In this document: in pieces, positions 1 to 64,000 of the stretch
How the letters are laid out: each line of letters begins with the position of its first letter
How positions within the stretch are numbered: the stretch's first letter is position 1
Origin: Pseudoalteromonas ulvae UL12
Lineage (GTDB): Bacteria > Pseudomonadota > Gammaproteobacteria > Enterobacterales > Alteromonadaceae
Direction of reading: 5' to 3'
DNA length: 64,000 nt
Assembly: GCF_014925405.1 (NCBI RefSeq)
Contig: NZ_AQHJ01000028.1
Span: forward strand, 398,979 to 462,978
Translations under genes and position numbers: made by a program
The notes under the pieces: generated by a model
What the model was told of the DNA's origin: nothing
What the model saw: the letters and a program-made list of their open reading frames with translations, nothing else
Database searches by the model: none

Positions 1-1599
1 ACAGGTCATTATGTCAACGCGGTCAGCTTTTTTGTCCGCCGTGGGGTACTTGGTTTTGTACTGGTTGCCGGTATGATTGCGCTCACTGTGGGTATTTGGC
101 AAAAAACGCCCGGATCGCTGGTACCTGATGAAGATCAAGGTTTTTATATTTCGGCTATTTTCTTACCAGATGGTGCCTCTTTAGAGCGCACTGAAGAAGT
201 CGTCCAACAAGTGATTGCTGCGGCAAAATCAAATCCGGCTAACGAAAATGTGATTGCATTTACTGGTTTTGATTTTATTGGTGGCGGTTATAAAAACAGT
301 GCCGCGACATTGTTTGTCACTCAAAAGCATTGGGATCAACGTGAAATCACCAGCAAACAATTAGTTGGTGAGTTATTTATGAAAACCGCTGGTATTAAAG
401 AAGCGCTAGTGTTGGCTTTTAATCCTCCACCCATTTTTGGTTTAGGCAGCACCGGGGGTTTTGAATTTTATATTCAAAATAAAGGCGCAGGTGGGCCAGA
501 AAAATTACAGCAAGCCATGGGCATGATGATGGGTGCGGTACAACAAAGCCCCGTTATTGCGGGCATTCAAACACTTTGGCGCCCTAATACACCTCAGCTG
601 AACGTTGATGTAGACCGTGAACAAGCACGTGCAATGGGCATAGAGATTAACGATGCTTTTAGTGCACTGTCTGGCACATTGGGCACCGCGTATATCAATG
701 ACTTCAATAAATTTGGTCGTGCTTGGCAAGTACTGATGTCTGCTGAGGCAAGCTTTAGAATGTCACCAGAAGACATAGGCCGGATTTACGTCAAAAATAA
801 TCAAGGTGAAATGGTACCCATTTCTGCCTTTGCCAACATTGAGCATAGCCGAGGGCCCGATAGCCTCAACCGTTATAATAATTTACCTGCAGTTAAAATG
901 TTGGGTAACGCGGCGCCGGGTTACAGTTCGGGTCAAGCAATTGCAGAGCTTGAGCGCATTGCCAAAGAAGTATTGCCTCCTGATATGACATATGACTGGA
1001 CTGGCACAGCGTTTCAAGAAAAACGAAGCTCTGGTACCACTGGCCTTGCCTTGGCGATGGCCGCCATTATGGTCTTTTTAATTTTAGCGGCTTTATATGA
1101 GCGCTGGTCATTACCACTTTCTGTGATGCTGGCATTGCCATTTGGCACCTTTGGCGCGTTAATTTCAGTGTGGATTGCAGGCCTAACTAATGACGTTTAT
1201 TTCCAAATTGGCTTGGTGACATTATTAGGACTGGCCAGTAAAAACGCTATTTTGATTGTTGAGTATGCATTGATGAAATACCAACAAGGCTGGTCTGCTA
1301 GCGCTGCAGCACTTGAAGCTGCTCGCCTGCGTTTTCGCCCGATCATTATGACTTCTTTGGCCTTTATTTTAGGGGTTGTCCCGCTAGTAATTAGTTCTGG
1401 TGCGGGTGCTGGCGCTCGCCACAGTGTCGGAACAGGGGTCATGGGGGGCATGATGGCTGCAACCTTCTTGGCTATTTTCTTTGTTCCGCTGTTTTTCTAT
1501 TGGCTCACTGAACGCCGCTTCTTTGAGTCTCGTGATAAACAAGCCTTGCAAGATGAAATAGCACATCATCACCAACAAGAGCACACACATGCTGATTAA
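1..1599 (+). CDS. RND efflux pump inner-membrane subunit, 3' part
   Basis: The reading frame is open from the first base, so this is the C-terminal 532 residues of a gene that starts outside the window. It is the inner-membrane proton antiporter of a tripartite HAE1-family (AcrB-like) multidrug efflux pump. Visible are the LVPDEDQGFY segment that follows the first helix of the second repeat, the periplasmic porter domain, and the final helices, including the GLVTLLGLASKNAILIVEYA helix and a C-terminal FFVPLFFYWL helix typical of AcrB relatives. The His-rich tail (HHHQQEHTHAD) is probably cytoplasmic. A strong terminator follows directly, so this is the last gene of its operon. The family assignment is firm; the substrate cannot be told. 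Confidence 0.93.
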   Translation, partial: TGHYVNAVSFFVRRGVLGFVLVAGMIALTVGIWQKTPGSLVPDEDQGFYISAIFLPDGASLERTEEVVQQVIAAAKSNPANENVIAFTGFDFIGGGYKNSAATLFVTQKHWDQREITSKQLVGELFMKTAGIKEALVLAFNPPPIFGLGSTGGFEFYIQNKGAGGPEKLQQAMGMMMGAVQQSPVIAGIQTLWRPNTPQLNVDVDREQARAMGIEINDAFSALSGTLGTAYINDFNKFGRAWQVLMSAEASFRMSPEDIGRIYVKNNQGEMVPISAFANIEHSRGPDSLNRYNNLPAVKMLGNAAPGYSSGQAIAELERIAKEVLPPDMTYDWTGTAFQEKRSSGTTGLALAMAAIMVFLILAALYERWSLPLSVMLALPFGTFGALISVWIAGLTNDVYFQIGLVTLLGLASKNAILIVEYALMKYQQGWSASAAALEAARLRFRPIIMTSLAFILGVVPLVISSGAGAGARHSVGTGVMGGMMAATFLAIFFVPLFFYWLTERRFFESRDKQALQDEIAHHHQQEHTHAD

Positions 1600-1611
1600 G
1601 CTGATATGATT

Positions 1612-1647
1612 AAAGTGAAAAGCAAGCTTAGGCTTGCTTTTCACTTT
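1612..1647 (+). terminator. Intrinsic terminator after the RND pump gene
   Basis: A perfect 16-bp inverted repeat with a 4-base loop (TTAG). The arms are A-rich outside and T-rich inside (right arm GCTTGCTTTTCACTTT). It lies 12 bases after the stop codon and before the next ribosome binding site. Confidence 0.8.
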
Positions 1648-1674
1648 ATGGCCATTTCATAAGGATTGCTTAAT

Positions 1675-2481
1675 ATGCGTGGGATAATGTGTTTACTGTG
1701 TGTTTTATTCTCTGGATGCGCGCAATACCAGAGTGTCACTCCAACTGTGATTGCTTTATTTGCCCACCCCGACGATGAAACCTGGGTTGCGGGGACGTTA
1801 ATGCATGTTCAGCAGCATCACATTAATGTTGTGCCTGTCTATGTCACCTCTGGCGACCGAGGTTCAGATCGCTCTGGGCGCGGCCTATCAGGTGACAAAC
1901 TTGCTAACGTTCGAGAGCATGAAACAAAGCAAGCTCTTCAGCACTTAACACTTCCACCTCCAGTGTTTTTACGTTACAAAGATGGCCAAACATCAGCTCA
2001 ACTCTCACAGATTGCTGCGGATATCGATACAATCGCCAAGCAATACGCTGCACCTGTGATGTTATGTTTTAGCCAAGGAGGGATCACAGCAAACAGTGAT
2101 CATGTTGCCCTTGCTGAGCTTTGTCAGTCTCGCTATTTTGCACACCAACTGGTATTTAGCATCTCAAATACCCGTGCTGAACGTCTCGAAGCGACCGCTA
2201 AAGCCCATCAATTTGAGTATCCTATCAAATCCGCGGTGACCGATACGCTCATTAGCCACCGTGTTGATGTTACCCACTTTAAAGCACAAAAAATCCTAGC
2301 GGTTGATAGCCATAGCACGCAATTTCCTGCTGTAATCGTCAACGCTTTTAGTGCGTTTGTTGACCAAGCACCCTATGAAGAATTAATCGCAACCGCTCCT
2401 TCTTCTCGCGTGCAACAAGTGCTCAATGTATTGCCGCACTACAACAAAAAATCAAACATAGATAAACATGTTCGTCATTGA
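1675..2481 (+). CDS. PIG-L family deacetylase lipoprotein
   Basis: A PIG-L/LmbE-type metal-dependent N-deacetylase of 268 residues. The family's zinc-site motif appears as AHPDDE near the N terminus, and a second His motif (NSDHVAL) lies in the middle. The ATG was chosen over an upstream TTG because AAGGA sits 9 bases before it and the protein then begins with a lipoprotein signal peptide ending in FSGC. It is therefore probably exported and membrane-anchored. Family members remove acetyl groups from N-acetyl sugars; the substrate here is unknown. It sits alone between a terminator and the formaldehyde operon. Confidence 0.85.
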   Translation: MRGIMCLLCVLFSGCAQYQSVTPTVIALFAHPDDETWVAGTLMHVQQHHINVVPVYVTSGDRGSDRSGRGLSGDKLANVREHETKQALQHLTLPPPVFLRYKDGQTSAQLSQIAADIDTIAKQYAAPVMLCFSQGGITANSDHVALAELCQSRYFAHQLVFSISNTRAERLEATAKAHQFEYPIKSAVTDTLISHRVDVTHFKAQKILAVDSHSTQFPAVIVNAFSAFVDQAPYEELIATAPSSRVQQVLNVLPHYNKKSNIDKHVRH

Positions 2482-2499
2482 ACAATTCTTTTAAACTAG

Positions 2500-3666
<1,167 letters not shown>

Positions 3667-3677
3667 CCCTCTTAATG

Positions 3678-3702
3678 TTCAGCATCTTATAAAGATGCTG
3701 AA
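3678..3702 (+). other. Intergenic hairpin between frmA and fghA
   Basis: An 11-bp perfect stem (TTCAGCATCTT and its complement) with a 3-base loop lies in the 47-base gap. It has A residues rather than U residues after it, so it is not a normal terminator. It sits immediately before the AAAAGGT ribosome binding site of fghA. It could act as a 3'-end stabiliser or a partial attenuator. Confidence 0.5.
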
Positions 3703-3713
3703 AAAGGTATGTT

Positions 3714-4559
3714 ATGACCATACAATTAATCAGTGAAAATAAAGTTGCTGGCGGCCTTCATCAGCAATTTGAATTTGATTCAGTGGCATTAAAAAGTACA
3801 ACTCGCTTTGCTATTTTTTTGCCGCCTCAGGCGATACAAGGTCAATCGGTGCCCGTTATTTACTGGCTATCTGGCTTAACTTGTAGCGATGAGAATTTTA
3901 TGCAAAAAGCAGGAGCATTTAAAACTGCGGCCAAACTCGGTCTATGTATTGTCGCTCCTGATACCAGTCCTCGCGGCGAAAACATTCCTGATGATACTGA
4001 AAAAAGCTATGACTTTGGTGTTGGTGCAGGTTTTTATGTAAACGCGACACAAAAACCATGGGCGACTCATTATCACATGTATGACTTTATTGTGGATGAG
4101 TTACCTAATGTGATTGAAAACCACTTTAATGTCACTGCACAACGCGCGTTAGCGGGCCACTCGATGGGCGGGCATGGTGCGATGATGATCGGTCTTCGCA
4201 ATCCAGATTGTTACTCATCAATTAGCGCATTTAGTCCGATTTGCCAGCCCAGCCAATGTCCATGGGGTATCAAAGCCTTTAGCGGATATTTAGGCGCCGA
4301 TCCTGAAGAGTGGCGTGCGTATGACTCAACTGAGCTCATCAAAGCAATCGATTCTAACCAGTTTGTGCCAATGTTAGTTGACCAAGGTGATAAAGATAAC
4401 TTTTTAGCGGAACAATTAACGCCAGAACCATTCATTGACGTTGCGACACAACGGGACTATCCGCTGACCTTTCGTATGCAAGAAGGATATGATCACAGCT
4501 ATTACTTTATTAGTAGCTTTATTGATGATCATTTACATTTTCATCATCAACACTTTTAG
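3714..4559 (+). CDS. fghA: S-formylglutathione hydrolase
   Basis: This is an esterase-D-family alpha/beta hydrolase of 281 residues that hydrolyses S-formylglutathione to formate and glutathione, the second step of formaldehyde detoxification. The nucleophile Ser lies in GHSMGGHG near residue 149, the oxyanion region reads YWLSGLTCSDENF, and the acid and base are supplied by DQGDKD and the GYDHSYYFI segment. Length and motifs are typical of FrmB/YeiG. It follows frmA in an apparent two-gene operon. Confidence 0.96.
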   Translation: MTIQLISENKVAGGLHQQFEFDSVALKSTTRFAIFLPPQAIQGQSVPVIYWLSGLTCSDENFMQKAGAFKTAAKLGLCIVAPDTSPRGENIPDDTEKSYDFGVGAGFYVNATQKPWATHYHMYDFIVDELPNVIENHFNVTAQRALAGHSMGGHGAMMIGLRNPDCYSSISAFSPICQPSQCPWGIKAFSGYLGADPEEWRAYDSTELIKAIDSNQFVPMLVDQGDKDNFLAEQLTPEPFIDVATQRDYPLTFRMQEGYDHSYYFISSFIDDHLHFHHQHF

Positions 4560-4582
4560 TTTTGGCAGTATTAATTTGCCAT

Positions 4583-4614
4583 AAAAAAAGGTTTACCTCA
4601 GGTAAACCTTTTTT
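4583..4614. terminator. Bidirectional intrinsic terminator between fghA and cstA
   Basis: The stem AGGTTTACC/GGTAAACCT with loop TCA is flanked by 6-7 A residues on the left and T residues on the right. It can serve both the rightward fghA and the leftward transporter gene. Confidence 0.85.
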
Positions 4615-4628
4615 ATTACGCAAGCATT

Positions 4629-6326
4629 TTATCTCTCATCAGACACTTGTTCTGATGCTTGTCCTTGCTGTTTGTTATGCTTGGCAATCACTGACCATGC
4701 TTCGAGCATCACCATTACACAGACTACCAATACCACCGCATCAATCGTGACCAGCAGCCAATTTCCTTGCTCATAATACTCTGCAAGCTTAATCAGACCC
4801 GCTAAAAACGCCATGGTTAAAACAAACACCATAGGGATCAAGGTATACCGTGCAGGTTTACCCATTTTGATTAACATCACAGAAATCACTAACAGCGTTA
4901 AACTAGCAAGAATTTGATTGGTCGAACCAAATAAAGGCCAAATAATCATCCCACCTGAACCCGATGAGCCACCCGCACCAAATGCAAGTAACAAACAACA
5001 CGCCACTGCTAACAACGTCGCTATAACGCCATTTTTAATCAGCTTAATATTATAAATATCACCCCATTCTTGGATGATATAACGCTGAAGACGTACGCCA
5101 GAATCCATGGTTGTACCAGCAAATAACACCACCATGACAGCCAACAAGGTTGAAGCCAGTTCTTTTGGGATCCCCCAGCCACTTTGAATTAAGTTTGCTC
5201 CGCCCGTAATAAAGGCTCCCACACTGCCCGCTCCTAAGTGGCTGTAAACTTCATGCCATTCTGCCGGAGATAGAGCGAGTGTCACCCCACTCACTGCAAC
5301 GATGGTGATCAATGCTAAGCACCCTTCACCAACCGCTCCAAGGTAACCAACAAAGCGCGCATCGGTATCTTTGTCTAACTGCTTTGAGCTGGTTCCTGAT
5401 GACACGATGCCATGAAAGCCAGAAACTGCCCCACAAGCGATTGTCACAAATAGCAGCGGAATAATACTTGGGGTATCAACCGCTACTTGCGTATTAAACG
5501 CTGGCGCTGTGATATCAGGCATAAATAAAAAGACTGCGCCATAGAGCAAGAATAAACCAACCAATAATTGTACCCCATTAATAAAATCTCGTGGCTGCAA
5601 TAACACCCAAACCGGCAACAAAGAGGCAATCGCTGCGTAGACAAATAAAATGATAATCCAATTGGCTTTATCGCTTAAACCAAACATTTCAGTTGGTAAC
5701 GCAAGTGGCATGATACTGCCAGCATAAACACTCAAATACAGTGCTATCACACCAAAAACACACAGCATAATAATATTAAAATTACGGTGTAATAACTGCC
5801 CTATCACTAAAGCAAAAACAATGGCTGCCCAAGCAGGCAGTACCGCTGTCGGTTGGCTCACAAATGAATTGGCAATCACCACACCAAACACGGCATTGAC
5901 CATCAGCAGCACTAAAAAGACCACCACCATAAACAACGCCCGAGTGCGCTTACCAATCACAGACTCAGATAATGCCCCCATTGATTTGCCTTTATGGCGA
6001 CTACTTGCCCACAATGCGCCCATATCGTGGACACCCGCAAAAAAAATCGTGCCCAGTACAACCCACAGCACCGCAGGGACCCAGCCCCAATAAACCGCAA
6101 TAGCAGGGCCGACTATCGGTGCCGCACCCGCAACAGATGTGAAGTGATGTCCCCATAAAACGAGTTTATTGGTTGGCACATAATCAACACCATCATTGAG
6201 TTGATGAGCGGGTGTTATGAACTTATCGTCCATTTGGAAAATTTTGCTGGCGATAAATTTCGAGTAAACAAACCAACCAAACAGCATTCCGATTATTCCG
6301 AAAATAACAATTGCTATGGATTGCAC
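4629..6326 (-). CDS. cstA: CstA family carbon starvation protein / peptide-pyruvate transporter
   Basis: A polytopic inner-membrane protein of about 565 residues. The CstA signature around WGHHFTSVAGAAPIVGPA is present near the N terminus, followed by many hydrophobic helices. CstA and BtsT proteins import pyruvate or peptides during carbon limitation. I place the start at a GTG because AAAGGAAT lies at good spacing before it and the first helix (QSIAIVIFGIIGM) then begins at once; the open frame runs 43 codons further upstream but gives an unlikely basic leader. It is clearly shorter than E. coli CstA (about 700 residues). Substrate is inferred from the family only. Confidence 0.9.
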   Translation of the reverse strand: MQSIAIVIFGIIGMLFGWFVYSKFIASKIFQMDDKFITPAHQLNDGVDYVPTNKLVLWGHHFTSVAGAAPIVGPAIAVYWGWVPAVLWVVLGTIFFAGVHDMGALWASSRHKGKSMGALSESVIGKRTRALFMVVVFLVLLMVNAVFGVVIANSFVSQPTAVLPAWAAIVFALVIGQLLHRNFNIIMLCVFGVIALYLSVYAGSIMPLALPTEMFGLSDKANWIIILFVYAAIASLLPVWVLLQPRDFINGVQLLVGLFLLYGAVFLFMPDITAPAFNTQVAVDTPSIIPLLFVTIACGAVSGFHGIVSSGTSSKQLDKDTDARFVGYLGAVGEGCLALITIVAVSGVTLALSPAEWHEVYSHLGAGSVGAFITGGANLIQSGWGIPKELASTLLAVMVVLFAGTTMDSGVRLQRYIIQEWGDIYNIKLIKNGVIATLLAVACCLLLAFGAGGSSGSGGMIIWPLFGSTNQILASLTLLVISVMLIKMGKPARYTLIPMVFVLTMAFLAGLIKLAEYYEQGNWLLVTIDAVVLVVCVMVMLEAWSVIAKHNKQQGQASEQVSDER

Positions 6327-6480
6327 GTTAATATTCCTTTTTATTTTTGTTAGTGGGTAAAAATTGCGTCTTACACGACTGTACCAGTAAATTAAGAAAC
6401 TGACTGTAAACCTATAGTCTAATAACAAAAAAAGGAATGAAAACAGCATCTTCATTCCTTTTGATTATCATTTTGTGCGA

Positions 6481-8436
6481 TTAGCGAACTTTGAACTCCT
6501 GAGCAATTAATGCTAACTCATTTCCATTCTTTCGCTGGACTGCGCCGCTTGCTGCGCACTTTGAGCAGAAGTTTCCGATGCTTGAGCAATGCCGGTGATA
6601 TTTTGGTTAATGTCTTCGCACACACTCGATTGTTCTTCGACAGCAACAGCCACTTGATTATTCATATCATTAATTGAGCTGATCATAGCCAATATTTGTG
6701 TCAAGGCGTCCCGTGTATCTGCAGATAACTGCACAGAGTTGCGGGCTTCTTGACTACTGCTTGACATGCTACTCACCGCAGCCTGACTCCCTGTTTGCAG
6801 TGCTTCGATCATTGTTTGGATTTCATTGGTCGATTCTTGAGTTCGCTGGGCTAAACTTCTCACTTCGTCTGCAACAACTGAAAAACCGCGACCTTGCTCG
6901 CCTGCTCGTGCAGCTTCAATGGCGGCATTCAAAGCAAGTAAATTGGTCTGCTCAGATATTTTTCTGATCACTTCGACGACAGCACCAATCGAATCGCTGC
7001 TTTGCGCTAAGTCGTTCATGTCACTCATCGCCCTTTCAATTGTCTCTGCAAGATGATTGTTTACCGAGACCGTTTTATCGATTAATTGCAATCCATTATC
7101 TGCTGTTGTTTTTGCTTCATTGGCTGACTCGGCTGAGTTTGTAGATAGTTTGACGACTTCTTGAATACTATACGCCATTTGATTGATTGCCGTGGCTATT
7201 TGCGCGGTTCGTTCTCTTTGAATATTGACCGCTTCGTTCGTACTTCATGCGACTTCATTTGCATTGAGCGCGGCATCCTTAATTTCGTCTCCATTGCCAA
7301 TAATTCGCAGCACAACGGCTTTTAAACTTTGCGACATGCTAGTTATGGATTTAAGAATACCCGTTGATTCAGAGTCATTACTAAATTCTTGAGATAAATC
7401 ACCTTTGGCAATTTTAGCTGTAATTGCGGCGATTTCTGCCGGCTCACCACCGATTGGTTTGCAAATGATATTAGGTAATATCACCGCCATAACCAAACCA
7501 AATATTAAAGCCGCAAGAGACACCCCTTTAACTAAATAAACCATAAATTCAACATCAGCTATTACTTGCAGGCCTAGTTCATCTTGCTCTGCTTTGATGC
7601 TCAATTTAATATCTTCTAAGTCATTCGCTATTTGCGGACCAATCACATTTAATTGATCATTAATTATCGTGTTGCGTTCAATAATGATTTTTTCGATTGC
7701 ATCTAACGCATTAAGGTATTGCGTTTTGAGGGTCATGAACTGTTGTAATTTAGTTTGATCCACCGAAGATGTTAAAACATCCTGCGCTTGTTGATACATT
7801 TTAGTGGTGTTCACCCCCAACTCATCATGGGCACGCTTTGCATCATCAATTTGATTTGTTACTAAAAACTTAACAACATACAGCCGACCTAATAATAAAG
7901 ACTCTTGTAATTTTGCTAAGGTATAGACTTGTTCGTTCGAAGCGTTTTGATTTGCATCAAGCAACTCTGTCACTAATACACGCATCGCTTTTCCTGCAGG
8001 ATCAAGCTCTGTACTCACAATTTCATTGCGCTTAGCGATTAAGCTCACCACCGTTTCAAAGTGATTTTCGTACAGTGATATATTATTGATACTTTGTTCG
8101 ATTAAACCTAAGCGGATTGGATTGCTAATCGAATCTTGCGCTTCAGTGACAAACTCTTTGGAGCTTAATATTCGTTGTTTAAAATCCGCTAAAGCTTCTG
8201 GATCATTTTCATTGATGTATTTTAATGACATTAAGGCGGGAGTACAGCAAATTTGCTTGCAGTCTCCCCGCCAAGTTTGTATTGATTGCTAAGTTTCTAT
8301 ATTGCTTAAAGTTATTCTCCGATGACAACAAACCTACGTAGCTTGAGATAGACACAACTATCAGTAAAGTAACCAAAAGTAAGAACGACATTCTCAATTG
8401 GTTAGCGAGTTTCATTTTTTCTATAAAGCTGATCAT
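6481..8436 (-). pseudogene. Methyl-accepting chemotaxis protein, inactivated by three lesions
   Basis: The parts add up to a normal receptor of about 650 residues: a first membrane helix (MSFLLLVTLLIVV), a helical periplasmic sensor, a second helix (AALIFGLVMAVI), a HAMP-like segment beginning KPIGGEPAEI, and the signalling tip around [19 protein letters not shown]. The reading frame is broken three times. There is an extra A in an A4 run near 8220-8223. There is an in-frame TGA at 7245-7247 between NANEVA and STNEAVN. A one-base loss near 6524 cuts off the C-terminal [14 protein letters not shown], which continues in another frame to a stop at 6481. Three independent hits make decay more likely than sequencing error. 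Confidence 0.85.
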
Positions 8437-8531
8437 AAATTATCCCAAACAGTCCACCTACCCTAAGAATAGACAAATCTGTTTTTATTAGGAAAAAATA
8501 TAAACACTTTTTTAAACAGTGAATTGGCGCG

Positions 8532-9821
8532 TTAAGTACGCGGTCTAAACTCAAGAACTGTAGCATTAATGCAAAAGCGTCGTTGACCATTAGGGCCATC
8601 GTCAAAAACATGTCCTAAATGGATCCCAGATGATTTAGAGCGGATTTCAGTTCTGCGCATACCATAGCGGTTATCCGCTTTTTCAATCACACTATCGGGT
8701 AAAGCGCGTGTAAAGGATAACCATCCTGTCCCCGAGTTAAAGCGGTGCCGAGTATCAAACAAAGGAGCTCCGCTTAATTTATCAATGAAAACACCATCTG
8801 GGGTATTTTTGAAAATCTCATATTCCTTACAAAATCGCCCGTCTGTTCCTTCATCGAATGCAACATTAAACGCTTCACTCTTACCGAGTTTAAATTGACC
8901 TAACATGAGGTAAAACTCTTCTGGATTCAAATACCCTTGGCGACCAAATACTTCTTTCCCATCTTCAATAAACAAAATAGTGGGTGTCGCCCAAGTGGGG
9001 GTACTGATAGTTAATCCATCAAGCTGGCTGGCTAAACGTGTAGTGACTGGAATGCTTCCTTGGTAATCATTTAACACGTCTTTTTTAAATTTCTCACAGT
9101 AAGGACAATAGCCTTGTGACTCAATGACCACAATATGTTTTCCTTGGAACAAAAGAGTATTGTCTGTTTTATCGGCAACGGTCTTAGCTTGGGTAAATGT
9201 CACTCCGGTTCTCAAATCTGGGCAATACCCATTTGGATTTTTGGCTAAATAGTCTTGGTGATAGCTTTCTGCCTTATAAAATGTATCCAATGGTTTTATA
9301 ATTGTGGCGATTTCACCAAAACCTTGCTGGGTTAATAATGGTTGAAATTGTGTTTTTAATTCTTCAGCCGTCTTTAACTGTTGCTCTGTGGTGGTCAGGA
9401 TGATTGAGCGATATTGAGTGCCAATATCATTTCCTTGACGATTTAACTGTGTCGGATCATGATGCTCGAAAAAGTGCATCAACAATGTTTTTGCACTGAC
9501 ACGATTGCTGTTGTAAGTGACTTCCACTACCTCGGCATGATTGTTTGGATTGTGCTTATTGCTTCGTTTAGTGATTGCTCTGTAGGTAGGTGAGACTCCT
9601 TGTCCGTCTGCATATCCCGATACCGCATTGATCACACCGTCTATTTGTTGATAACGCTTTTCTGCTCCCCAAAAGCAACCAGAGCCAAGCACAATCTTTT
9701 CAATATGTTCTGTTGCTCGTTTTTTTTCACTGCTTGGTGCTGCATGCCCACTATTTGTATATGCTGTAATACATAAACTAAGCAACACATAACCTAATAA
9801 ATACATTGGTTTACTCTTCAT
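8532..9821 (-). CDS. msrAB: Secreted MsrA-thioredoxin-MsrB methionine sulfoxide reductase fusion
   Basis: A 429-residue exported fusion enzyme that repairs both S- and R-methionine sulfoxide in envelope proteins. The N terminus has a signal peptide (LLGYVLLSLCITAYT). The MsrA domain covers roughly residues 40-205, with the catalytic Cys in GSGCFWGAEKRY. A thioredoxin/glutaredoxin-like domain with a CPYC motif covers roughly 215-315. The MsrB domain at 320-429 has SGTGWLSF, HLGHVFDDGP and the catalytic Cys in RRFCINA. The two CxxC zinc motifs found in many MsrB proteins are absent. The middle domain probably regenerates the reductases. Neisseria PilB has the same three modules with thioredoxin first. 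Confidence 0.92.
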   Translation of the reverse strand: MKSKPMYLLGYVLLSLCITAYTNSGHAAPSSEKKRATEHIEKIVLGSGCFWGAEKRYQQIDGVINAVSGYADGQGVSPTYRAITKRSNKHNPNNHAEVVEVTYNSNRVSAKTLLMHFFEHHDPTQLNRQGNDIGTQYRSIILTTTEQQLKTAEELKTQFQPLLTQQGFGEIATIIKPLDTFYKAESYHQDYLAKNPNGYCPDLRTGVTFTQAKTVADKTDNTLLFQGKHIVVIESQGYCPYCEKFKKDVLNDYQGSIPVTTRLASQLDGLTISTPTWATPTILFIEDGKEVFGRQGYLNPEEFYLMLGQFKLGKSEAFNVAFDEGTDGRFCKEYEIFKNTPDGVFIDKLSGAPLFDTRHRFNSGTGWLSFTRALPDSVIEKADNRYGMRRTEIRSKSSGIHLGHVFDDGPNGQRRFCINATVLEFRPRT

Positions 9822-9959
9822 ACTTCACCTGTTGATCTTTCATCATATTCACTAACAAGACCTTAGAAGCCTGTGGTTAATTTCAAATAAAAGAAATAAG
9901 GCTGTTTCCTTGGTTATTGTCTAATCTATATACATGACCAGTAAATGAAGTGATCACTT

Positions 9960-10757
9960 GTGAAATACCTCTTATTTATACTCTATGTGTATTCAGCGTC
10001 CTTATTTGCTGTTGATAACTCCATCAACTTACTTTTTTGTTATGAAGACAAAGAGCTGCCCCCTTATTTTTTAGGTAAAGGCCCTGCCACTCCACCCCAA
10101 GAGCCAGGCGCAACAATAGAAGTACTTCAGCAAGTTGTATCAGAAATACCGCAATTATCACTTACATTTATCCGCCAACCATGGAAACGTTGTTTAAATG
10201 ATTTAAAACACAACAAAGTCGACGCGATTATTGCCAGTTATCAACTGAAAAGAGAAACCCTCGGTGTCTACCCAAAAGTGAATAATCAGATCGACTCTAC
10301 CCGCGCGATTAGTGAGCATGGTACGTGTTTTATCCGCCGTTCAGAAACCGAAATAACTTGGGATGGTTTATCATTAAGTGGAATAAGCGAGCCAACCATC
10401 GCCTTACCTGCAGGGTATTCGAGTTTAGAGCAATTAGAACAATTGCCACTCAAAGTTGTACAAACTGACTCAGCCAATACTGCACAACGTTTACTAAAAG
10501 AAAAACGTGTCGATTTGGCACTCACTCTGTGCCAAATTAGTGAAACCTCTCCTCACCTGCCTCAATCTGAATATCCTAATCTTATCCATATGTTTCCGCC
10601 GTTGGTGGTCAAGCATGGGTATCTCGTTTTTTCATATCAGTTTTATGAGTCCCAACATCAGTTAGCCCAAACACTGTGGCAAAAAATTGGTGCTTTTAAT
10701 ACAATCCCAATTTTCACACGTTACCTTAACCCTGAATTTAACGATTTAAAAAAATAA
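9960..10757 (+). CDS. Periplasmic solute-binding protein, family 3-like
   Basis: The product, 265 residues, starts with a signal peptide (KYLLFILYVYSASLFA). It resembles family 3 extracellular solute-binding domains: a beta strand with YEDKELPPYF, a GATIEVLQQVV helix, and a PWKRCLNDLKHNKVDAIIASY segment where such proteins hold ligand. No transporter gene is adjacent, so it may be a stand-alone sensor or binding protein, as is common in this group of bacteria. The start is TTG with a weak upstream site and no nearby ATG. The 3' end overlaps the convergent acetyltransferase gene by 37 bases. Confidence 0.7.
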   Translation: MKYLLFILYVYSASLFAVDNSINLLFCYEDKELPPYFLGKGPATPPQEPGATIEVLQQVVSEIPQLSLTFIRQPWKRCLNDLKHNKVDAIIASYQLKRETLGVYPKVNNQIDSTRAISEHGTCFIRRSETEITWDGLSLSGISEPTIALPAGYSSLEQLEQLPLKVVQTDSANTAQRLLKEKRVDLALTLCQISETSPHLPQSEYPNLIHMFPPLVVKHGYLVFSYQFYESQHQLAQTLWQKIGAFNTIPIFTRYLNPEFNDLKK

Positions 10758-11152
10758 TATCGCTGTGATGCTTTTGGATACTCACTCATTACAAATGCCT
10801 CTTGGTAGCCATGACTCAGATAAAAATCAGGCGCCTGAAACTCAAGGGTATCTACCATTACTTTTTTACACCCCCTGAGCACCGCTTGATGCTCTAACTC
10901 TTCAAGTAATCGACTGCCTATTTTCTGGCCTCGTAACGCACTGTCAACCCATAACCAATCAATCAGCAGCCAATTACCAAAGGTATTGCCGCTTATCCCC
11001 GCCATTAATTCACCTTGGTCATTACAAGCCTTGATGGCAATCGGAAAACGCTCTTTCACTTCAAAATGCTGTTGATTGAATGCAATTATTTTTGCGCGCA
11101 ATTGTGCGCTAATTGCCCCATCAGCGTCATCTGAGTGACTGAAATGGATCAT
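10721..11152 (-). CDS. GNAT family N-acetyltransferase
   Basis: A 143-residue acetyl-CoA-dependent acetyltransferase. The acetyl-CoA loop reads RGQKIGSRLLEELE, preceded by the WLLIDWLWVDSALR strand and followed by a typical C-terminal strand ending FYLSHGYQEAF. The substrate is unknown. It is convergent with, and overlaps, the preceding solute-binding protein gene, and no terminator separates them. Confidence 0.85.
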   Translation of the reverse strand: MIHFSHSDDADGAISAQLRAKIIAFNQQHFEVKERFPIAIKACNDQGELMAGISGNTFGNWLLIDWLWVDSALRGQKIGSRLLEELEHQAVLRGCKKVMVDTLEFQAPDFYLSHGYQEAFVMSEYPKASQRYYFFKSLNSGLR

Positions 11153-11283
11153 AATTCATCCTCTCATCATGTTGTTTTGCTTTATGATTGATTATAAAGC
11201 CGTTAAAGTGAACTAGCTATTTTATCGGTTGCTCGCTAACATAAGCATAATCAATGGATTAGTTAATTTTAAGTGGCTATTTT

Positions 11284-11862
11284 ATGTCTAACCAACAACT
11301 TGACGTGTTTAATCAATATTTTCAAATCCAAGAAGTGATTAAAGTCAACCTAAAGGCTGTGTCTCCTCATCTAGTGCCAGGAGATGTTCACACCCTCGAA
11401 ATGACTATTCCACCTTTATTTAAACTGGCCAACGAAGTCAATACACTAGAGCAAAATGCCCTGCGACCTTTAAGAGGATTAGGTGACCTTGCAGATGAAC
11501 TGGCACAATTTTTAAAACTGCAATCTCGTAAAATCGACTTAATCATGGCGCATATCCTTGCCACTGAGCATCAAGATGAACAACAGTCTCAAACGATTTC
11601 CTATGGCGGTGGTGGCGTCGTCGTCTTTGATGAGACAGATTTCCCTTTAGGGCAGCATTTTTGTACTAAGTTGTTTCTTCATCACGAAGCGGCGGCTGTT
11701 TTTTGTTATAGCCAAATCATTTTAAAACAACCTCACGAAACAGGTTGCCACTATACCTTGGCTTTTTGTCAAATTCGCCCAGAAGATCAAGAGCTCATGG
11801 TCAGAGCGAGCTTACATGCACAATCAAGACAGTTACGTGACCGTAATCGTTCACCTCTTTAA
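11284..11862 (+). CDS. PilZ-like domain protein
   Basis: A soluble protein of 192 residues. The N-terminal half is helical (FKLANEVNTLEQNALRPL). The C-terminal half, from about residue 105, looks like an atypical PilZ barrel: a SYGGGGVVVFDE turn followed by FPLGQHF and alternating beta strands. The classical RxxxR c-di-GMP motif is not evident, so binding of the second messenger is uncertain. The HD-GYP gene elsewhere in the window shows that c-di-GMP signalling may be present. The assignment rests on pattern only. Confidence 0.5.
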   Translation: MSNQQLDVFNQYFQIQEVIKVNLKAVSPHLVPGDVHTLEMTIPPLFKLANEVNTLEQNALRPLRGLGDLADELAQFLKLQSRKIDLIMAHILATEHQDEQQSQTISYGGGGVVVFDETDFPLGQHFCTKLFLHHEAAAVFCYSQIILKQPHETGCHYTLAFCQIRPEDQELMVRASLHAQSRQLRDRNRSPL

Positions 11863-11885
11863 ATACACGATTTATTTGGACAAAG

Positions 11886-11916
11886 TTGCTGACAGCGTGT
11901 GACTTAATGCTAAAAT
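11886..11916 (+). promoter_or_regulatory. Possible promoter for aguA-aguB
   Basis: TTGCTG lies 19 bases before an extended -10 element (TGCTAAAAT). It is about 30 bases upstream of the aguA start. The spacer is long, but the TGn extension compensates for that in sigma-70 promoters. Confidence 0.4.
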
Positions 11917-11947
11917 ATCGGCCTATTTACCCTAGCTAACCAATATT

Positions 11948-12985
11948 ATGGCTTACACACTTCCCGCTGAATGGGCATCACAAGATGCCATTATGTTTAC
12001 TTGGCCACATGCAGATACAGACTGGGCACCCATTTTATCGGATGTTGAACCTGTTTATCTTGCGCTGTGCCGCCATATTCTTGCGTTTCAATCGTTGGTC
12101 TTAGTGGTTCATAATGAACAGTTAAAACAACATGTTAGTCAGTTACTCACGACTCATCAAATTGACTTAACTAACGTTAAGTTTGTCGTCACACCTATTG
12201 ATGATACCTGGGCACGTGATCACGGCCCAATTAGCGTTTATCAAGAAGATGGTTCAGTTCGAGCGCTTGATTTTACCTTTAATGGTTGGGGCAACAAGTT
12301 TGACGCCAAACGTGATAACGCCATTAATCAAGCAGTGTTTGAAGCTGTGTTGCATCAAGATGCCCATCACGAAACAATTAATATGGTGCTTGAAGGAGGT
12401 GGAATTGAATCCGACGGTCAAGGAACGTTACTCACAACCTCGATTTGTTTACTCAATGACAATCGTAACCCGAATATGACGCAAGCTGAGATTGAAGCTC
12501 TGCTCAGTGACAAACTGGGTATTGAACACTTTTTATGGTTGCACCATGGTCACCTAGAAGGTGATGATACAGACAGCCATATCGACACATTAGTACGACT
12601 GGCTCCTAATAACACCTTGGTTTATGTACAATGCGATGATCCGCAAGATAGCCATTATACAGAACTAAACTTGATGCAAAACGAGCTACGGGCACTTCGC
12701 AACAAAGATAATCACGCCTTTAATTTAGTGCCTTTGCCTTGGCCAAGTGCAAAATACGATGTCAATGGGGATCGTCTTCCTGCAACTTATGCAAACTTTT
12801 TAATCATCAATGGTGCCGTATTAGTGCCTACTTATCGCGATGAACACGATCAACTCGCCCTTGAACAAGTCGCTAAAGCTTACCCAGAACATACAGTGAT
12901 AGGTGTTGATTGTTTACCATTGATCCATCAATTTGGCAGCTTGCATTGTATCTCGATGCAATTGCCTACCGGTTTTTTGAGGTAA
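11948..12985 (+). CDS. aguA: Agmatine deiminase
   Basis: This enzyme converts agmatine to N-carbamoylputrescine and ammonia. The 345-residue protein belongs to the guanidino-group-modifying PAD/AguA family. The N-terminal WASQDAIMFTWPH, the DDTWARDHGP loop, the VLEGGGIESDG loop and the catalytic Cys in GSLHCISMQLP are all in the expected order, with His in HLEGDDTDSHID. The downstream gene encodes the next enzyme and starts 4 bases after the stop, so the two are an operon for putrescine synthesis. Confidence 0.95.
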   Translation: MAYTLPAEWASQDAIMFTWPHADTDWAPILSDVEPVYLALCRHILAFQSLVLVVHNEQLKQHVSQLLTTHQIDLTNVKFVVTPIDDTWARDHGPISVYQEDGSVRALDFTFNGWGNKFDAKRDNAINQAVFEAVLHQDAHHETINMVLEGGGIESDGQGTLLTTSICLLNDNRNPNMTQAEIEALLSDKLGIEHFLWLHHGHLEGDDTDSHIDTLVRLAPNNTLVYVQCDDPQDSHYTELNLMQNELRALRNKDNHAFNLVPLPWPSAKYDVNGDRLPATYANFLIINGAVLVPTYRDEHDQLALEQVAKAYPEHTVIGVDCLPLIHQFGSLHCISMQLPTGFLR

Positions 12986-12989
12986 CCTT

Positions 12990-13877
12990 ATGACTAAACC
13001 ATTACATGTTGCGTTAGTGCAACACAGCAACAGCGCCGATTTGGCGCATAATTTCGCAAAAACTCAAGATGGGATCAGAAAGGCTGCGGCCAAAGGGGCA
13101 CAATTGGTTGTCCTGCAAGAATTACATCGCAGCCTGTATTTTTGTCAAACAGAAGACACTGACCTGTTTGATTTAGCCGAAACAATCCCTGGCCCAAGCA
13201 CAGATACGTTAGGTGCGCTAGCCAAAGAGCTGAATATCGTCATTGTCGCTTCATTGTTTGAAAAGCGTGCCACCGGTTTATATCATAACACCGCGGTGGT
13301 TTTAGAATCTGACGGCACTATCGCTGGAAAATACCGCAAAATGCATATTCCAGACGATCCGGGCTTTTATGAAAAGTTCTATTTCACCCCTGGAGATCTG
13401 GGTTTTGAACCTATTCAAACTTCTGTGGGCAAACTGGGTGTATTAGTCTGTTGGGATCAATGGTTCCCTGAAGCAGCGCGACTTATGGCCATGGCTGGGG
13501 CTGAAATGCTTATCTATCCAACGGCTATTGGTTGGGATACTCGTGATGATATTGACGAGCAAACTCGCCAATGTGACGCTTGGGTTATCTCACAACGCGC
13601 TCATGCTGTGGCCAATGGTATTCCAGTGATCAGTTGTAATCGCGTGGGCCATGAAAGTGATCCAAGTAATAGCTCTGAAGGTATTTTGTTCTGGGGTAAT
13701 TCTTTCATTGCTGGGCCACAAGGTGAGATCCTCGCTCATGCAGGAGCCAAAGATGACGAAATTTTATCTGTTGAGCTTGATATGCAACGCAGTGAAGATA
13801 TACGACGCATCTGGCCATACCTTCGTGATCGACGCATTGATCACTACCAAGATTTATTAAAGATTTACCGCGATTAA
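12990..13877 (+). CDS. aguB: N-carbamoylputrescine amidase
   Basis: A 295-residue nitrilase-superfamily amidase that hydrolyses N-carbamoylputrescine to putrescine, CO2 and ammonia. The Glu-Lys-Cys triad is visible as VVLQELHRS, YRKMHIPDDP and VLVCWDQWFPEA. The sequence around PDDPGFYEKFYFTPGD is characteristic of AguB. It directly follows aguA. Confidence 0.96.
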   Translation: MTKPLHVALVQHSNSADLAHNFAKTQDGIRKAAAKGAQLVVLQELHRSLYFCQTEDTDLFDLAETIPGPSTDTLGALAKELNIVIVASLFEKRATGLYHNTAVVLESDGTIAGKYRKMHIPDDPGFYEKFYFTPGDLGFEPIQTSVGKLGVLVCWDQWFPEAARLMAMAGAEMLIYPTAIGWDTRDDIDEQTRQCDAWVISQRAHAVANGIPVISCNRVGHESDPSNSSEGILFWGNSFIAGPQGEILAHAGAKDDEILSVELDMQRSEDIRRIWPYLRDRRIDHYQDLLKIYRD

Positions 13878-13886
13878 CCTGTATTT

Positions 13887-13909
13887 GGCCATGTTTTTCA
13901 TGGCCTTTT
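13887..13909 (+). terminator. Intrinsic terminator after aguB
   Basis: A 7-bp stem GGCCATG/CATGGCC with a T5 loop, followed by TTTT, 10 bases after the aguB stop codon. Confidence 0.75.
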
Positions 13910-13965
13910 CATATAAAAAATAACAAAACGCACCGACGTTACTTTACTTTGCTACGGAGTTTTTA

Positions 13966-16900
13966 ATGGCACTTACACACTGGGCACAATTACCTTGGAT
14001 TAAATCAAAAAAAGATAAAATCCACTGGGGACAATTAACAGGCAGCGCGCTCAGTATTGCCATTGCACAAGGTGTAAAAAGCCATGATTCCTTAGTTGTG
14101 TTAATTACCCCCGATACGCCCAGCGCCTTAAAGCTAGAAGCTGAACTGGAATATTTACTGCCCGAACACAGTGTTATGGTTTTTCCTGATTGGGAAACCC
14201 TTCCCTATGATCATTTTTCGCCCCATCAAGACATTATTTCACAACGTTTAGCGACCCTTAATCGTTTAAAACAAAGTAAAACGGGCATTTTACTGTTACC
14301 GGTGTCGAATTTAATGCTGCGCACCGCGCCAGCCGAATTTATTTATGGCAATACCCTTGTGTTTAAGCAAGGCGATAAAATTGACCCGCAACAACTGCGC
14401 TTAAATCTTGATGGTGCAGGTTACCTCAATGTACAACAAGTGATGGAACATGGTGAATTTGCAATACGCGGTTCGCTGGTTGATATTTATCCGATGGGCA
14501 GTAAAGAGCCAATACGCCTCGATTTGTTTGATGATGAAATTGACAGCATTCGCTTATTTGATGTTGAAACCCAACGTTCAAGCAAGCCCATTGCCAAAAT
14601 CGATTTAATGCCCGCCCATGAGTTTCCGACCCAAGATAAAGACATTGAGACTTTTCGTATCGCATACCGAGAGCACTTTGGCGCGACCAGTGATCAAGAC
14701 TCAATTTATATGCAAGTCTCCAAAGGTGCCTGGCCTGCAGGCATCGAATATTACTTACCCTTATTTTTCGACAAACTAGCGACCTTGTTTGACTACTTAC
14801 CTGATGATGCCGTCATGATGACGCTGGGTGATATCGAGCACAGCGCACAAGGCTTTTGGCAAGATGTCGAAAAACGCTACGAAAACCGCAAAGTTGACCC
14901 ACTGCGACCCCTGCTTGCGCCTGTTGCACTGTATCAGCCCATTGAAGAATTGTTTGCCAATATTGGCCGTTTTTCGCGGATTGCGTTATCACAAGCCACC
15001 CTTGGTACCAAAGCAGGTCATCACAATTTAAATGCTGCACTGATTGAAGACATTCGGGTTGATCACCAAGCAAAAGCGCCGTTTGCTGCCATTTCAGATT
15101 ATTTAGTCAAGCAGAAAAAGGCCAAAAACCGCGTCTTGTTTTGTGTTGAAAGTGAAGGTCGCAGAGAATCTTTATTAAGCTTGTTCAAACCAACAGGCAT
15201 TAAAGTAACCACCTTTGACAGCTTTGAGCTGTTTACTAATAGTGACGCTGACACAGGTTTAATCGTTTGTCCTCTTGAGCAAAGTGTCTTTTTACCTGGC
15301 AAACCGGGCCTCACGCTTATTACGGAACAAGAGCTACTGGGTGTCAAAGTCTCACAGCGCCGTCGTCGTAAACACAAATACGAAGCAAGCCAAGATGCCA
15401 TTATCCGTAATCTCGCAGAGCTTAAGGTAGGCCAACCTATTGTCCATTTAGATCATGGTGTAGGGCGTTATCAAGGATTACAGACCCTCGATGCCGCGGG
15501 TGTTCAGACTGAATTTGTTACCATCACTTATAATGGCGAAGCTAAGTTATACGTCCCCGTTTCAGCGTTACATATGCTGACCCGCTACTCGGGAGGCGAA
15601 GAAAGTAGCGCTCCGTTGCACAAACTCGGATCAGATGTCTGGGAAAAAGCAAAACGTAAAGCGGCCGAAAAAGTACGTGATGTCGCGGCCGAATTACTCG
15701 ATATTTATGCTAAACGCAAAGTGAAACTCGGCAATGCCTTTAAACATGATAAACAGGCTTACCGACAGTTTGTTGATACCTTCCCATTTGAAGAAACTGA
15801 CGATCAAAAAAATGCCATTTCTGCCGTCTTGACTGACATGCAAAGCAATCAAGCAATGGACCGCTTAGTCTGTGGCGATGTGGGCTTTGGTAAAACAGAA
15901 GTGGCCATGCGTGCTGCATTTGTTGCGGTCAACGAAGGCAAGCAAGTCGCGGTATTAGTGCCAACCACTTTGTTAGCACAGCAGCATTACGAAAACTTTA
16001 AAGATAGGTTTGCAAATTTGGCCGTTGAAGTCGATGTCCTGTCACGTTTTAAAAGTACCAAAGAGCAAAACGAAGTCCTCAAAAAGCTTGAATCTGGTCA
16101 GGTTGATATTGTTATTGGTACCCATAAACTTATTCAGTCAGGCATTAATTTCAAAGATCTCGGTTTACTTATCGTCGATGAAGAGCACCGTTTTGGTGTC
16201 AGACAAAAAGAAAAAATCAAATCATTACGCGCTGATGTCGATATTCTGACCTTAACGGCCACACCTATTCCACGGACATTAAATATGGCCATGAGTGGCA
16301 TGCGTGATCTGTCCATTATCGCTACGCCCCCTGCCAAACGCTTAGCAGTGAAAACGTTTGTCCGTAAAGGTGAAGCCGATTTAAAACGCGAAGCCATATT
16401 GCGCGAAATTAAACGCGGTGGTCAGGTATATTATTTACACAATAATGTTGAAACGATTGAAAAAACGGCCGCAGATCTGGCTGAGCTCGTCCCAGAAGCC
16501 AGCATCACTACAGCCCATGGGCAAATGCGTGAGAGTGAACTTGAGCACTTAATGGCTGAGTTTTATCATAAAAAATACAATGTCTTGGTCTGTACAACGA
16601 TTATTGAAACAGGCATCGATGTACCCACAGCTAATACGATTATCATCGATCGCGCCGATAAACTCGGTTTAGCACAATTGCATCAGCTACGTGGTCGTGT
16701 TGGGCGCAGCCATCACCAAGCGTATGCCTATTTATTGATTCCAGATCCAAAAGCTATTTCAAAAGATGCGGCGAAACGACTCGATGCCATCGAATCACTT
16801 GAAGACTTAGGTGCAGGTTTTGCTCTGGCCACTCACGATTTAGAAATTCGCGGTGCCGGTGAATTACTCGGTGATGATCAAAGTGGCCAAATTCAATCAA

Positions 16901-17439
16901 TTGGCTTCACCTTATACATGGAAATGCTTGAACAAGCCGTTGAAGCACTTAAACAAGGTAAAGAGCCTACTCTTGAGAACTTATTGCAGCAACAAACTGA
17001 AGTGGATTTAAAAATCCCAGCCTTGCTGCCTGATGATTATATTTACGATGTCAACACACGCTTAAGTTTGTACAAACGTGTCGCCAGCTGCCAAGACAAT
17101 GAACAAATCGATGAGTTACAAGTTGAGTTAATTGACCGTTTTGGTTTATTACCCACACCAGCTAAAAATTTGTTTGCTGTTCAGCAGCTCAAATTTCGTG
17201 CTCAACAACTGGGGATCAGTAAAATTGAAGCCAACATTAAAGGCGGCTTTATTGAATTTGGTGCACAAACAAAGGTTGACCCTCGTTTTATAATTGCCCT
17301 TTTACAAACTAATCCAAAGGTTTATAGAATGGAAGGCGCAAATAAGTTACGATTTAATATCGAAGAACCCGACAGTGCAGCGCGTTTAACGTTAATCAGC
17401 AATATGCTGAATGATTTTGCACACAAGGTGAGTGAGTAA
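13966..17439 (+). CDS. mfd: Transcription-repair coupling factor
   Basis: Mfd is an ATP-driven DNA translocase that removes RNA polymerase stalled at lesions and recruits UvrA. The 1157-residue length is normal. In order there are the UvrB-homology module (residues 1-340), the RNA polymerase interaction domain beginning near LDHGVGRYQGL (about 490), the helicase core with Walker A GDVGFGKTE (about 636), the DEEH box (about 735) and LTATPIPRTL, a helicase C lobe with GRVGRSHHQAYAYL, and the C-terminal autoinhibitory domain with LLPDDYI. Confidence 0.98.
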   Translation: MALTHWAQLPWIKSKKDKIHWGQLTGSALSIAIAQGVKSHDSLVVLITPDTPSALKLEAELEYLLPEHSVMVFPDWETLPYDHFSPHQDIISQRLATLNRLKQSKTGILLLPVSNLMLRTAPAEFIYGNTLVFKQGDKIDPQQLRLNLDGAGYLNVQQVMEHGEFAIRGSLVDIYPMGSKEPIRLDLFDDEIDSIRLFDVETQRSSKPIAKIDLMPAHEFPTQDKDIETFRIAYREHFGATSDQDSIYMQVSKGAWPAGIEYYLPLFFDKLATLFDYLPDDAVMMTLGDIEHSAQGFWQDVEKRYENRKVDPLRPLLAPVALYQPIEELFANIGRFSRIALSQATLGTKAGHHNLNAALIEDIRVDHQAKAPFAAISDYLVKQKKAKNRVLFCVESEGRRESLLSLFKPTGIKVTTFDSFELFTNSDADTGLIVCPLEQSVFLPGKPGLTLITEQELLGVKVSQRRRRKHKYEASQDAIIRNLAELKVGQPIVHLDHGVGRYQGLQTLDAAGVQTEFVTITYNGEAKLYVPVSALHMLTRYSGGEESSAPLHKLGSDVWEKAKRKAAEKVRDVAAELLDIYAKRKVKLGNAFKHDKQAYRQFVDTFPFEETDDQKNAISAVLTDMQSNQAMDRLVCGDVGFGKTEVAMRAAFVAVNEGKQVAVLVPTTLLAQQHYENFKDRFANLAVEVDVLSRFKSTKEQNEVLKKLESGQVDIVIGTHKLIQSGINFKDLGLLIVDEEHRFGVRQKEKIKSLRADVDILTLTATPIPRTLNMAMSGMRDLSIIATPPAKRLAVKTFVRKGEADLKREAILREIKRGGQVYYLHNNVETIEKTAADLAELVPEASITTAHGQMRESELEHLMAEFYHKKYNVLVCTTIIETGIDVPTANTIIIDRADKLGLAQLHQLRGRVGRSHHQAYAYLLIPDPKAISKDAAKRLDAIESLEDLGAGFALATHDLEIRGAGELLGDDQSGQIQSIGFTLYMEMLEQAVEALKQGKEPTLENLLQQQTEVDLKIPALLPDDYIYDVNTRLSLYKRVASCQDNEQIDELQVELIDRFGLLPTPAKNLFAVQQLKFRAQQLGISKIEANIKGGFIEFGAQTKVDPRFIIALLQTNPKVYRMEGANKLRFNIEEPDSAARLTLISNMLNDFAHKVSE

Positions 17440-17441
17440 AT

Positions 17442-18308
17442 ATGAAAAATCGTTTAGTGTCTGCCCTTTGGTGCCTACCATTGATGATCGGTTCAACATG
17501 GGCCGAAGCCACTCGTTGGTTTGAGGCCGAGATCATTATTTTTGAACAAAAATCAGATCCGCTATTGCGCGAAGACTTTTCGTTTGAGCTAAAACCTATT
17601 AATAACACCCAGAGCCAACAGCTGCTTATCAATCAGATTGAGCAACAGCAATTAAACGCATGCCTAAATAATGCACGCCCTGTCCTCGCTGGCGATGCGT
17701 TAATTAGTGACCGTCAAGTGATCCAATCGGTTGATTGCCCGGAACAAGGGGAATATCTATCCGGCCTTGATCGCATTCCTGTGGTGCTTTCTGCTGAGCC
17801 TTTTGACCATATGGATTCGGTTTATTTATTGGCACCAGAGCAATTACAATTTAACGATGTAATGCAACGCTTAAAAAATCAAGGGCTGAAACCTCTGCTT
17901 CATACTGGCTGGCGATTTCCTGAAGAGCCAGAGAAACGTGCACCTTATTACCGCGTATTAGCGGGAAAAAAACTCGAAAACGCCGCGCAAATGAGCTTTA
18001 TCGAGGCGACTCGCCCAAGTAATCAAGCGCCGAGTAACGATCTACTTGCGCTTTTACTCGTTGATAATCAAACAGAAGCACTGCCGCCAGCTTCTACCCT
18101 TTGGCAAATCGATGGGCAAATTCAGATTTATGTTCAGCATTATCTGTTTATCAACGCGCAGTTTAATTATTTAGAAAATAACGCTGTCTCTGGTGAGATC
18201 CAAAGCGCTTATTTCGAACAGTTTCGCCGAGTCTATAGTGGCGATGTCCACTATTTAGACCACCCAAAGTTTGGCTTAATTATTCAAATCCGAAAATTTA
18301 AACACTAA
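17442..18308 (+). CDS. csiV: CsiV family peptidoglycan-associated protein
   Basis: An exported protein of 288 residues with a cleavable signal peptide (SALWCLPLMIGSTWAEA) and then the conserved family start RWFEAEIIIFEQ. In Vibrio cholerae, CsiV is a septal peptidoglycan-binding protein needed for PBP1A-dependent wall synthesis. The C-terminal beta-rich part (IQIYVQHYLFINAQF, then FRRVYSGDVHYLDHPKFG) is typical of the family. The gene starts 2 bases after the mfd stop and is thus co-transcribed with it. Function in this organism is inferred from the family and the conserved mfd neighbourhood. Confidence 0.85.
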   Translation: MKNRLVSALWCLPLMIGSTWAEATRWFEAEIIIFEQKSDPLLREDFSFELKPINNTQSQQLLINQIEQQQLNACLNNARPVLAGDALISDRQVIQSVDCPEQGEYLSGLDRIPVVLSAEPFDHMDSVYLLAPEQLQFNDVMQRLKNQGLKPLLHTGWRFPEEPEKRAPYYRVLAGKKLENAAQMSFIEATRPSNQAPSNDLLALLLVDNQTEALPPASTLWQIDGQIQIYVQHYLFINAQFNYLENNAVSGEIQSAYFEQFRRVYSGDVHYLDHPKFGLIIQIRKFKH

Positions 18309-18318
18309 AGGAATCGCT

Positions 18319-18567
18319 ATGAAAAAATTATTGGCTATTACCGCTTTTTCTGCGGCACTTGTTGGCTGTAGCAAAGTTGATATCGAACATTACCAACAAA
18401 TCACTGTAGGCATGGACAAGACTGAAATTGAAGCATTACTAGGCTCTGCAGACCAATGTGAAGAAAAAACGCTCCATACAAACTGTACATGGGGCGGCGA
18501 AAGTAAAAATATTTCTGTGACGCTGGTATCAGATAAAGTCACTCTATACAGTAAAAAAGGCTTCTAA
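18319..18567 (+). CDS. Small BamE-like / DUF3862-like lipoprotein
   Basis: This 82-residue lipoprotein has a signal ending in lipobox LVGC. The mature part reads like a short SmpA/BamE-type fold: ITVGMDKTEIEALLG resembles the first helix and loop of that domain, and the paired Cys in CEEKTLHTNC may form a disulfide. It starts 10 bases after csiV, with AAAGGA before it, so it is the third gene of the mfd operon. Exact role unknown. Confidence 0.7.
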   Translation: MKKLLAITAFSAALVGCSKVDIEHYQQITVGMDKTEIEALLGSADQCEEKTLHTNCTWGGESKNISVTLVSDKVTLYSKKGF

Positions 18568-18655
18568 ATTTAGTGCCGTATTCCCTTTGCGGCCACTTCA
18601 ATAGATATGCAATCAAATTGAATTTATATTTATTTATGAAAATTTAAGAAAAAGG

Positions 18656-18683
18656 TTGCATCATCATTTTATTTCAATATTAT
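18656..18683 (+). promoter_or_regulatory. Probable promoter of the decarboxylase gene
   Basis: TTGCAT is separated by 16 bases from TATTAT. This predicts a transcript start near 18690 and a leader of about 160 bases before the decarboxylase start codon. No other sigma-70-like pair in the gap looks better by eye. Confidence 0.45.
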
Positions 18684-18789
18684 TGCGCTGCTTCTTGTTG
18701 ATAGCCAATCCGAGTACATCGCATTTAATTGCGACCAGGCGATAGAGCAACTATCCAAGAGTGAAATTAACGCTTAAGAGTTATTCAAA

Positions 18790-18852
18790 ATGAATAATTC
18801 AAACCAGCAAGGTTTTGTTAGTAATTTTACTTTAATCGGAGAGTTGGCATGA
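18790..18852 (+). CDS. Possible 20-codon leader ORF overlapping the decarboxylase start
   Basis: The short frame encodes MNNSNQQGFVSNFTLIGELA. Its TGA overlaps the ATG of the decarboxylase gene as ATGA, and AAGAG sits 9 bases before its own ATG. The decarboxylase ribosome binding site (GGAGAG) lies inside the short ORF, so ribosomes translating it would affect initiation of the main gene. It is not similar by eye to the known SpeFL leader peptide. Whether it is translated is unproven. Confidence 0.4.
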   Translation: MNNSNQQGFVSNFTLIGELA

Positions 18853-20051
18853 CAGTCACCCCAGTAAAAAACGCCGTTGAATTTACCTCTTTTTCTGCCA
18901 AAGATGAGTCTGAAATCGAATTAATCGAATCATTAGTTGAGCGTATGGGTGCGCCGTTAATGATTTTAGATTGTGACGTGGTGCGTAACCAATATCGCGC
19001 GCTTGCGGCCGCTCTGCCAAACGTTATTTTACACTTTGCTCTTAAACCACTGCCTCACCCTGCGGTTGTGAGCACACTATTAGCTGAAGGCGCCTATTTT
19101 GACTTAGCTACCAATGGCGAAGTCGATTTAGTTGCCAGTCAGGGTGTGCCTGCCAATAAAACAATTCATACTCACCCAATTAAACGTGACAGCGATATTA
19201 AAGTAGCCCTTGAATATGGCTGTACAACATTTGTGGTTGATAATATCAATGAACTTGAAAAATTTATTCCGTATGCAGATAAGGCAGAAATTTTAGTTCG
19301 CTTAAGCTTTCCAAATGCACAAGCGTTTGCTGATCTCTCTAAAAAGTTTGGCTGCAGTCCTGATAAAGCGATTGAGATTATTGCTTATGCCCATCAGTTA
19401 AACATTACTGTGCGCGGGTTGTCTTTTCATGTTGGTTCACAAACAGCTAACCCTGAGAAATATGTACACGCTATCGGCCGCTGCGTTGAGCTGTTTTCAC
19501 AAGTTGAAGCGCTTGGGTTACCGACTCTTCACACCCTCGATATTGGTGGAGGCTTCCCTGTGACTTATTCCCAAGAAGTGATGCCAATTGATGAGTTTTG
19601 TGCACCTATTCGCCACGCACTCACGGCATTGCCTGCGTATGCACAAGTGATTGCTGAACCGGGTCGTTTTATTGTGGCTCCTTCTGTGACCAGTGTTGCT
19701 TCTGTAATGGGTCAAGCTGAACGAGATGGTAAAACTTGGTATTACTTAGATGATGGAATTTATGGTTCTTTCAGCGGCATTATGTTTGATGAAGGTAATT
19801 ACCCTGTTGATGCACTGTATTGGCAAGGTGAACGTTTTGAAAGTGTCCTTGCAGGGCCGACATGTGACAGCATTGATGTAATTGCAGAAAGTATCATGCT
19901 ACCAAAATTAAACAATGGTGATTTAATCATAGGTCGCATGATGGGCGCATACACTAGTGCCACCGCAACAGAGTTCAACTTCTTCAAAAAGGCGCAATTT
20001 GTGATCCTAAATGAATATCATGCTGTCGACTCATTAAGCCAAGTTATCTAA
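18849..20051 (+). CDS. Ornithine decarboxylase-family (type III PLP) enzyme
   Basis: A fold-type III, eukaryotic-like PLP decarboxylase of 400 residues that would turn ornithine (or possibly lysine) into a diamine. The PLP lysine lies in HFALKPLPHP near residue 67. Other expected elements are FDLATNGEVDLV, the glycine loop LDIGGGFP, the phosphate-binding AEPGRFIV and the cross-subunit catalytic Cys in GPTCDSID. With aguAB it supplies a second route to putrescine. GGAGA lies just before the ATG. Substrate choice between ornithine and lysine cannot be settled by eye. Confidence 0.9.
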   Translation: MTVTPVKNAVEFTSFSAKDESEIELIESLVERMGAPLMILDCDVVRNQYRALAAALPNVILHFALKPLPHPAVVSTLLAEGAYFDLATNGEVDLVASQGVPANKTIHTHPIKRDSDIKVALEYGCTTFVVDNINELEKFIPYADKAEILVRLSFPNAQAFADLSKKFGCSPDKAIEIIAYAHQLNITVRGLSFHVGSQTANPEKYVHAIGRCVELFSQVEALGLPTLHTLDIGGGFPVTYSQEVMPIDEFCAPIRHALTALPAYAQVIAEPGRFIVAPSVTSVASVMGQAERDGKTWYYLDDGIYGSFSGIMFDEGNYPVDALYWQGERFESVLAGPTCDSIDVIAESIMLPKLNNGDLIIGRMMGAYTSATATEFNFFKKAQFVILNEYHAVDSLSQVI

Positions 20052-20114
20052 GGTCATAAACGCTTTTATACTCGCGTTGGTGACATCAGTTGATGGCTAT
20101 TTTAAATGGGGTTT

Positions 20115-20151
20115 AAATGGGGATTCTTGAGGTAAAGTGAGATCCCCATTT
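20115..20151. other. Inverted repeat after the decarboxylase gene
   Basis: AAATGGGGAT and its exact complement are separated by 17 bases; a second copy of TTTAAATGGGG lies just before it. There is no T-run, so it may be a transcript-end stabiliser or weak terminator. Confidence 0.35.
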
Positions 20152-20211
20152 GAGCAATTGAAGACTGTCCAATTCTCACTTCGTATAAAAATCTATAAAG
20201 CTAATGGCTGG

Positions 20212-20775
20212 TTACTTTTGTTTTGTGGCCGGGTCAGCAAGTGTCACACTATACTCAACAGCAAAAAATTCGCCATGCTCATCTTTATGAATGTAGTCAC
20301 TGACTTTGTTCATACCTAGTTTTTTCATTATGGCAATAGAGGCAATGTTATCGACCAAAGCGGTGGCCGAATACTGCTTAATTGCGCGCTGTTGCAAAAG
20401 TGTTTCCATCACCGTTTTGGCTGCTTCTGTCGCAATCCCTTTACCCCAATGCTTTTTGAAAAAACGCCAACCTAGTTCCAGGTTATTTCGTTGCGGAGAA
20501 TCAGAAAAAAAGCACATAGGTCGCACTAATACCCACCCATACGGTTCATTATTGATTACATCACTCACCAGCCATAATCCATGCCCTAGGGTTTGATCGG
20601 CATATCGAGCCAAGCGAGGTAAAAACTCATTTATTACTTGCTCTTTGCTGGAGGTGCGACCTGAGGTTAAATACTTCATGACTTCTGGATCGTGATCAAC
20701 TTGATAAAGCAGCTCAGCATCGCGCTCAGTAATGAATGAAAACTGTAAACGTTCAGTTGCAGTGATTTGTATCAT
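20212..20775 (-). CDS. GNAT acetyltransferase, RimJ/RimL-like
   Basis: The 187-residue protein has the layout of ribosomal-protein N-acetyltransferase relatives (Acetyltransf_3): LQFSFITERDAELLY at the start, NLELGWRFFKKHWGKGIATEAAK as strand plus acetyl-CoA loop, and VDNIASIAIMKKLGM near the C terminus. Many such enzymes in this group have unknown substrates and are not true RimJ. It stands alone. Confidence 0.85.
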   Translation of the reverse strand: MIQITATERLQFSFITERDAELLYQVDHDPEVMKYLTSGRTSSKEQVINEFLPRLARYADQTLGHGLWLVSDVINNEPYGWVLVRPMCFFSDSPQRNNLELGWRFFKKHWGKGIATEAAKTVMETLLQQRAIKQYSATALVDNIASIAIMKKLGMNKVSDYIHKDEHGEFFAVEYSVTLADPATKQK

Positions 20776-20876
20776 ATATTAAAGGTCAGTCCATTTTGGC
20801 TGTGATATTGATTTCGTTCTACATTGTAGATTACAGATTGTTTAAAGATAAAAAGCCTTATTTGAACACAACTTAG

Positions 20877-21074
20877 TTAAGCAGCGTTTAAATAAGACTC
20901 TTGGCCTTTATGTTTTTGAGTACGTTTAAACGCGCCCTTGCCTTTTTTAGCCGCCACAACTTGTACTCTAAATACTTTTGAGGTCACTAAAGCAGCTAAT
21001 GCGTTATCTTTGATCACACCGCGGCCGATTTCGCATTTAATATTTTGATTAGATTTACTTTTTTTATTCGCCAT
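20877..21074 (-). CDS. arfA: Alternative ribosome-rescue factor A
   Basis: A basic protein of 65 residues. The core IKDNALAALVTSKVFRVQVV followed by KKGKGAFKR matches the ArfA family, which recruits release factor 2 to ribosomes stalled on non-stop mRNA when tmRNA is lacking. The N terminus is also basic (NKKSKSNQNIK). In E. coli the arfA mRNA is cut or terminated inside the coding region so that tmRNA normally destroys the product; a 9-bp inverted repeat in the last 50 bases here may do the same. Confidence 0.85.
   Translation of the reverse strand: MANKKSKSNQNIKCEIGRGVIKDNALAALVTSKVFRVQVVAAKKGKGAFKRTQKHKGQESYLNAA
20884..20933 (-). other. Inverted repeat inside the 3' end of arfA
   Basis: GCGTTTAAA and TTTAAACGC are separated by 32 bases within the last 17 codons of arfA. 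In the mRNA they could pair to a long hairpin. In E. coli a hairpin at this place is an RNase III site that creates a non-stop arfA mRNA. The loop is long and the stem AU-rich, so the call is tentative. Confidence 0.4.
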
Positions 21075-21235
21075 TTTATTTCCTATCTTTATTGTGGACT
21101 GATTAAGTCATAGATACCTTCACGATGAAAGGAACACGGCTACTATAATCGGGGTGTTAAATTTTACTAGTGCTTTGCAAAAATATTTTTAATTATTAAT
21201 TGATCGCAACCATAAAACACTGCGTATAGAGTGAT

Positions 21236-21325
21236 GAAGGGCATAAAACGCAACACTATGTTTTTATCTGACCCCTTCGCGATATTAAACCCACAGCCTT
21301 TGTACAATGAAGGCTGTGGGTTTTA
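21236..21325 (+). ncRNA. Candidate small RNA between arfA and hemH
   Basis: The 415-base gap between the divergent arfA and hemH genes holds two stacked stems. The first pairs GAAGGG (21236) with CCCTTC (21273), extended by ATAAAA with TTTTAT. The second is a strong terminator. TATAGA lies at 21225-21230, at the right distance to start transcription at the first stem; the -35-like TTGATC is 19 bases further up. No coding frame of useful length is present. The promoter is weak, so this is only a candidate. Confidence 0.3.
21287..21324. terminator. Orphan intrinsic terminator upstream of hemH
   Basis: A 14-bp perfect stem (AAACCCACAGCCTT and complement) with a 9-base loop, followed by TTTT on the plus strand. 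No protein gene ends here, as both flanking genes start on either side. Rightward use is favoured by the longer T-run. Confidence 0.75.
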
Positions 21326-21489
21326 ACGTTTAATCTGACCATTGGGATCACCAGGTTACTGTGTTGTCATAATACAATTAAGTGAGTTAAATTGCCTAAT
21401 TGCTTTATTTTATTAAGATAAGTCATACCAATGTGAATTCTTGCCATTATAATGCCACTGTATTTGAGTCATAAGCAAAGGAGCTTCAT

Positions 21490-22509
21490 GTGTCACGCTT
21501 TTCAGCCATTACTGATAATCCCCATGAACAACGTTTTAACCAAAAAACCGGGATTTTACTGACAAATTTAGGCAGCCCAGATGCGCCGACGACCAAAGCG
21601 GTGCGCACCTATTTAGCTGAATTTTTGTCTGATCCCCGCATTGTAGAAATCCCACGTTTGATTTGGCTGATGATACTGCATGGTATTATTTTACGGATCA
21701 GGCCAAAACGTTCTGCCAAGCTTTATCAAGGTATTTGGACTGATAATGGCTCTCCCTTAATCCATATCACCCAATTACAGCAACAAAAACTACAAGATAA
21801 ACTTCATTCGTTGGATCTCAATCATGTCGATGTAGTGATGGCGATGCGTTATGGTAATCCCTCTATTGAAGCTGGCCTTGAAGCCTTACGGGATAAAGGC
21901 ATTACTAAAATTATTGTTTTTCCTTTATATCCACAGTACAGCAGCCCAACCACAGGGTCGACTTTTGATGCTGTGGCCAATGTATTGAAAAAATGGCGCT
22001 GGGTGCCTGAACTTCATTTTATCAATGGCTATCATAAACAGCCGTCGTACATTGATTCGTTAGCCAACAGTATTGCTGAAGATATTGCTGCACATGGTCA
22101 ACCACAAAAAATCGTATTTTCATATCATGGCATGCCAAAACGTTTTCTCGATCATGGCGACCCTTATCATTGCCTTTGCCAGCAAACAACACGTCTGGTA
22201 ATTGAAAAGCTCAACCTTGATAAAGAAGCTGTAATTACTACCTTCCAAAGCCGTTTTGGAAAAGCCGAGTGGTTAAAACCTTATACAGATGAAACGTTAG
22301 CAAGCCTTCCGGCACAAGGCATCAAAAATATCGCCATTGTCAGCCCTGCTTTTAGCGCAGATTGCTTAGAAACTCTTGAAGAGTTAGAAGAAGAAAATCG
22401 AGAAATATTCATCAACGCAGGGGGTGAGCAATATCGATACATTGCAGCCCTTAACGATAGAGATGATCACATCGATGCCCTGTTTGATGTGCTCAAGCCT
22501 ATGCTTTAA
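21490..22509 (+). CDS. hemH: Ferrochelatase
   Basis: HemH inserts Fe2+ into protoporphyrin IX in the last step of heme synthesis. The 339-residue protein has the N-terminal GILLTNLGSPDAP, the conserved His in FSYHGMPKRF, and the acidic C-terminal metal site region SPAFSADCLETLEELEEENRE. The start is GTG, with AAAGGAG 6-7 bases upstream; an ATG overlapping it is out of frame. The gene stands alone, preceded by an orphan terminator. Confidence 0.97.
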   Translation: MSRFSAITDNPHEQRFNQKTGILLTNLGSPDAPTTKAVRTYLAEFLSDPRIVEIPRLIWLMILHGIILRIRPKRSAKLYQGIWTDNGSPLIHITQLQQQKLQDKLHSLDLNHVDVVMAMRYGNPSIEAGLEALRDKGITKIIVFPLYPQYSSPTTGSTFDAVANVLKKWRWVPELHFINGYHKQPSYIDSLANSIAEDIAAHGQPQKIVFSYHGMPKRFLDHGDPYHCLCQQTTRLVIEKLNLDKEAVITTFQSRFGKAEWLKPYTDETLASLPAQGIKNIAIVSPAFSADCLETLEELEEENREIFINAGGEQYRYIAALNDRDDHIDALFDVLKPML

Positions 22510-22523
22510 TAAGTGTTCATTTT

Positions 22524-22547
22524 CGGCCTCTGATGAGGCCGGTTTGT
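22524..22547 (+). terminator. Intrinsic terminator after hemH
   Basis: A 7-bp GC-rich stem CGGCCTC/GAGGCCG with loop TGAT, followed by GTTTGTT, 15 bases after the hemH stop. Confidence 0.65.
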
Positions 22548-22686
22548 TAACCCAATCGAACGTTTAACGCTGCTTTACAACGCAATCAAACAAATGAGTT
22601 ATTGGCCAACACAGCTCATCTAATCTTACTCACCTAGCCAATGGTAAGCTGATACAGCCGCTTTTTTAGCCGTTGTGTCGGTTAAA

Positions 22687-23538
22687 TTAGAGCTTGATGA
22701 CTTCGATACTGCCACGCTTTTGCATCGTGACATACAACGTATCTTCACTCGGGTTGAGTGCCACATTTGTCGGATGCTGACCCTTTAACTGATAAGTTTT
22801 AAGCACTTTGCCTGCTTTTGATAGCTTTACAACCGTACCACTGCCATAACGGGCAATATACAAGTGACCAGCAGAGTCAGTGCGCATGCCATCGAGTCCA
22901 AAATCGTCAAAACGTATAAATTGGCGTTTATTACTAATCTGGTAATCTGAATCTAAGTCATACGCCCACACGACCCGTTGCACACTTTCATTAACAAATA
23001 ATGTTGTTTGATCGGCGCTAACCGCCACTCCATTGGTCGTACCCATATTTTTTTCTAACAGCAGTGAGGTGCTATCCGGGCTCACCCGCCATAATTGTCC
23101 AGATGAGTCGGCCCAATTAGGATCGCTGGCAAAAATGAATCCGCCATTAGTGACAGCGATGTCATTTGGTTGGTTAAAATTGGGGTTATGGGCTAAAACG
23201 GACACCTCTTTTGTTTGGGTATCTACTTTCAATACATTGTGGCCGGTGTAATCGGCCACCAGCAAGTCCCCATTAGCATCAAATTGCAAACCATTGCCGG
23301 TACTGCCTTTTGGCAAAGTGACATACAAAGAAGCCTCTCCCGAGGGGGTGACGATACCGATGGTGCCTTCTTTAGCAAAATTAACAGCAAAAAGCTGCCC
23401 CTGTTTTGACACAACCGGCCCTTCAACACCTTGGGTAAAGATATTATCCATAACAAAATCTTGGCTATCAGTTGCAGCTGCATCAAGGGTGCCACACGCT
23501 GATGCCATGAATAGTAATGATAAAAATGTTGCTCTCAT
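22687..23538 (-). CDS. SMP-30/gluconolactonase-like beta-propeller protein
   Basis: An exported protein of 283 residues; the signal ends in MASAC, which fits a lipoprotein. The rest is a run of beta-propeller blades of the SMP-30/NHL type, with repeated patterns such as GNGLQFDANGDLLVADY, NQPNDIAVTNGGFIFASD, TNGVAVSADQTTLFVNE and LDGMRTDSAGHLYIARYGSG. Family members are calcium-dependent lactonases, but the reaction here is unknown. Gene stands alone. Confidence 0.8.
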   Translation of the reverse strand: MRATFLSLLFMASACGTLDAAATDSQDFVMDNIFTQGVEGPVVSKQGQLFAVNFAKEGTIGIVTPSGEASLYVTLPKGSTGNGLQFDANGDLLVADYTGHNVLKVDTQTKEVSVLAHNPNFNQPNDIAVTNGGFIFASDPNWADSSGQLWRVSPDSTSLLLEKNMGTTNGVAVSADQTTLFVNESVQRVVWAYDLDSDYQISNKRQFIRFDDFGLDGMRTDSAGHLYIARYGSGTVVKLSKAGKVLKTYQLKGQHPTNVALNPSEDTLYVTMQKRGSIEVIKL

Positions 23539-23653
23539 AATGTTTTCACTGGTTATTATTTTAGTGATAGATAAACAGCTTTATCACTATGGGTCAACTA
23601 GCTATAGGTCGCATCTAACAGGCTGCAACCTATGTTGAGTTGACTTCATTTAC

Positions 23654-26600
23654 TTAAAGTAACGTTTTTTTAAAGTCACACTTTGGATATGAGGAGCAAG
23701 TAAAGGTTGTGCCGCCACTTTCATCTGTTGATTGCTCAACTGTAGATAAACATTGTGGACAAAATGCAACAGCCTGACTAATAAATTGCTGTTCGCCTTC
23801 ATCACAATTATGTTTTTCGTCTAGCTCTTCGCTTTGCGCTTGTATCACTGCGTGAATAGCTATCGGTGCTGTTTGCTCTGTTTGCTCTGTTTGCTCTGTT
23901 TGCTCTGTTTGCTCTGTTTGCTCTGTTTGCTCTGTTTGCTCTGTTTGCTCTGTTTGCTCTGTTTGCTCTGTTTGCTCTGTTTGCTCTGTTTGCTCTGTTT
24001 GCTCTGTTTGCTCTGTTTGCTCTGTTTGCTCTGTTTGCTCTGTTTGCTCTGTTTGCTCTGTTTGCTCTGTTTGCTCTGTTTGCTCTGTTTGCTCTGTTTG
24101 CTCTGTTTGCTCTGTTTGCTCTGTTTGCTCTGTTTGCTCTGTTTGCTCTGTTTGCTCTGTTTGCTCTGTTTGCTCTGTTTGCTCTGTTTGCTCTGTTTGC
24201 TCTGTTTGCTCTGTTTGCTCTGTTTGCTCTGTTTGCTCTGTTTGCTCTGTTTGCTCTGTTTGCTCTGTTTGCTCTGTTTGCTCTGTTTGCTCTGTTTGCT
24301 CTGTTTGCTCTGTTTGCTCTGTTTGCTCTGTTTGCTCTGTTTGCTCTGTTTGCTCTGTTTGCTCTGTTTGCTCTGTTTGCTCTGTTTGCTCTGTTTGCTC
24401 TGTTTGCTCTGTTTGCTCTGTTTGCTCTGTTTGCTCTGTTTGCTCTGTTTGCTCTGTTTGCTCTGTTTGCTCTGTTTGCTCTGTTTGCTCTGTTTGCTCT
24501 GTTTGCTCTGTTTGCTCTGTTTGCTCTGTTTGCTCTGTTTGCTCTGTTTGCTCTGTTTGCTCTGTTTGCTCTGTTTGCTCTGTTTGCTCAAGATTAGTTG
24601 TGTTGCCCCAATCCGGATCAAGAGATAAATTAGCAAATAAGTTTTTCTTTTCAACTACTTCCTCTGGATCCACAAGGGTTTTAGGATCGTTGCGAATTTC
24701 AGGTTTCAACCCTTTAGCGGCCTCTTGAGGCTTAAACTCCATTAAATGTGGATCAGTCGAGTCAACGCCATCGAGTTGTAATGATGGTTCAGAATCGCTC
24801 TGTTCATCTGTTTTATGATGACTTGACTGTGCCTGCATATCATCTGAGCTGAGATTTTGTGCCTCTTTACTTTGATAAGAAGGTTTATTTTGGCGCTCTT
24901 TGATTTCATCAACAACTGATTCAGGCTCTGGAACATATTCACGCACCACAGGCTCTTTAAATTGGTGCTCAGTATATTGATGGGTTCGTTTAGCCTCTTT
25001 AGCCAATTCCATCGCATCGATGTGTGCAATGGTATCGACATCAAGACCGTCTTCCTGAGCTTCTGGTTCAGACACTAAGGCGTGCTCGTTTGCTTCATCG
25101 ATTTTTTCTTCGAATGATGGTTGCTGTGCTTTGTCATCCTCGATTGTTTTGTTCACCGTTATTTCATCTGTCTGGAAGGATGGCTCTTCAATTGGCTGCT
25201 GAGCAGTTGCCTTTTCTTCTTGGCTTTTATCGTCTGAATCGACTGTTTTATCCTTTGCAGCCGTTGAGTTGATATCATCGATAAATGCTGCTGGGCTGAC
25301 AAACTCACCGATATCTTGATCTACCTCTTCATTATGGATTGAGGGTTTTTCTAGATCAGCTTGAGTGATATGCCCTAAAGGCGATTGATCATCGCTCGGT
25401 TTCGCTGTTGTATTCGTTGCTACATTCGTTGAGATGCGCGCCGAAGATTGTTCATTCTGAGGGTTATTATCAGACTCTGTGTCTTTCTCCTCAGCTGGGC
25501 TTGCAGAGGCAATAAAACCATATTGATCGACAGGTGTTTGATCTTGTTGATGATATTGTTCATTAAAGCGCTCAGTCAATACCTGTGTAAAATGTTCGAC
25601 CTGTTCATCCATGTATTCAAGTTGCTTTATTCCTTTAATGGTGTCTATAAGTGCATGACGATGAATAATATTTTCTGGCATCGGTGATTTAAACGTCACG
25701 GAGTCATGAAACATCACTATCGGCTTTATCCCTTGTGAAATATCAAGCAATCGACCTAGAGCCATTGATAATTGATTCGCCAACTGTAATGGATTATCGA
25801 ATGGGACCGTTTTGTCATCAAGCTGCTCTGACCATTGTGCAGCATTAGTTCCACCAAAAACTGCTCCTTTGACTTCTGGGGCGACAACAACAAAAATACC
25901 AAAAGCAGAGACAATCACACGTTCAATACTTTTGCTTTTATCTCCATCTATAGTGATGGCCAGCTGTTTAAATGACGAATAAAGTTCTGGATCGAGTCCT
26001 TTTGATAAACGCTTCTTTTTACTTTTATCACGTTTAACAGCTTGAGATTTTTCAGTTACTTTGTCCGTTACTTTAGCAGCCAAAACAGACGTTTTGTTTT
26101 TAATCGTGGCCATGCGCCCTTTTACCAACCAAATCCCTCCCACTACAATTAACAATAAGGCGATGATTGCGAATGTTGGAATAAGTAAATCTGCAAATAA
26201 TGATTGCTCTTTTTTTACGGGTGCTGCGGGTAAGTCAGGCGCTGATTTTATCGCGGTTTTCGCTTGCTCTTCCACAGTCGATACAGCACTCACTGACGGA
26301 TTCGTTTGCTGTTCTTGTTCATATAACGCCTTTAACTGTGCTTGTTTTTCGTGTGTATCTTGATCTTGTTCAGCCAAGCTTTCTTTAGGCGTTGAATCGT
26401 TTAACTGGCTAGTGGCCTCTCGAGCTTGAGTTGAGTCTTGCTCATTTTGTATAGGCTGTTCGGCGGGCTGACTGATTGACTTTGCGTGTGTTTGTTGTTC
26501 AATTGGCGCAAAGGTACTCACTGCAGATTTATCTTCTGTAACGTGCGCTTTTACCTCAGGTGTCGTGATAGCTGGTGTTGATTTTTTTTTGGGTAAATCT

Positions 26601-26782
26601 CGGCAATCACGATCATAGCTTCTTTTCGCATCTCGATATTGTCGACTATTTGGTACATGACTAAATTGCGACACCTGCTGATTTAATAACAGACAAAGCG
26701 CCTCTTGATTAGGTGCAGCAGACAACGCAGAACTAACAAATAGCGAGAAAAATAAAAGTGAGAGTGAACCAGAGCTAGACAT
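23654..26782 (-). CDS. Membrane-anchored NERD-domain protein with TEQ repeat and zinc ribbon
   Basis: A 1042-residue protein. In order: a signal-like N terminus, a Glu/Gln-rich region, one membrane helix at about 199-221 followed by a very basic stretch (so the rest is probably cytoplasmic), and a region at about 264-400 that resembles the nuclease-related NERD domain (SIERVIVSAFGIFVVVAPEVKG, then WSEQL and FDNPLQLANQLSMALGRLL). Then come about 330 acidic, disordered residues, roughly 80 TEQ repeats at 732-970, and a C-terminal topoisomerase-type C4 zinc ribbon (FCPQC and the Cys pair in CSSYPKC). NERD plus this zinc finger is a known pairing. Function unknown; the family is thought to act on nucleic acid. 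Confidence 0.8.
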   Translation of the reverse strand: MSSSGSLSLLFFSLFVSSALSAAPNQEALCLLLNQQVSQFSHVPNSRQYRDAKRSYDRDCRDLPKKKSTPAITTPEVKAHVTEDKSAVSTFAPIEQQTHAKSISQPAEQPIQNEQDSTQAREATSQLNDSTPKESLAEQDQDTHEKQAQLKALYEQEQQTNPSVSAVSTVEEQAKTAIKSAPDLPAAPVKKEQSLFADLLIPTFAIIALLLIVVGGIWLVKGRMATIKNKTSVLAAKVTDKVTEKSQAVKRDKSKKKRLSKGLDPELYSSFKQLAITIDGDKSKSIERVIVSAFGIFVVVAPEVKGAVFGGTNAAQWSEQLDDKTVPFDNPLQLANQLSMALGRLLDISQGIKPIVMFHDSVTFKSPMPENIIHRHALIDTIKGIKQLEYMDEQVEHFTQVLTERFNEQYHQQDQTPVDQYGFIASASPAEEKDTESDNNPQNEQSSARISTNVATNTTAKPSDDQSPLGHITQADLEKPSIHNEEVDQDIGEFVSPAAFIDDINSTAAKDKTVDSDDKSQEEKATAQQPIEEPSFQTDEITVNKTIEDDKAQQPSFEEKIDEANEHALVSEPEAQEDGLDVDTIAHIDAMELAKEAKRTHQYTEHQFKEPVVREYVPEPESVVDEIKERQNKPSYQSKEAQNLSSDDMQAQSSHHKTDEQSDSEPSLQLDGVDSTDPHLMEFKPQEAAKGLKPEIRNDPKTLVDPEEVVEKKNLFANLSLDPDWGNTTNLEQTEQTEQTEQTEQTEQTEQTEQTEQTEQTEQTEQTEQTEQTEQTEQTEQTEQTEQTEQTEQTEQTEQTEQTEQTEQTEQTEQTEQTEQTEQTEQTEQTEQTEQTEQTEQTEQTEQTEQTEQTEQTEQTEQTEQTEQTEQTEQTEQTEQTEQTEQTEQTEQTEQTEQTEQTEQTEQTEQTEQTEQTEQTEQTEQTEQTEQTEQTEQTEQTEQTEQTEQTEQTEQTEQTEQTEQTEQTEQTAPIAIHAVIQAQSEELDEKHNCDEGEQQFISQAVAFCPQCLSTVEQSTDESGGTTFTCSSYPKCDFKKTLL
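23871..24589. repeat. 9-bp tandem repeat, about 80 perfect copies
   Basis: The unit GTTTGCTCT (plus strand) is repeated 79 times without a single change, then a partial copy ends in GTTTGCTC. On the minus strand it encodes Thr-Glu-Gln inside the NERD-domain gene. The unit is three codons long and contains no stop in any frame, so all six frames stay open and changes in copy number never shift the reading frame. Confidence 0.98.
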
Positions 26783-26908
26783 AAAAATAAGTGTTTGTAT
26801 TGATTTATATTTAGCTTACTTGTTTAGTGCCCATTTTTCCATTACAACTTATTGCAAAAATCAGGATGCTAGGCTTATTTGTCCTTATTTTTAGATTAAA
26901 TTTTCGGA

Positions 26909-27184
26909 TCAGAAACTGAGTTTTTCTATTTGTGTCAGTCCAATTCGCCCGTTTAAGTCTTCAAATACTGACACTATGGCTGGATATGGGGAGGAATGAG
27001 GGGCCACTTGGATTGCATTACATAAAAATGCGTAGTTAGTACCTTGATTATTTTCCGTCGATACAGCGACAGGCTCATATAATACAGCGTCAATGCCCGT
27101 TAAAGCACTGGTAAATACCAGCCGCGCTTGGGGGCTAATCTCATGGCTGAATTCTTTAGGCCCATTGTTGAAATGGTTTGACAT
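26909..27184 (-). CDS. Small hypothetical protein
   Basis: A soluble 91-residue protein with no signal peptide. The pattern SALTGIDAVLYEPVAVSTE, then GTNYAFLCNAIQVAP and PAIVSVFEDLNGRIGLTQI, looks like a helix followed by an antiparallel sheet, somewhat like cystatin-fold small proteins. I do not recognise a named family. It lies alone between the NERD gene and a DsbA-like gene, all on the same strand. Confidence 0.6.
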   Translation of the reverse strand: MSNHFNNGPKEFSHEISPQARLVFTSALTGIDAVLYEPVAVSTENNQGTNYAFLCNAIQVAPHSSPYPAIVSVFEDLNGRIGLTQIEKLSF

Positions 27185-27316
27185 TACTGATTCCCTGTAA
27201 CTTTTTATTAAATAGTGTGTGCATTAAATTTGTATTAAAACACTATAGTCAATTTACTCAGTTTGTCAGTGTAGCTCGTTGCATTAAAAACATTATTACA
27301 CTCTATTACAATCGGT

Positions 27317-27931
27317 TCAGTCTAACAGCTGCTTAATCCGACTAAAGGTGTCTTGCCATTGTTTGTAATTAATTTTTATTGCAGTGACATGGCCTTCGTG
27401 CATTAAAATCAATGAAGGAAAACCCGTTATTGGCCATTGATGTACCCTTTCTATTTCTGTCAGTAATTCATCTTGTATTTGAGGACTGTTTAATAACGTT
27501 GCAAACTCGTCTGAGGGAATGCCAATATCGTGTGCTAATGATATTAAGGTTTCATCATCTGAAGGGTTTTGCGCATTGAGGTAATAAGCCTGTTGAATGG
27601 CAAAATACATCTGGGCTTCTTTATCAAATTTACGTGCGATAAGCGCCGCCCGACAGGCCGGATAAGTTGACCTCCTAGGGTGACATTTGAGCCAAAAATC
27701 AAAATTAAAATCAACATTTAACTGCTTACTTATTGTGCGCCATGTTTGCTGTAAATGACTCTTCATTTGTTGGCTCATCGGTTGATGGCAATCGGGAGCG
27801 AGCCCACCTAATCGATATTTAACTGTGACAAAAGGCTTCAATGCCTGTTCTAACATTAACCACGTTTTTCGGTATCCCCAGCACCAACTGCACATTGGAT
27901 CATAAATGTAATAGAGGGTTGTATTTTGCAT
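27317..27931 (-). CDS. DsbA-family thioredoxin-fold protein (FrnE-like)
   Basis: A 204-residue thioredoxin-fold protein with active-site motif CSWC in YIYDPMCSWCWG, followed by a helical insert and a cis-Pro loop in ITGFPSLILM. It has no signal peptide, so it is probably a cytoplasmic oxidoreductase of the DsbA/2-hydroxychromene isomerase superfamily rather than the periplasmic DsbA. Partner unknown. Confidence 0.85.
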   Translation of the reverse strand: MQNTTLYYIYDPMCSWCWGYRKTWLMLEQALKPFVTVKYRLGGLAPDCHQPMSQQMKSHLQQTWRTISKQLNVDFNFDFWLKCHPRRSTYPACRAALIARKFDKEAQMYFAIQQAYYLNAQNPSDDETLISLAHDIGIPSDEFATLLNSPQIQDELLTEIERVHQWPITGFPSLILMHEGHVTAIKINYKQWQDTFSRIKQLLD

Positions 27932-28038
27932 GACGCTTCCTTCAAGTGAGCTTAAAGATTAGCGCAAACATCACGAATGCTCCAACAAACCGTGCGTCAT
28001 GGTAATGTTAAGTATTTTTAAAGGGGTATCTAAATAAA

Positions 28039-28065
28039 AGCACAGCCTTGGTTGGAGGCTGTGCT
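28039..28065 (-). terminator. Intrinsic terminator of the outer-membrane protein gene
   Basis: A 10-bp stem AGCACAGCCT/AGGCTGTGCT with a 7-base loop; read on the minus strand it is followed by TTTTATTT. It lies about 210 bases beyond the stop of the beta-barrel gene, in the 340-base gap before the DsbA-like gene. I see nothing else in that gap. Confidence 0.65.
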
Positions 28066-28273
28066 GAGTTGGGAAAATCAATTGCAAAAATAGTGGATAA
28101 TAAGCTTCCCCATTCTTCTATCCATTGCTGCGACGAAGTGTGTGTGGGTAAACTGTGAGATGGACAATACAGCCGACTGTACGTTCATTTTTCAATAAAA
28201 TGATGAAAGGTCAATTTTAAGGATGAATGGCCAAACTGAGCTTTTAGCCGTTACATACCTCAGCTAATATTAT

Positions 28274-28987
28274 TTACAACCGATATTCAAAGTTGATATA
28301 GGTTTTATCAATCGACATATAACTAAAATGGCTGTAACCCGCTTTTAATCCCCAATCATCACTGAAGTCATATTGGATCCCCACTCCTAGTTTTGCACCC
28401 GCTTCTAACTCTGTTGACCGAGCAACATTCACCCGCGTATAAGGTGTTGATTGTGTACTTCGGTTATAAATAGTGGCATCTATTTTATGAATTGCGATCC
28501 CCCCTAGCATGTAAGCGGATAATTTAGGCGTGAAATGGACTGGATAATAGGTGGCATCAAACTCAAAAATATCCATATTTATAGTATAATAATCTCGTTG
28601 CTTTGCTTGCGAGGGTTCGCAACCAAGCCAGCAGACATCGGTAAACACATCACCTAAAAAATCAATTTCGATATCAGCGACATAATTAAATCGCAGCGCT
28701 AAATCATCATAAAGATAATAGCCAATCGCTAGGTTGTAATTAACAATATCTGACTCATCTCCTTCAACTTGGTACTTTTCAAGTCGATCCGTTATTTTGC
28801 TTGGTAGCGCATCTTTTACATCTTGGTTTTCATACTCATAAAAACTACTCAGCGCCCCGCCATTAAAGAAAAACCGCCCTTCTTTTGGCAATGAGTGTGA
28901 TACTTGCGTATCGGATGTTTCTGCGACTGAATGCAAACTAATGGTCGCGAAGAGTAAACCGATGAGATTGCTTGAATGTAGATTCAT
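28274..28987 (-). CDS. Outer-membrane beta-barrel protein
   Basis: A 237-residue protein with a signal peptide (LIGLLFATISLHSVA) and alternating strands typical of a small OmpA/OmpW-like eight-strand barrel: VNYNLAIGYYLYDDLALRFNYVAD, LSAYMLGGIAIHKID, KLGVGIQYDFSDDWGLKAGY and a C-terminal strand with many aromatics. Two Cys (VCWLGC) sit in a predicted outer loop. No specific function can be read. Confidence 0.75.
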   Translation of the reverse strand: MNLHSSNLIGLLFATISLHSVAETSDTQVSHSLPKEGRFFFNGGALSSFYEYENQDVKDALPSKITDRLEKYQVEGDESDIVNYNLAIGYYLYDDLALRFNYVADIEIDFLGDVFTDVCWLGCEPSQAKQRDYYTINMDIFEFDATYYPVHFTPKLSAYMLGGIAIHKIDATIYNRSTQSTPYTRVNVARSTELEAGAKLGVGIQYDFSDDWGLKAGYSHFSYMSIDKTYINFEYRL

Positions 28988-29111
28988 ATCTTAACCTTGG
29001 TACGTTCCTAATTTGGCGCAATCATACCTGCTGGATATCGATAAATAACTAAGTAATTTGTTAGAAAATGTATCGATTTTTTATACTAGGATAGGGTGTT
29101 TAAAAGGTAAG

Positions 29112-29852
29112 CTAAAAATAACTAGGCTGTGAAACAACATCTAATAAATCTAACATTTTCTGAACGTCGTTTACGAGAGAGTCCTCTGCATCTTTATGAA
29201 AAGCGAGACAAATAGGTAAGTTTTCCATGACAGTTAATTCCATCACTTTTTGAATGGAGTCATAACTACGGTTAATTTTTTTAAGCTGCTCAAGCAATGC
29301 TATTTCCGAATAAATGACAAAATCTATCCGCTTTGCAAACAATTTTTTGATGCTTACTTGCCCATTAGCAGCTAAATCTAAGTTCACCCCTAATTCAAAT
29401 CCTGCTTTAGTTAATACATCTTGAGCAAGATCGCCACGGGTCACGCTTACTTGATAACGCTTTGCATCTTCAAAGGATGTTACATTCAGATCTGTTCTAT
29501 CTTTTAACTTATACATAAATGTGGGGACAGGTGAAATCAATGGGCATACCCATTTAAATGTGTGCTCTCTTACTTGTGTACGGTAGACAGAAAAAATAGC
29601 GACATTTTTATTATTCGCGGCTAAATCAATCGCGCGAGCCCATGGGTAGCTCTCTAAGGTATAGTCAATCCCTGCTTGATCTAAAATCCAACGAACCTTC
29701 GCCGTCGCAGTCCCCACCACTTTACCGTTGTCATTGGTATAATTATAAGGAGGCCACTCTTCGGTCACAACTCGTAAAGTACTTTTTGCAACGAGTGAAT
29801 AACTCGTCAAACAAAGTACAAATGACATGCAATAACAAACTGTTTTTCGCAT
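29112..29852 (-). CDS. Periplasmic solute-binding protein, family 3
   Basis: A 246-residue exported protein with a signal peptide (CMSFVLCLTSYSLVAK) and the family 3 start LRVVTEEWPPYNYTNDNGKVVG, followed by ESYPWARAIDLA. Such proteins bind amino acids or related solutes. No ABC transporter genes lie nearby, so it may be an orphan binding protein. Confidence 0.85.
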   Translation of the reverse strand: MRKTVCYCMSFVLCLTSYSLVAKSTLRVVTEEWPPYNYTNDNGKVVGTATAKVRWILDQAGIDYTLESYPWARAIDLAANNKNVAIFSVYRTQVREHTFKWVCPLISPVPTFMYKLKDRTDLNVTSFEDAKRYQVSVTRGDLAQDVLTKAGFELGVNLDLAANGQVSIKKLFAKRIDFVIYSEIALLEQLKKINRSYDSIQKVMELTVMENLPICLAFHKDAEDSLVNDVQKMLDLLDVVSQPSYF

Positions 29853-29984
29853 CTATCGTTACAACAACATAAATTCACTCAAAGTGATTATAGTTAATTG
29901 ATAGACATTCACCCTAGTCTATTTGTGATTAACTAAACAATTATGTGAACTCTTTCACACATGGTCTATTAGGGGTGACTGATT

Positions 29985-30881
29985 TTATTGAGCAACCGAC
30001 ATACAATGCCTGTCTATCACACCCTCACGATATTTATCCATTAATGCCCACAGTACCGCGAGTGTTTTAGGATTCACTTCACCAGTCACTTGCCAAGGCA
30101 AAAAATGCAACTGAAAAGCTTTAACAGTATTAAATGTTTGCTGATCAAATTCACCTGTGACCTCGACGCCATAACCATATCGCTGCAACGCACATTGAAC
30201 GACCTGATAATCAGGTAAGCCTTCATCTTTAAACTGCTGCCAAAATTTAAACACCGTATCATCGTCATACCAGGCACCGATACCGTGCTGATATAAGGTA
30301 TACCAAGGGAAATTTGGGCCAGGATCTTGTTTGTTGCCCAATTGAATATCAGAGTGCCCGACAATTGCTGTGGGCTCAATATTTGGGTAACGAGTTAAGA
30401 TATCTGTGGCCAACTCGATTAATAATGAAATCTGCTGCTGATCAAAACTTGGATACAAACAAAATGATTGCGCGTCGAGTTGTGAGGCGCTTAAAGCTTG
30501 CTCTTCCCAATTGAGCGGTTCATAAACACAACGAGCACGATTGACAAGTTCAATCCCAATTGATTGGTCATTAATGTTTTCTCTGCCCTGCCAATGACTC
30601 ACACCCGCATGCCAAGCGCGCTGTTGCTCCTCGACCAATCGATAAACCGCTAAATCCCCTTCTACAAAGGAAGAGTCGTGTTTTTCGGGGATTAAATAAT
30701 GGGCGCTCACTTGTCCTTTAGTTAATGCTTCGAGTGAATCATTCCAATTACCCGTCGTATAATGAATCACTAAAAATCTCACTCGGCTGTCAAAATTATC
30801 GGACTGATAGGTCTGCTTTACCCCATGACTGCAGCCTTGCAGCAAACCAAATAGACAAACCAGCAGTGCTCCTTTGTTCAT
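29985..30881 (-). CDS. amiD: N-acetylmuramoyl-L-alanine amidase, AmiD-like lipoprotein
   Basis: A zinc amidase (amidase_2 family) of 298 residues anchored in the outer membrane, which cleaves the bond between MurNAc or anhydro-MurNAc and the peptide. The ATG was chosen inside a longer frame because AGGATCAG lies just before it and the product begins with a lipoprotein signal ending in LLQGC. Zinc ligands lie in RFLVIHYTT and VGHSDIQLGNKQDPGP, and the C terminus is a peptidoglycan-binding helical domain (YGYGVEVTGEFDQQTFNTVKAF). It is divergent from anmK across about 80 bases. Confidence 0.92.
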   Translation of the reverse strand: MNKGALLVCLFGLLQGCSHGVKQTYQSDNFDSRVRFLVIHYTTGNWNDSLEALTKGQVSAHYLIPEKHDSSFVEGDLAVYRLVEEQQRAWHAGVSHWQGRENINDQSIGIELVNRARCVYEPLNWEEQALSASQLDAQSFCLYPSFDQQQISLLIELATDILTRYPNIEPTAIVGHSDIQLGNKQDPGPNFPWYTLYQHGIGAWYDDDTVFKFWQQFKDEGLPDYQVVQCALQRYGYGVEVTGEFDQQTFNTVKAFQLHFLPWQVTGEVNPKTLAVLWALMDKYREGVIDRHCMSVAQ

Positions 30882-30961
30882 TTCTGATCCTTTAATGAAT
30901 TTTTCAAATGATAAGGCTAGCACTTACGAACTAAAGCCCCTAAAATCAGTGCTCTAATGAC

Positions 30962-32125
30962 TTGAATCAGAGCAACGTTGTGACGCCCCATTATTACATT
31001 GGCATTATGTCAGGAACAAGTTTAGATGGCATTGATGTCGCTTTAGTCGATTTTCGCGACCAAACCATCAGCTTAATCGCTGCCAGTGAAACCCCGTTCG
31101 AGCCTGAATTACGCAGCCAATTACTACATTTATGTCAAAACCCTACTGTTGAGTTAAAACAATTAGGGACGCTATCAGTCAAGCTCAGCCTAGCTTATGC
31201 ACAAGCGGTTAACCAGTTACTTGATCACACTCATCTGGAACCTTCTGATATTCAAGCCATTGGCTGTCATGGTCAAACTATTTTCCATCAACCAGAAGGT
31301 GCATGGCCTTTTTCAATGCAGTTAATCAACAGCAGTGTTTTAGCCAGTCAGTGCCGTATTACCACCGTGAGCGATTTTAGAAGTATGGATATCGCCCTTG
31401 GCGGTCAAGGCGCTCCATTAGTGCCCCCTTTTCATCAGCAGCTCTGCGCGCATTTAATCGCCAAACACCCATCATTGGTGTTACTTAACATTGGCGGCAT
31501 CGCTAACGTTTCTATTTTAAAACCAGCACCTTTGCGAGGCTTTGATACAGGCCCAGGTAACGTGCTTATGGACAGTTATTTACAACAACAAAATGGATCT
31601 CTTTTTGATGATGGTGGCAGTGTTGCAGCCAGTGGTGCTGTTAACTCACGCCTTTTAGCACGTTTTTTGTCAGACGATTACTTTGCGATTACAGGCCCAA
31701 AAAGCACTGGAAGAGAGTATTTTAATCTGCAATGGCTCAACCAGATTTTGTCCCAATTTGATCCTTTGCCACTTGAAGATGTCTTGGCAACCCTCAGTCT
31801 GTTTGTTGCTAAATCCATTGCTGCAACACTACAAGCGTTACCCGCAGGGCAGTTATTGGTGTGTGGCGGCGGAGCGAAAAACACCCACTTACTGCAAAAT
31901 TTAGCGCAACAGTTGCCTAAATGGCACGTCGATATCACCAATCAACACGGTATTGATGCAGACTCAATGGAAGCGATGGCCTTTGCCTGGTTAACAAAAC
32001 AGTGCCTTGAACGAAATACTGCCAATGATCCACACGTGACGGGTGCAAAACAAGCTGAGATCCTCGGTCAAATTACCCAAGTTCACAACCATCACCCCAC
32101 GCCAAAAACAGGAGCAACACAATGA
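30962..32125 (+). CDS. anmK: Anhydro-N-acetylmuramic acid kinase
   Basis: AnmK phosphorylates and opens 1,6-anhydroMurNAc to MurNAc-6-phosphate in cell-wall recycling. Motifs in order are IGIMSGTSLDGIDVA, GCHGQTIFHQP, VSDFRSMDIALGGQGAPLVP, LLNIGGIANVS, GFDTGPGN and CGGGAKN. Length 387 is normal. The start is uncertain: TTG gives this length, while a GTG six codons later is equally possible; neither has a strong ribosome binding site. Its stop overlaps the start of pxpA as ATGA. Confidence 0.95.
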   Translation: MNQSNVVTPHYYIGIMSGTSLDGIDVALVDFRDQTISLIAASETPFEPELRSQLLHLCQNPTVELKQLGTLSVKLSLAYAQAVNQLLDHTHLEPSDIQAIGCHGQTIFHQPEGAWPFSMQLINSSVLASQCRITTVSDFRSMDIALGGQGAPLVPPFHQQLCAHLIAKHPSLVLLNIGGIANVSILKPAPLRGFDTGPGNVLMDSYLQQQNGSLFDDGGSVAASGAVNSRLLARFLSDDYFAITGPKSTGREYFNLQWLNQILSQFDPLPLEDVLATLSLFVAKSIAATLQALPAGQLLVCGGGAKNTHLLQNLAQQLPKWHVDITNQHGIDADSMEAMAFAWLTKQCLERNTANDPHVTGAKQAEILGQITQVHNHHPTPKTGATQ

Positions 32126-32859
32126 AATTAAACTGTGACTTAGGTGAAAGTTTTGGGCAGTGGCAAATGGGGCTCGATGACGCTGTCATGCCTCACATTG
32201 ATATGGCCAATATTGCCTGTGGATTCCATGCAGGTGATCCGCTAGTCATAAACAAGACTCTGGCATTGGCCAAACAACACAAGGTCACCATAGGTGCGCA
32301 CCCTAGTTATCCTGATCTGGTTGGTTTTGGTCGGCGTAGTATGAAGTGCTCGCCAGATGAATTAATTGCCCTACTCCATTATCAAATTGGTGCAATTGAC
32401 AGCATGGCAAAAAACCATGGGCTGCAATTAACATACGTCAAACCACATGGGGCACTTTATAATGACATGATGGCTGATCCCGCCATTTTTACCACTGTCT
32501 TAACTGCACTCTCGCAATATCATACACCGTTAAAATTGATGGTCTTAGCAGGAGCCTTAAGTGATGAAAGTCGAGCGCTTAGCCAGCAATATGGTGTTGA
32601 GCTGCTATTCGAAGCGTTTGCAGACAGACGATACCTAGACTCCGGAGCGCTAACACCGCGAAGCGTACAAGGCGCTGTTTTATCTGAGCAAGCCATGTTG
32701 GCACAAGTTGAGCAACTCCTTAAACACCATACCGTAATCACCCATAGCGGCAACACACTCGCCATTGTCGCCGATACCCTTTGCGTACATGGTGATAACT
32801 TAGCTGCCATCGCTGTGATTGAAAAAATTAACGCTCTGTGTCAACTTGCACGGTCATAA
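32122..32859 (+). CDS. pxpA: 5-oxoprolinase subunit A
   Basis: PxpA belongs to the LamB/YcsF family and, with PxpB and PxpC, performs ATP-dependent ring opening of 5-oxoproline (pyroglutamate) to glutamate. The 245-residue protein shows LNCDLGESFGQW, ANIACGFHAGDP, IGAHPSYPDLVGFGRR, YVKPHGALYNDM and the late VCVHGDN-like LCVHGDN. It overlaps the anmK stop by 4 bases and is part of the same operon. Confidence 0.95.
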   Translation: MKLNCDLGESFGQWQMGLDDAVMPHIDMANIACGFHAGDPLVINKTLALAKQHKVTIGAHPSYPDLVGFGRRSMKCSPDELIALLHYQIGAIDSMAKNHGLQLTYVKPHGALYNDMMADPAIFTTVLTALSQYHTPLKLMVLAGALSDESRALSQQYGVELLFEAFADRRYLDSGALTPRSVQGAVLSEQAMLAQVEQLLKHHTVITHSGNTLAIVADTLCVHGDNLAAIAVIEKINALCQLARS

Positions 32860-32863
32860 TCGG

Positions 32864-33553
32864 ATGCTGAATCAAGCAAAAATCGCCCTTGCAGGTGAAA
32901 ACTCACTAATTGTCTATCTCGCGGAGCATCCAAGCCAGCAAAGCTGCAATGAAATAGCCGCACTTAGCGTGAGAATCAAACATCTTTTTGGCGAGCATTT
33001 AATCGATATCATCCCTTCTTATGTCTCGTTGTTAATCACTTACAACGCGCTTGAAATCGATCATTTTCACGCCCTGAGTTTGATAAAGTTGTCGCTAAAC
33101 AACCCTCAATCAACAGAAAATTTACCTGTCAAACATATCCGATTACCTGTTTTTTACGATGCACCCTCGACCCCTGATTTAGGCCGTATCGCGGAGCATC
33201 AAGGGCTAAGCAAAGAGCAAGTCATTTCAATTCATCTTGCCGAGCAATATGATGTGTTTGCCATTGGCTTTGCGCCAGGGTTTGCATTTTTAGGCGAAGT
33301 CGATCAGCGCATTGCCATGCCAAGGCTGAGCACACCGCGCAAAAGCGTTCCAGCTGGCGCAGTCGCCATTGCCGATCGTCAAACAGCAGTCTATCCGAGT
33401 ATTTCCCCCGGAGGTTGGAATTTAATTGGCCTTTGCCCTCAACTTTTATTTAACCCGCAATCTGAACCCTATCTACCATTTAAAGTCGGCGATAAAGTGC
33501 AATTTTATCGTATTGATGAAGCCGAGTTTTTAAATCTAGGGGGTAAAATATGA
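32864..33553 (+). CDS. pxpB: 5-oxoprolinase subunit B
   Basis: A KipI/PxpB-family protein of 229 residues: LPVFYDAPSTPDLGRIAEHQG, FAIGFAPGFAFLGEVD, PRLSTPRKSVPAGAVAIADRQTAVYP and SPGGWNLIG are all diagnostic. The ATG 4 bases after the pxpA stop was chosen; the frame is open 15 codons further into pxpA, but those residues do not match the family start. It overlaps pxpC by 4 bases. Confidence 0.94.
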   Translation: MLNQAKIALAGENSLIVYLAEHPSQQSCNEIAALSVRIKHLFGEHLIDIIPSYVSLLITYNALEIDHFHALSLIKLSLNNPQSTENLPVKHIRLPVFYDAPSTPDLGRIAEHQGLSKEQVISIHLAEQYDVFAIGFAPGFAFLGEVDQRIAMPRLSTPRKSVPAGAVAIADRQTAVYPSISPGGWNLIGLCPQLLFNPQSEPYLPFKVGDKVQFYRIDEAEFLNLGGKI

Positions 33554-34488
33554 AACAAGCCTTATATGTCAACCACCCCGGTTTCTTAAGCCAACTCCAA
33601 GATTTAGGACGTTTTGGCCAAGCAAACCTTGGATTAACCACATCTGGACCTGCAGACAGATTTGCCTTTATCGTGGCCAACAAGCTGTTAAACAATCCTG
33701 ATAACGCAGCTCAAATCGAGCTCAGTTATGGGGGAGCCAGTTTTACAGCCTTAACTGATTGTTGTATTTCAATCACCGGCGCGATGTGCGAAGTGTTAAT
33801 TAATCAACGCCCGCAAGCACGTTGGCGCTCTTTGCAATTACAGCAAGGGGATATTCTCGAGATTGGCTATTGCCAACAAGGAGTACGCTGCTACCTTGCA
33901 ATTGCTGGCGGATTTTTAGGCACACCATCCTTTGGCTCTATGGCAACCACAATTCGTGAAAAAATTGGCGGATTCGACGGTCATGCGTTAACGGCTAAAC
34001 GCGTGCTTATTTGCCAAAGTGCCTCAACGTGCGTCAATCAGATGCTTGATATTAGTCAACTACCACATTATGACCAAGACACAGTCCTGCGTATAATTGC
34101 GGGTTACCAGCATGACTTATTTCCGAGCAGCGAAATAGCGCGGTTTTTTCATCATGATTTTCAGGTCGACCCACTCAGTGATCGAATGGGCTATCGCCTC
34201 AGCGGGCCTCGTATCGAAAGCAAGGTATCTCAGCTCTATTCAGAAGGGATCAGTTTTGGTGCAGTACAGATCCCACCAGATGGTCAACCTATCGTTCTTA
34301 TGAATGATCGGCAAACCATTGGCGGGTACCCCAAAATAGGGACTGTATTGTCTCTTGATTGCCATAAACTGAGCCAGATGGTCGCAGGCAGCAAAGTTCG
34401 TTTTGAAGCCATCAGTATTGAGCAAGCCCAAAATGCACTGCATTTACATCAGTATCAATTAGCGCATTTAAAGTTTAACCCTTGTTAA
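33550..34488 (+). CDS. pxpC: 5-oxoprolinase subunit C
   Basis: A KipA/PxpC biotin-independent carboxylase-like protein of 312 residues. The start HPGFLSQLQDLGRFG and the later SDRMGYRLSGP, GISFGAVQIPPDGQPIVLMNDRQTIGGYP are strongly conserved. Last gene of the anmK-pxpABC operon; the convergent phosphodiesterase gene ends only 6 bases away, and no terminator is apparent. Confidence 0.95.
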   Translation: MKQALYVNHPGFLSQLQDLGRFGQANLGLTTSGPADRFAFIVANKLLNNPDNAAQIELSYGGASFTALTDCCISITGAMCEVLINQRPQARWRSLQLQQGDILEIGYCQQGVRCYLAIAGGFLGTPSFGSMATTIREKIGGFDGHALTAKRVLICQSASTCVNQMLDISQLPHYDQDTVLRIIAGYQHDLFPSSEIARFFHHDFQVDPLSDRMGYRLSGPRIESKVSQLYSEGISFGAVQIPPDGQPIVLMNDRQTIGGYPKIGTVLSLDCHKLSQMVAGSKVRFEAISIEQAQNALHLHQYQLAHLKFNPC

Positions 34489-34494
34489 AAAAGC

Positions 34495-35718
34495 TTATTT
34501 GACTATCGCTTTTTTCAGAGCATCCGTGCCATCAATGGGTCCCAATAACTTAAGGCCTAACAAATGCGCCACCAGCGGATAAATATCTAAATTACTGGCT
34601 GTCTCAAATTCAAATCCTTGTTTTAACATTGGACCTTGGGCCACAAATAGTCCGGCCATATCCTGTGTGTAAGCAAAGCCATGCGTTCCAAGGTAATCAC
34701 TCTGTCCGTGATCTGAAAATGTGCTCGGCGCAGTGGTTTCAATAATAATATCGGCAATGCGTACACTCTTTACATACCCTCGTTGTGCTAACACATCCTC
34801 TGAGAGCACAGTAAAGCGTCCCATCGCTTTGTTTTGTAATTGTTTCTTCACCTCTGTCAAATCTGCCTGACTGTCAGGTTTTTGATACAGCTGAACGCGC
34901 GTACCGCTATTTTTAATCATAAAATCAGTTTCATTGATGCCAAGGCTTGCTATTGCAATGGACTTGTTGGGTTCAATAGCTGACATACCATGATCGGACA
35001 CCAAAATCAGCGTCACAGGGTGATTGACCTCACTTGCGATCCGCTTTGCTAATTGTCCGACTAATTGATCGACCTTTTGCACAGCAAGAAATGTTTCCTT
35101 CGCATCAGGACCAAATTCATGGCCTTGGGTATCAACCAATGAAAAATAACCCGCAATAAATCCAGGTCGCTGCGCGGGTGGTAATTTGAGCCAAAAAATC
35201 ATCTGATCAATACGAGCTTGATAATCACTGTGTTTAGAATAGTGGTAATAATAATCCGGTTTTACACCATTAAATAACGCATCGGATTCTGGCCAAAAAT
35301 ACGTCGCTGACTTCACTCCTTGTAACGTGGCTAAGTTCCAAAGCGGGATCCCTGATAACCATGAGCTATCTTTTCCACCATCCCCCATTTTATAACACTG
35401 CTGGCGTGTTTTATCACAAAAACTATTATCAACAATGCCATGATTAACAGGCAATAAACCAGTTATAATTGATAAATGATTTGGGAAGGTTTTTGTTGGA
35501 TAGACAGGAGTTAATTGCTTCGCTCTGACTCCTTGCTTGGCGATATGAGCAATGTGGTTTGCCTGATGTTTTTCAATATAATCCCACCTAAAACCATCAA
35601 TTGATAGCAACACGACACTCGGTGAAGTCGCGGCTTGCGGGTTCGCTTTAGCTGATTCATTGAAACAAAGTAAGCTGATCAGGCTAGTTACAATCAAAAA
35701 TAAATTATGGTTTTTCAT
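34495..35718 (-). CDS. Nucleotide pyrophosphatase/phosphodiesterase (ENPP-like), exported
   Basis: A 407-residue member of the alkaline phosphatase superfamily with a signal peptide (LIVTSLISLLCFNESAKA). The metal site starts with VVLLSIDGFRWDY; the nucleophile Thr lies in YPTKTFPNHLSIITG near residue 80, and VDTQGHEFGPD, LVSDHGMS and GTHGF supply the other metal ligands. Such enzymes hydrolyse nucleotide pyrophosphate or phosphodiester bonds in the periplasm. Confidence 0.9.
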   Translation of the reverse strand: MKNHNLFLIVTSLISLLCFNESAKANPQAATSPSVVLLSIDGFRWDYIEKHQANHIAHIAKQGVRAKQLTPVYPTKTFPNHLSIITGLLPVNHGIVDNSFCDKTRQQCYKMGDGGKDSSWLSGIPLWNLATLQGVKSATYFWPESDALFNGVKPDYYYHYSKHSDYQARIDQMIFWLKLPPAQRPGFIAGYFSLVDTQGHEFGPDAKETFLAVQKVDQLVGQLAKRIASEVNHPVTLILVSDHGMSAIEPNKSIAIASLGINETDFMIKNSGTRVQLYQKPDSQADLTEVKKQLQNKAMGRFTVLSEDVLAQRGYVKSVRIADIIIETTAPSTFSDHGQSDYLGTHGFAYTQDMAGLFVAQGPMLKQGFEFETASNLDIYPLVAHLLGLKLLGPIDGTDALKKAIVK

Positions 35719-35767
35719 AGCATTAATTCAAAAATCAATAAAAAACCAGTCTAACAAACTTAAGTCA

Positions 35768-35799
35768 AAAAAAAATCCATCTTACGATGGATTTTTTTT
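35768..35799 (-). terminator. Intrinsic terminator of rhlE
   Basis: A stem of eight A-T pairs plus TCCATC/GATGGA with loop TTAC. Read on the minus strand it ends in a T-run, and it begins right at the rhlE stop codon. Confidence 0.8.
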
Positions 35800-37138
35800 A
35801 TGGTGTTACTTTTTTGGGTTTATTGCGCCAAACCCGTTTTTTCGCGGGTTTGTTTGTATCACTCCCCGCGGTATTTTTATTTGGTTGTGAACGTCGTGGC
35901 TTTTTCGCGCCACTGTGCTCTGAACGACCACTTTGCCCGTTGTTAGGTTTCTTAGGCTTTTTCGGTTTTTTAATCTTCACATTCAAGTCAGTTTGAGGCA
36001 CAGGTGAATTAGGCTCGAACCCTTTTACAACTTCACGGCTAATCAGCGTCTGAATTAAACGTTCGATATCTGATAACTCTGCGACATCTTCAACAGTCAC
36101 AAACGAAATCGCATGACCTGATGCACCAGCACGCCCTGTACGACCAATTCGGTGGACATAATCTTCAGCTATGTTAGGTAAATCAAAATTAACTACTTGC
36201 GGTAATTGGTCAATATCTAAACCTCGCGCCACAATGTCAGTGGCAACTAAAACTCGTACTTCACCATTTTTAAATCCGGCAAGGGCTTTCATCCTCGCCC
36301 CTTGGCTTTTATTTCCGTGGATGGCCGCAGCGTTAATTTTTTCTTTTTCTAAATGCTTAACTAATCGGTTAGCACCATGCTTGGTTCGGGTAAAAACGAG
36401 TACTTGCTGCCAATCATGCTGTTTAATTAAATGGGTCAACAATGCCGATTTTCTTGATTTATCAACTGGGTGAACCGATTGTTCAACCGTGGCCGCCGTA
36501 GTATTCGCCGGCGCAACAGATACTTCTACAGGATCATGGATCAAACCTTTGGCAAGCGCTCGAATATCATCTGAAAAAGTCGCAGAAAACATTAAGTTTT
36601 GACGTTTTGCCGGCAGTACCTTAATGATTTTTTTAATATCATGGATAAAACCCATGTCTAACATGCGATCGGCTTCATCGAGTACCAGCACTTCTAAGTG
36701 ATCAAACTTAATCGCACCTTGATTGAATAAATCGAGCAAGCGACCCGGTGTCGCAACCAAAATATCAGCACCACGACGCAAGCGCATCATTTGAGGATTG
36801 ATTTTAACCCCACCGTACACAACAAACGAGCTTAAGGGTAAATTTTTACCATAAAGTTCGACACTTTCAGCGACTTGCGCTGCAAGTTCACGTGTTGGTG
36901 TCAACACTAAAGCTCGCACTTGGTTATGATTAGCAGGCTTGCCTTTTACTAAGCGTTCAAGAAGCGGTAAGGTAAAGCCAGCTGTTTTGCCCGTTCCCGT
37001 TTGGGCTGCAGCCATCATATCTCGCCCTTCAATAATGGCCGGAATGGCAGCTAATTGAATTGGAGTTGGCGTGTCGTAACCTTGCGCTTTGACGGCGTCA
37101 AGTATCGGTGCGGATAAACCCAGGCGGGCAAAACTCAT
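35798..37138 (-). CDS. rhlE: DEAD-box ATP-dependent RNA helicase, RhlE-type
   Basis: A 446-residue RNA helicase. The Q motif ([14 protein letters not shown]), Walker [47 protein letters not shown] and [10 protein letters not shown] appear in order. The C-terminal tail after residue 385 is highly basic (repeated KKPKKP, NKPKK) and likely binds RNA, as in RhlE proteins involved in ribosome assembly and cold adaptation. Confidence 0.95.
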
Positions 37139-37253
37139 AAGTGCTCTCTTTCATACATATCAGACCGCCAAATGCGGCGCGCCAGAGTACAGGAATTACC
37201 CCATGAACGCAATCAACGCCTGAAAAGAAGCCATGCAAAGGTAAGCCAACCAT

Positions 37254-37278
37254 GTTTTTGACTCTGGATGTCAAAAAC
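37254..37278. other. Hairpin upstream of rhlE
   Basis: A perfect 9-bp stem GTTTTTGAC/GTCAAAAAC with a 7-base loop lies 116 bases before the rhlE start codon, in the shared region between rhlE and the small DUF2986 gene. It might be a leader structure or a terminator of a short upstream transcript. Confidence 0.35.
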
Positions 37279-37339
37279 AGCTTGCCTTCAAGGTGACAAA
37301 ACGTACAATCCCGCCTCAGATCGATAGCTGGAGCACGCC

Positions 37340-37495
37340 ATGAACCGCAAAAAGAAAATTAATGATATTTTAAAGAAGAAACTTAAAAAAGCTAAATCAA
37401 AATTACACACCAGTAACAAGCCTGCTTACGTGTCTAAAGCCGAGCGAGAAAGGCTGGCACAAAGCTCAGAGCAACTTGACGACACTCAAGGTTAG
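37340..37495 (+). CDS. Small basic DUF2986-like protein
   Basis: A 51-residue protein that begins MNRKKKINDILKKKLKKAK and ends with a KAERERLA helix. This composition and order match the DUF2986 family of small, very basic proteins in Shewanella and Pseudoalteromonas. GGAG lies 6 bases before the ATG. Its TAG overlaps the stop of the convergent TPR-like gene. Function unknown; RNA binding is possible given its charge and its divergent neighbour rhlE. Confidence 0.7.
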   Translation: MNRKKKINDILKKKLKKAKSKLHTSNKPAYVSKAERERLAQSSEQLDDTQG

Positions 37496-38406
37496 TTGAG
37501 CTGCTGTTGAAGTTGCAAATAAAGTGCCTGACGAAGAGGCGGTAACACCTCGATATTATCTAATTGCTTAAACCATTCTTTACCTTGCGAGTGTTGCCCA
37601 AGAGCAAGACTTTCTTTTGCAAGATAAAGAATGGCTAAGTTCGCACCGATTTGATCATCCGCCAAACGTGCTGCTTCGAGCGAATCAGCAAAGGCCTGAT
37701 ACGCTTGCTGATGATCTTGATGATTACTATAGCTGCGCGCTAAATTAAATAAACTTTCACCTAGCTTAAATTGACTGTTCAGCAAGTGCGCGAAATGCAC
37801 CGCTTGGGCACGGTAGTTAATCGCCTGTTTGGTTTCTCCTACTCGCTCAGCAAAATGCCCTAAATTTAAAAATAACTCATACTTAAACTCAGGTAACTGC
37901 CTGCGCTGGAATTTTTGTGCTAATCCTTTGAGCATTCGATACGGAATACGTGGGTCGATGTCACTATAAAGCTGCAAGTTCAATAGCTTTACAAGCGAAA
38001 TGGGATCTGAAAAATTTTTATTAACTTCGTTGAGCAGTTGTTCTGCTTCGACTCTAAAACGCTTTGATTCTTCTTCTTTTTTAAGTACTTGCAACATTTT
38101 AGTATGATAAATGTAGGCGTGTATTTTAAAGTAAGGTGGCAGTGACTCTTGAGCAACAAACTGGCTAGTCAACTCATATAAAGTCTCAAACTGTGCCAAC
38201 GAAAACAATGTATCCATATGAATAACTTGGTATTCATAATACTGAAATGATTGCGGTGCGACTTGAGTTAAAAGAGTCTGAATTTCCACAAGGCATAGAG
38301 CTGGCTCTAAATTGCATTGCGTTCTCACATCAAACTCTTGTGCAATGGATGGTATCGAGCACAGCAACATTGCGCTCACAATGCATACGTGTCGATTTAT
38401 CATCAC
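37492..38406 (-). CDS. Exported TPR-like helical protein
   Basis: A 304-residue protein with a signal peptide (CIVSAMLLCSIPSIAQ) and a helical repeat body. Repeats resembling tetratricopeptides are clearest at residues 170-260 (ELFLNLGHFAERVGETKQAINYR and LGESLFNLARSYSNH). The start is GTG or the ATG next to it; GAGG lies 11 bases before. Role unknown; probably a periplasmic scaffold or part of a sensor. Confidence 0.65.
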   Translation of the reverse strand: MMINRHVCIVSAMLLCSIPSIAQEFDVRTQCNLEPALCLVEIQTLLTQVAPQSFQYYEYQVIHMDTLFSLAQFETLYELTSQFVAQESLPPYFKIHAYIYHTKMLQVLKKEEESKRFRVEAEQLLNEVNKNFSDPISLVKLLNLQLYSDIDPRIPYRMLKGLAQKFQRRQLPEFKYELFLNLGHFAERVGETKQAINYRAQAVHFAHLLNSQFKLGESLFNLARSYSNHQDHQQAYQAFADSLEAARLADDQIGANLAILYLAKESLALGQHSQGKEWFKQLDNIEVLPPLRQALYLQLQQQLN

Positions 38407-38423
38407 AAGTTATTTAACCTCAT

Positions 38424-38945
38424 TTAATTGAGACCCATTTGCCAATATTTTTGATAAAGCTTCGGGTAGGTTTTTTTCAATTCTTTTGCTTTATCTTTAA
38501 ATCGTTTGCCTTTAGGCTCCGATAGCCCAGATGGCACAAACGGTAACTCATCTTCTGTGCGCTCTTCGTACAGCAGACCCGCTATCAAATCATATTCGTC
38601 TAAAAATGGATAAGGCAATTGAGCTTTCATCGGTACGACATCAAAATCAGCCAAATCATCAGGCTGTGCGACTGTCGAAGTGAAGACTTTTTCACCTCGA
38701 GAAATGAGCCAACAACGAAATTCAGAAAAGCTATATTCAGAGTTACAGCCAGCGATCACAAATGCAGCTCCCCAAAGAGGCCAAATATACGTTTCACGCA
38801 TTTTTTGATTGAAGTGCTTATCAAATGCCGCTAATTGTTCATCCGTTAAATCGGTTAAACGTTTCTTTAACTCTTCGGCGATTTGCTCAGGCTCAGCAAA
38901 GGGATCGGTTGCAGTCACTAACTGCCAAAATTCATGTTCGGTCAT
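38424..38945 (-). CDS. DUF4240 domain protein
   Basis: A cytoplasmic 173-residue protein: MTEHEFWQLVTA at the start, LTDEQLAAFDKHFNQKM, then WGAAFVIAGCNSEYSFSEFRCWLISRG, which is characteristic of DUF4240. No enzymatic motif is seen. It lies between aceK and the TPR-like gene on the same strand. Confidence 0.8.
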   Translation of the reverse strand: MTEHEFWQLVTATDPFAEPEQIAEELKKRLTDLTDEQLAAFDKHFNQKMRETYIWPLWGAAFVIAGCNSEYSFSEFRCWLISRGEKVFTSTVAQPDDLADFDVVPMKAQLPYPFLDEYDLIAGLLYEERTEDELPFVPSGLSEPKGKRFKDKAKELKKTYPKLYQKYWQMGLN

Positions 38946-38974
38946 AATCTAACACTGTTATCGGTTTATTAGCA

Positions 38975-40744
38975 TTATACTGTATCTTTTCTTGAAAAGC
39001 GTGCGGTTTGCTTATACGGGAACACGTCGGCAATCGCTCCTTGGTTGATGCTATGTTGGATGTTAATCCAAAATTCAGGTGTATATAAATCAGCATGATA
39101 GCGCTCAAATAATTGCTTTGCCGCCGGATGCCCAGTGAAGAATACCGGGAATTGTTCGGGGAAAATATCGTTGTCATCAATCAAAAACCACGGGGCTTCG
39201 GCTAAGCGTTGATATTGATTATTCGGCACGGGCAAGGTTCTAAAGTGGCATTCGGTCAGCGGGCAAATTTCATCATAATCATAAAAGACCACTCTGCCCC
39301 AACGTGTGACACCAAAGTTTTTCATCAACATATCTCCAGGGAAGATATTGGCTGCCGCTAACTCTTTAATTGCAAGACCATACTCATACATCACTTGCGC
39401 TAGTTCGAGGTTTGACGCCCATTGAATATAGAGATTCAATGGGGTCATTTTGCGCTCAACATAGACGTGTTTCAGGATCAATGCATTACCCGAAATCACC
39501 ACACTCTGCCCAGCATCGTGTTGTAATTGTGCTAACAATGATGGTGAAAATCGAGATAAATCAAACGCTAAATATCTAAATTCATGAGTATCAACCAGCC
39601 GCCCGACGCGATCGGCATTTTTAACAAAGTCATATTTTTCCATGACCTGTTGTCGAGTGATTTGCTTTGGGGCCACAAACTTATCTCTAATCACTTTATA
39701 CACATAATCAGAATGTTCGGTGGTGAACACTGTCATCACCATGCCTTTGATCCCTGCTGCATTGCAATAATATTCATCGGCGGGCATTTTTCGCGTCGAA
39801 TCGACTTTAAAGCGATAAAACTCAGTTTTGGCATGTTTGATAAAGCCGATTGCATTAAACAGTTCAAACCGTTCTTTATTTGGTAATAACCGCGATAAAT
39901 ACTCGACATACGCCTGTGGTTTATCGGTATCGACCATAAAGTAGGTTCGTGCAAAGCCAAACAACATACTCAATTGCGCATCCCCTAACATGATGCTGTC
40001 GATAAAGATTTCCCCCTCTTCATTATTTAAAAGCGCTATCGCAAAGGGGATTGGCGCACCGTCCAAATATTGTAAAGTACCAATGATGTACGCGGCTTTA
40101 TTCCTAAAAAAAAGTGAATTGCCATATTGCATACACCAATGCGGTGTCACTTCTGAGAAATAAGCATGCTGGAAATGTTCAATCACCGCGTCGTTGAGTA
40201 AATGGATGTCTCGAACCGAGTCTTCATAGGGTAAACGAAAATGAAATTGCTGGAGTAATAACGTCAATGTTTGTGTTAGGTTTGACGATGCAGGGAGTGT
40301 GCTTTCTATCGCATCTCGGCTGCGATTCAATGGCCGATATTGGCGTTTTAAGATAAATAAATGAACGTCACGGATTTTATTATGGCCACGAATTGAGCCA
40401 AATACTGAGTTAAAAAAAGTTTGGCTAATCGCATCATTATCATGCTCACTGACCAACTGAGCATAATACCGCTTGGCTTGGTGCCACATTTTACTATCAT
40501 CAAGGCAATCAAATGCAATGGTACTGACCGCTATTTTAGCCACAGCCACTTTTGCTTCGTACACTTTTAGCCTATCGCGCATTGCTTGTTGCACACCTTG
40601 CCACTGCGCTTGTTCAAAACGCGCTTGAGCGCCTAAGGTAATATTGAGAAATTCAGCAAACATGGCTTCAAAACTCGCCAGAATAGAACGAGCCACCTTG
40701 GCTGATACACCTTGTTCGAGCGATGTGATCTGTAATTGAGTCAT
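38975..40744 (-). CDS. aceK: Isocitrate dehydrogenase kinase/phosphatase
   Basis: AceK phosphorylates and dephosphorylates isocitrate dehydrogenase, switching carbon between the TCA cycle and the glyoxylate bypass. The product has 589 residues, a normal length. The regulatory domain is N-terminal; the kinase-like domain holds the ATP lysine region VYKVIRDKF and the metal site FYDYDEICPLTECHFR. The ATG was preferred to an upstream GTG because GAGGAT lies just before it. A LysR gene is divergent; the isocitrate dehydrogenase gene is 1.7 kb away. aceA and aceB are not in the window. Confidence 0.96.
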   Translation of the reverse strand: MTQLQITSLEQGVSAKVARSILASFEAMFAEFLNITLGAQARFEQAQWQGVQQAMRDRLKVYEAKVAVAKIAVSTIAFDCLDDSKMWHQAKRYYAQLVSEHDNDAISQTFFNSVFGSIRGHNKIRDVHLFILKRQYRPLNRSRDAIESTLPASSNLTQTLTLLLQQFHFRLPYEDSVRDIHLLNDAVIEHFQHAYFSEVTPHWCMQYGNSLFFRNKAAYIIGTLQYLDGAPIPFAIALLNNEEGEIFIDSIMLGDAQLSMLFGFARTYFMVDTDKPQAYVEYLSRLLPNKERFELFNAIGFIKHAKTEFYRFKVDSTRKMPADEYYCNAAGIKGMVMTVFTTEHSDYVYKVIRDKFVAPKQITRQQVMEKYDFVKNADRVGRLVDTHEFRYLAFDLSRFSPSLLAQLQHDAGQSVVISGNALILKHVYVERKMTPLNLYIQWASNLELAQVMYEYGLAIKELAAANIFPGDMLMKNFGVTRWGRVVFYDYDEICPLTECHFRTLPVPNNQYQRLAEAPWFLIDDNDIFPEQFPVFFTGHPAAKQLFERYHADLYTPEFWINIQHSINQGAIADVFPYKQTARFSRKDTV

Positions 40745-40861
40745 AACATCCTCAGCTATCACCACAAACTATAGTGGTTATAGTTATAAACTTATTTACA
40801 CACCTTAGCAGGCCCGCTTAAATAGAATTAATTTATAAATGAAATAGGTAGCATTGATTTA

Positions 40862-41809
40862 ATGAATATTCGTAACGTCGATTTGAATTTATTAGTCTAT
40901 CTAAACGTACTACTCGAAGAGCGCAACGTTTCAAAAGCTGCCAATAAATTAGCCCTCACACAACCGGCCATGAGCAATGCCTTGAAGCGTTTACGGGATT
41001 TATTTGACGATCCGTTACTCGTCAGAACCGCTGATGGCATGACGCCCACAGAAAAAGCCACCCAATTAAAACCCGAAATAACTCGATTATTAGTGCTGGC
41101 CGAAACCATCACTCAGCCCGATGGTGAGTTTAACCCAACCACAAGTAAGCATACTTTTCGGATAGTCAGCAACGATTACCTCGAAACCACCTTAATTTGG
41201 CCATTTATTCATTCGATTATGACGCGCTGCCCACATTTACATTTTGATATTTTAACCCCAGGAGACATCAATCTCGCCGATATGGAACAAGGCAACATTG
41301 ATTTAGCCATTAACCGTTTTTCTGTCTTACCTAAGTCATTTCATCAAGCCAGTGTTTGGCGCGACAACTTTTGTTGCTTGAGCCATCCAGAGCACCCAAT
41401 AGTTAACAATAACACACTGCAATGTTACTTAGCGTCAGAACATATTTGGCTTAACCGACCCGGTTGGCAATCAGAAACAACCACAGCGAATAAATCCGGC
41501 CACCAGCATTTAGGTTGGGTAGATGAAGCGCTTTGGCAATTGGATCACACTCGCAAAATCAGAATTTACTCTCGTCATTTGACCGCAGCGCAAAGTTTGA
41601 CTCAATGCAGTGAGCTCCTTGCTACTGTGCCCCGTCGCCTTGCAATGCATTTATGCCAACAGCATGCATTAACTATGTCTGCGGTGCCTTTTCAAATAGT
41701 GCCCATCGAGATAAAAATGATATGGAGCCCTTTGCTTCACCACAGTAAACCTCATCAATGGTTAAGAAGACAGTTGCTTGAATTTTCTAAAAAAATAAAT
41801 GATCGCTAA
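40862..41809 (+). CDS. LysR family transcriptional regulator
   Basis: The product of 315 residues has an N-terminal winged helix-turn-helix (VDLNLLVYLNVLLEERNVSKAA, then TQPAMSNALKRLRDLFDDPLLVR) and a C-terminal inducer-binding domain. It is transcribed divergently from aceK across about 117 bases, a typical arrangement in which a LysR protein controls its neighbour; that link is inference. Confidence 0.92.
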   Translation: MNIRNVDLNLLVYLNVLLEERNVSKAANKLALTQPAMSNALKRLRDLFDDPLLVRTADGMTPTEKATQLKPEITRLLVLAETITQPDGEFNPTTSKHTFRIVSNDYLETTLIWPFIHSIMTRCPHLHFDILTPGDINLADMEQGNIDLAINRFSVLPKSFHQASVWRDNFCCLSHPEHPIVNNNTLQCYLASEHIWLNRPGWQSETTTANKSGHQHLGWVDEALWQLDHTRKIRIYSRHLTAAQSLTQCSELLATVPRRLAMHLCQQHALTMSAVPFQIVPIEIKMIWSPLLHHSKPHQWLRRQLLEFSKKINDR

Positions 41810-41939
41810 GGAGTATTGATATTATCAATAGCAGTTATTGAAAAGTTAAATTTCAAAAATAGTCATTTCACACATAGTGTTAAGTCAGAGCCAAACGGGT
41901 AAGCCGTTAACTACTTTTAATGCGAATGGGGAAACAACT

Positions 41940-42464
41940 ATGACAACACATAACCAAGATCAACAAGGATTTATGCATATTTCAGCGTTTTACTTTAAAC
42001 GCCCATTAGTAGAGTTACTTGAAGACTTACTTGCCCGCGCTCACATTGATAAAACTGACTTTTATTGTGTACTTGAAGAAATCAACGTGCGTTTTTCACC
42101 TAAACAGCGCCTGTTAGCAAAACAAATGCAACAACATCAACAAATACACACTGTTGACTATCACTCATGGGCACAATCTCAACAAACGCTCACAATCAAG
42201 GAGTTTGCGGCAACATGTGCGCATACTCTTGACCAGCACCGCTGCCCATTACCCCTGATTGTTCTGCAATTGGCTGTCGCACAATTAGCGGCGATAACAA
42301 CGGATCTGAGTCTAGATTTAACCCTCGAAATGCCACAAGAGCAACAGGATTTTTGTCATCAACTGTCTGTGACTTTGCAACAAGAGTTTTCACACTTAGT
42401 CGATTCTAGCTATACGGTTGTGGAATTAAAAACGCCGCCATCACCTCAATTACTACGAGCTTAA
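41940..42464 (+). CDS. Hypothetical protein between LysR and isocitrate dehydrogenase genes
   Basis: A 174-residue soluble protein. The ATG was chosen inside a longer frame because GGGGAAAC lies 8 bases before it. It contains AFYFKRPLVELLEDLLARAHIDKTDFYCVLEEINVRFSPKQ and a Leu-rich C-terminal half rich in Gln. I do not recognise a family, and there is no signal peptide or membrane helix. It sits downstream of the LysR gene and convergent with isocitrate dehydrogenase. Confidence 0.6.
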   Translation: MTTHNQDQQGFMHISAFYFKRPLVELLEDLLARAHIDKTDFYCVLEEINVRFSPKQRLLAKQMQQHQQIHTVDYHSWAQSQQTLTIKEFAATCAHTLDQHRCPLPLIVLQLAVAQLAAITTDLSLDLTLEMPQEQQDFCHQLSVTLQQEFSHLVDSSYTVVELKTPPSPQLLRA

Positions 42465-42485
42465 TGGCTTACGCGCGATTCACAT

Positions 42486-43763
42486 TCAATCGCGCGCTTT
42501 AATATTTTTTCTCAGTGCCTGCATCACATGTTGAGTAAACGCATGACACCCGACTATTTCAGCATCGCGGGCGTTCAAAGACACATTTTCTGTCACCACA
42601 TTGCTGTGCAAAGTGTCCGAGATCGCTTGAATAATATTTTTCGCGGCTAGCTCCCAACCCAAATGGGACAGCATCATCGCACCAGATAAAAAACTCGAAA
42701 TAGGATTCATTGAATCTTGGCCGACTAATAAATCACACGTGCCATGTGTTGGTTCAAATAAAGCGAGTTGTTCGCCAAAATGGGCCGCTGGCGACATGGA
42801 TACTTGGCCGATTTGGGCGCATAACGAGTCGACAAGTAAATCACCATGATGATTTGCAACCGCGATAACATCGTATTGCTCCGGCGCGAGTAAACTATTT
42901 TGCAACATCACATCCATCAGCTCAGTATTGATCACGATTTGATGCTCGCTCTCAGGACAGGTAATAACCATTTGCATGGCGTGTTCGTCCATAGTGGCAT
43001 TAAATTCATCCCTTGCCAGCTCCAAGGCCCACTTCACAAAGGCGCCTTCGGTGAATTTCATCACATCGCCTTTATGGACCAAAGTAACACTGCGTCGTTT
43101 ATGTGTTAATGCATACTGAATGGCTGCTTTAGCCACCCGTTGACTGGCTTGTTTTGAAATATGCTTAATGCCTACGCCACAATGCTCGGTAAAACGAAAA
43201 CGGTTAACACCTAATTCTTGCTGCAAATAATCCAGCAAATGTTGCGCTTGAATCGAGTCAGCCTTAAATTCAATGCCTGAATACACGTCTTCACTGTTAT
43301 CACGAAACACCACCATGTCTATTTTCTCGGGTGCTTTAACTGGGCTATCTAGTGGAGGTAAATAACAAATAGGCCGACATTGCACAAATAAGTCCATCTC
43401 ATGACGTAATGCGACATTTAAAGAGCGAAACCCCGCTCCCATTGCCGTGGTAAGTGGTCCTTTCATCACCACTAAATATTCAGAAATAGCGGCGAGCGTT
43501 TCTTGTGGAAACCAATCACCATCGTACAGTTGCGCTGCTTTCTCACCATTAAAGATTTCCATCCAGTGGATTTTTTTCTGACCTGCATAACTCAAGTCAA
43601 CAGCCAAATCGACTAATTGGCACATTAAAGGCGTGACTTGCTCCCCGACTCCATCTCCCTGAATAAAGGTGACAATTGGCTGATTAGGTACTATCAGTTG
43701 TCCATTAGCATCAACTGATATTTTCTCTGCGCACTGAGGGGGTACTTGGATATATTGATACAT
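42486..43763 (-). CDS. icd: Isocitrate dehydrogenase, atypical coenzyme site
   Basis: A dimeric-type isocitrate dehydrogenase of 425 residues that decarboxylates isocitrate to 2-oxoglutarate. The active site matches E. coli Icd: RSLNVALR with the AceK target Ser, FRDNSEDVYSG, LVHKGDVMKF, and Asp residues in MDVML and HGDLLVDSL. The coenzyme end differs: E. coli THGTAPKYAG is THGTCDLLVG here, and the Tyr and Arg of the last NADP segment are replaced (VTENVSLN). The usual 2'-phosphate contacts are thus missing, so NADP use is doubtful. AGGG precedes the ATG. Confidence 0.9.
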   Translation of the reverse strand: MYQYIQVPPQCAEKISVDANGQLIVPNQPIVTFIQGDGVGEQVTPLMCQLVDLAVDLSYAGQKKIHWMEIFNGEKAAQLYDGDWFPQETLAAISEYLVVMKGPLTTAMGAGFRSLNVALRHEMDLFVQCRPICYLPPLDSPVKAPEKIDMVVFRDNSEDVYSGIEFKADSIQAQHLLDYLQQELGVNRFRFTEHCGVGIKHISKQASQRVAKAAIQYALTHKRRSVTLVHKGDVMKFTEGAFVKWALELARDEFNATMDEHAMQMVITCPESEHQIVINTELMDVMLQNSLLAPEQYDVIAVANHHGDLLVDSLCAQIGQVSMSPAAHFGEQLALFEPTHGTCDLLVGQDSMNPISSFLSGAMMLSHLGWELAAKNIIQAISDTLHSNVVTENVSLNARDAEIVGCHAFTQHVMQALRKNIKARD

Positions 43764-44008
43764 CACTTTGCCCTTTTTATTGTTATGTTGTAAGCAGTGG
43801 CAACTGCACGTATTTCTTATTCATGACTTCCATACTACCCACAACACGGCGAAAACTCGACCATAATTGTGCCTCTAACAATGAGGCAACTTTACGACTT
43901 CGTCTGTCAGCTACATCATTTTATTCGTTATTTTGGCCGCAAGTTCAGTCCTAATTAATTGGCAGCTCGTCCCAATCGACACTGAGTGTATCAGTGACTC
44001 TCGTCACT

Positions 44009-47000
44009 TTAAGCAGCTTCCCCCCCTGATTGTGAGCGTTTATTTAAGTAAAACTCGATATCGACTGCGTCTATTTGGGCAGGAGAAAGATAACGCTTTG
44101 CATAGTCTTGATAAATGCCTGACGACAAGAACAATTTAAAGATGTCCATATCGACATGTTGGTCTTGGGCCATTTTATATAAAATATCGATAGCGACACT
44201 TAACGGTTTAGCCTTTTTGTAAGGGCGGTCAGCTGCCGTCAAGGCTTCAAAAATATCGGCTAACACTAACACTCTTTCAGGGATAGATAACTGCTCTGCT
44301 GTGAGCTTACGTGGATAGCCAGTGCCAATTAATGTCTCATGATGAGTGGATGCATAACGTGGCACGTTTGCCAGCTCTTGCGGGAATGGCATTTTATCTA
44401 ACATTCTAATGGTACTGATGATATGTTCGTTGACCTTAAAACGATCTTCCGCAGTCAGTGTGCCTCGAGCAATCACTAAGTTATGTAACTCTCCAAGGTT
44501 TGCTCTAAATTCAGGAATAGTCATATTGATGCCAAGTTTTTTGTCATATTCAATGGAGTGATCATGGGCAATAATATGCTCAGGTTTATTGGCTAATAAT
44601 TGCTCAGTGACTGGCAATGGCTGCTCAGCTTTATTGGTGCGCAGCTCTTCAACAGGCGATAAACCGAGTGTGTCATCAAAAAAGCGTTGCCAAGTTTTCG
44701 TTGATAATTGATGTAAGCGTTCAATATGTTTTTCTGACATAAATTCACCGCCAATATTGGCATTAGCAATAAACGCAAAGTCATCGCGTAACTGTTGTTG
44801 GTGTAAGTCCTTTTGTGCTAGCCAGTCGTCTTGCTGTTCTGGTTGCGCCTGCACTTTTTGCCAATAGTCGATCTCTTCATCACGCCACAACACTTCAAAG
44901 CGCATGCGAATTTCGTGGATCCGATTATAAATTGCTTCTAATTTAGTTCCTTTATCAACAATATGTTCAGGTGTGGTGATTTTCCCGCAGTCATGCAACC
45001 ACGCCGCAATTTTAAATTCTCGTATCTCATCATCGTTATTAAATTTAAATTGTTTGAACGGCGTTGCATCTGAATTCGAAGCAACTTCAGCGAGCATCAT
45101 GCCAAGCTCAGGGACACGTTCACAATGACCAGCAGTGTATGGTGACTTATCATCAATTGCTTGACCTATTAATTCAATAAACGAGTCCATTAAGTCCGTT
45201 TGATTTTGCTGATAGGTTTTAATCGATGCTGTCATGCCTGCCATTGAATCTGTAAGCTCTTGTATCTCAATAATATTGGAGTCGTGAAATTCAATGTGAT
45301 CATATTGCCGCTCTTTTATTCGCTCAGCGTGTTCTGCTAAACGCTTGATGGGCTCGACTATCGGCTTGGCGAACAGCCAACATAACGGAAGTAAAATCAA
45401 TAACAACCCTGCAGTGACCATAATGGCGATTCTGAGTTTTTTTAATGCATTTTGTAATAATTTACTTTTAGGAATTAACAACGCTAAATATTCATCATGA
45501 CCATTTAGCTGACTTATAAACAGATACATGTTTTGTTTATTAATTTCTTTTTGCAGTAAATGGTTAAAATTTTGCGGATTACTTGTCAGACTTAGCACTT
45601 CTTTGTAAGGAACCACCCCAACATGTTTAAGCTCATTCAATTGCTGTTCGTTAAATAGCCACTTTTGTTTCAGTGCCTCTTTTTGCTCATCACTGATGTT
45701 ATCAATTGCCAGGTTGATTATTTCGAGCAAACCTGTCTCAGCCTTAGGCAGTAAAAAATGTAAATCGGCTAATAATGGCGGCTTATTTTGTGCCAAATCA
45801 AAGTGATATTGCACCTTATCAATGAAAAACTGCTTAGCGGTATATTGCAAAACAAAACGATTATCAATGCCTGCATAATATCGCCCTTGTTGAATACTTT
45901 TTAGCACCTCAAGTGTGCTTGGCACTTCAACAACCTTTATTTGTGGATGAAAGGCTTTGATTTCCTCAATGATTGACCAATCAGCTGAAATCGCGAGGGT
46001 TTTCCCATACAGTTGACTTAAACGCGTGATATCCGCTTCACCTGGCTGAGTGATGATCGCAAAAGGCGTCTGCAAAAAAGATTGACTCAATATGCCCAAA
46101 GCGCGGTTAGGTTGATTATCATAAGATGCGTTCAGTAGCTGCAGTTTTTCTTCTTTAAATAAGTTGACGAGCTCAGCCCAACTAAATCCGTTGATATAAC
46201 TAAGCTCAAGTCCGGTCATGTCGCTGATCAGATTAAGAACATCAACACTATAACCTGCAGGTCGCCCCGAAATTGCAAAGTCTAACGGGGCCCAATCTGA
46301 CTCATTTGATACCGATATTTTCCCCATGCTGTTAATCAGCGCTTGCTGTTTGGCAGTCAGTGGTAATGGTTTTGATGCTGGAATGGTAATTGTCGATAAA
46401 CGTTGCTCAGTATTAGAAGCAATTAACTGACCTTCTTTTTCGAATAAAAACATCTCAACGTTAAACTCTTGTTGTCCTTTATTATCAAGATTAAGTAAAT
46501 ATTCAGAGACCGAAGACAACGCTATATCAATGGCGATAACGCTATTTTCACCCGCAAGTTTAAGCGAGTAAGTTTGGCCTGGTGCCTGTAAGTGCTGAAA
46601 TAAATATGGAGAGCTTTTATATATTGTGTCTTCCTCTGCGCGCGAGAACCACATTCGTTCAACTGGATCATAGTCTGTCGGCTGGCTAATGGTATGACGT
46701 AAGGCATGATCCTTGGTGTAAAAGTGCGTTATTTTTTTCTTTTCCCCATCGACCATTTTTATTTCAATCACCGCCCAGCGGTCATTTGCTTTGGCTTTTA
46801 TTTGCGAGCGCACTAAAGGACTGGCGTCTAAATTGATCACTTCATAAAACTCACCATTGTCTAACCCAATGTAAATAGCGTAAAAGTGTTGACTTAACTC
46901 CAATATTTTAAAAATATCCTTTCTATTGTGCTCTTCGATTAACTGACTTTTGATATCTGGATTTTGTGACAATATCTCTAGAGTATTTTCGACTTGTTGG

Positions 47001-47206
47001 TTGAGTTTAGTGAGATCAGATGCGGTGTTCTCTGTGGCCATTTTGAAAATCCGCGATGTATATTCCTCTGCCATTTTAGCATTAAAATAATATTGCAATG
47101 AGATAGCAACAGTTGCAGTCAGTAATACTGAGAAAATAAAAATACTAACAACCGTCGACTTAATCGAGAATAACAGACGATTCTTAACCACTTTAAAGAC
47201 TTCCAT
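44009..47206 (-). CDS. HD-GYP phosphodiesterase with periplasmic sensor modules
   Basis: A 1065-residue inner-membrane sensor predicted to break down c-di-GMP. Helix one (SIFIFSVLLTATVAIS) is followed by a periplasmic Cache-like region, then a family 3 solute-binding-like module (about residues 290-520, with WAPLDFAISGRPAGYSVDVL), a second helix (IMVTAGLLLILLPLCWLF), a HAMP segment, and the HD-GYP domain. HD ligands lie in AAWLHDCGK, then HHETLIGTGYP and VLADIFEALTAADRPYKK. The domain carries an extra segment of about 150 residues between HD and GYP, and the Asp of the canonical DGxGYP is Ile. Confidence 0.88.
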   Translation of the reverse strand: MEVFKVVKNRLLFSIKSTVVSIFIFSVLLTATVAISLQYYFNAKMAEEYTSRIFKMATENTASDLTKLNQQVENTLEILSQNPDIKSQLIEEHNRKDIFKILELSQHFYAIYIGLDNGEFYEVINLDASPLVRSQIKAKANDRWAVIEIKMVDGEKKKITHFYTKDHALRHTISQPTDYDPVERMWFSRAEEDTIYKSSPYLFQHLQAPGQTYSLKLAGENSVIAIDIALSSVSEYLLNLDNKGQQEFNVEMFLFEKEGQLIASNTEQRLSTITIPASKPLPLTAKQQALINSMGKISVSNESDWAPLDFAISGRPAGYSVDVLNLISDMTGLELSYINGFSWAELVNLFKEEKLQLLNASYDNQPNRALGILSQSFLQTPFAIITQPGEADITRLSQLYGKTLAISADWSIIEEIKAFHPQIKVVEVPSTLEVLKSIQQGRYYAGIDNRFVLQYTAKQFFIDKVQYHFDLAQNKPPLLADLHFLLPKAETGLLEIINLAIDNISDEQKEALKQKWLFNEQQLNELKHVGVVPYKEVLSLTSNPQNFNHLLQKEINKQNMYLFISQLNGHDEYLALLIPKSKLLQNALKKLRIAIMVTAGLLLILLPLCWLFAKPIVEPIKRLAEHAERIKERQYDHIEFHDSNIIEIQELTDSMAGMTASIKTYQQNQTDLMDSFIELIGQAIDDKSPYTAGHCERVPELGMMLAEVASNSDATPFKQFKFNNDDEIREFKIAAWLHDCGKITTPEHIVDKGTKLEAIYNRIHEIRMRFEVLWRDEEIDYWQKVQAQPEQQDDWLAQKDLHQQQLRDDFAFIANANIGGEFMSEKHIERLHQLSTKTWQRFFDDTLGLSPVEELRTNKAEQPLPVTEQLLANKPEHIIAHDHSIEYDKKLGINMTIPEFRANLGELHNLVIARGTLTAEDRFKVNEHIISTIRMLDKMPFPQELANVPRYASTHHETLIGTGYPRKLTAEQLSIPERVLVLADIFEALTAADRPYKKAKPLSVAIDILYKMAQDQHVDMDIFKLFLSSGIYQDYAKRYLSPAQIDAVDIEFYLNKRSQSGGEAA

Positions 47207-47394
47207 GTTTCCACTCTTAAATTTTTCGCAACATTGCTGCGTTAATGTTTATAAATCAATGGTTTTATTACTATTTGATACTAGTCACTATTTAATAAAA
47301 GCTCAAAAAATTATATCTGACCTAACGAAGTAATTCGTATCGAGTATTTTATTTGTGAATACGTTACACTTACTTTTTTACAACGAGAATTGCT

Positions 47395-47685
47395 GTGATC
47401 CCAATCAGTCAAGTGCCCCCTGCTTCCCTCTCCTGCAGCACATGTGAAGCCTGTTGTTGTCGATTAGAAGTGTTGTTAATTACCGATACAGGGGTTCCAA
47501 GCCAGTACATTAAAAAAAATCCACATGAAATATCGACCATGTTACGTTTAGCCGATGGTTGGTGTGCAGCGTTAGATCGTAATACGATGCGCTGCTCTAT
47601 CTACGAAGTACGTCCGTTGATTTGCCGTGAATTTGAATTAGGTGAAGCAGACTGTCGCAGTGAACGAGCCAAATTCGGCTATTAA
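47395..47685 (+). CDS. YkgJ family cysteine-cluster protein
   Basis: A 96-residue protein with a Cys pattern [10 protein letters not shown], then [20 protein letters not shown] and DCRSE, typical of YkgJ-like zinc- or iron-chelating proteins. The start is GTG with a GAGA sequence 7 bases before it. It is followed by the YebC-family gene. Function unknown. Confidence 0.88.
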
Positions 47686-47803
47686 TCCTCAGGATTGTTA
47701 CAAGAAAATAGCAGTTAACGATTGTTTTGATATCAAAAAAACTCATTTAACGTTAACATTTGACGAGAAAATTTTAATAGAAAATCAGCAAGGCGAATTA
47801 AAG

Positions 47804-48523
47804 ATGGGCAGAGCGTATCAGAATAAAAAAGACTCAATGGCAAAAACAGCCGGAGCAAAAACAAAAGTTTATTCGAAATACGGTAAAGAAATTTACGTAT
47901 GTGCAAAAAATGGTGGTATTGATCCGGATGGTAACCTTTCCTTGCGCCGCCTTATAGAACGAGCGAAAAAGGATCAAGTGCCTGCACACGTTATCGAACG
48001 TGCAATTGAAAAAGCGCAAGGCTCAGGTGGCGAAGACTATAGCACTGCTCGCTATGAAGGATTTGGCCCAGGTGGATGTATGATTATTGTTGATTGTTTA
48101 ACCGACAATAACAATCGCACTTTTTCAGATGTGCGGGTTTGTTTTACCAAAGCCAATTCAAAAATTGGTGCCCAAGGCTCTGTGGCGCATTTGTTTGATC
48201 ATTTAGCTATCTTTGCATTTGATGGTGACGATGATGAAGCCGTACTTGAAGCACTATTAATGGAAGACATTGATGTCTCAGATGTCGAGAATGAAGGCGG
48301 TAAAATTACGGTATTTACCCCACATACCGAGTTTTTTAAAGCAAAAACCGTATTAGACAGCCTAGATGGAGTCAAACTCGATGTCGAAGAAATCGCGTTT
48401 GTGCCGCAAAACACCACACCTATTTCTGGCGACGATGTAGAAGTATTTGAACGTTTCTTGGCGATGCTTGAAGATTGTGATGATGTTCAAGAGGTTTACC
48501 ATAACGCAGAAATTACACAATAA
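47804..48523 (+). CDS. YebC/PmpR family protein (YeeN-like)
   Basis: A 239-residue YebC-fold protein, closest in pattern to the YeeN branch: [21 protein letters not shown], then [37 protein letters not shown], and [12 protein letters not shown] at the end. The frame is open 54 codons further, but the ATG with AAGG about 10 bases before it matches the family start. YebC proteins have been described as DNA-binding regulators and, more recently, as helpers of translation through proline stretches; which applies here is not known. Confidence 0.92.
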
Positions 48524-48585
48524 TTTCACTTTGTACCAATACAACTCTGCTCAGCTGTAAACGAACAGATTAAAAATAATGATTC

Positions 48586-48608
48586 AGGCGCTTTTTGCGC
48601 CTTTTTTT
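48586..48608 (+). terminator. Intrinsic terminator after the YebC-family gene
   Basis: Stem AGGCGC/GCGCCT with a T5 loop and a T7 tail. The ribosome binding site of the next gene follows at once, so that gene likely needs read-through or a promoter within this region. Confidence 0.75.
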
Positions 48609-48617
48609 GGAGCTTTT

Positions 48618-48959
48618 ATGAGCTTGGATGATTTTTTATATACCCTTAGAAATACTCCCGAAGAAATAACGTTTTCCCTCTCTATTAGCATCATTGATAC
48701 TTATTATCAATTTACGCCCACAGCTTTTCAGAATGCAGGACTCGACAATCCAGCTGGTACAAATAATGGTTCGTGTAAAATATTTTCGTTTGGGTTATTA
48801 CATAAACTCAGCGAGCAGCAAACTCTGGCTTTATTCGCTCAGTATTATCAAGATGTGCTCAATACACCTGATGGAGACGATCATCAGAATATTCGCCACT
48901 TTATGCGCCATCGGTGGTCTGGGATTGACTTTCCTACGGCTGCTTTAACATTACGTTAA
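48618..48959 (+). CDS. HopJ family protein
   Basis: The 113-residue protein belongs to the HopJ family, named after a Pseudomonas syringae type III effector but common in free-living marine bacteria. Features: LDDFLYTLRNTPEEITF, YYQFTPTAFQNAG, AGTNNGSCKIFSFGLL and ALFAQYYQDVLNTPDGDDHQNIRHFM. The ATG was chosen because TTGGAGC lies just before it. No secretion system genes are nearby, so an effector role here is unlikely. Confidence 0.88.
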   Translation: MSLDDFLYTLRNTPEEITFSLSISIIDTYYQFTPTAFQNAGLDNPAGTNNGSCKIFSFGLLHKLSEQQTLALFAQYYQDVLNTPDGDDHQNIRHFMRHRWSGIDFPTAALTLR

Positions 48960-49048
48960 AAAGTAATCGAGTTATTCAATCTTGAGTGGCATTTTCGGTA
49001 TTGACTGTAATACTTGTATTGCTAGTTAATTTACTCAAGGATAAGAAA

Positions 49049-49336
49049 ATGTTTAAAAAAGTAGCTCCATTTGTTGCTCTGGGTGTATTGGTTTCATTAA
49101 GCGGTTGTAGTAATACGAGTGGTTTGGAAGAACAAGTTAAATCGTTAAATGCTAAAGTTGACTCATTAACCATGAAAGTTGATGGCTTATCATCTGATGT
49201 TGCTTCTGCCAATTCGATGGCATCGCAAAATAACAGTGATATTAAAATGCTTAAGTCGTCTATTGATTCAGCGCAAGCTGACGCCAGTAAAGCCAATGAT
49301 CGTTTAGATAACTTAGTGTCTTCTTATAAGAAATAA
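49049..49336 (+). CDS. lpp: Lpp-like outer-membrane lipoprotein
   Basis: A 95-residue lipoprotein with lipobox SLSGC followed by an alanine/serine-rich heptad helix (SLNAKVDSLTMKVDGLSSDVASAN) and a C terminus NLVSSYKK. In E. coli Lpp the last Lys is linked to peptidoglycan; the YKK end here fits that. It would form a trimeric coiled coil tethering the outer membrane. AAGGA lies 7 bases before the ATG. Confidence 0.85.
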   Translation: MFKKVAPFVALGVLVSLSGCSNTSGLEEQVKSLNAKVDSLTMKVDGLSSDVASANSMASQNNSDIKMLKSSIDSAQADASKANDRLDNLVSSYKK

Positions 49337-49361
49337 CATCGCCAATTGATGAACTCATAAT

Positions 49362-49391
49362 AAAAAACCTGCCAAAAATGGCAGGTTTTTT
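49362..49391. terminator. Bidirectional terminator between lpp and the DUF349 gene
   Basis: A 13-bp perfect stem AAAAAACCTGCCA/TGGCAGGTTTTTT with an A4 loop, between two convergent genes. Confidence 0.88.
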
Positions 49392-49411
49392 ATTGAATAA
49401 AGTCAGCTGCT

Positions 49412-52117
49412 TTATTGAATATATAACGGCTTAATGAAAGCAAGTTGATGTTTATCGTCATCAGTCAATGGTCCACAATTAACCCATAAGACTAGCAACG
49501 CATCTAGCTGAGTGTCCTCGCCAGACATTTTTTCAGCTAACAAGGCAACTTGCTCTGTCATTCGAATTGCAGGATCCCCTTTTGGTTCTGCAACTTGCGA
49601 TAAAATTTCCATTCTGACAAACACCTGTTCACGGGTAAGGCTTGATGGCTGTGATGTTTGCCAATGCTGCGGTATTGCAGTACCGTGTTCAAGCGCAGCA
49701 AACAACTGATCATAATTAGCGTTCAATTGTTGCTCATCAATTGTCGATATGGCTTGATTAACGGCGGCTAAAAGTTGCTTCACTTTGCCTTGCAGCGGTT
49801 TATCCTGAGTATCAATACGCTGCTGTAACAGGTTGAGTGTATCGGTTAGCTCGAGGAGCGACCCTTTATCATTCACCTTGCTTTCGAACACATTTATCAG
49901 CGTTTCTAATTCACGTTCAAGTTCAGCGCTCTGCTTAGCCACTTGTTGATCGTGCTGTGCTTTTGATTCATCACGTCTGGCAAATAAAGCATCGTTATAT
50001 TGACGAAATTTTTGCCAAAGTTCAGGCTCTTGTTTATTACCTGCAAAACCTAAGGTTTTCCACTTTTGTTGCAAAGATTTTATTTCCTGACAAGCAGCAA
50101 ACACATCTTCACTTTCACTTAATAGTTTAGCCTGTGAAACAACCTGCGCTTTGAGTTCTGCATTACTGCGGTGCATGGTTCTGATCGCAGTCGAAATAGG
50201 TCTCTCTGCACTCTTATAGGCATCTAATAAGTTTTTGTAAGCTTTTGCATCGACGCTACCCGCTGTTCGCCACTGTTTAAGTAATTTATTAAATTGTGAC
50301 TCTACGTGTTTGATATCAAATTCAGGTTGTTCGATTTCAACAGTTAACGCCTGTAATTTGTCAATAATAGCTTGACGAGCTGCAAAGTTAACCGAGCGTT
50401 CTTTTTCTTGCTCAGCAAAAAATTCTCTACAGGGTGTAAACGCCGATTCGACCAACTGATTGAAAATTTCTGCATTTTGCTTATCTTGATCCGAGACAAT
50501 TTTGCCTAAATCATTCCATTGACGGCGAAAGGTTTTTACTTCTTCTGCGCGTACTTTTGGATCATGGCAAGCTGTTTGGACCAATAATTTAAGTTCTTCA
50601 ATCAGGGCTTCACGTTTTGGTGCCCCTACGTACTCTTGCCAATCTTTTGCTTTACTGAGCTCATCAGCAACATGTTGATAATCTTTTTCAAGTTGCTGCT
50701 GGTAGTTAGGCGTCAATGTTTGGTAAATCTCATGCATGCCTTTAAATACACCAAAGGCAACGTTGAAACGGCCTTGGTTAATTAACCGGCGCAAATCTTT
50801 AAGCTTTTTATGACACTGATTTTTGCTCTGCTCAAGGGGGCCTTTTAACGGTTCAATAGCCGTGTGCCATTGTTGCTCTAACATTTTTAGCTGCTTTTTG
50901 GCTGAAGCGTTAAACGTGCGAGGTAATTGCTTTAACAATACTTTACTTTGCTTATGCCAACTTTGATATGCCAGTGTCGCGTCGTCATACTGCGCCACAT
51001 CATTGGGTATCTCAACAGTACTGAATTTGGCCAATTGTTGGTTGAAAGCCTCAAGCGTCGCCATGGTTTCTGGTAACTCAGCTAATATTGCTGCTAACTG
51101 CTCAAAGCGAGTCTGACTCTGTGCATCCACTTGTGGTGTCATTTTTAGTAACGCTTCTGTATGGCGGGCCATATCGTTAAGCGCTGAGACATTGTGTGAT
51201 AAAAGATCATCTAACACGGTACTCATTTTATCTTCAAACTGGCTCAGCGCCTGTGCTAATACCTGTTGCTGCGCGGCAATTTCACGCAGCTCTGCAGCCT
51301 TTTGTTCAGCTAAGTGATAAGCTTCGCCAAGCGTGGTAATTTTCTTTTCTAATTTTTGTTCAAGTGTTCTGAATTTGTTTTTGAATTGCTCTTTTGATTC
51401 ATTATCAAGCCAGACTAATTCTAATTGGTTCCATTGCTCATATAATGCAATAGCTTCATCTTTGACTTGTAGATAGTCATTTTTGTCACGCAGTGCATTC
51501 AACTTAGCTAAAATTAATGTCACCTCTTTGGTGATTTTCACCGGCATTTCTTTAGCTAGTTTTGCCTCAGCTACTTTTTCTTCTATCAATTTAAGAGCAG
51601 CCGGTTTCGCTTTATTTTTTACACTTTTTATTAATTGATATTGTTCAATTAAATCTAATAACTTTACTTGAAATTGCTCGTTCGCCTGTTGAAAAGCGGT
51701 TTCAATTAAGCTGGGCTTTGCCAGACGTTTAAGTAATTTCAAGCGCAGTAGGTCATCTTGGTCATTTAATGCAAGCTTTTCGAGAACCGTATTTTTATTA
51801 CAACGGTCGATATAATCAATTCGGTGCTCTGCTGGCAATGATTGATCTGCATTCAATACCGCTGACATTATTTGTTTTTCTGCTAACTCTTTTATGGATT
51901 GCTCTTGCTCTTGCTTAAACGCTTGCCACCACGAAGTCATATTATTGAGCTTAGTAAGGGCTTTTTTGCGCACTTCAACCGCTTCATCACTAAAGGCTAA
52001 CTGATTTAAAATGTCGTGATCTTTACTTTGCTTACAATCGAGCTTTTCTAAAGCACCTAAACGAATCGCTAGCTTTGGGTGTTTCCATTTAGGCGTGAAA
52101 AGGGTCTTAAATATCAT
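49412..52117 (-). CDS. DUF349 repeat protein
   Basis: A large helical protein of 901 residues with several DUF349 repeats (for example WQEYVGAPKREALIEELK, RRQWNDLGKIV-like segments and LQQKWKTLGFAG). It is strongly coiled-coil and rich in Gln and Leu. DUF349 proteins are widespread in Alteromonadales; function unknown. Its start overlaps the following DUF1315 gene by 11 bases, and both belong to one minus-strand operon. Confidence 0.88.
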   Translation of the reverse strand: MIFKTLFTPKWKHPKLAIRLGALEKLDCKQSKDHDILNQLAFSDEAVEVRKKALTKLNNMTSWWQAFKQEQEQSIKELAEKQIMSAVLNADQSLPAEHRIDYIDRCNKNTVLEKLALNDQDDLLRLKLLKRLAKPSLIETAFQQANEQFQVKLLDLIEQYQLIKSVKNKAKPAALKLIEEKVAEAKLAKEMPVKITKEVTLILAKLNALRDKNDYLQVKDEAIALYEQWNQLELVWLDNESKEQFKNKFRTLEQKLEKKITTLGEAYHLAEQKAAELREIAAQQQVLAQALSQFEDKMSTVLDDLLSHNVSALNDMARHTEALLKMTPQVDAQSQTRFEQLAAILAELPETMATLEAFNQQLAKFSTVEIPNDVAQYDDATLAYQSWHKQSKVLLKQLPRTFNASAKKQLKMLEQQWHTAIEPLKGPLEQSKNQCHKKLKDLRRLINQGRFNVAFGVFKGMHEIYQTLTPNYQQQLEKDYQHVADELSKAKDWQEYVGAPKREALIEELKLLVQTACHDPKVRAEEVKTFRRQWNDLGKIVSDQDKQNAEIFNQLVESAFTPCREFFAEQEKERSVNFAARQAIIDKLQALTVEIEQPEFDIKHVESQFNKLLKQWRTAGSVDAKAYKNLLDAYKSAERPISTAIRTMHRSNAELKAQVVSQAKLLSESEDVFAACQEIKSLQQKWKTLGFAGNKQEPELWQKFRQYNDALFARRDESKAQHDQQVAKQSAELERELETLINVFESKVNDKGSLLELTDTLNLLQQRIDTQDKPLQGKVKQLLAAVNQAISTIDEQQLNANYDQLFAALEHGTAIPQHWQTSQPSSLTREQVFVRMEILSQVAEPKGDPAIRMTEQVALLAEKMSGEDTQLDALLVLWVNCGPLTDDDKHQLAFIKPLYIQ

Positions 52118-52388
52118 TTTGGTTAAACCTTGCTATGTCGTTGCTAGAGGCAAATTGGCGTTTCAATTCTTGTTTTGACTTTTGTACGATGTGACCATCT
52201 GCACCAACAGTAAATTGCTGTTCAGACTTTTCAATTTTTGCTTGATACAACATGACGGCTTGAATAGCTTGATCTCTTTGCTCAGGCATCAGTGGTGTTC
52301 CATCTGGCCACTTACCTGTTGCTGCGCCATATTGCAAACGCTCATATAACTCTGGGGTAATGTTGTTTACGAGTTGTTCAATATTCAT
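52107..52388 (-). CDS. DUF1315 (YeaC-like) protein
   Basis: A small soluble protein of 93 residues: ITPELYERLQYGAATGKWPDGTPLMPEQRDQAIQ is the family core. The C-terminal part is charged. It lies between the zinc-ribbon gene and the DUF349 gene, overlapping the latter. Confidence 0.9.
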   Translation of the reverse strand: MNIEQLVNNITPELYERLQYGAATGKWPDGTPLMPEQRDQAIQAVMLYQAKIEKSEQQFTVGADGHIVQKSKQELKRQFASSNDIARFNQNDI

Positions 52389-52393
52389 AGGTA

Positions 52394-52717
52394 TTATTTC
52401 TTTTTCAAAAAAACGATGCGAATACGATTAATTAAGTACCATAAAAACCCTACGGCAATCGCCCCTTGGCAGATCATCATTTCGGTTGATTGGGGTTCAG
52501 GTGTACGAGAATACAGATATAAAAAGCCCGAAAGAAATAAAATCAACGCTAAAAATGAATGATTCATCAGCTTTTGCTTTTGTTCGTAATAATGCTGTGT
52601 TGCTATCACTTGGCGACTTTGCTCGGTCAAACCTTGCAAAGCGAACTGACAATGTGGACATTGTTTGTGTTTACTGGATGCCGGCTTTTTACAGTTGGGG
52701 CAATCGATTCGTGCCAT
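52394..52717 (-). CDS. Zinc-ribbon membrane protein
   Basis: A 107-residue protein: a N-terminal zinc ribbon (CPNCKKPASSKHKQCPHC) and two membrane helices (FLALILFLSGFLYLY, then ICQGAIAVGFLWYLIN). It begins the three-gene zinc-ribbon, DUF1315, DUF349 group. Function unknown. Confidence 0.8.
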   Translation of the reverse strand: MARIDCPNCKKPASSKHKQCPHCQFALQGLTEQSRQVIATQHYYEQKQKLMNHSFLALILFLSGFLYLYSRTPEPQSTEMMICQGAIAVGFLWYLINRIRIVFLKKK

Positions 52718-52762
52718 ACTCGCTCCTACATACTACTTAACGACACCGTCAAGGGACAAGAA

Positions 52763-52787
52763 TAAAAAAGGCGCCCTATTGGACGCC
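52763..52787 (-). terminator. Intrinsic terminator of the alanine symporter gene
   Basis: On the minus strand GGCGTCC pairs with GGGCGCC (one G-U pair) around loop AATA and is followed by T6. It lies 8 bases after the stop codon. Confidence 0.75.
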
Positions 52788-52794
52788 GCATATT

Positions 52795-54471
52795 CTACTC
52801 TTTTTCATCGTCCTTGTCTTTTTTAAACTTCACCCAATAATCATCCACAGACTGCTTCATTTCTTTATGGAGGATCATAATACCCAGTAAGTTTGGTAAG
52901 GTCATAACAACAATAGCCACTGCTGCTAATTTCCAAACAAGTGTAGTATCAGCAAACGAAGCCCAAAAGAACCCTGCAACGTAAAAAACGCGATATGGCA
53001 TGACTGAGCGACTACCTAATAAATAAGTCATGGCACGGTCACCATAATAAGACCAAGCAATTGCAGTTGAAAAAGCAAACAATAATAAACCAATCGAAAC
53101 AATGTATTTACCGTTTTCCCCAAAGAAACCGCGTGTAAATGCTATTGTTGTCAGTTCAGCTGAGTGAACCAATGATTTGCCTTTGACTAAGATTGCAGTG
53201 TCGTCAATAACACCATCAACAATGTCAATTGTACCTGTGTAAACATGGCGTTCAGTTAAACCAAACCGAATATCTTCACCAATTGAGCGCGAATGAAGAA
53301 CAGTAAAATCTTGGTTGACCGCTTTACCCTCAATGACATTGATTTGGCCATTGTAGAGTTCTACGTTATTGGCTTCATCATTTAGGTAATCAAATAAGAC
53401 CTTACGATCGGCATCGTCTGACTCAGTGTAATTACCTTTTAGGAAGGTCATACTCGAACGTTCAAAACTGGTTTCAAATTTTTCGTTCCATGCACCTGAC
53501 GATAAAATCACTAAGCCAGTTAAGGTACAAATAATGATAGTGTCAATGAATGGCTCTAAAATAGACACCATACCTTCAGACACTGGCTCATCCGCCTTCG
53601 CTGAAGCATGCGCGATAGGTGCAGAACCTTGACCAGCTTCATTTGAGAATAAACCACGGTTTACACCACGGTTAAACGCATAAGCAAACGACGCGCCTAA
53701 GAAACCGCCCGCTGCAGATGAACCAGTAAATGCATTACTGAATACAGCCGCAAAAGAAGGGCCGATATTTTCGATATTATAAAAAATAACCGCAAGCGCA
53801 CCGATGATATACACAGCAGCCATTAATGGCACGACGCGAGAAGTGATCGCCGCAATCCGTTTAATACCACCTAAAATGACCAAAGCAAGCAGTACAGATA
53901 ACACCGCACCTGTCGCTATTGGTGCGAACCCAAACGTTGCCTCCATGCCTTGAGCTATATTGTTAATTTGCGGCAAGCTACCTGTTCCAAATGAACTGAT
54001 CACAGTTGCGATAGCAAATAATACCGCAAGCCATTTCATATTCAGTCGTTTGTCCATGTAGTACATCGGACCACCGGCCATGGTGCCGTCTTCTGTTTTT
54101 TCACGGTATTTATGTGACAAGGTCACTTCAACAAATTTGGTCGTCATACCAAAAAATGCTGTCATCCACATCCAAAATAATGCCGCTGGACCACCGATTG
54201 AAATTGCCAGCGCAACACCACCAATGTTACCGGTACCCACAGTACCCGATAACGCGGTAGCAAGAGCTTGGAAATGCGTTGTATCCCCTTCAGCTGATTT
54301 CTTCTCATGCTTACCACTGACAATTTGAAGAGCATGTCTGAAGTAACGCACCTGAGGGAACTTAAGGTAGATCGTAAAAAATAAACCGACCCCTAACAAA
54401 ACATATGGGAACCAAGCAGCTCCCCCTAACATGCCATCTAGGCTGTCTAATAAATTACCAAACTCTTGCAC
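52795..54471 (-). CDS. Alanine/glycine:cation symporter (AGCS family)
   Basis: A 558-residue sodium-coupled amino-acid symporter. The AGCS signature lies in [22 protein letters not shown], with [26 protein letters not shown] further on and a late [18 protein letters not shown]. It is about 90-100 residues longer than usual because a hydrophilic segment (roughly residues 325-425, between two helices) has been inserted before the last helices. The start is GTG with AGAGGAAC upstream. Substrate is likely alanine or glycine, by family. Confidence 0.92.
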
Positions 54472-54507
54472 GTGTTGTTCCTCTTGTTATTATTTTTATC
54501 TGCTTTA

Positions 54508-55632
54508 TTAAAGCTTATCGACCACATTTAAAACCGCGACTAAGGTATCTTGACCAAATGAATATGAACGACGGTCTGACCATCCATAATCTGGATCAGG
54601 TAAGCCGATATTATCTTTAAATGGCATTTCAACGGTATAGGATAATGTCTTAAACTGCTCACCAACCCATGCAGCGCCGACTGTCAAATTAGCTTGACCC
54701 GGTTCATCTTTATCATAACCATGTACATCTTGAAACTCTGGCGTTGCAGCATGCATAGCCGCTTTAAATGCTTCTTCAAGTGCTTGATGACGAGCATCGT
54801 AACTTGGTACACCTTCACAACCTGCAACAAAGTTATATGGAATCGCTTCGTCACCATGGATATCTAAGAACATATCAAGTCCCACTTCGAGCATTTTCTC
54901 TCGAACATAAAACACTTCTGGGCTATTTGTTTGACACGGTGATTGCCATTCGCGGTTTAGGTTGCGACCTACCGCATTTGTGCGAAGGTGCCCACGTGCA
55001 CTGCCATCAGGGTTCATGTTAGGAACAATGTAAAACACAGCTTTATTTAGCAACGCAGCAGCATGCGCATCTTCATCGTCAAGTAGCTTATGAAGTACAC
55101 CTTCCACAAACCATTCAGCCATTGTTTCACCTGGGTGCTGACGAGCGGTAATCCAAATTTTCTTTTTACCTTCGGCTGGCTCTCCAACACGAATTAATGT
55201 CATATCACGTTGATCGACTGTCTGGCCTAATGTCTCAACCTGGCAAATGTCATGGCATTGAGCCAAAGAAATTAAGTCTAAGTGACGTTCATAACTGTAA
55301 GGTGCAAAATAGGCGATGTAAATCTGATCACATTCCATTTCACATTCAATACTTAATACACCGTTAGCATATGTTGTCGGCAGACGTAACCATGTTTGGC
55401 GATCATACGATGCAACGGCTTGGTAATTTTCCCATCCATCAGGGTAAGCAGAAGCTTCCAAACCACCGATATGCAAATTGTGTAATTGACCACGACGAGA
55501 ATCTAAACGAAAGTGAAACCACTGGAAAAAATCAGAATTGTTGTCTTTGTGGATTGAGAGTTGAATATCGTTTGGATTTTCAATGCTATTTACAACGATA
55601 TTGCCTGAGTCAAACTGACTAGAAATTTTCAT
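54508..55632 (-). CDS. M14 family carboxypeptidase, cytosolic CCP-like
   Basis: A zinc carboxypeptidase of 374 residues without a signal peptide. The N-terminal beta domain of the cytosolic carboxypeptidase type is followed by the catalytic domain with zinc ligands in ARQHPGETMAEWFVEG and FLDIHGDEAIPYNF, the substrate region NMNPDGSARGHLRTNAVGRNLNREW, and the catalytic Glu in YTVEMPF. The physiological substrate is unknown. Confidence 0.93.
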   Translation of the reverse strand: MKISSQFDSGNIVVNSIENPNDIQLSIHKDNNSDFFQWFHFRLDSRRGQLHNLHIGGLEASAYPDGWENYQAVASYDRQTWLRLPTTYANGVLSIECEMECDQIYIAYFAPYSYERHLDLISLAQCHDICQVETLGQTVDQRDMTLIRVGEPAEGKKKIWITARQHPGETMAEWFVEGVLHKLLDDEDAHAAALLNKAVFYIVPNMNPDGSARGHLRTNAVGRNLNREWQSPCQTNSPEVFYVREKMLEVGLDMFLDIHGDEAIPYNFVAGCEGVPSYDARHQALEEAFKAAMHAATPEFQDVHGYDKDEPGQANLTVGAAWVGEQFKTLSYTVEMPFKDNIGLPDPDYGWSDRRSYSFGQDTLVAVLNVVDKL

Positions 55633-55714
55633 TTAATTAACCTTTTTTGCACATTGGCGCCAAGACTACCACACTTATTTCGGTGGTAAAATCGCTCCGG
55701 AATAAAAGAAATAA

Positions 55715-55739
55715 AAAAACCAGCACATGGCTGGTTTTT
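55715..55739 (-). terminator. Intrinsic terminator of the GAPDH gene
   Basis: Stem AAAAACCAGC/GCTGGTTTTT with a 5-base loop, 15 bases beyond the GAPDH stop on the minus strand, with more T residues after it. Confidence 0.8.
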
Positions 55740-55753
55740 ATTCGTTACAACGA

Positions 55754-57199
55754 TTAACGCGGCAAGCTTGGGTGCGTTACTTCAGCCATATCGCGCATAA
55801 CACGAACAACCTGACAGCTATAACCGAACTCATTATCGTACCAAACATACAGTACAACACGATTACCATCAACGATGGTCGCTTGAGAATCAACAACACC
55901 GGCATAACGACTGCCGACTAAGTCAGTCGATACTATTTCTGTCGAAGCTGTGTAGTCGATTTGATCACGTAAATCTGAATAAAGCGCAGTATCACGTAAG
56001 AATTCATTGAGCTCTTCACGTTCGGTGCTGCTATTAAGATTTAAATTAATAATAGCCATAGAAACATTCGGTGTTGGAACACGGATTGCGTTGCCAGTTA
56101 ATTTACCCGCAAGTTCAGGTAGCGCTTTAGCGACTGCCTTTGCTGCACCTGTTGACGTGATAACCATATTAAGCGCAGCACTGCGACCACGACGCTCTGA
56201 TTTGTGGTAGTTATCAATTAAGTTTTGGTCATTCGTATATGAATGCACTGTCTCAACATGGCCGTTTAAAATACCATATTTATCATTAATGGCTTTTAGC
56301 ACTGGTGTAATTGCATTGGTTGTACAACTTGCAGCAGAGATAATTTTATCTTCTTTTAAAATCACATCATTGTTCACACCATAGACGATGTTTTTGATGT
56401 CACCTTTTGCTGGAGCCGTCAGTAGCACTTTTGCAGCACCTTTTGATTGCAAGTGCTGCCCTAAGCCTTCTTCATCACTCCAAATACCTGTATTATCAAC
56501 AATTAATGCATCGTCAATGCCATAGGCTGTGTAGTCAATTTCTGCCGGAGAGTTAGCATAAATAACTTGAATATAAGTGCCATTTGCTTTAATTGCATTG
56601 CGCTCATGATCAACTGTAATTGAACCATTAAATGGACCATGAATTGAATCACGACGTAATAAGCTGGCACGCTTTTCTAAGTCACCATCACGTCCACCAC
56701 GTACCACGATTGCACGTAAGCTTAAATCGGCGTGAGAGCCACCGCGTTCAATTAATAAACGTGCCAATAAACGACCAATACGTCCAAAACCATATAAAAC
56801 AACATCACGCGGTTTAGTGTCATCTTTCACATTAACGATTTCAGCTAACTCATCATTTAAGTACGCTTCAATAGTGCGACCTTCGCCTGCATTTTTATAA
56901 ATATATGCATAGGCAAGTTTACCTAAATCGATACGCGCTGAGGCTAAATCCATTTTGCTAATTGCTTCTAAGAAAGGGAAGCTTTCACGTAAACGTAATT
57001 TACTTTCTTCAAACTGCGCCACTGTTTTATGTGCTTTAATCACATCAATCGTGCTCGCACTAACTAAAGGTCGGCCATAAATTGCGATTTCAATACCTGC
57101 ATTACGGTATAATTTACCGATAATCGGTTGCATACTTTCTGCGTAATCTTGGCGTTCCTGCCAACTTTTTTGATATTCTTGCTCGTGAGATAAGGTCAT
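55754..57199 (-). CDS. gap: Glyceraldehyde-3-phosphate dehydrogenase, long form
   Basis: A 481-residue enzyme, longer than the usual 330 because of an N-terminal extension of about 130 residues. The catalytic domain has FGRIGRLLARLL, the active-site Cys in AASCTTNAITPV, the His in TVHSYTNDQNLID and RAALNMV-like SAALNMVITSTGAAKAV. The acidic residue after the second strand that favours NAD in classical GAPDH is not evident (LRAIVVRGGRD), so coenzyme use may differ. Such long forms are common in marine gammaproteobacteria. Confidence 0.92.
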   Translation of the reverse strand: MTLSHEQEYQKSWQERQDYAESMQPIIGKLYRNAGIEIAIYGRPLVSASTIDVIKAHKTVAQFEESKLRLRESFPFLEAISKMDLASARIDLGKLAYAYIYKNAGEGRTIEAYLNDELAEIVNVKDDTKPRDVVLYGFGRIGRLLARLLIERGGSHADLSLRAIVVRGGRDGDLEKRASLLRRDSIHGPFNGSITVDHERNAIKANGTYIQVIYANSPAEIDYTAYGIDDALIVDNTGIWSDEEGLGQHLQSKGAAKVLLTAPAKGDIKNIVYGVNNDVILKEDKIISAASCTTNAITPVLKAINDKYGILNGHVETVHSYTNDQNLIDNYHKSERRGRSAALNMVITSTGAAKAVAKALPELAGKLTGNAIRVPTPNVSMAIINLNLNSSTEREELNEFLRDTALYSDLRDQIDYTASTEIVSTDLVGSRYAGVVDSQATIVDGNRVVLYVWYDNEFGYSCQVVRVMRDMAEVTHPSLPR

Positions 57200-57341
57200 T
57201 TTTTCTGCCTAATAAACAAATTTTGAACGGATAGCCCTCTATGGGCGTGCCTATTCTAATTTAATATTGCTTTTTTCTCTACTGTTAGGATTCAGAACAT
57301 TGGGCTAGACTAATAAATGCTAAAAAACTAAAGGAAAATCA

Positions 57342-58139
57342 ATGAAACGAGTGGCATTCATAATTGCACCATTTTTACTGATACAGGGCTGTGGTGACGA
57401 AGTGTCAGTCCGAGATGTGTGTGATAACACCCCCGGCATGTGTAGCGACCTCAATACTGACGGCCATTGCAATGTTGAACGTTCGCAAGTAATTGTTGCG
57501 CGTCATTATGAAAAAGCACAACCGACGGATGAAAATAAATACACATTGCTTGATAATTTCGAGCAATATTCGCGCTGTATTTACCGAGCGGCAGGTATTG
57601 AACACATAAAATTAAAAGATAAAAAGACATCCCGCGTTAATGGCTACTTGACCAGTTTGGCTGAAATCAAGCGCCTTTCGAACGAAACGGTCAATTCTAC
57701 TTATCCAAAGTTGTTATATTATCATTGGTCTCGTAATGGCTCAGAAGAAGCGATGGAGAAACTACTGCAACAAGAACAACAAGCAGCAATGCAAACTTCT
57801 GAAATGCAGTTTCTACTTGCCACATATTTTATTAAATTCGATTTAGAAAAAACGTTAGACTTGCTCTATTTAGCTTTGCAACTCAATCCGGCTGGAGAAA
57901 CAGTCAATACTGAAATTTATACATCATTGGTTAATATTTTTTATAAACAAAAAAATTATAAACATGCGTATATCTGGGGATTGATAGCGCAAGAGTCTGG
58001 TGTTAAAAAAATTGATTTGGCACCGCTTGAAAATCTTCTGCAAGGAGAAGGAAAATCTTTAGATGCATTACAAGATTTAGCCGATAAGACCTACGATGAA
58101 ATCAATAATGGTGAATTTATCTCACCTCGTGGTTTTTAA
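57342..58139 (+). CDS. DUF2989 lipoprotein
   Basis: A 265-residue lipoprotein with lipobox IQGC and the DUF2989 core: VRDVCDNTPGMCSDLNTDGHCN then YSRCIYRAAGIEHI. Helical repeats follow (FDLEKTLDLLYLALQLNPAG). Found in Shewanella and Pseudoalteromonas; function unknown. Confidence 0.88.
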   Translation: MKRVAFIIAPFLLIQGCGDEVSVRDVCDNTPGMCSDLNTDGHCNVERSQVIVARHYEKAQPTDENKYTLLDNFEQYSRCIYRAAGIEHIKLKDKKTSRVNGYLTSLAEIKRLSNETVNSTYPKLLYYHWSRNGSEEAMEKLLQQEQQAAMQTSEMQFLLATYFIKFDLEKTLDLLYLALQLNPAGETVNTEIYTSLVNIFYKQKNYKHAYIWGLIAQESGVKKIDLAPLENLLQGEGKSLDALQDLADKTYDEINNGEFISPRGF

Positions 58140-58170
58140 TACTTATTTCTATGCATTAAGCAATCAACAA

Positions 58171-58200
58171 AAATAAAGGCAGCCTAAGCTGCCTTTATTT
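58171..58200. terminator. Bidirectional terminator between the DUF2989 gene and ihfA
   Basis: A 13-bp perfect stem AAATAAAGGCAGC/GCTGCCTTTATTT with loop CTAA; it touches the ihfA stop codon. Confidence 0.85.
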
Positions 58201-58500
58201 CTAATTTGACTTCGTCGTACCGACTTCAACTCTTGTTTTGAGTTTTTGGCCTGGTCTGAAAGTCACCACGCGACGTGCAGAGATAGGAATATCTTCACCT
58301 GTTTTAGGGTTGCGTCCCGGTCTCTGGTTTTTATCACGTAAATCGAAGTTACCAAAGCCAGAAAGCTTGATCTGTTCGCCGCTTTCGAGAGCTGCACGAA
58401 TGTTTTCAAAAAAACTTTCTACTAGTTCTTTGGCATCTTTTTTATTAATACCCAATTTAACAAATAGGTGTTCAGCTATGTCGGCTTTAGTAAGCGCCAT
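58201..58500 (-). CDS. ihfA: Integration host factor alpha subunit
   Basis: A 99-residue histone-like DNA-bending protein: [45 protein letters not shown] and [22 protein letters not shown]. With IhfB it bends DNA at specific sites. It follows pheT by 2 bases, in the classic pheS-pheT-ihfA operon. Confidence 0.97.
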
Positions 58501-58502
58501 AT

Positions 58503-60890
58503 CTAGTCCCTCAACGATGCATTAAACTCTTCAGCCAAAACGGCCACTACTTGATCTACAACCAATTTGATGTCCTGCTCTTCGAGCGTTCGGTCACCAT
58601 TTTGCAGTGTTAGTGCAATAGCCAAACTCTTATGATCTGACTCAATACCATTGCCCTTATACACATCAAACAAGTTTAGGTCAACCAATTGATTTCCGCC
58701 AACTTTTTCTATAACTGAAAGAATATCGCCTAATTTTACATCATCTTTCACTACAATCGCGATGTCACGGCGGTTTGCAGGGAATTTAGACACTTCTTTA
58801 GCCAAAGGTAATTGACGTTTTTCTAAACCTAACATTTCGATTTCAAAGACAAAAGTCTGACTATTAATAGACAGTTTAGCTTGAATTTCAGGATGTAAAG
58901 TACCGAAAAAGCCAATTTTTTCATTATTACGATAAATTACTGCAGATTGACCAGGATGCAAGCCTTCAACGACTTCACTTTTGATTTCAAAAGAAGAGCA
59001 ATCAGCCGTCAATGCAAGTAATGCTTCGACATCCCCTTTTAAGTCAAAAAAGTCCACCGAGCGGGCTTTTTCTGCCCAATGCTCACCCATCACACTGCCT
59101 GTAATCACACCACCTAAAACAGCCTGTTGAGCAATGCCATTTTCTGCTGAGTCATCTTTAATAAACTTAAGGCCGTGCTCAAATAATCGAATGCGAGATT
59201 GCTGACGATTTTGGTTGTACACCAATGAACTTAATAATCCAGGCATTAAGCTTACGCGCATCGCTGACATTTCACTTGAAATCGGGTGCGGTAAAATGAG
59301 TGCATCAGCAGAAGGATGAATAACGTTTTGAGTTTTAGGATCAACAAAACTATAAGTAATCGCTTCTTGATAACCACGAGTGACCAAAGTATTACGAAAC
59401 GCTTTAAGACCCAATAATGATTCATTGTGGTCGGTCATTTTCAATGACGCTTTTGGTGCCTCATTTGGAATATTATTGTATCCAAATACGCGAGCGACTT
59501 CTTCAATCAGATCTTCTTCAATGCTGATATCAAAGCGGAAACTTGGTACTTGTGCTGTCCATTGACCGTTTTCATACACTGCAGCTAAACCAAGACGGTT
59601 TAAAATATCAGTGACTGTTTCAGCGGCTATTGAATAACCAATCACTTTATCTAAGCGGGATTGACGTAATGATACTTCTTTCTTTGCAGGTAAGTGCTTT
59701 TCGCTTAGTGCTTCAATCACTGGCCCTGCTTCACCACCGACTATTTCAAGTAATAGCTGTGTTGCTCTAGCCATTGCATCGTGTTGTAGTTGGTAATCTA
59801 CACCACGCTCATATCGGTGTGAAGCATCTGTATGCAAGCCATAACTGCGCGCTTGACCTGCAATAGCCAGAGGGCTAAAAAATGCACTTTCAAGTAAGAT
59901 ATCCGAGGTTGATTCAGTTACCCCAGACTCTTGTCCACCGAAAATTCCAGCAATGGCTAATGCTTTAGTTTCATCAGCAATCACTAAAGTTGTCGGTTTT
60001 AATTTAGCTGTATTGCCATCAAGTAATACAAGTTCTTCGTTTTCACGTGCATTACGAACTTTAATTCCACCCTCGATTTTAGCTAAATCAAAGGCATGCA
60101 TTGGGTGCCCAAGCTCTAACAATACGTAGTTAGTCACATCAACGACGGGATCAATAGAGCGGACACCACTACGACGTAATTTCTCAACCATCCACAGCGG
60201 TGTCACTGCATCTAGATTGATACCTTTAATCACACGTCCTAAGTAACGTGGACATGACTCTGGGTTGACTAATTCAATCTCAATGGTGTCATTAATCGTT
60301 GCAGCAACAGGGGCAATACTCAATGCATTCACATCGATAGCATTTAACACACCGACTTCGCGAGCTAAGCCTTTAATTCCCAAACAATCACTGCGATTAG
60401 CTGTCAGATCAACGTCAACAATTGTGTCATCTAAGCCCAAGTACTCTCTAATATCCTGACCAACAGGTGCATCTAATGGTAATTCTAAAATGCCATCTGA
60501 ATTATCGCTCATGCCTAGTTCTTCAAATGCACACAACATCCCGTGAGATGGTTGGCCACGAAGCTTAGCTTTTTTAATTTTAAAATCGCCAGGTAGCACT
60601 GCACCTACTTTTGCAACAGCGACTTTTAAACCTTGACGACAATTTGCTGCACCACAGACAATATCAAGGAGTTCGTCTTCGCCAACATTTACTTTAGTTA
60701 CGCGTAACTTATCAGCATCAGGATGTTGTCCACATTCAACAACCTCACCTACGACAACACCTGAAAAATTACCTGCAACCGGATCCAGGCCATCAACTTC
60801 TAAACCCGCCATTGATAATTGTTCCGATAGAGCCTCGGTGTCAATTGCTGGGTTAACCCACTCTCTTAACCACTTTTCACTAAATTTCAT
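58503..60890 (-). CDS. pheT: Phenylalanyl-tRNA synthetase beta subunit
   Basis: A 795-residue subunit. The N-terminal tRNA-binding domain (about 40-150), the B3/B4 editing domain, the B5 DNA-binding-like domain and a C-terminal anticodon-binding FDX-ACB domain ([21 protein letters not shown]) are all present. It lies 14 bases after pheS. Confidence 0.98.
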
Positions 60891-60904
60891 TTAAATCTTC
60901 ACTC

Positions 60905-61987
<1,083 letters not shown>

Positions 61988-62698
61988 CTATAAGTTTAAA
62001 GTAACTTTAATAAAGGGGATGGTGAGTTTTCGCTGTTGAACCATAGAAGCGTGATCGAGCTTATCTAACACATCAAGAAGTGCGCGCATATCTCGACTTA
62101 AACGCGTTAATAAAAATCGCGCACACTCATCAGTCAGCTCAAGGCCGCGCATATGAGCTCGTTTGACCAAAGCTTCAGCTTTATCATCATCGCTCATCGA
62201 TCGGATCTGAAAAGTTGTGCCCCACTTCAAGCGTGACTCTAAATCAGGAAGTTCGATATTGAGCATGTCAGGTAACAAATCTGCCGTGACGACTAAACAC
62301 TTACCGGGTTCATTAAAACGATTAAATAAATTAAATACCGCTTTTTCCCATGCATCATTACCCGCAATTAAATGTAAGTCATCAATACACAGTACATCGA
62401 GTGAATCAAGGCCATCAAGCACCAAAGGACCATACTCAAATACTTCTCTCATTGATAAAAGCATTGTTGATAAGCCTTTTTCTTGTGCGTGCACACATGT
62501 TGCATAAAGTAAGTGAGATTTTCCAGAATCTCCTAATCCACAAAGATAGGTATATTGAAATGCGTGCTGCAAATTATTAAATGAATCTTTTAAATGACTG
62601 ACCTCTAATGAGTCTTCGCCGCCAAAATAGCTAGCAAATGTTTCATCGTCAGGTAATGTAACAGCCAGAGCAAGTTGCATTGGTTCAGACTTGCTCAT
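61988..62698 (-). CDS. hda: DnaA regulatory inactivator Hda
   Basis: Hda is a DnaA-like AAA+ protein that, with the sliding clamp, makes DnaA hydrolyse its ATP and so prevents over-initiation. The 236-residue protein starts with the clamp-binding QLALAV motif, then GLGDSGKSHLLYA (Walker A), LCIDDLHLIAG (Walker B), and an Arg-rich C-terminal helix LTRLSRDMRALLDVLDKLD. The preceding DUF2066 gene abuts its start codon. Confidence 0.96.
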   Translation of the reverse strand: MSKSEPMQLALAVTLPDDETFASYFGGEDSLEVSHLKDSFNNLQHAFQYTYLCGLGDSGKSHLLYATCVHAQEKGLSTMLLSMREVFEYGPLVLDGLDSLDVLCIDDLHLIAGNDAWEKAVFNLFNRFNEPGKCLVVTADLLPDMLNIELPDLESRLKWGTTFQIRSMSDDDKAEALVKRAHMRGLELTDECARFLLTRLSRDMRALLDVLDKLDHASMVQQRKLTIPFIKVTLNL

Positions 62699-63751
62699 TT
62701 ATCGAAGACCCAACCACTGATAATGTTCGATCGTATTTTCATCAACGGGTGCAAATGGATCAAAAATACGCTTGAAACCTTTATCAAGGCTAAGAGTATT
62801 AACGAGGTCTTGTGTTGAGCCATTTAGGATTAATTTAAGTGTGACTTTTGAGTCTGCTATCGATTCTATTTTGATATCTTGCACGACATTTAACGTTAAT
62901 AATCGTCTTTTAGCGTGTTCTAGTTCAATGTAACTATCAACACTAGACAGCATAAATAATTCACCACGTTGATTATTTTCTTGGCTTTTATTGACCCCAT
63001 AGCGTCCAGCTAAAGCGGAAGATATATCATCAATCATTTGCGATATTACTTGTTGTTGATCGCCAATGATTGATTCTATTGCCAATTCAGAATCATGAGT
63101 AAATCGCCAATCTAAATGCCAAGATGTCTGCTGATGGGGTTTATATAACCTTGCGGTAACAATTCGTTCCGGATTATAGCGCTTCGAAGCCAAGTTGACT
63201 GGCTCAGAAAAATTCGCCCAAACATCACTCACTGTAATATTCACGCGATCTTCAAGATCCAATAATGGTAGAACAATCGGCAAAGCTCTTTTTTGTGATT
63301 GATCTGATAACACTTGTTCTATTTGTGGAAAGCCTTCACGTGTTACTAAGTCACGCTGGAATGCGTCTTCAAACGCCAGCCATATCAGTACCAATGGTCG
63401 TCGATTTCCCCATATTGGATAACCTGTTTCATTAAGTAATGAATCAACTTTATTATTATCAAAACGAATAATTAAATATTGTTCTCCATATTCTGCGTCT
63501 TGATATTGGTATTTTCGCATAAATTGAGAAATATTATTAAAAGCATCTTTTATTTCTGGTAGTTCTGAATCGACGGTACTGCCACTAACTTTAGTTAATA
63601 CGCCAAGTAACGCAGCTTTGCTCGCTTGATCTCGCGAATACGTTGATTTATCAGACACTAAGACTTTGAATTGATATAAATCAGAAACCTCAGCCGATTG
63701 AATGCATTTTGAAGATAACAATAAGAAAATCAGGAATATAATTCTATACAC
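62699..63751 (-). CDS. DUF2066 envelope protein
   Basis: An exported protein of about 350 residues in the DUF2066 family (VSGSTVDSELPEI, NRRPLVLIWLAFED). I chose a GTG start because it gives a short signal peptide (YRIIFLIFLLLSSK); an upstream TTG is open but gives an unlikely second hydrophobic leader. No clear ribosome binding site precedes the GTG. It abuts hda, so the two are probably one transcript. Function unknown. Confidence 0.8.
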   Translation of the reverse strand: MYRIIFLIFLLLSSKCIQSAEVSDLYQFKVLVSDKSTYSRDQASKAALLGVLTKVSGSTVDSELPEIKDAFNNISQFMRKYQYQDAEYGEQYLIIRFDNNKVDSLLNETGYPIWGNRRPLVLIWLAFEDAFQRDLVTREGFPQIEQVLSDQSQKRALPIVLPLLDLEDRVNITVSDVWANFSEPVNLASKRYNPERIVTARLYKPHQQTSWHLDWRFTHDSELAIESIIGDQQQVISQMIDDISSALAGRYGVNKSQENNQRGELFMLSSVDSYIELEHAKRRLLTLNVVQDIKIESIADSKVTLKLILNGSTQDLVNTLSLDKGFKRIFDPFAPVDENTIEHYQWLGLR

Positions 63752-63950
63752 AAACAAATCATCTAACAGTGAAAGTGCTACGATCCTAAAGCAAAGCAGC
63801 AAACAAATCAAAACTATCTTAAGCTTAAACTAGCAAGAAAGACTTCTATAATCCGTGTTTAATATCAAACAAGCGCAACCCTATATTTTTAAAGTCAGTA
63901 GATAAAATGTAGAGCTGATTTATAATCAATTTCTAGTACAGCAGACAGCA

Positions 63951-63979
63951 AAAAGCCCGACTCAATGAGTCGGGCTTTT
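63951..63979. terminator. Bidirectional terminator near the right window edge
   Basis: A 13-bp perfect stem AAAAGCCCGACTC/GAGTCGGGCTTTT with loop AAT. It lies 200 bases upstream of the DUF2066 gene. The gene it serves lies outside the window or is on the plus strand; an AGGAG followed by ATG at 63998 could be the start of the next plus-strand gene. I see no gene between 63752 and 63950. Confidence 0.8.
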
Positions 63980-64000
63980 CTTAATAGGAGCCTGGCGATG

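Follow-up and report, generated by a model that had tools for sequence, protein, structure and literature searches.

An array of 9-bp repeats in the window, by which we mean the whole 64-kb stretch of DNA analysed from Pseudoalteromonas ulvae UL12, is genuine and is an extreme coding minisatellite of a kind already known. The assembly does contain the array, with a copy number of 80 that is provisional. We read it, with a probability of roughly 0.62, as a recently expanded in-frame minisatellite that would act as a spacer between a membrane-anchored body with a degenerate NERD domain and a C-terminal zinc ribbon. The finding is strongest in two respects: the same linker holds a different array in a second genome (G128), and the protein family concerned is uncharacterised.

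The array was analysed with Tandem Repeats Finder and by direct count. An unbroken period-9 run was found at 23869-24589 (721 bp, 80.1 copies), with 100% matches and without indels. Its minus strand holds 79 consecutive ACAGAGCAA units at 23873-24583, which encode (Thr-Glu-Gln)79, residues 734-970 of a 1042-aa ORF, with LEQ before and TAP after the array in the protein. All 79 units were identical at the DNA level, and the direct count showed no synonymous change across them. The first-pass annotation had therefore counted its 79 unchanged units correctly; of its coordinates, 23871..24589, the end was right and the start lay 2 bp inside the run. It had also described a three-codon unit without a stop in any frame, and all six frames were indeed open (TEQ, QSK, RAN, LLC, CSV, ALF). 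The short unit (minisatellite units being ~6-100 bp) is repeated in tandem and in register far beyond chance, its 9 bp are a multiple of three, and the ORF is open throughout the array. Since a score of at least 50 was reached by just one further array in the 64-kb window, with 2.4 copies of 16 bp, chance was excluded as the origin. In the window genome (G000), 78 exact two-unit matches were found, each inside the array. The protein searches returned no near-identical copy of the array gene, and the window's own protein was likewise absent from their matches.

Several other roles for this stretch were considered and rejected. Three further ORFs of 243-264 aa lie over the array because the unit is stop-free; they were regarded as by-products, and no support was found for a second coding product. 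A phase-variation on/off switch driven by slippage was discarded, as gain or loss of 9-bp units leaves the frame unchanged and the unit is stop-free in every frame. A DNA structure driving the expansion was also dropped: eight units gave 0 kcal/mol as single-stranded DNA on either strand, and 200 of 200 shuffles folded at least equally well. An RNA element was rejected after Rfam, at gathering scores, gave no match in 20000-29000.

To place the host protein, homologues were searched in 108 genomes of the genus, and a match at E 1e-10 was obtained in 38, the window's own included. The full-length comparison covered 14 of the other 37, namely the 12 best-scoring genomes and two with a match to the N-terminus only (G060 and G107); the other N-terminal-only and NERD-only matches were left out. 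With the window protein and P0002, 16 proteins were compared. The host protein is a member of an uncharacterised membrane-anchored Pseudoalteromonas family.

The ORF carrying the array occupies 23654..26782, and its homologues have the same N-terminal layout; all features given here lie on the minus strand. Residues ~1-23 (26714..26782) form a putative signal peptide, with hydropathy above 1.6 at windows 5-6 and an AlphaFold helix at 4-20 (pLDDT ~50). A two-Cys segment, C30-C60 (26603..26695), is predicted from the alignment and AlphaFold to be a helical hairpin and is probably periplasmic; its helices span 26-39 and 47-60 (block pLDDT 58-84), and C30, L32, Q36, Y49, A52, R54 and C60 were invariant among the 16 aligned sequences. 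The hydropathy profile showed one strong transmembrane segment, residues ~196-220 (26123..26197), with a maximum of 2.8 in the 19-residue window at 199-217, which agrees with the membrane anchor of the first-pass annotation. The C-terminal side of this helix is rich in Lys and Arg, so the NERD-related domain, the acidic region, the array and the ribbon are probably cytoplasmic. An acidic low-complexity region at residues ~403-715 (24638..25576), predicted from its composition to be disordered, lies ahead of the array as annotated, and the net charge over the 343 residues before the array (391-733) is -51. The FANLSLDP motif (residues 716-723, 24614..24637) ends 10 residues ahead of the array, and the F.NL.LDP (FxNLxLDP) pattern was present in 16/16 compared proteins.

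The structure of residues 1-401 was modelled by AlphaFold with a three-sequence alignment (mean pLDDT 54.4, pTM 0.31). A better-defined alpha/beta core at ~291-380 (block pLDDT 63-89) and the helical hairpin at 26-60 were obtained, with low confidence outside them. With regard to a putative PD-(D/E)XK-like fold of the NERD-related domain, the alpha/beta core was the feature observed, and a PDB fold search with this N-terminal/NERD model gave no match at E 0.001 or better (best E 0.33). PADLOC-DB returned 0 families at E 1, and an anti-phage defence reading was rejected. In NCBIfam, the only match was a collagen-like adhesin at 9.3 bits, far under its cut-off of 500.

The NERD-related domain lies at residues 262-359 (25706..25999), where a NERD-like part had been annotated, and was matched by PF08378 with 27.8 bits (gathering score 22.1; E 3.9e-6). 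NERD was matched at E 0.01 in 14/16 compared proteins; the two proteins without it, by alignment and pattern, were G060 and G107. The nuclease-like core of NERD proteins carries a catalytic signature made up of D and ExK. In the alignment with L054, the window protein has E287, V300 and P302 at the positions of D, E and K. The Lys was absent in 13/13 NERD-bearing family members aligned, and the Glu was kept in two (G034 and G003). Because the ExK residues of canonical NERDs are absent, the domain looks inactive and is unlikely to be a nuclease. ExK was present in 12 distinct NERD loci (L016, L017, L019, L020, L023, L024, L026, L031, L032, L033, L037 and L054; L059 repeats L020 and was not counted). 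By a look at the pattern it was absent in, for example, L018, L021, L022, L025, L027-L030, L034, L036, L052, L056, L058, L060 and L062. The loss is thus shared by many other membrane NERD homologues of the genus and is not peculiar to the array-protein family, which weakened the idea that it is a special mark of that family.

Behind the array, at the place annotated for a zinc ribbon, a C4 zinc-ribbon-like segment was found at residues 1008-1040 (23663..23761), with four Cys in CxxC...C...C spacing (CPQC...CSSYPKC). PF01396, the topoisomerase-type zinc ribbon, scored 17.8 bits on the window protein, below its gathering score of 32, and gave no match to G128 at E 0.01. All four Cys are conserved in G128. 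An hhalign comparison of the ribbon (window and G128) with those of four NERD proteins gave a probability of 94.4% and aligned the cysteines. A protein search with the ribbon only gave no match. Among the 16 compared proteins, the C4 ribbon occurs in two, the window protein and G128. Therefore, the core role of the protein does not need the ribbon, and a tether role cannot be general.

G128 provides the closest comparison for the linker. Its protein runs LFANLSLDPNWG...(EPENTI/ELENTI)9...zinc ribbon, in which FANLSLDP precedes the nine EPENTI/ELENTI units (18 bp x 9.2 copies, 95% match) and the ribbon follows them. The linker placement annotated for the repeat was thus borne out by a second, unlike tandem array in this position. 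The Glu fraction is 0.33 in the window array and 0.34 in the G128 array, and neither contains Lys or Arg. The two arrays differ about fourfold in length (237 vs 56 residues), and Pro is present in 7/9 units of the G128 array. Conservation between the two proteins is highest behind the array (29/55 aligned residues identical, 53%), followed by the transmembrane and NERD part (92/206, 45%), the N-terminal part (69/179, 39%) and the acidic region (102/308, 33%). What appears to be kept in these two species is a ribbon on an acidic spacer, and neither the unit nor its length. This comparison supports a view of the linker as a hypermutable acidic spacer and a candidate site of independent expansion.

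A TEQ repeat conserved among orthologues was rejected: G128 carries EPENTI instead, and a ribbon preceded by a spacer is absent from the other 14 compared proteins. The first-pass annotation had suggested comparing orthologues, and neither the unit (TEQ vs EPENTI) nor the linker length (237 vs 56 residues) proved to be conserved. Its tether idea stood in part: the linker position was upheld by G128, and its generality was not, with 14/16 proteins lacking the ribbon. In L123 and P0002, which have no ribbon, a longer repeat of another kind was observed ahead of the F.NL.LDP motif; the linker is thus not the sole place where repeats arise.

Similar arrays were searched for in other genes. A (TEQ)15 peptide search of 196 genomes of the family gave a match at E 0.01 in 24, the window's own included. 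Perfect TEQ arrays were present in four of these (the window's, G180, G186 and G159), and all use ACAGAGCAA. One array of 10.8 TEQ units lies in a protein encoded between the genes for 3-dehydroquinate synthase (AroB-type) and a D12-class adenine methyltransferase (Dam-type); this protein had no Pfam match, and we take its place to be the DamX position. An open frame of 188 residues has 6.7 TEQ units at its C-terminus, and 6.0 TEQ units are near the N-terminus of a TPR protein. Five exact ACAGAGCAA units were then found on four contigs among 84,980 species genomes, all read in the TEQ frame: a Colwellia MAG, an Alteromonadaceae MAG and Gayadomonas joobiniege (the three family loci), and an OM182 bacterium. 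By title, 4/4 are Gammaproteobacteria, where we presume that OM182 belongs. The OM182 gene encodes a BamE-domain protein with the array in its C-terminal tail. Outside the window genome, ACAGAGCAA arrays were thus present in four unrelated gammaproteobacterial genes.

When the search was widened to 369 genomes of the class, matches came from 26, the window's own included, and one further TEQ array was obtained, in a TPR protein that is presumably MshN-like; it consists mainly of the synonymous ACAGAACAG (12/15 units). Furthermore, (V/A)EQ arrays of 12, 23, 14, 11 and 8 units were seen in the DnaX linkers of five genomes of the genus g27, of which the family sample names eight genomes. Parts of these arrays have been homogenised to a single unit. 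The DnaX identity comes from Pfam for one of the five and was assigned by eye for the others. xEQ arrays therefore recur in linkers and tails in related bacteria, and the window array is the longest among these searches.

The shared unit was also considered at the DNA level. Given TEQ, ACAGAGCAA has a probability of 0.074 by window codon usage, and 0.0004 for three other family arrays sharing the unit. With up to 3 mismatches, the reversed unit was found in 1/196 genomes, compared to 8/196 (4 exact) for ACAGAGCAA. Among viral contigs, one carries ACAGAGCAA and none carries the reversed unit; the viral array has four exact units and lies close to the N-terminus of a protein that Pfam did not match. 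A special status of ACAGAGCAA is a lead and not a result: the test was post hoc, with tiny numbers and codon usage from one genome, and the TEQ array outside the family is mainly ACAGAACAG.

In the reading we prefer, an in-frame seed, of which the LEQ-TEQ flank is already an example, would have been expanded by slippage, as we infer, or by unequal recombination. The same processes would add and remove 9-bp units and keep them identical, and the 79 identical units suggest a turnover faster than point mutation. Since each unit spans three codons and is stop-free in every frame, any copy number leaves the protein intact. Selection would ask only for a long, hydrophilic and strongly acidic spacer (one-third Glu, no Lys or Arg), not for a particular unit or a single length, and the copy number would be near-neutral. 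The spacer, probably disordered, would let the ribbon act at a distance from the membrane-bound part, and the ribbon would presumably bind nucleic acid or protein. As a rule of thumb, random coils of 237 and 56 residues would span ~15 nm and ~6 nm on average. A tether role is plausible. Against a loose tether, AlphaFold without an alignment predicted helix over most of the array, which would make a rod instead; this helix is of modest to low confidence, and flexibility of the array is thus itself a prediction. The spacer reading is also weakened by a ribbon that is below the Pfam gathering threshold in the window protein and unmatched in G128.

The copy number depends on the quality of the assembly. 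G000 is a 34-contig draft, with the window on G000:C27, and a 16S search of it gave a single match, located at a contig end, 136 bases from the contig start. Pseudoalteromonas normally has many rRNA operons. In G000, rRNA operons and long repeats seem to have collapsed, as happens in assemblies from short reads; for a perfect array of 721 bp, the number of units should therefore not be taken at face value. An assembly artefact, in which the real array is shorter (or longer) and ~80 units were deduced from collapsed short reads, is unlikely but has to be taken seriously. It is favoured by the draft state of the genome and by the single 16S match near a contig start. It is also favoured by a P. 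tunicata protein (P0001), marked partial on a contig of 2873 bp and identical to G128 at 766/772 residues, which ends one residue ahead of the first repeat unit of G128; this end point suggests that arrays here break assemblies. For Borg elements, the excerpted text of PMC9879509 likewise gives repeat numbers as undeterminable where an array exceeds the insert length. However, the array contains no N, nor does the rest of its contig (399 kb). The same contig carries two other long tandems, one of 103 bp x 10.8 (99% match, 1.1 kb), which corresponds to 11 tRNA-Val genes, and one of 148 bp x 7.2 copies (97% match, 1.06 kb), so the assembly was not wholly incapable of long tandems. Moreover, a partly wrong count would still leave a long perfect array.

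The other alternatives accept the array and assign it a different role. The first-pass annotation proposed a tuning device, in which a heritable copy number, shifted by slippage, would set the reach between membrane and ribbon and would be selected for its adjustability. Two species have different arrays in this linker, these differ fourfold in length (237 vs 56 aa), and the unit length preserves the frame at any copy number, all of which is consistent with such a device. We nevertheless consider it doubtful, since 14/16 compared homologues have no ribbon and arrays of this kind are also present where interdomain reach plays no part; the one in the C-terminal tail of the BamE protein fits tolerated expansion. 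The array could alternatively act as a polyanion through its 79 negative charges, as a competitor within the molecule or a mimic of nucleic acid, masking the ribbon or repelling nucleic acid, with its length setting the strength of autoinhibition. Glu at every third residue, the lack of any basic residue and the same Glu density in the different array of G128 point in this direction, but the preceding 343 residues are already net acidic (-51), so that the array would add more of the same, and we regard this role as rather improbable.

A broader proposal would make the linker an evolved expansion site at which unrelated arrays arise again and again, always acidic and one-third Glu, with the copy number as a heritable control on the reach of the ribbon from the membrane. 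It would also make ACAGAGCAA an expansion-prone unit in marine Gammaproteobacteria that expanded independently in five or more unrelated genes, always in the TEQ frame; taken as a whole, we hold this to be improbable. Finally, the TEQ stretch might form a rigid rod, a long single helix of ~36 nm at 0.15 nm per residue that would hold the ribbon at a set distance. The AlphaFold single-sequence model was helical through most of the array, with block pLDDT of 70-86 for the initial ~110 residues, 41-63 for the central part and 54-77 towards the end. Its mean pLDDT was 63.7 and its pTM 0.26, however, and the five models differed (mean pLDDT 34.7-63.7). With Pro in 7/9 of its units, G128 cannot need a helix for this role. 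Known stable single helices have alternating opposite charges, and the lack of such a pattern in the TEQ array also counts against a rod, which we think very improbable.

If the copy number is right, the array would be unusual for a bacterial coding minisatellite in both its length and its perfection. Furthermore, the different array of the second species, at the same charge density, makes it testable whether selection on the linker acts on composition and rough length or on length itself. The host protein represents an uncharacterised Pseudoalteromonas membrane family, in outline like SmdA, whose NERD-related domain is probably inactive and whose FxNLxLDP motif is strongly conserved. Among open-licence papers, nothing was found on the array or its protein family.

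Bacterial coding VNTRs and minisatellites (MLVA-type loci) are in-frame coding arrays that are expected to vary by slippage. The window array resembles them as an in-frame tandem array in a coding region and differs in its high copy number and in the lack of sequence drift between units; it is known here from one strain. In the excerpted text of PMC9879509, Borg elements carry perfect amino acid tandem repeats (aaTRs) in ORFs, commonly disordered, with DNA unit lengths divisible by three, copy-number variation inside one population, and a recent, independent origin with unique units in eight TolA homologues. As far as those excerpts describe them, the likeness extends to perfect in-ORF repeats with units divisible by three, disorder-promoting residues, a recent, independent origin, different units in homologues and counts that are uncertain in some assemblies. 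Borg arrays, however, are pervasive in archaeal extrachromosomal elements, whereas here there is one long short-unit array on a bacterial contig.

The host protein can be compared with SmdA of S. aureus, which, in the excerpts of PMC9040797, has one transmembrane helix and a cytoplasmic NERD-related domain without several of the most conserved residues, is enriched at the septum, and requires conserved C-terminal residues for function. The window protein shares the one transmembrane helix, conserved residues at the C-terminus and a degenerate NERD-related domain, predicted to be cytoplasmic as well. SmdA has 302 aa compared to 1042, and as described in those excerpts it is without an acidic region, array or ribbon. 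Proteins that combine NERD with a topoisomerase-type ribbon (L054 and L020 by Pfam; L037 and L019 by alignment) likewise have NERD followed by a C4 ribbon. They are ~260-270 aa long, with an intact D...ExK, a short spacer and no array, whereas the window protein has no ExK and a spacer of several hundred residues. The arrays in DnaX, at the DamX position and in the MshN-like protein are likewise 9-bp perfect or near-perfect (T/V/A)EQ repeats in linkers or tails; they have 6-23 units compared to 80 in the window, and their host proteins are unrelated.

The F.NL.LDP motif (window 24614-24637 in the window protein) is a pattern common to this protein and 15 homologues (L113-L126 and P0002), all 16 compared members of this uncharacterised Pseudoalteromonas membrane protein family. 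It lies close to the C-terminus, behind an acidic region of low conservation. Two homologues without the zinc ribbon, L123 and P0002, carried a longer, different repeat, 'DDLKQADDALASYLES...', upstream of the motif. Array birth in this protein is thus not confined to one spot.

Contig C27 of the draft assembly (G000), to which the window belongs, contains other tandem arrays. Eleven tandem tRNA-Val (GAC) genes were located at 12820-13926 of locus L140 (G000:C27:272819-273927), with a 103-bp period and a 99% match. A 148-bp unit was repeated 7.2 times with a 97% match at L142 (G000:C27:316868-317930), and a 139-bp array was located nearby at L141 (G000:C27:285684-285992). The unit starts of the L142 and L141 arrays appeared alike by eye, and the two arrays are perhaps a single dispersed repeat family.

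Arrays related to the 9-bp TEQ-coding unit were also observed in other genes. The near neighbour ACAGTGCAA was repeated 4.6 times at L069 1498-1538 and on the other strand reads LFALFALFALF, a stretch of the hydrophobic N-terminal part of a protein from glycosyl hydrolase family 43. A related 9-bp array of 3.9 copies (L073 1496-1530) lies at the C-terminus of an RnfD-family protein in the NKA frame, and the open frame of the next gene (FMN-binding) also enters it in the KQS frame. A viral contig carried four exact units of ACAGAGCAA (L175 2073-2108), close to the N-terminal end of an open frame of 251 residues for which no Pfam match was found.

Furthermore, (V/A)EQ arrays of 8-23 units occupied the interdomain linker of DnaX-type proteins (L085, L086, L087, L092, and L096) from five species of a genus other than that of the window, and their homogenisation differed from one protein to the next.
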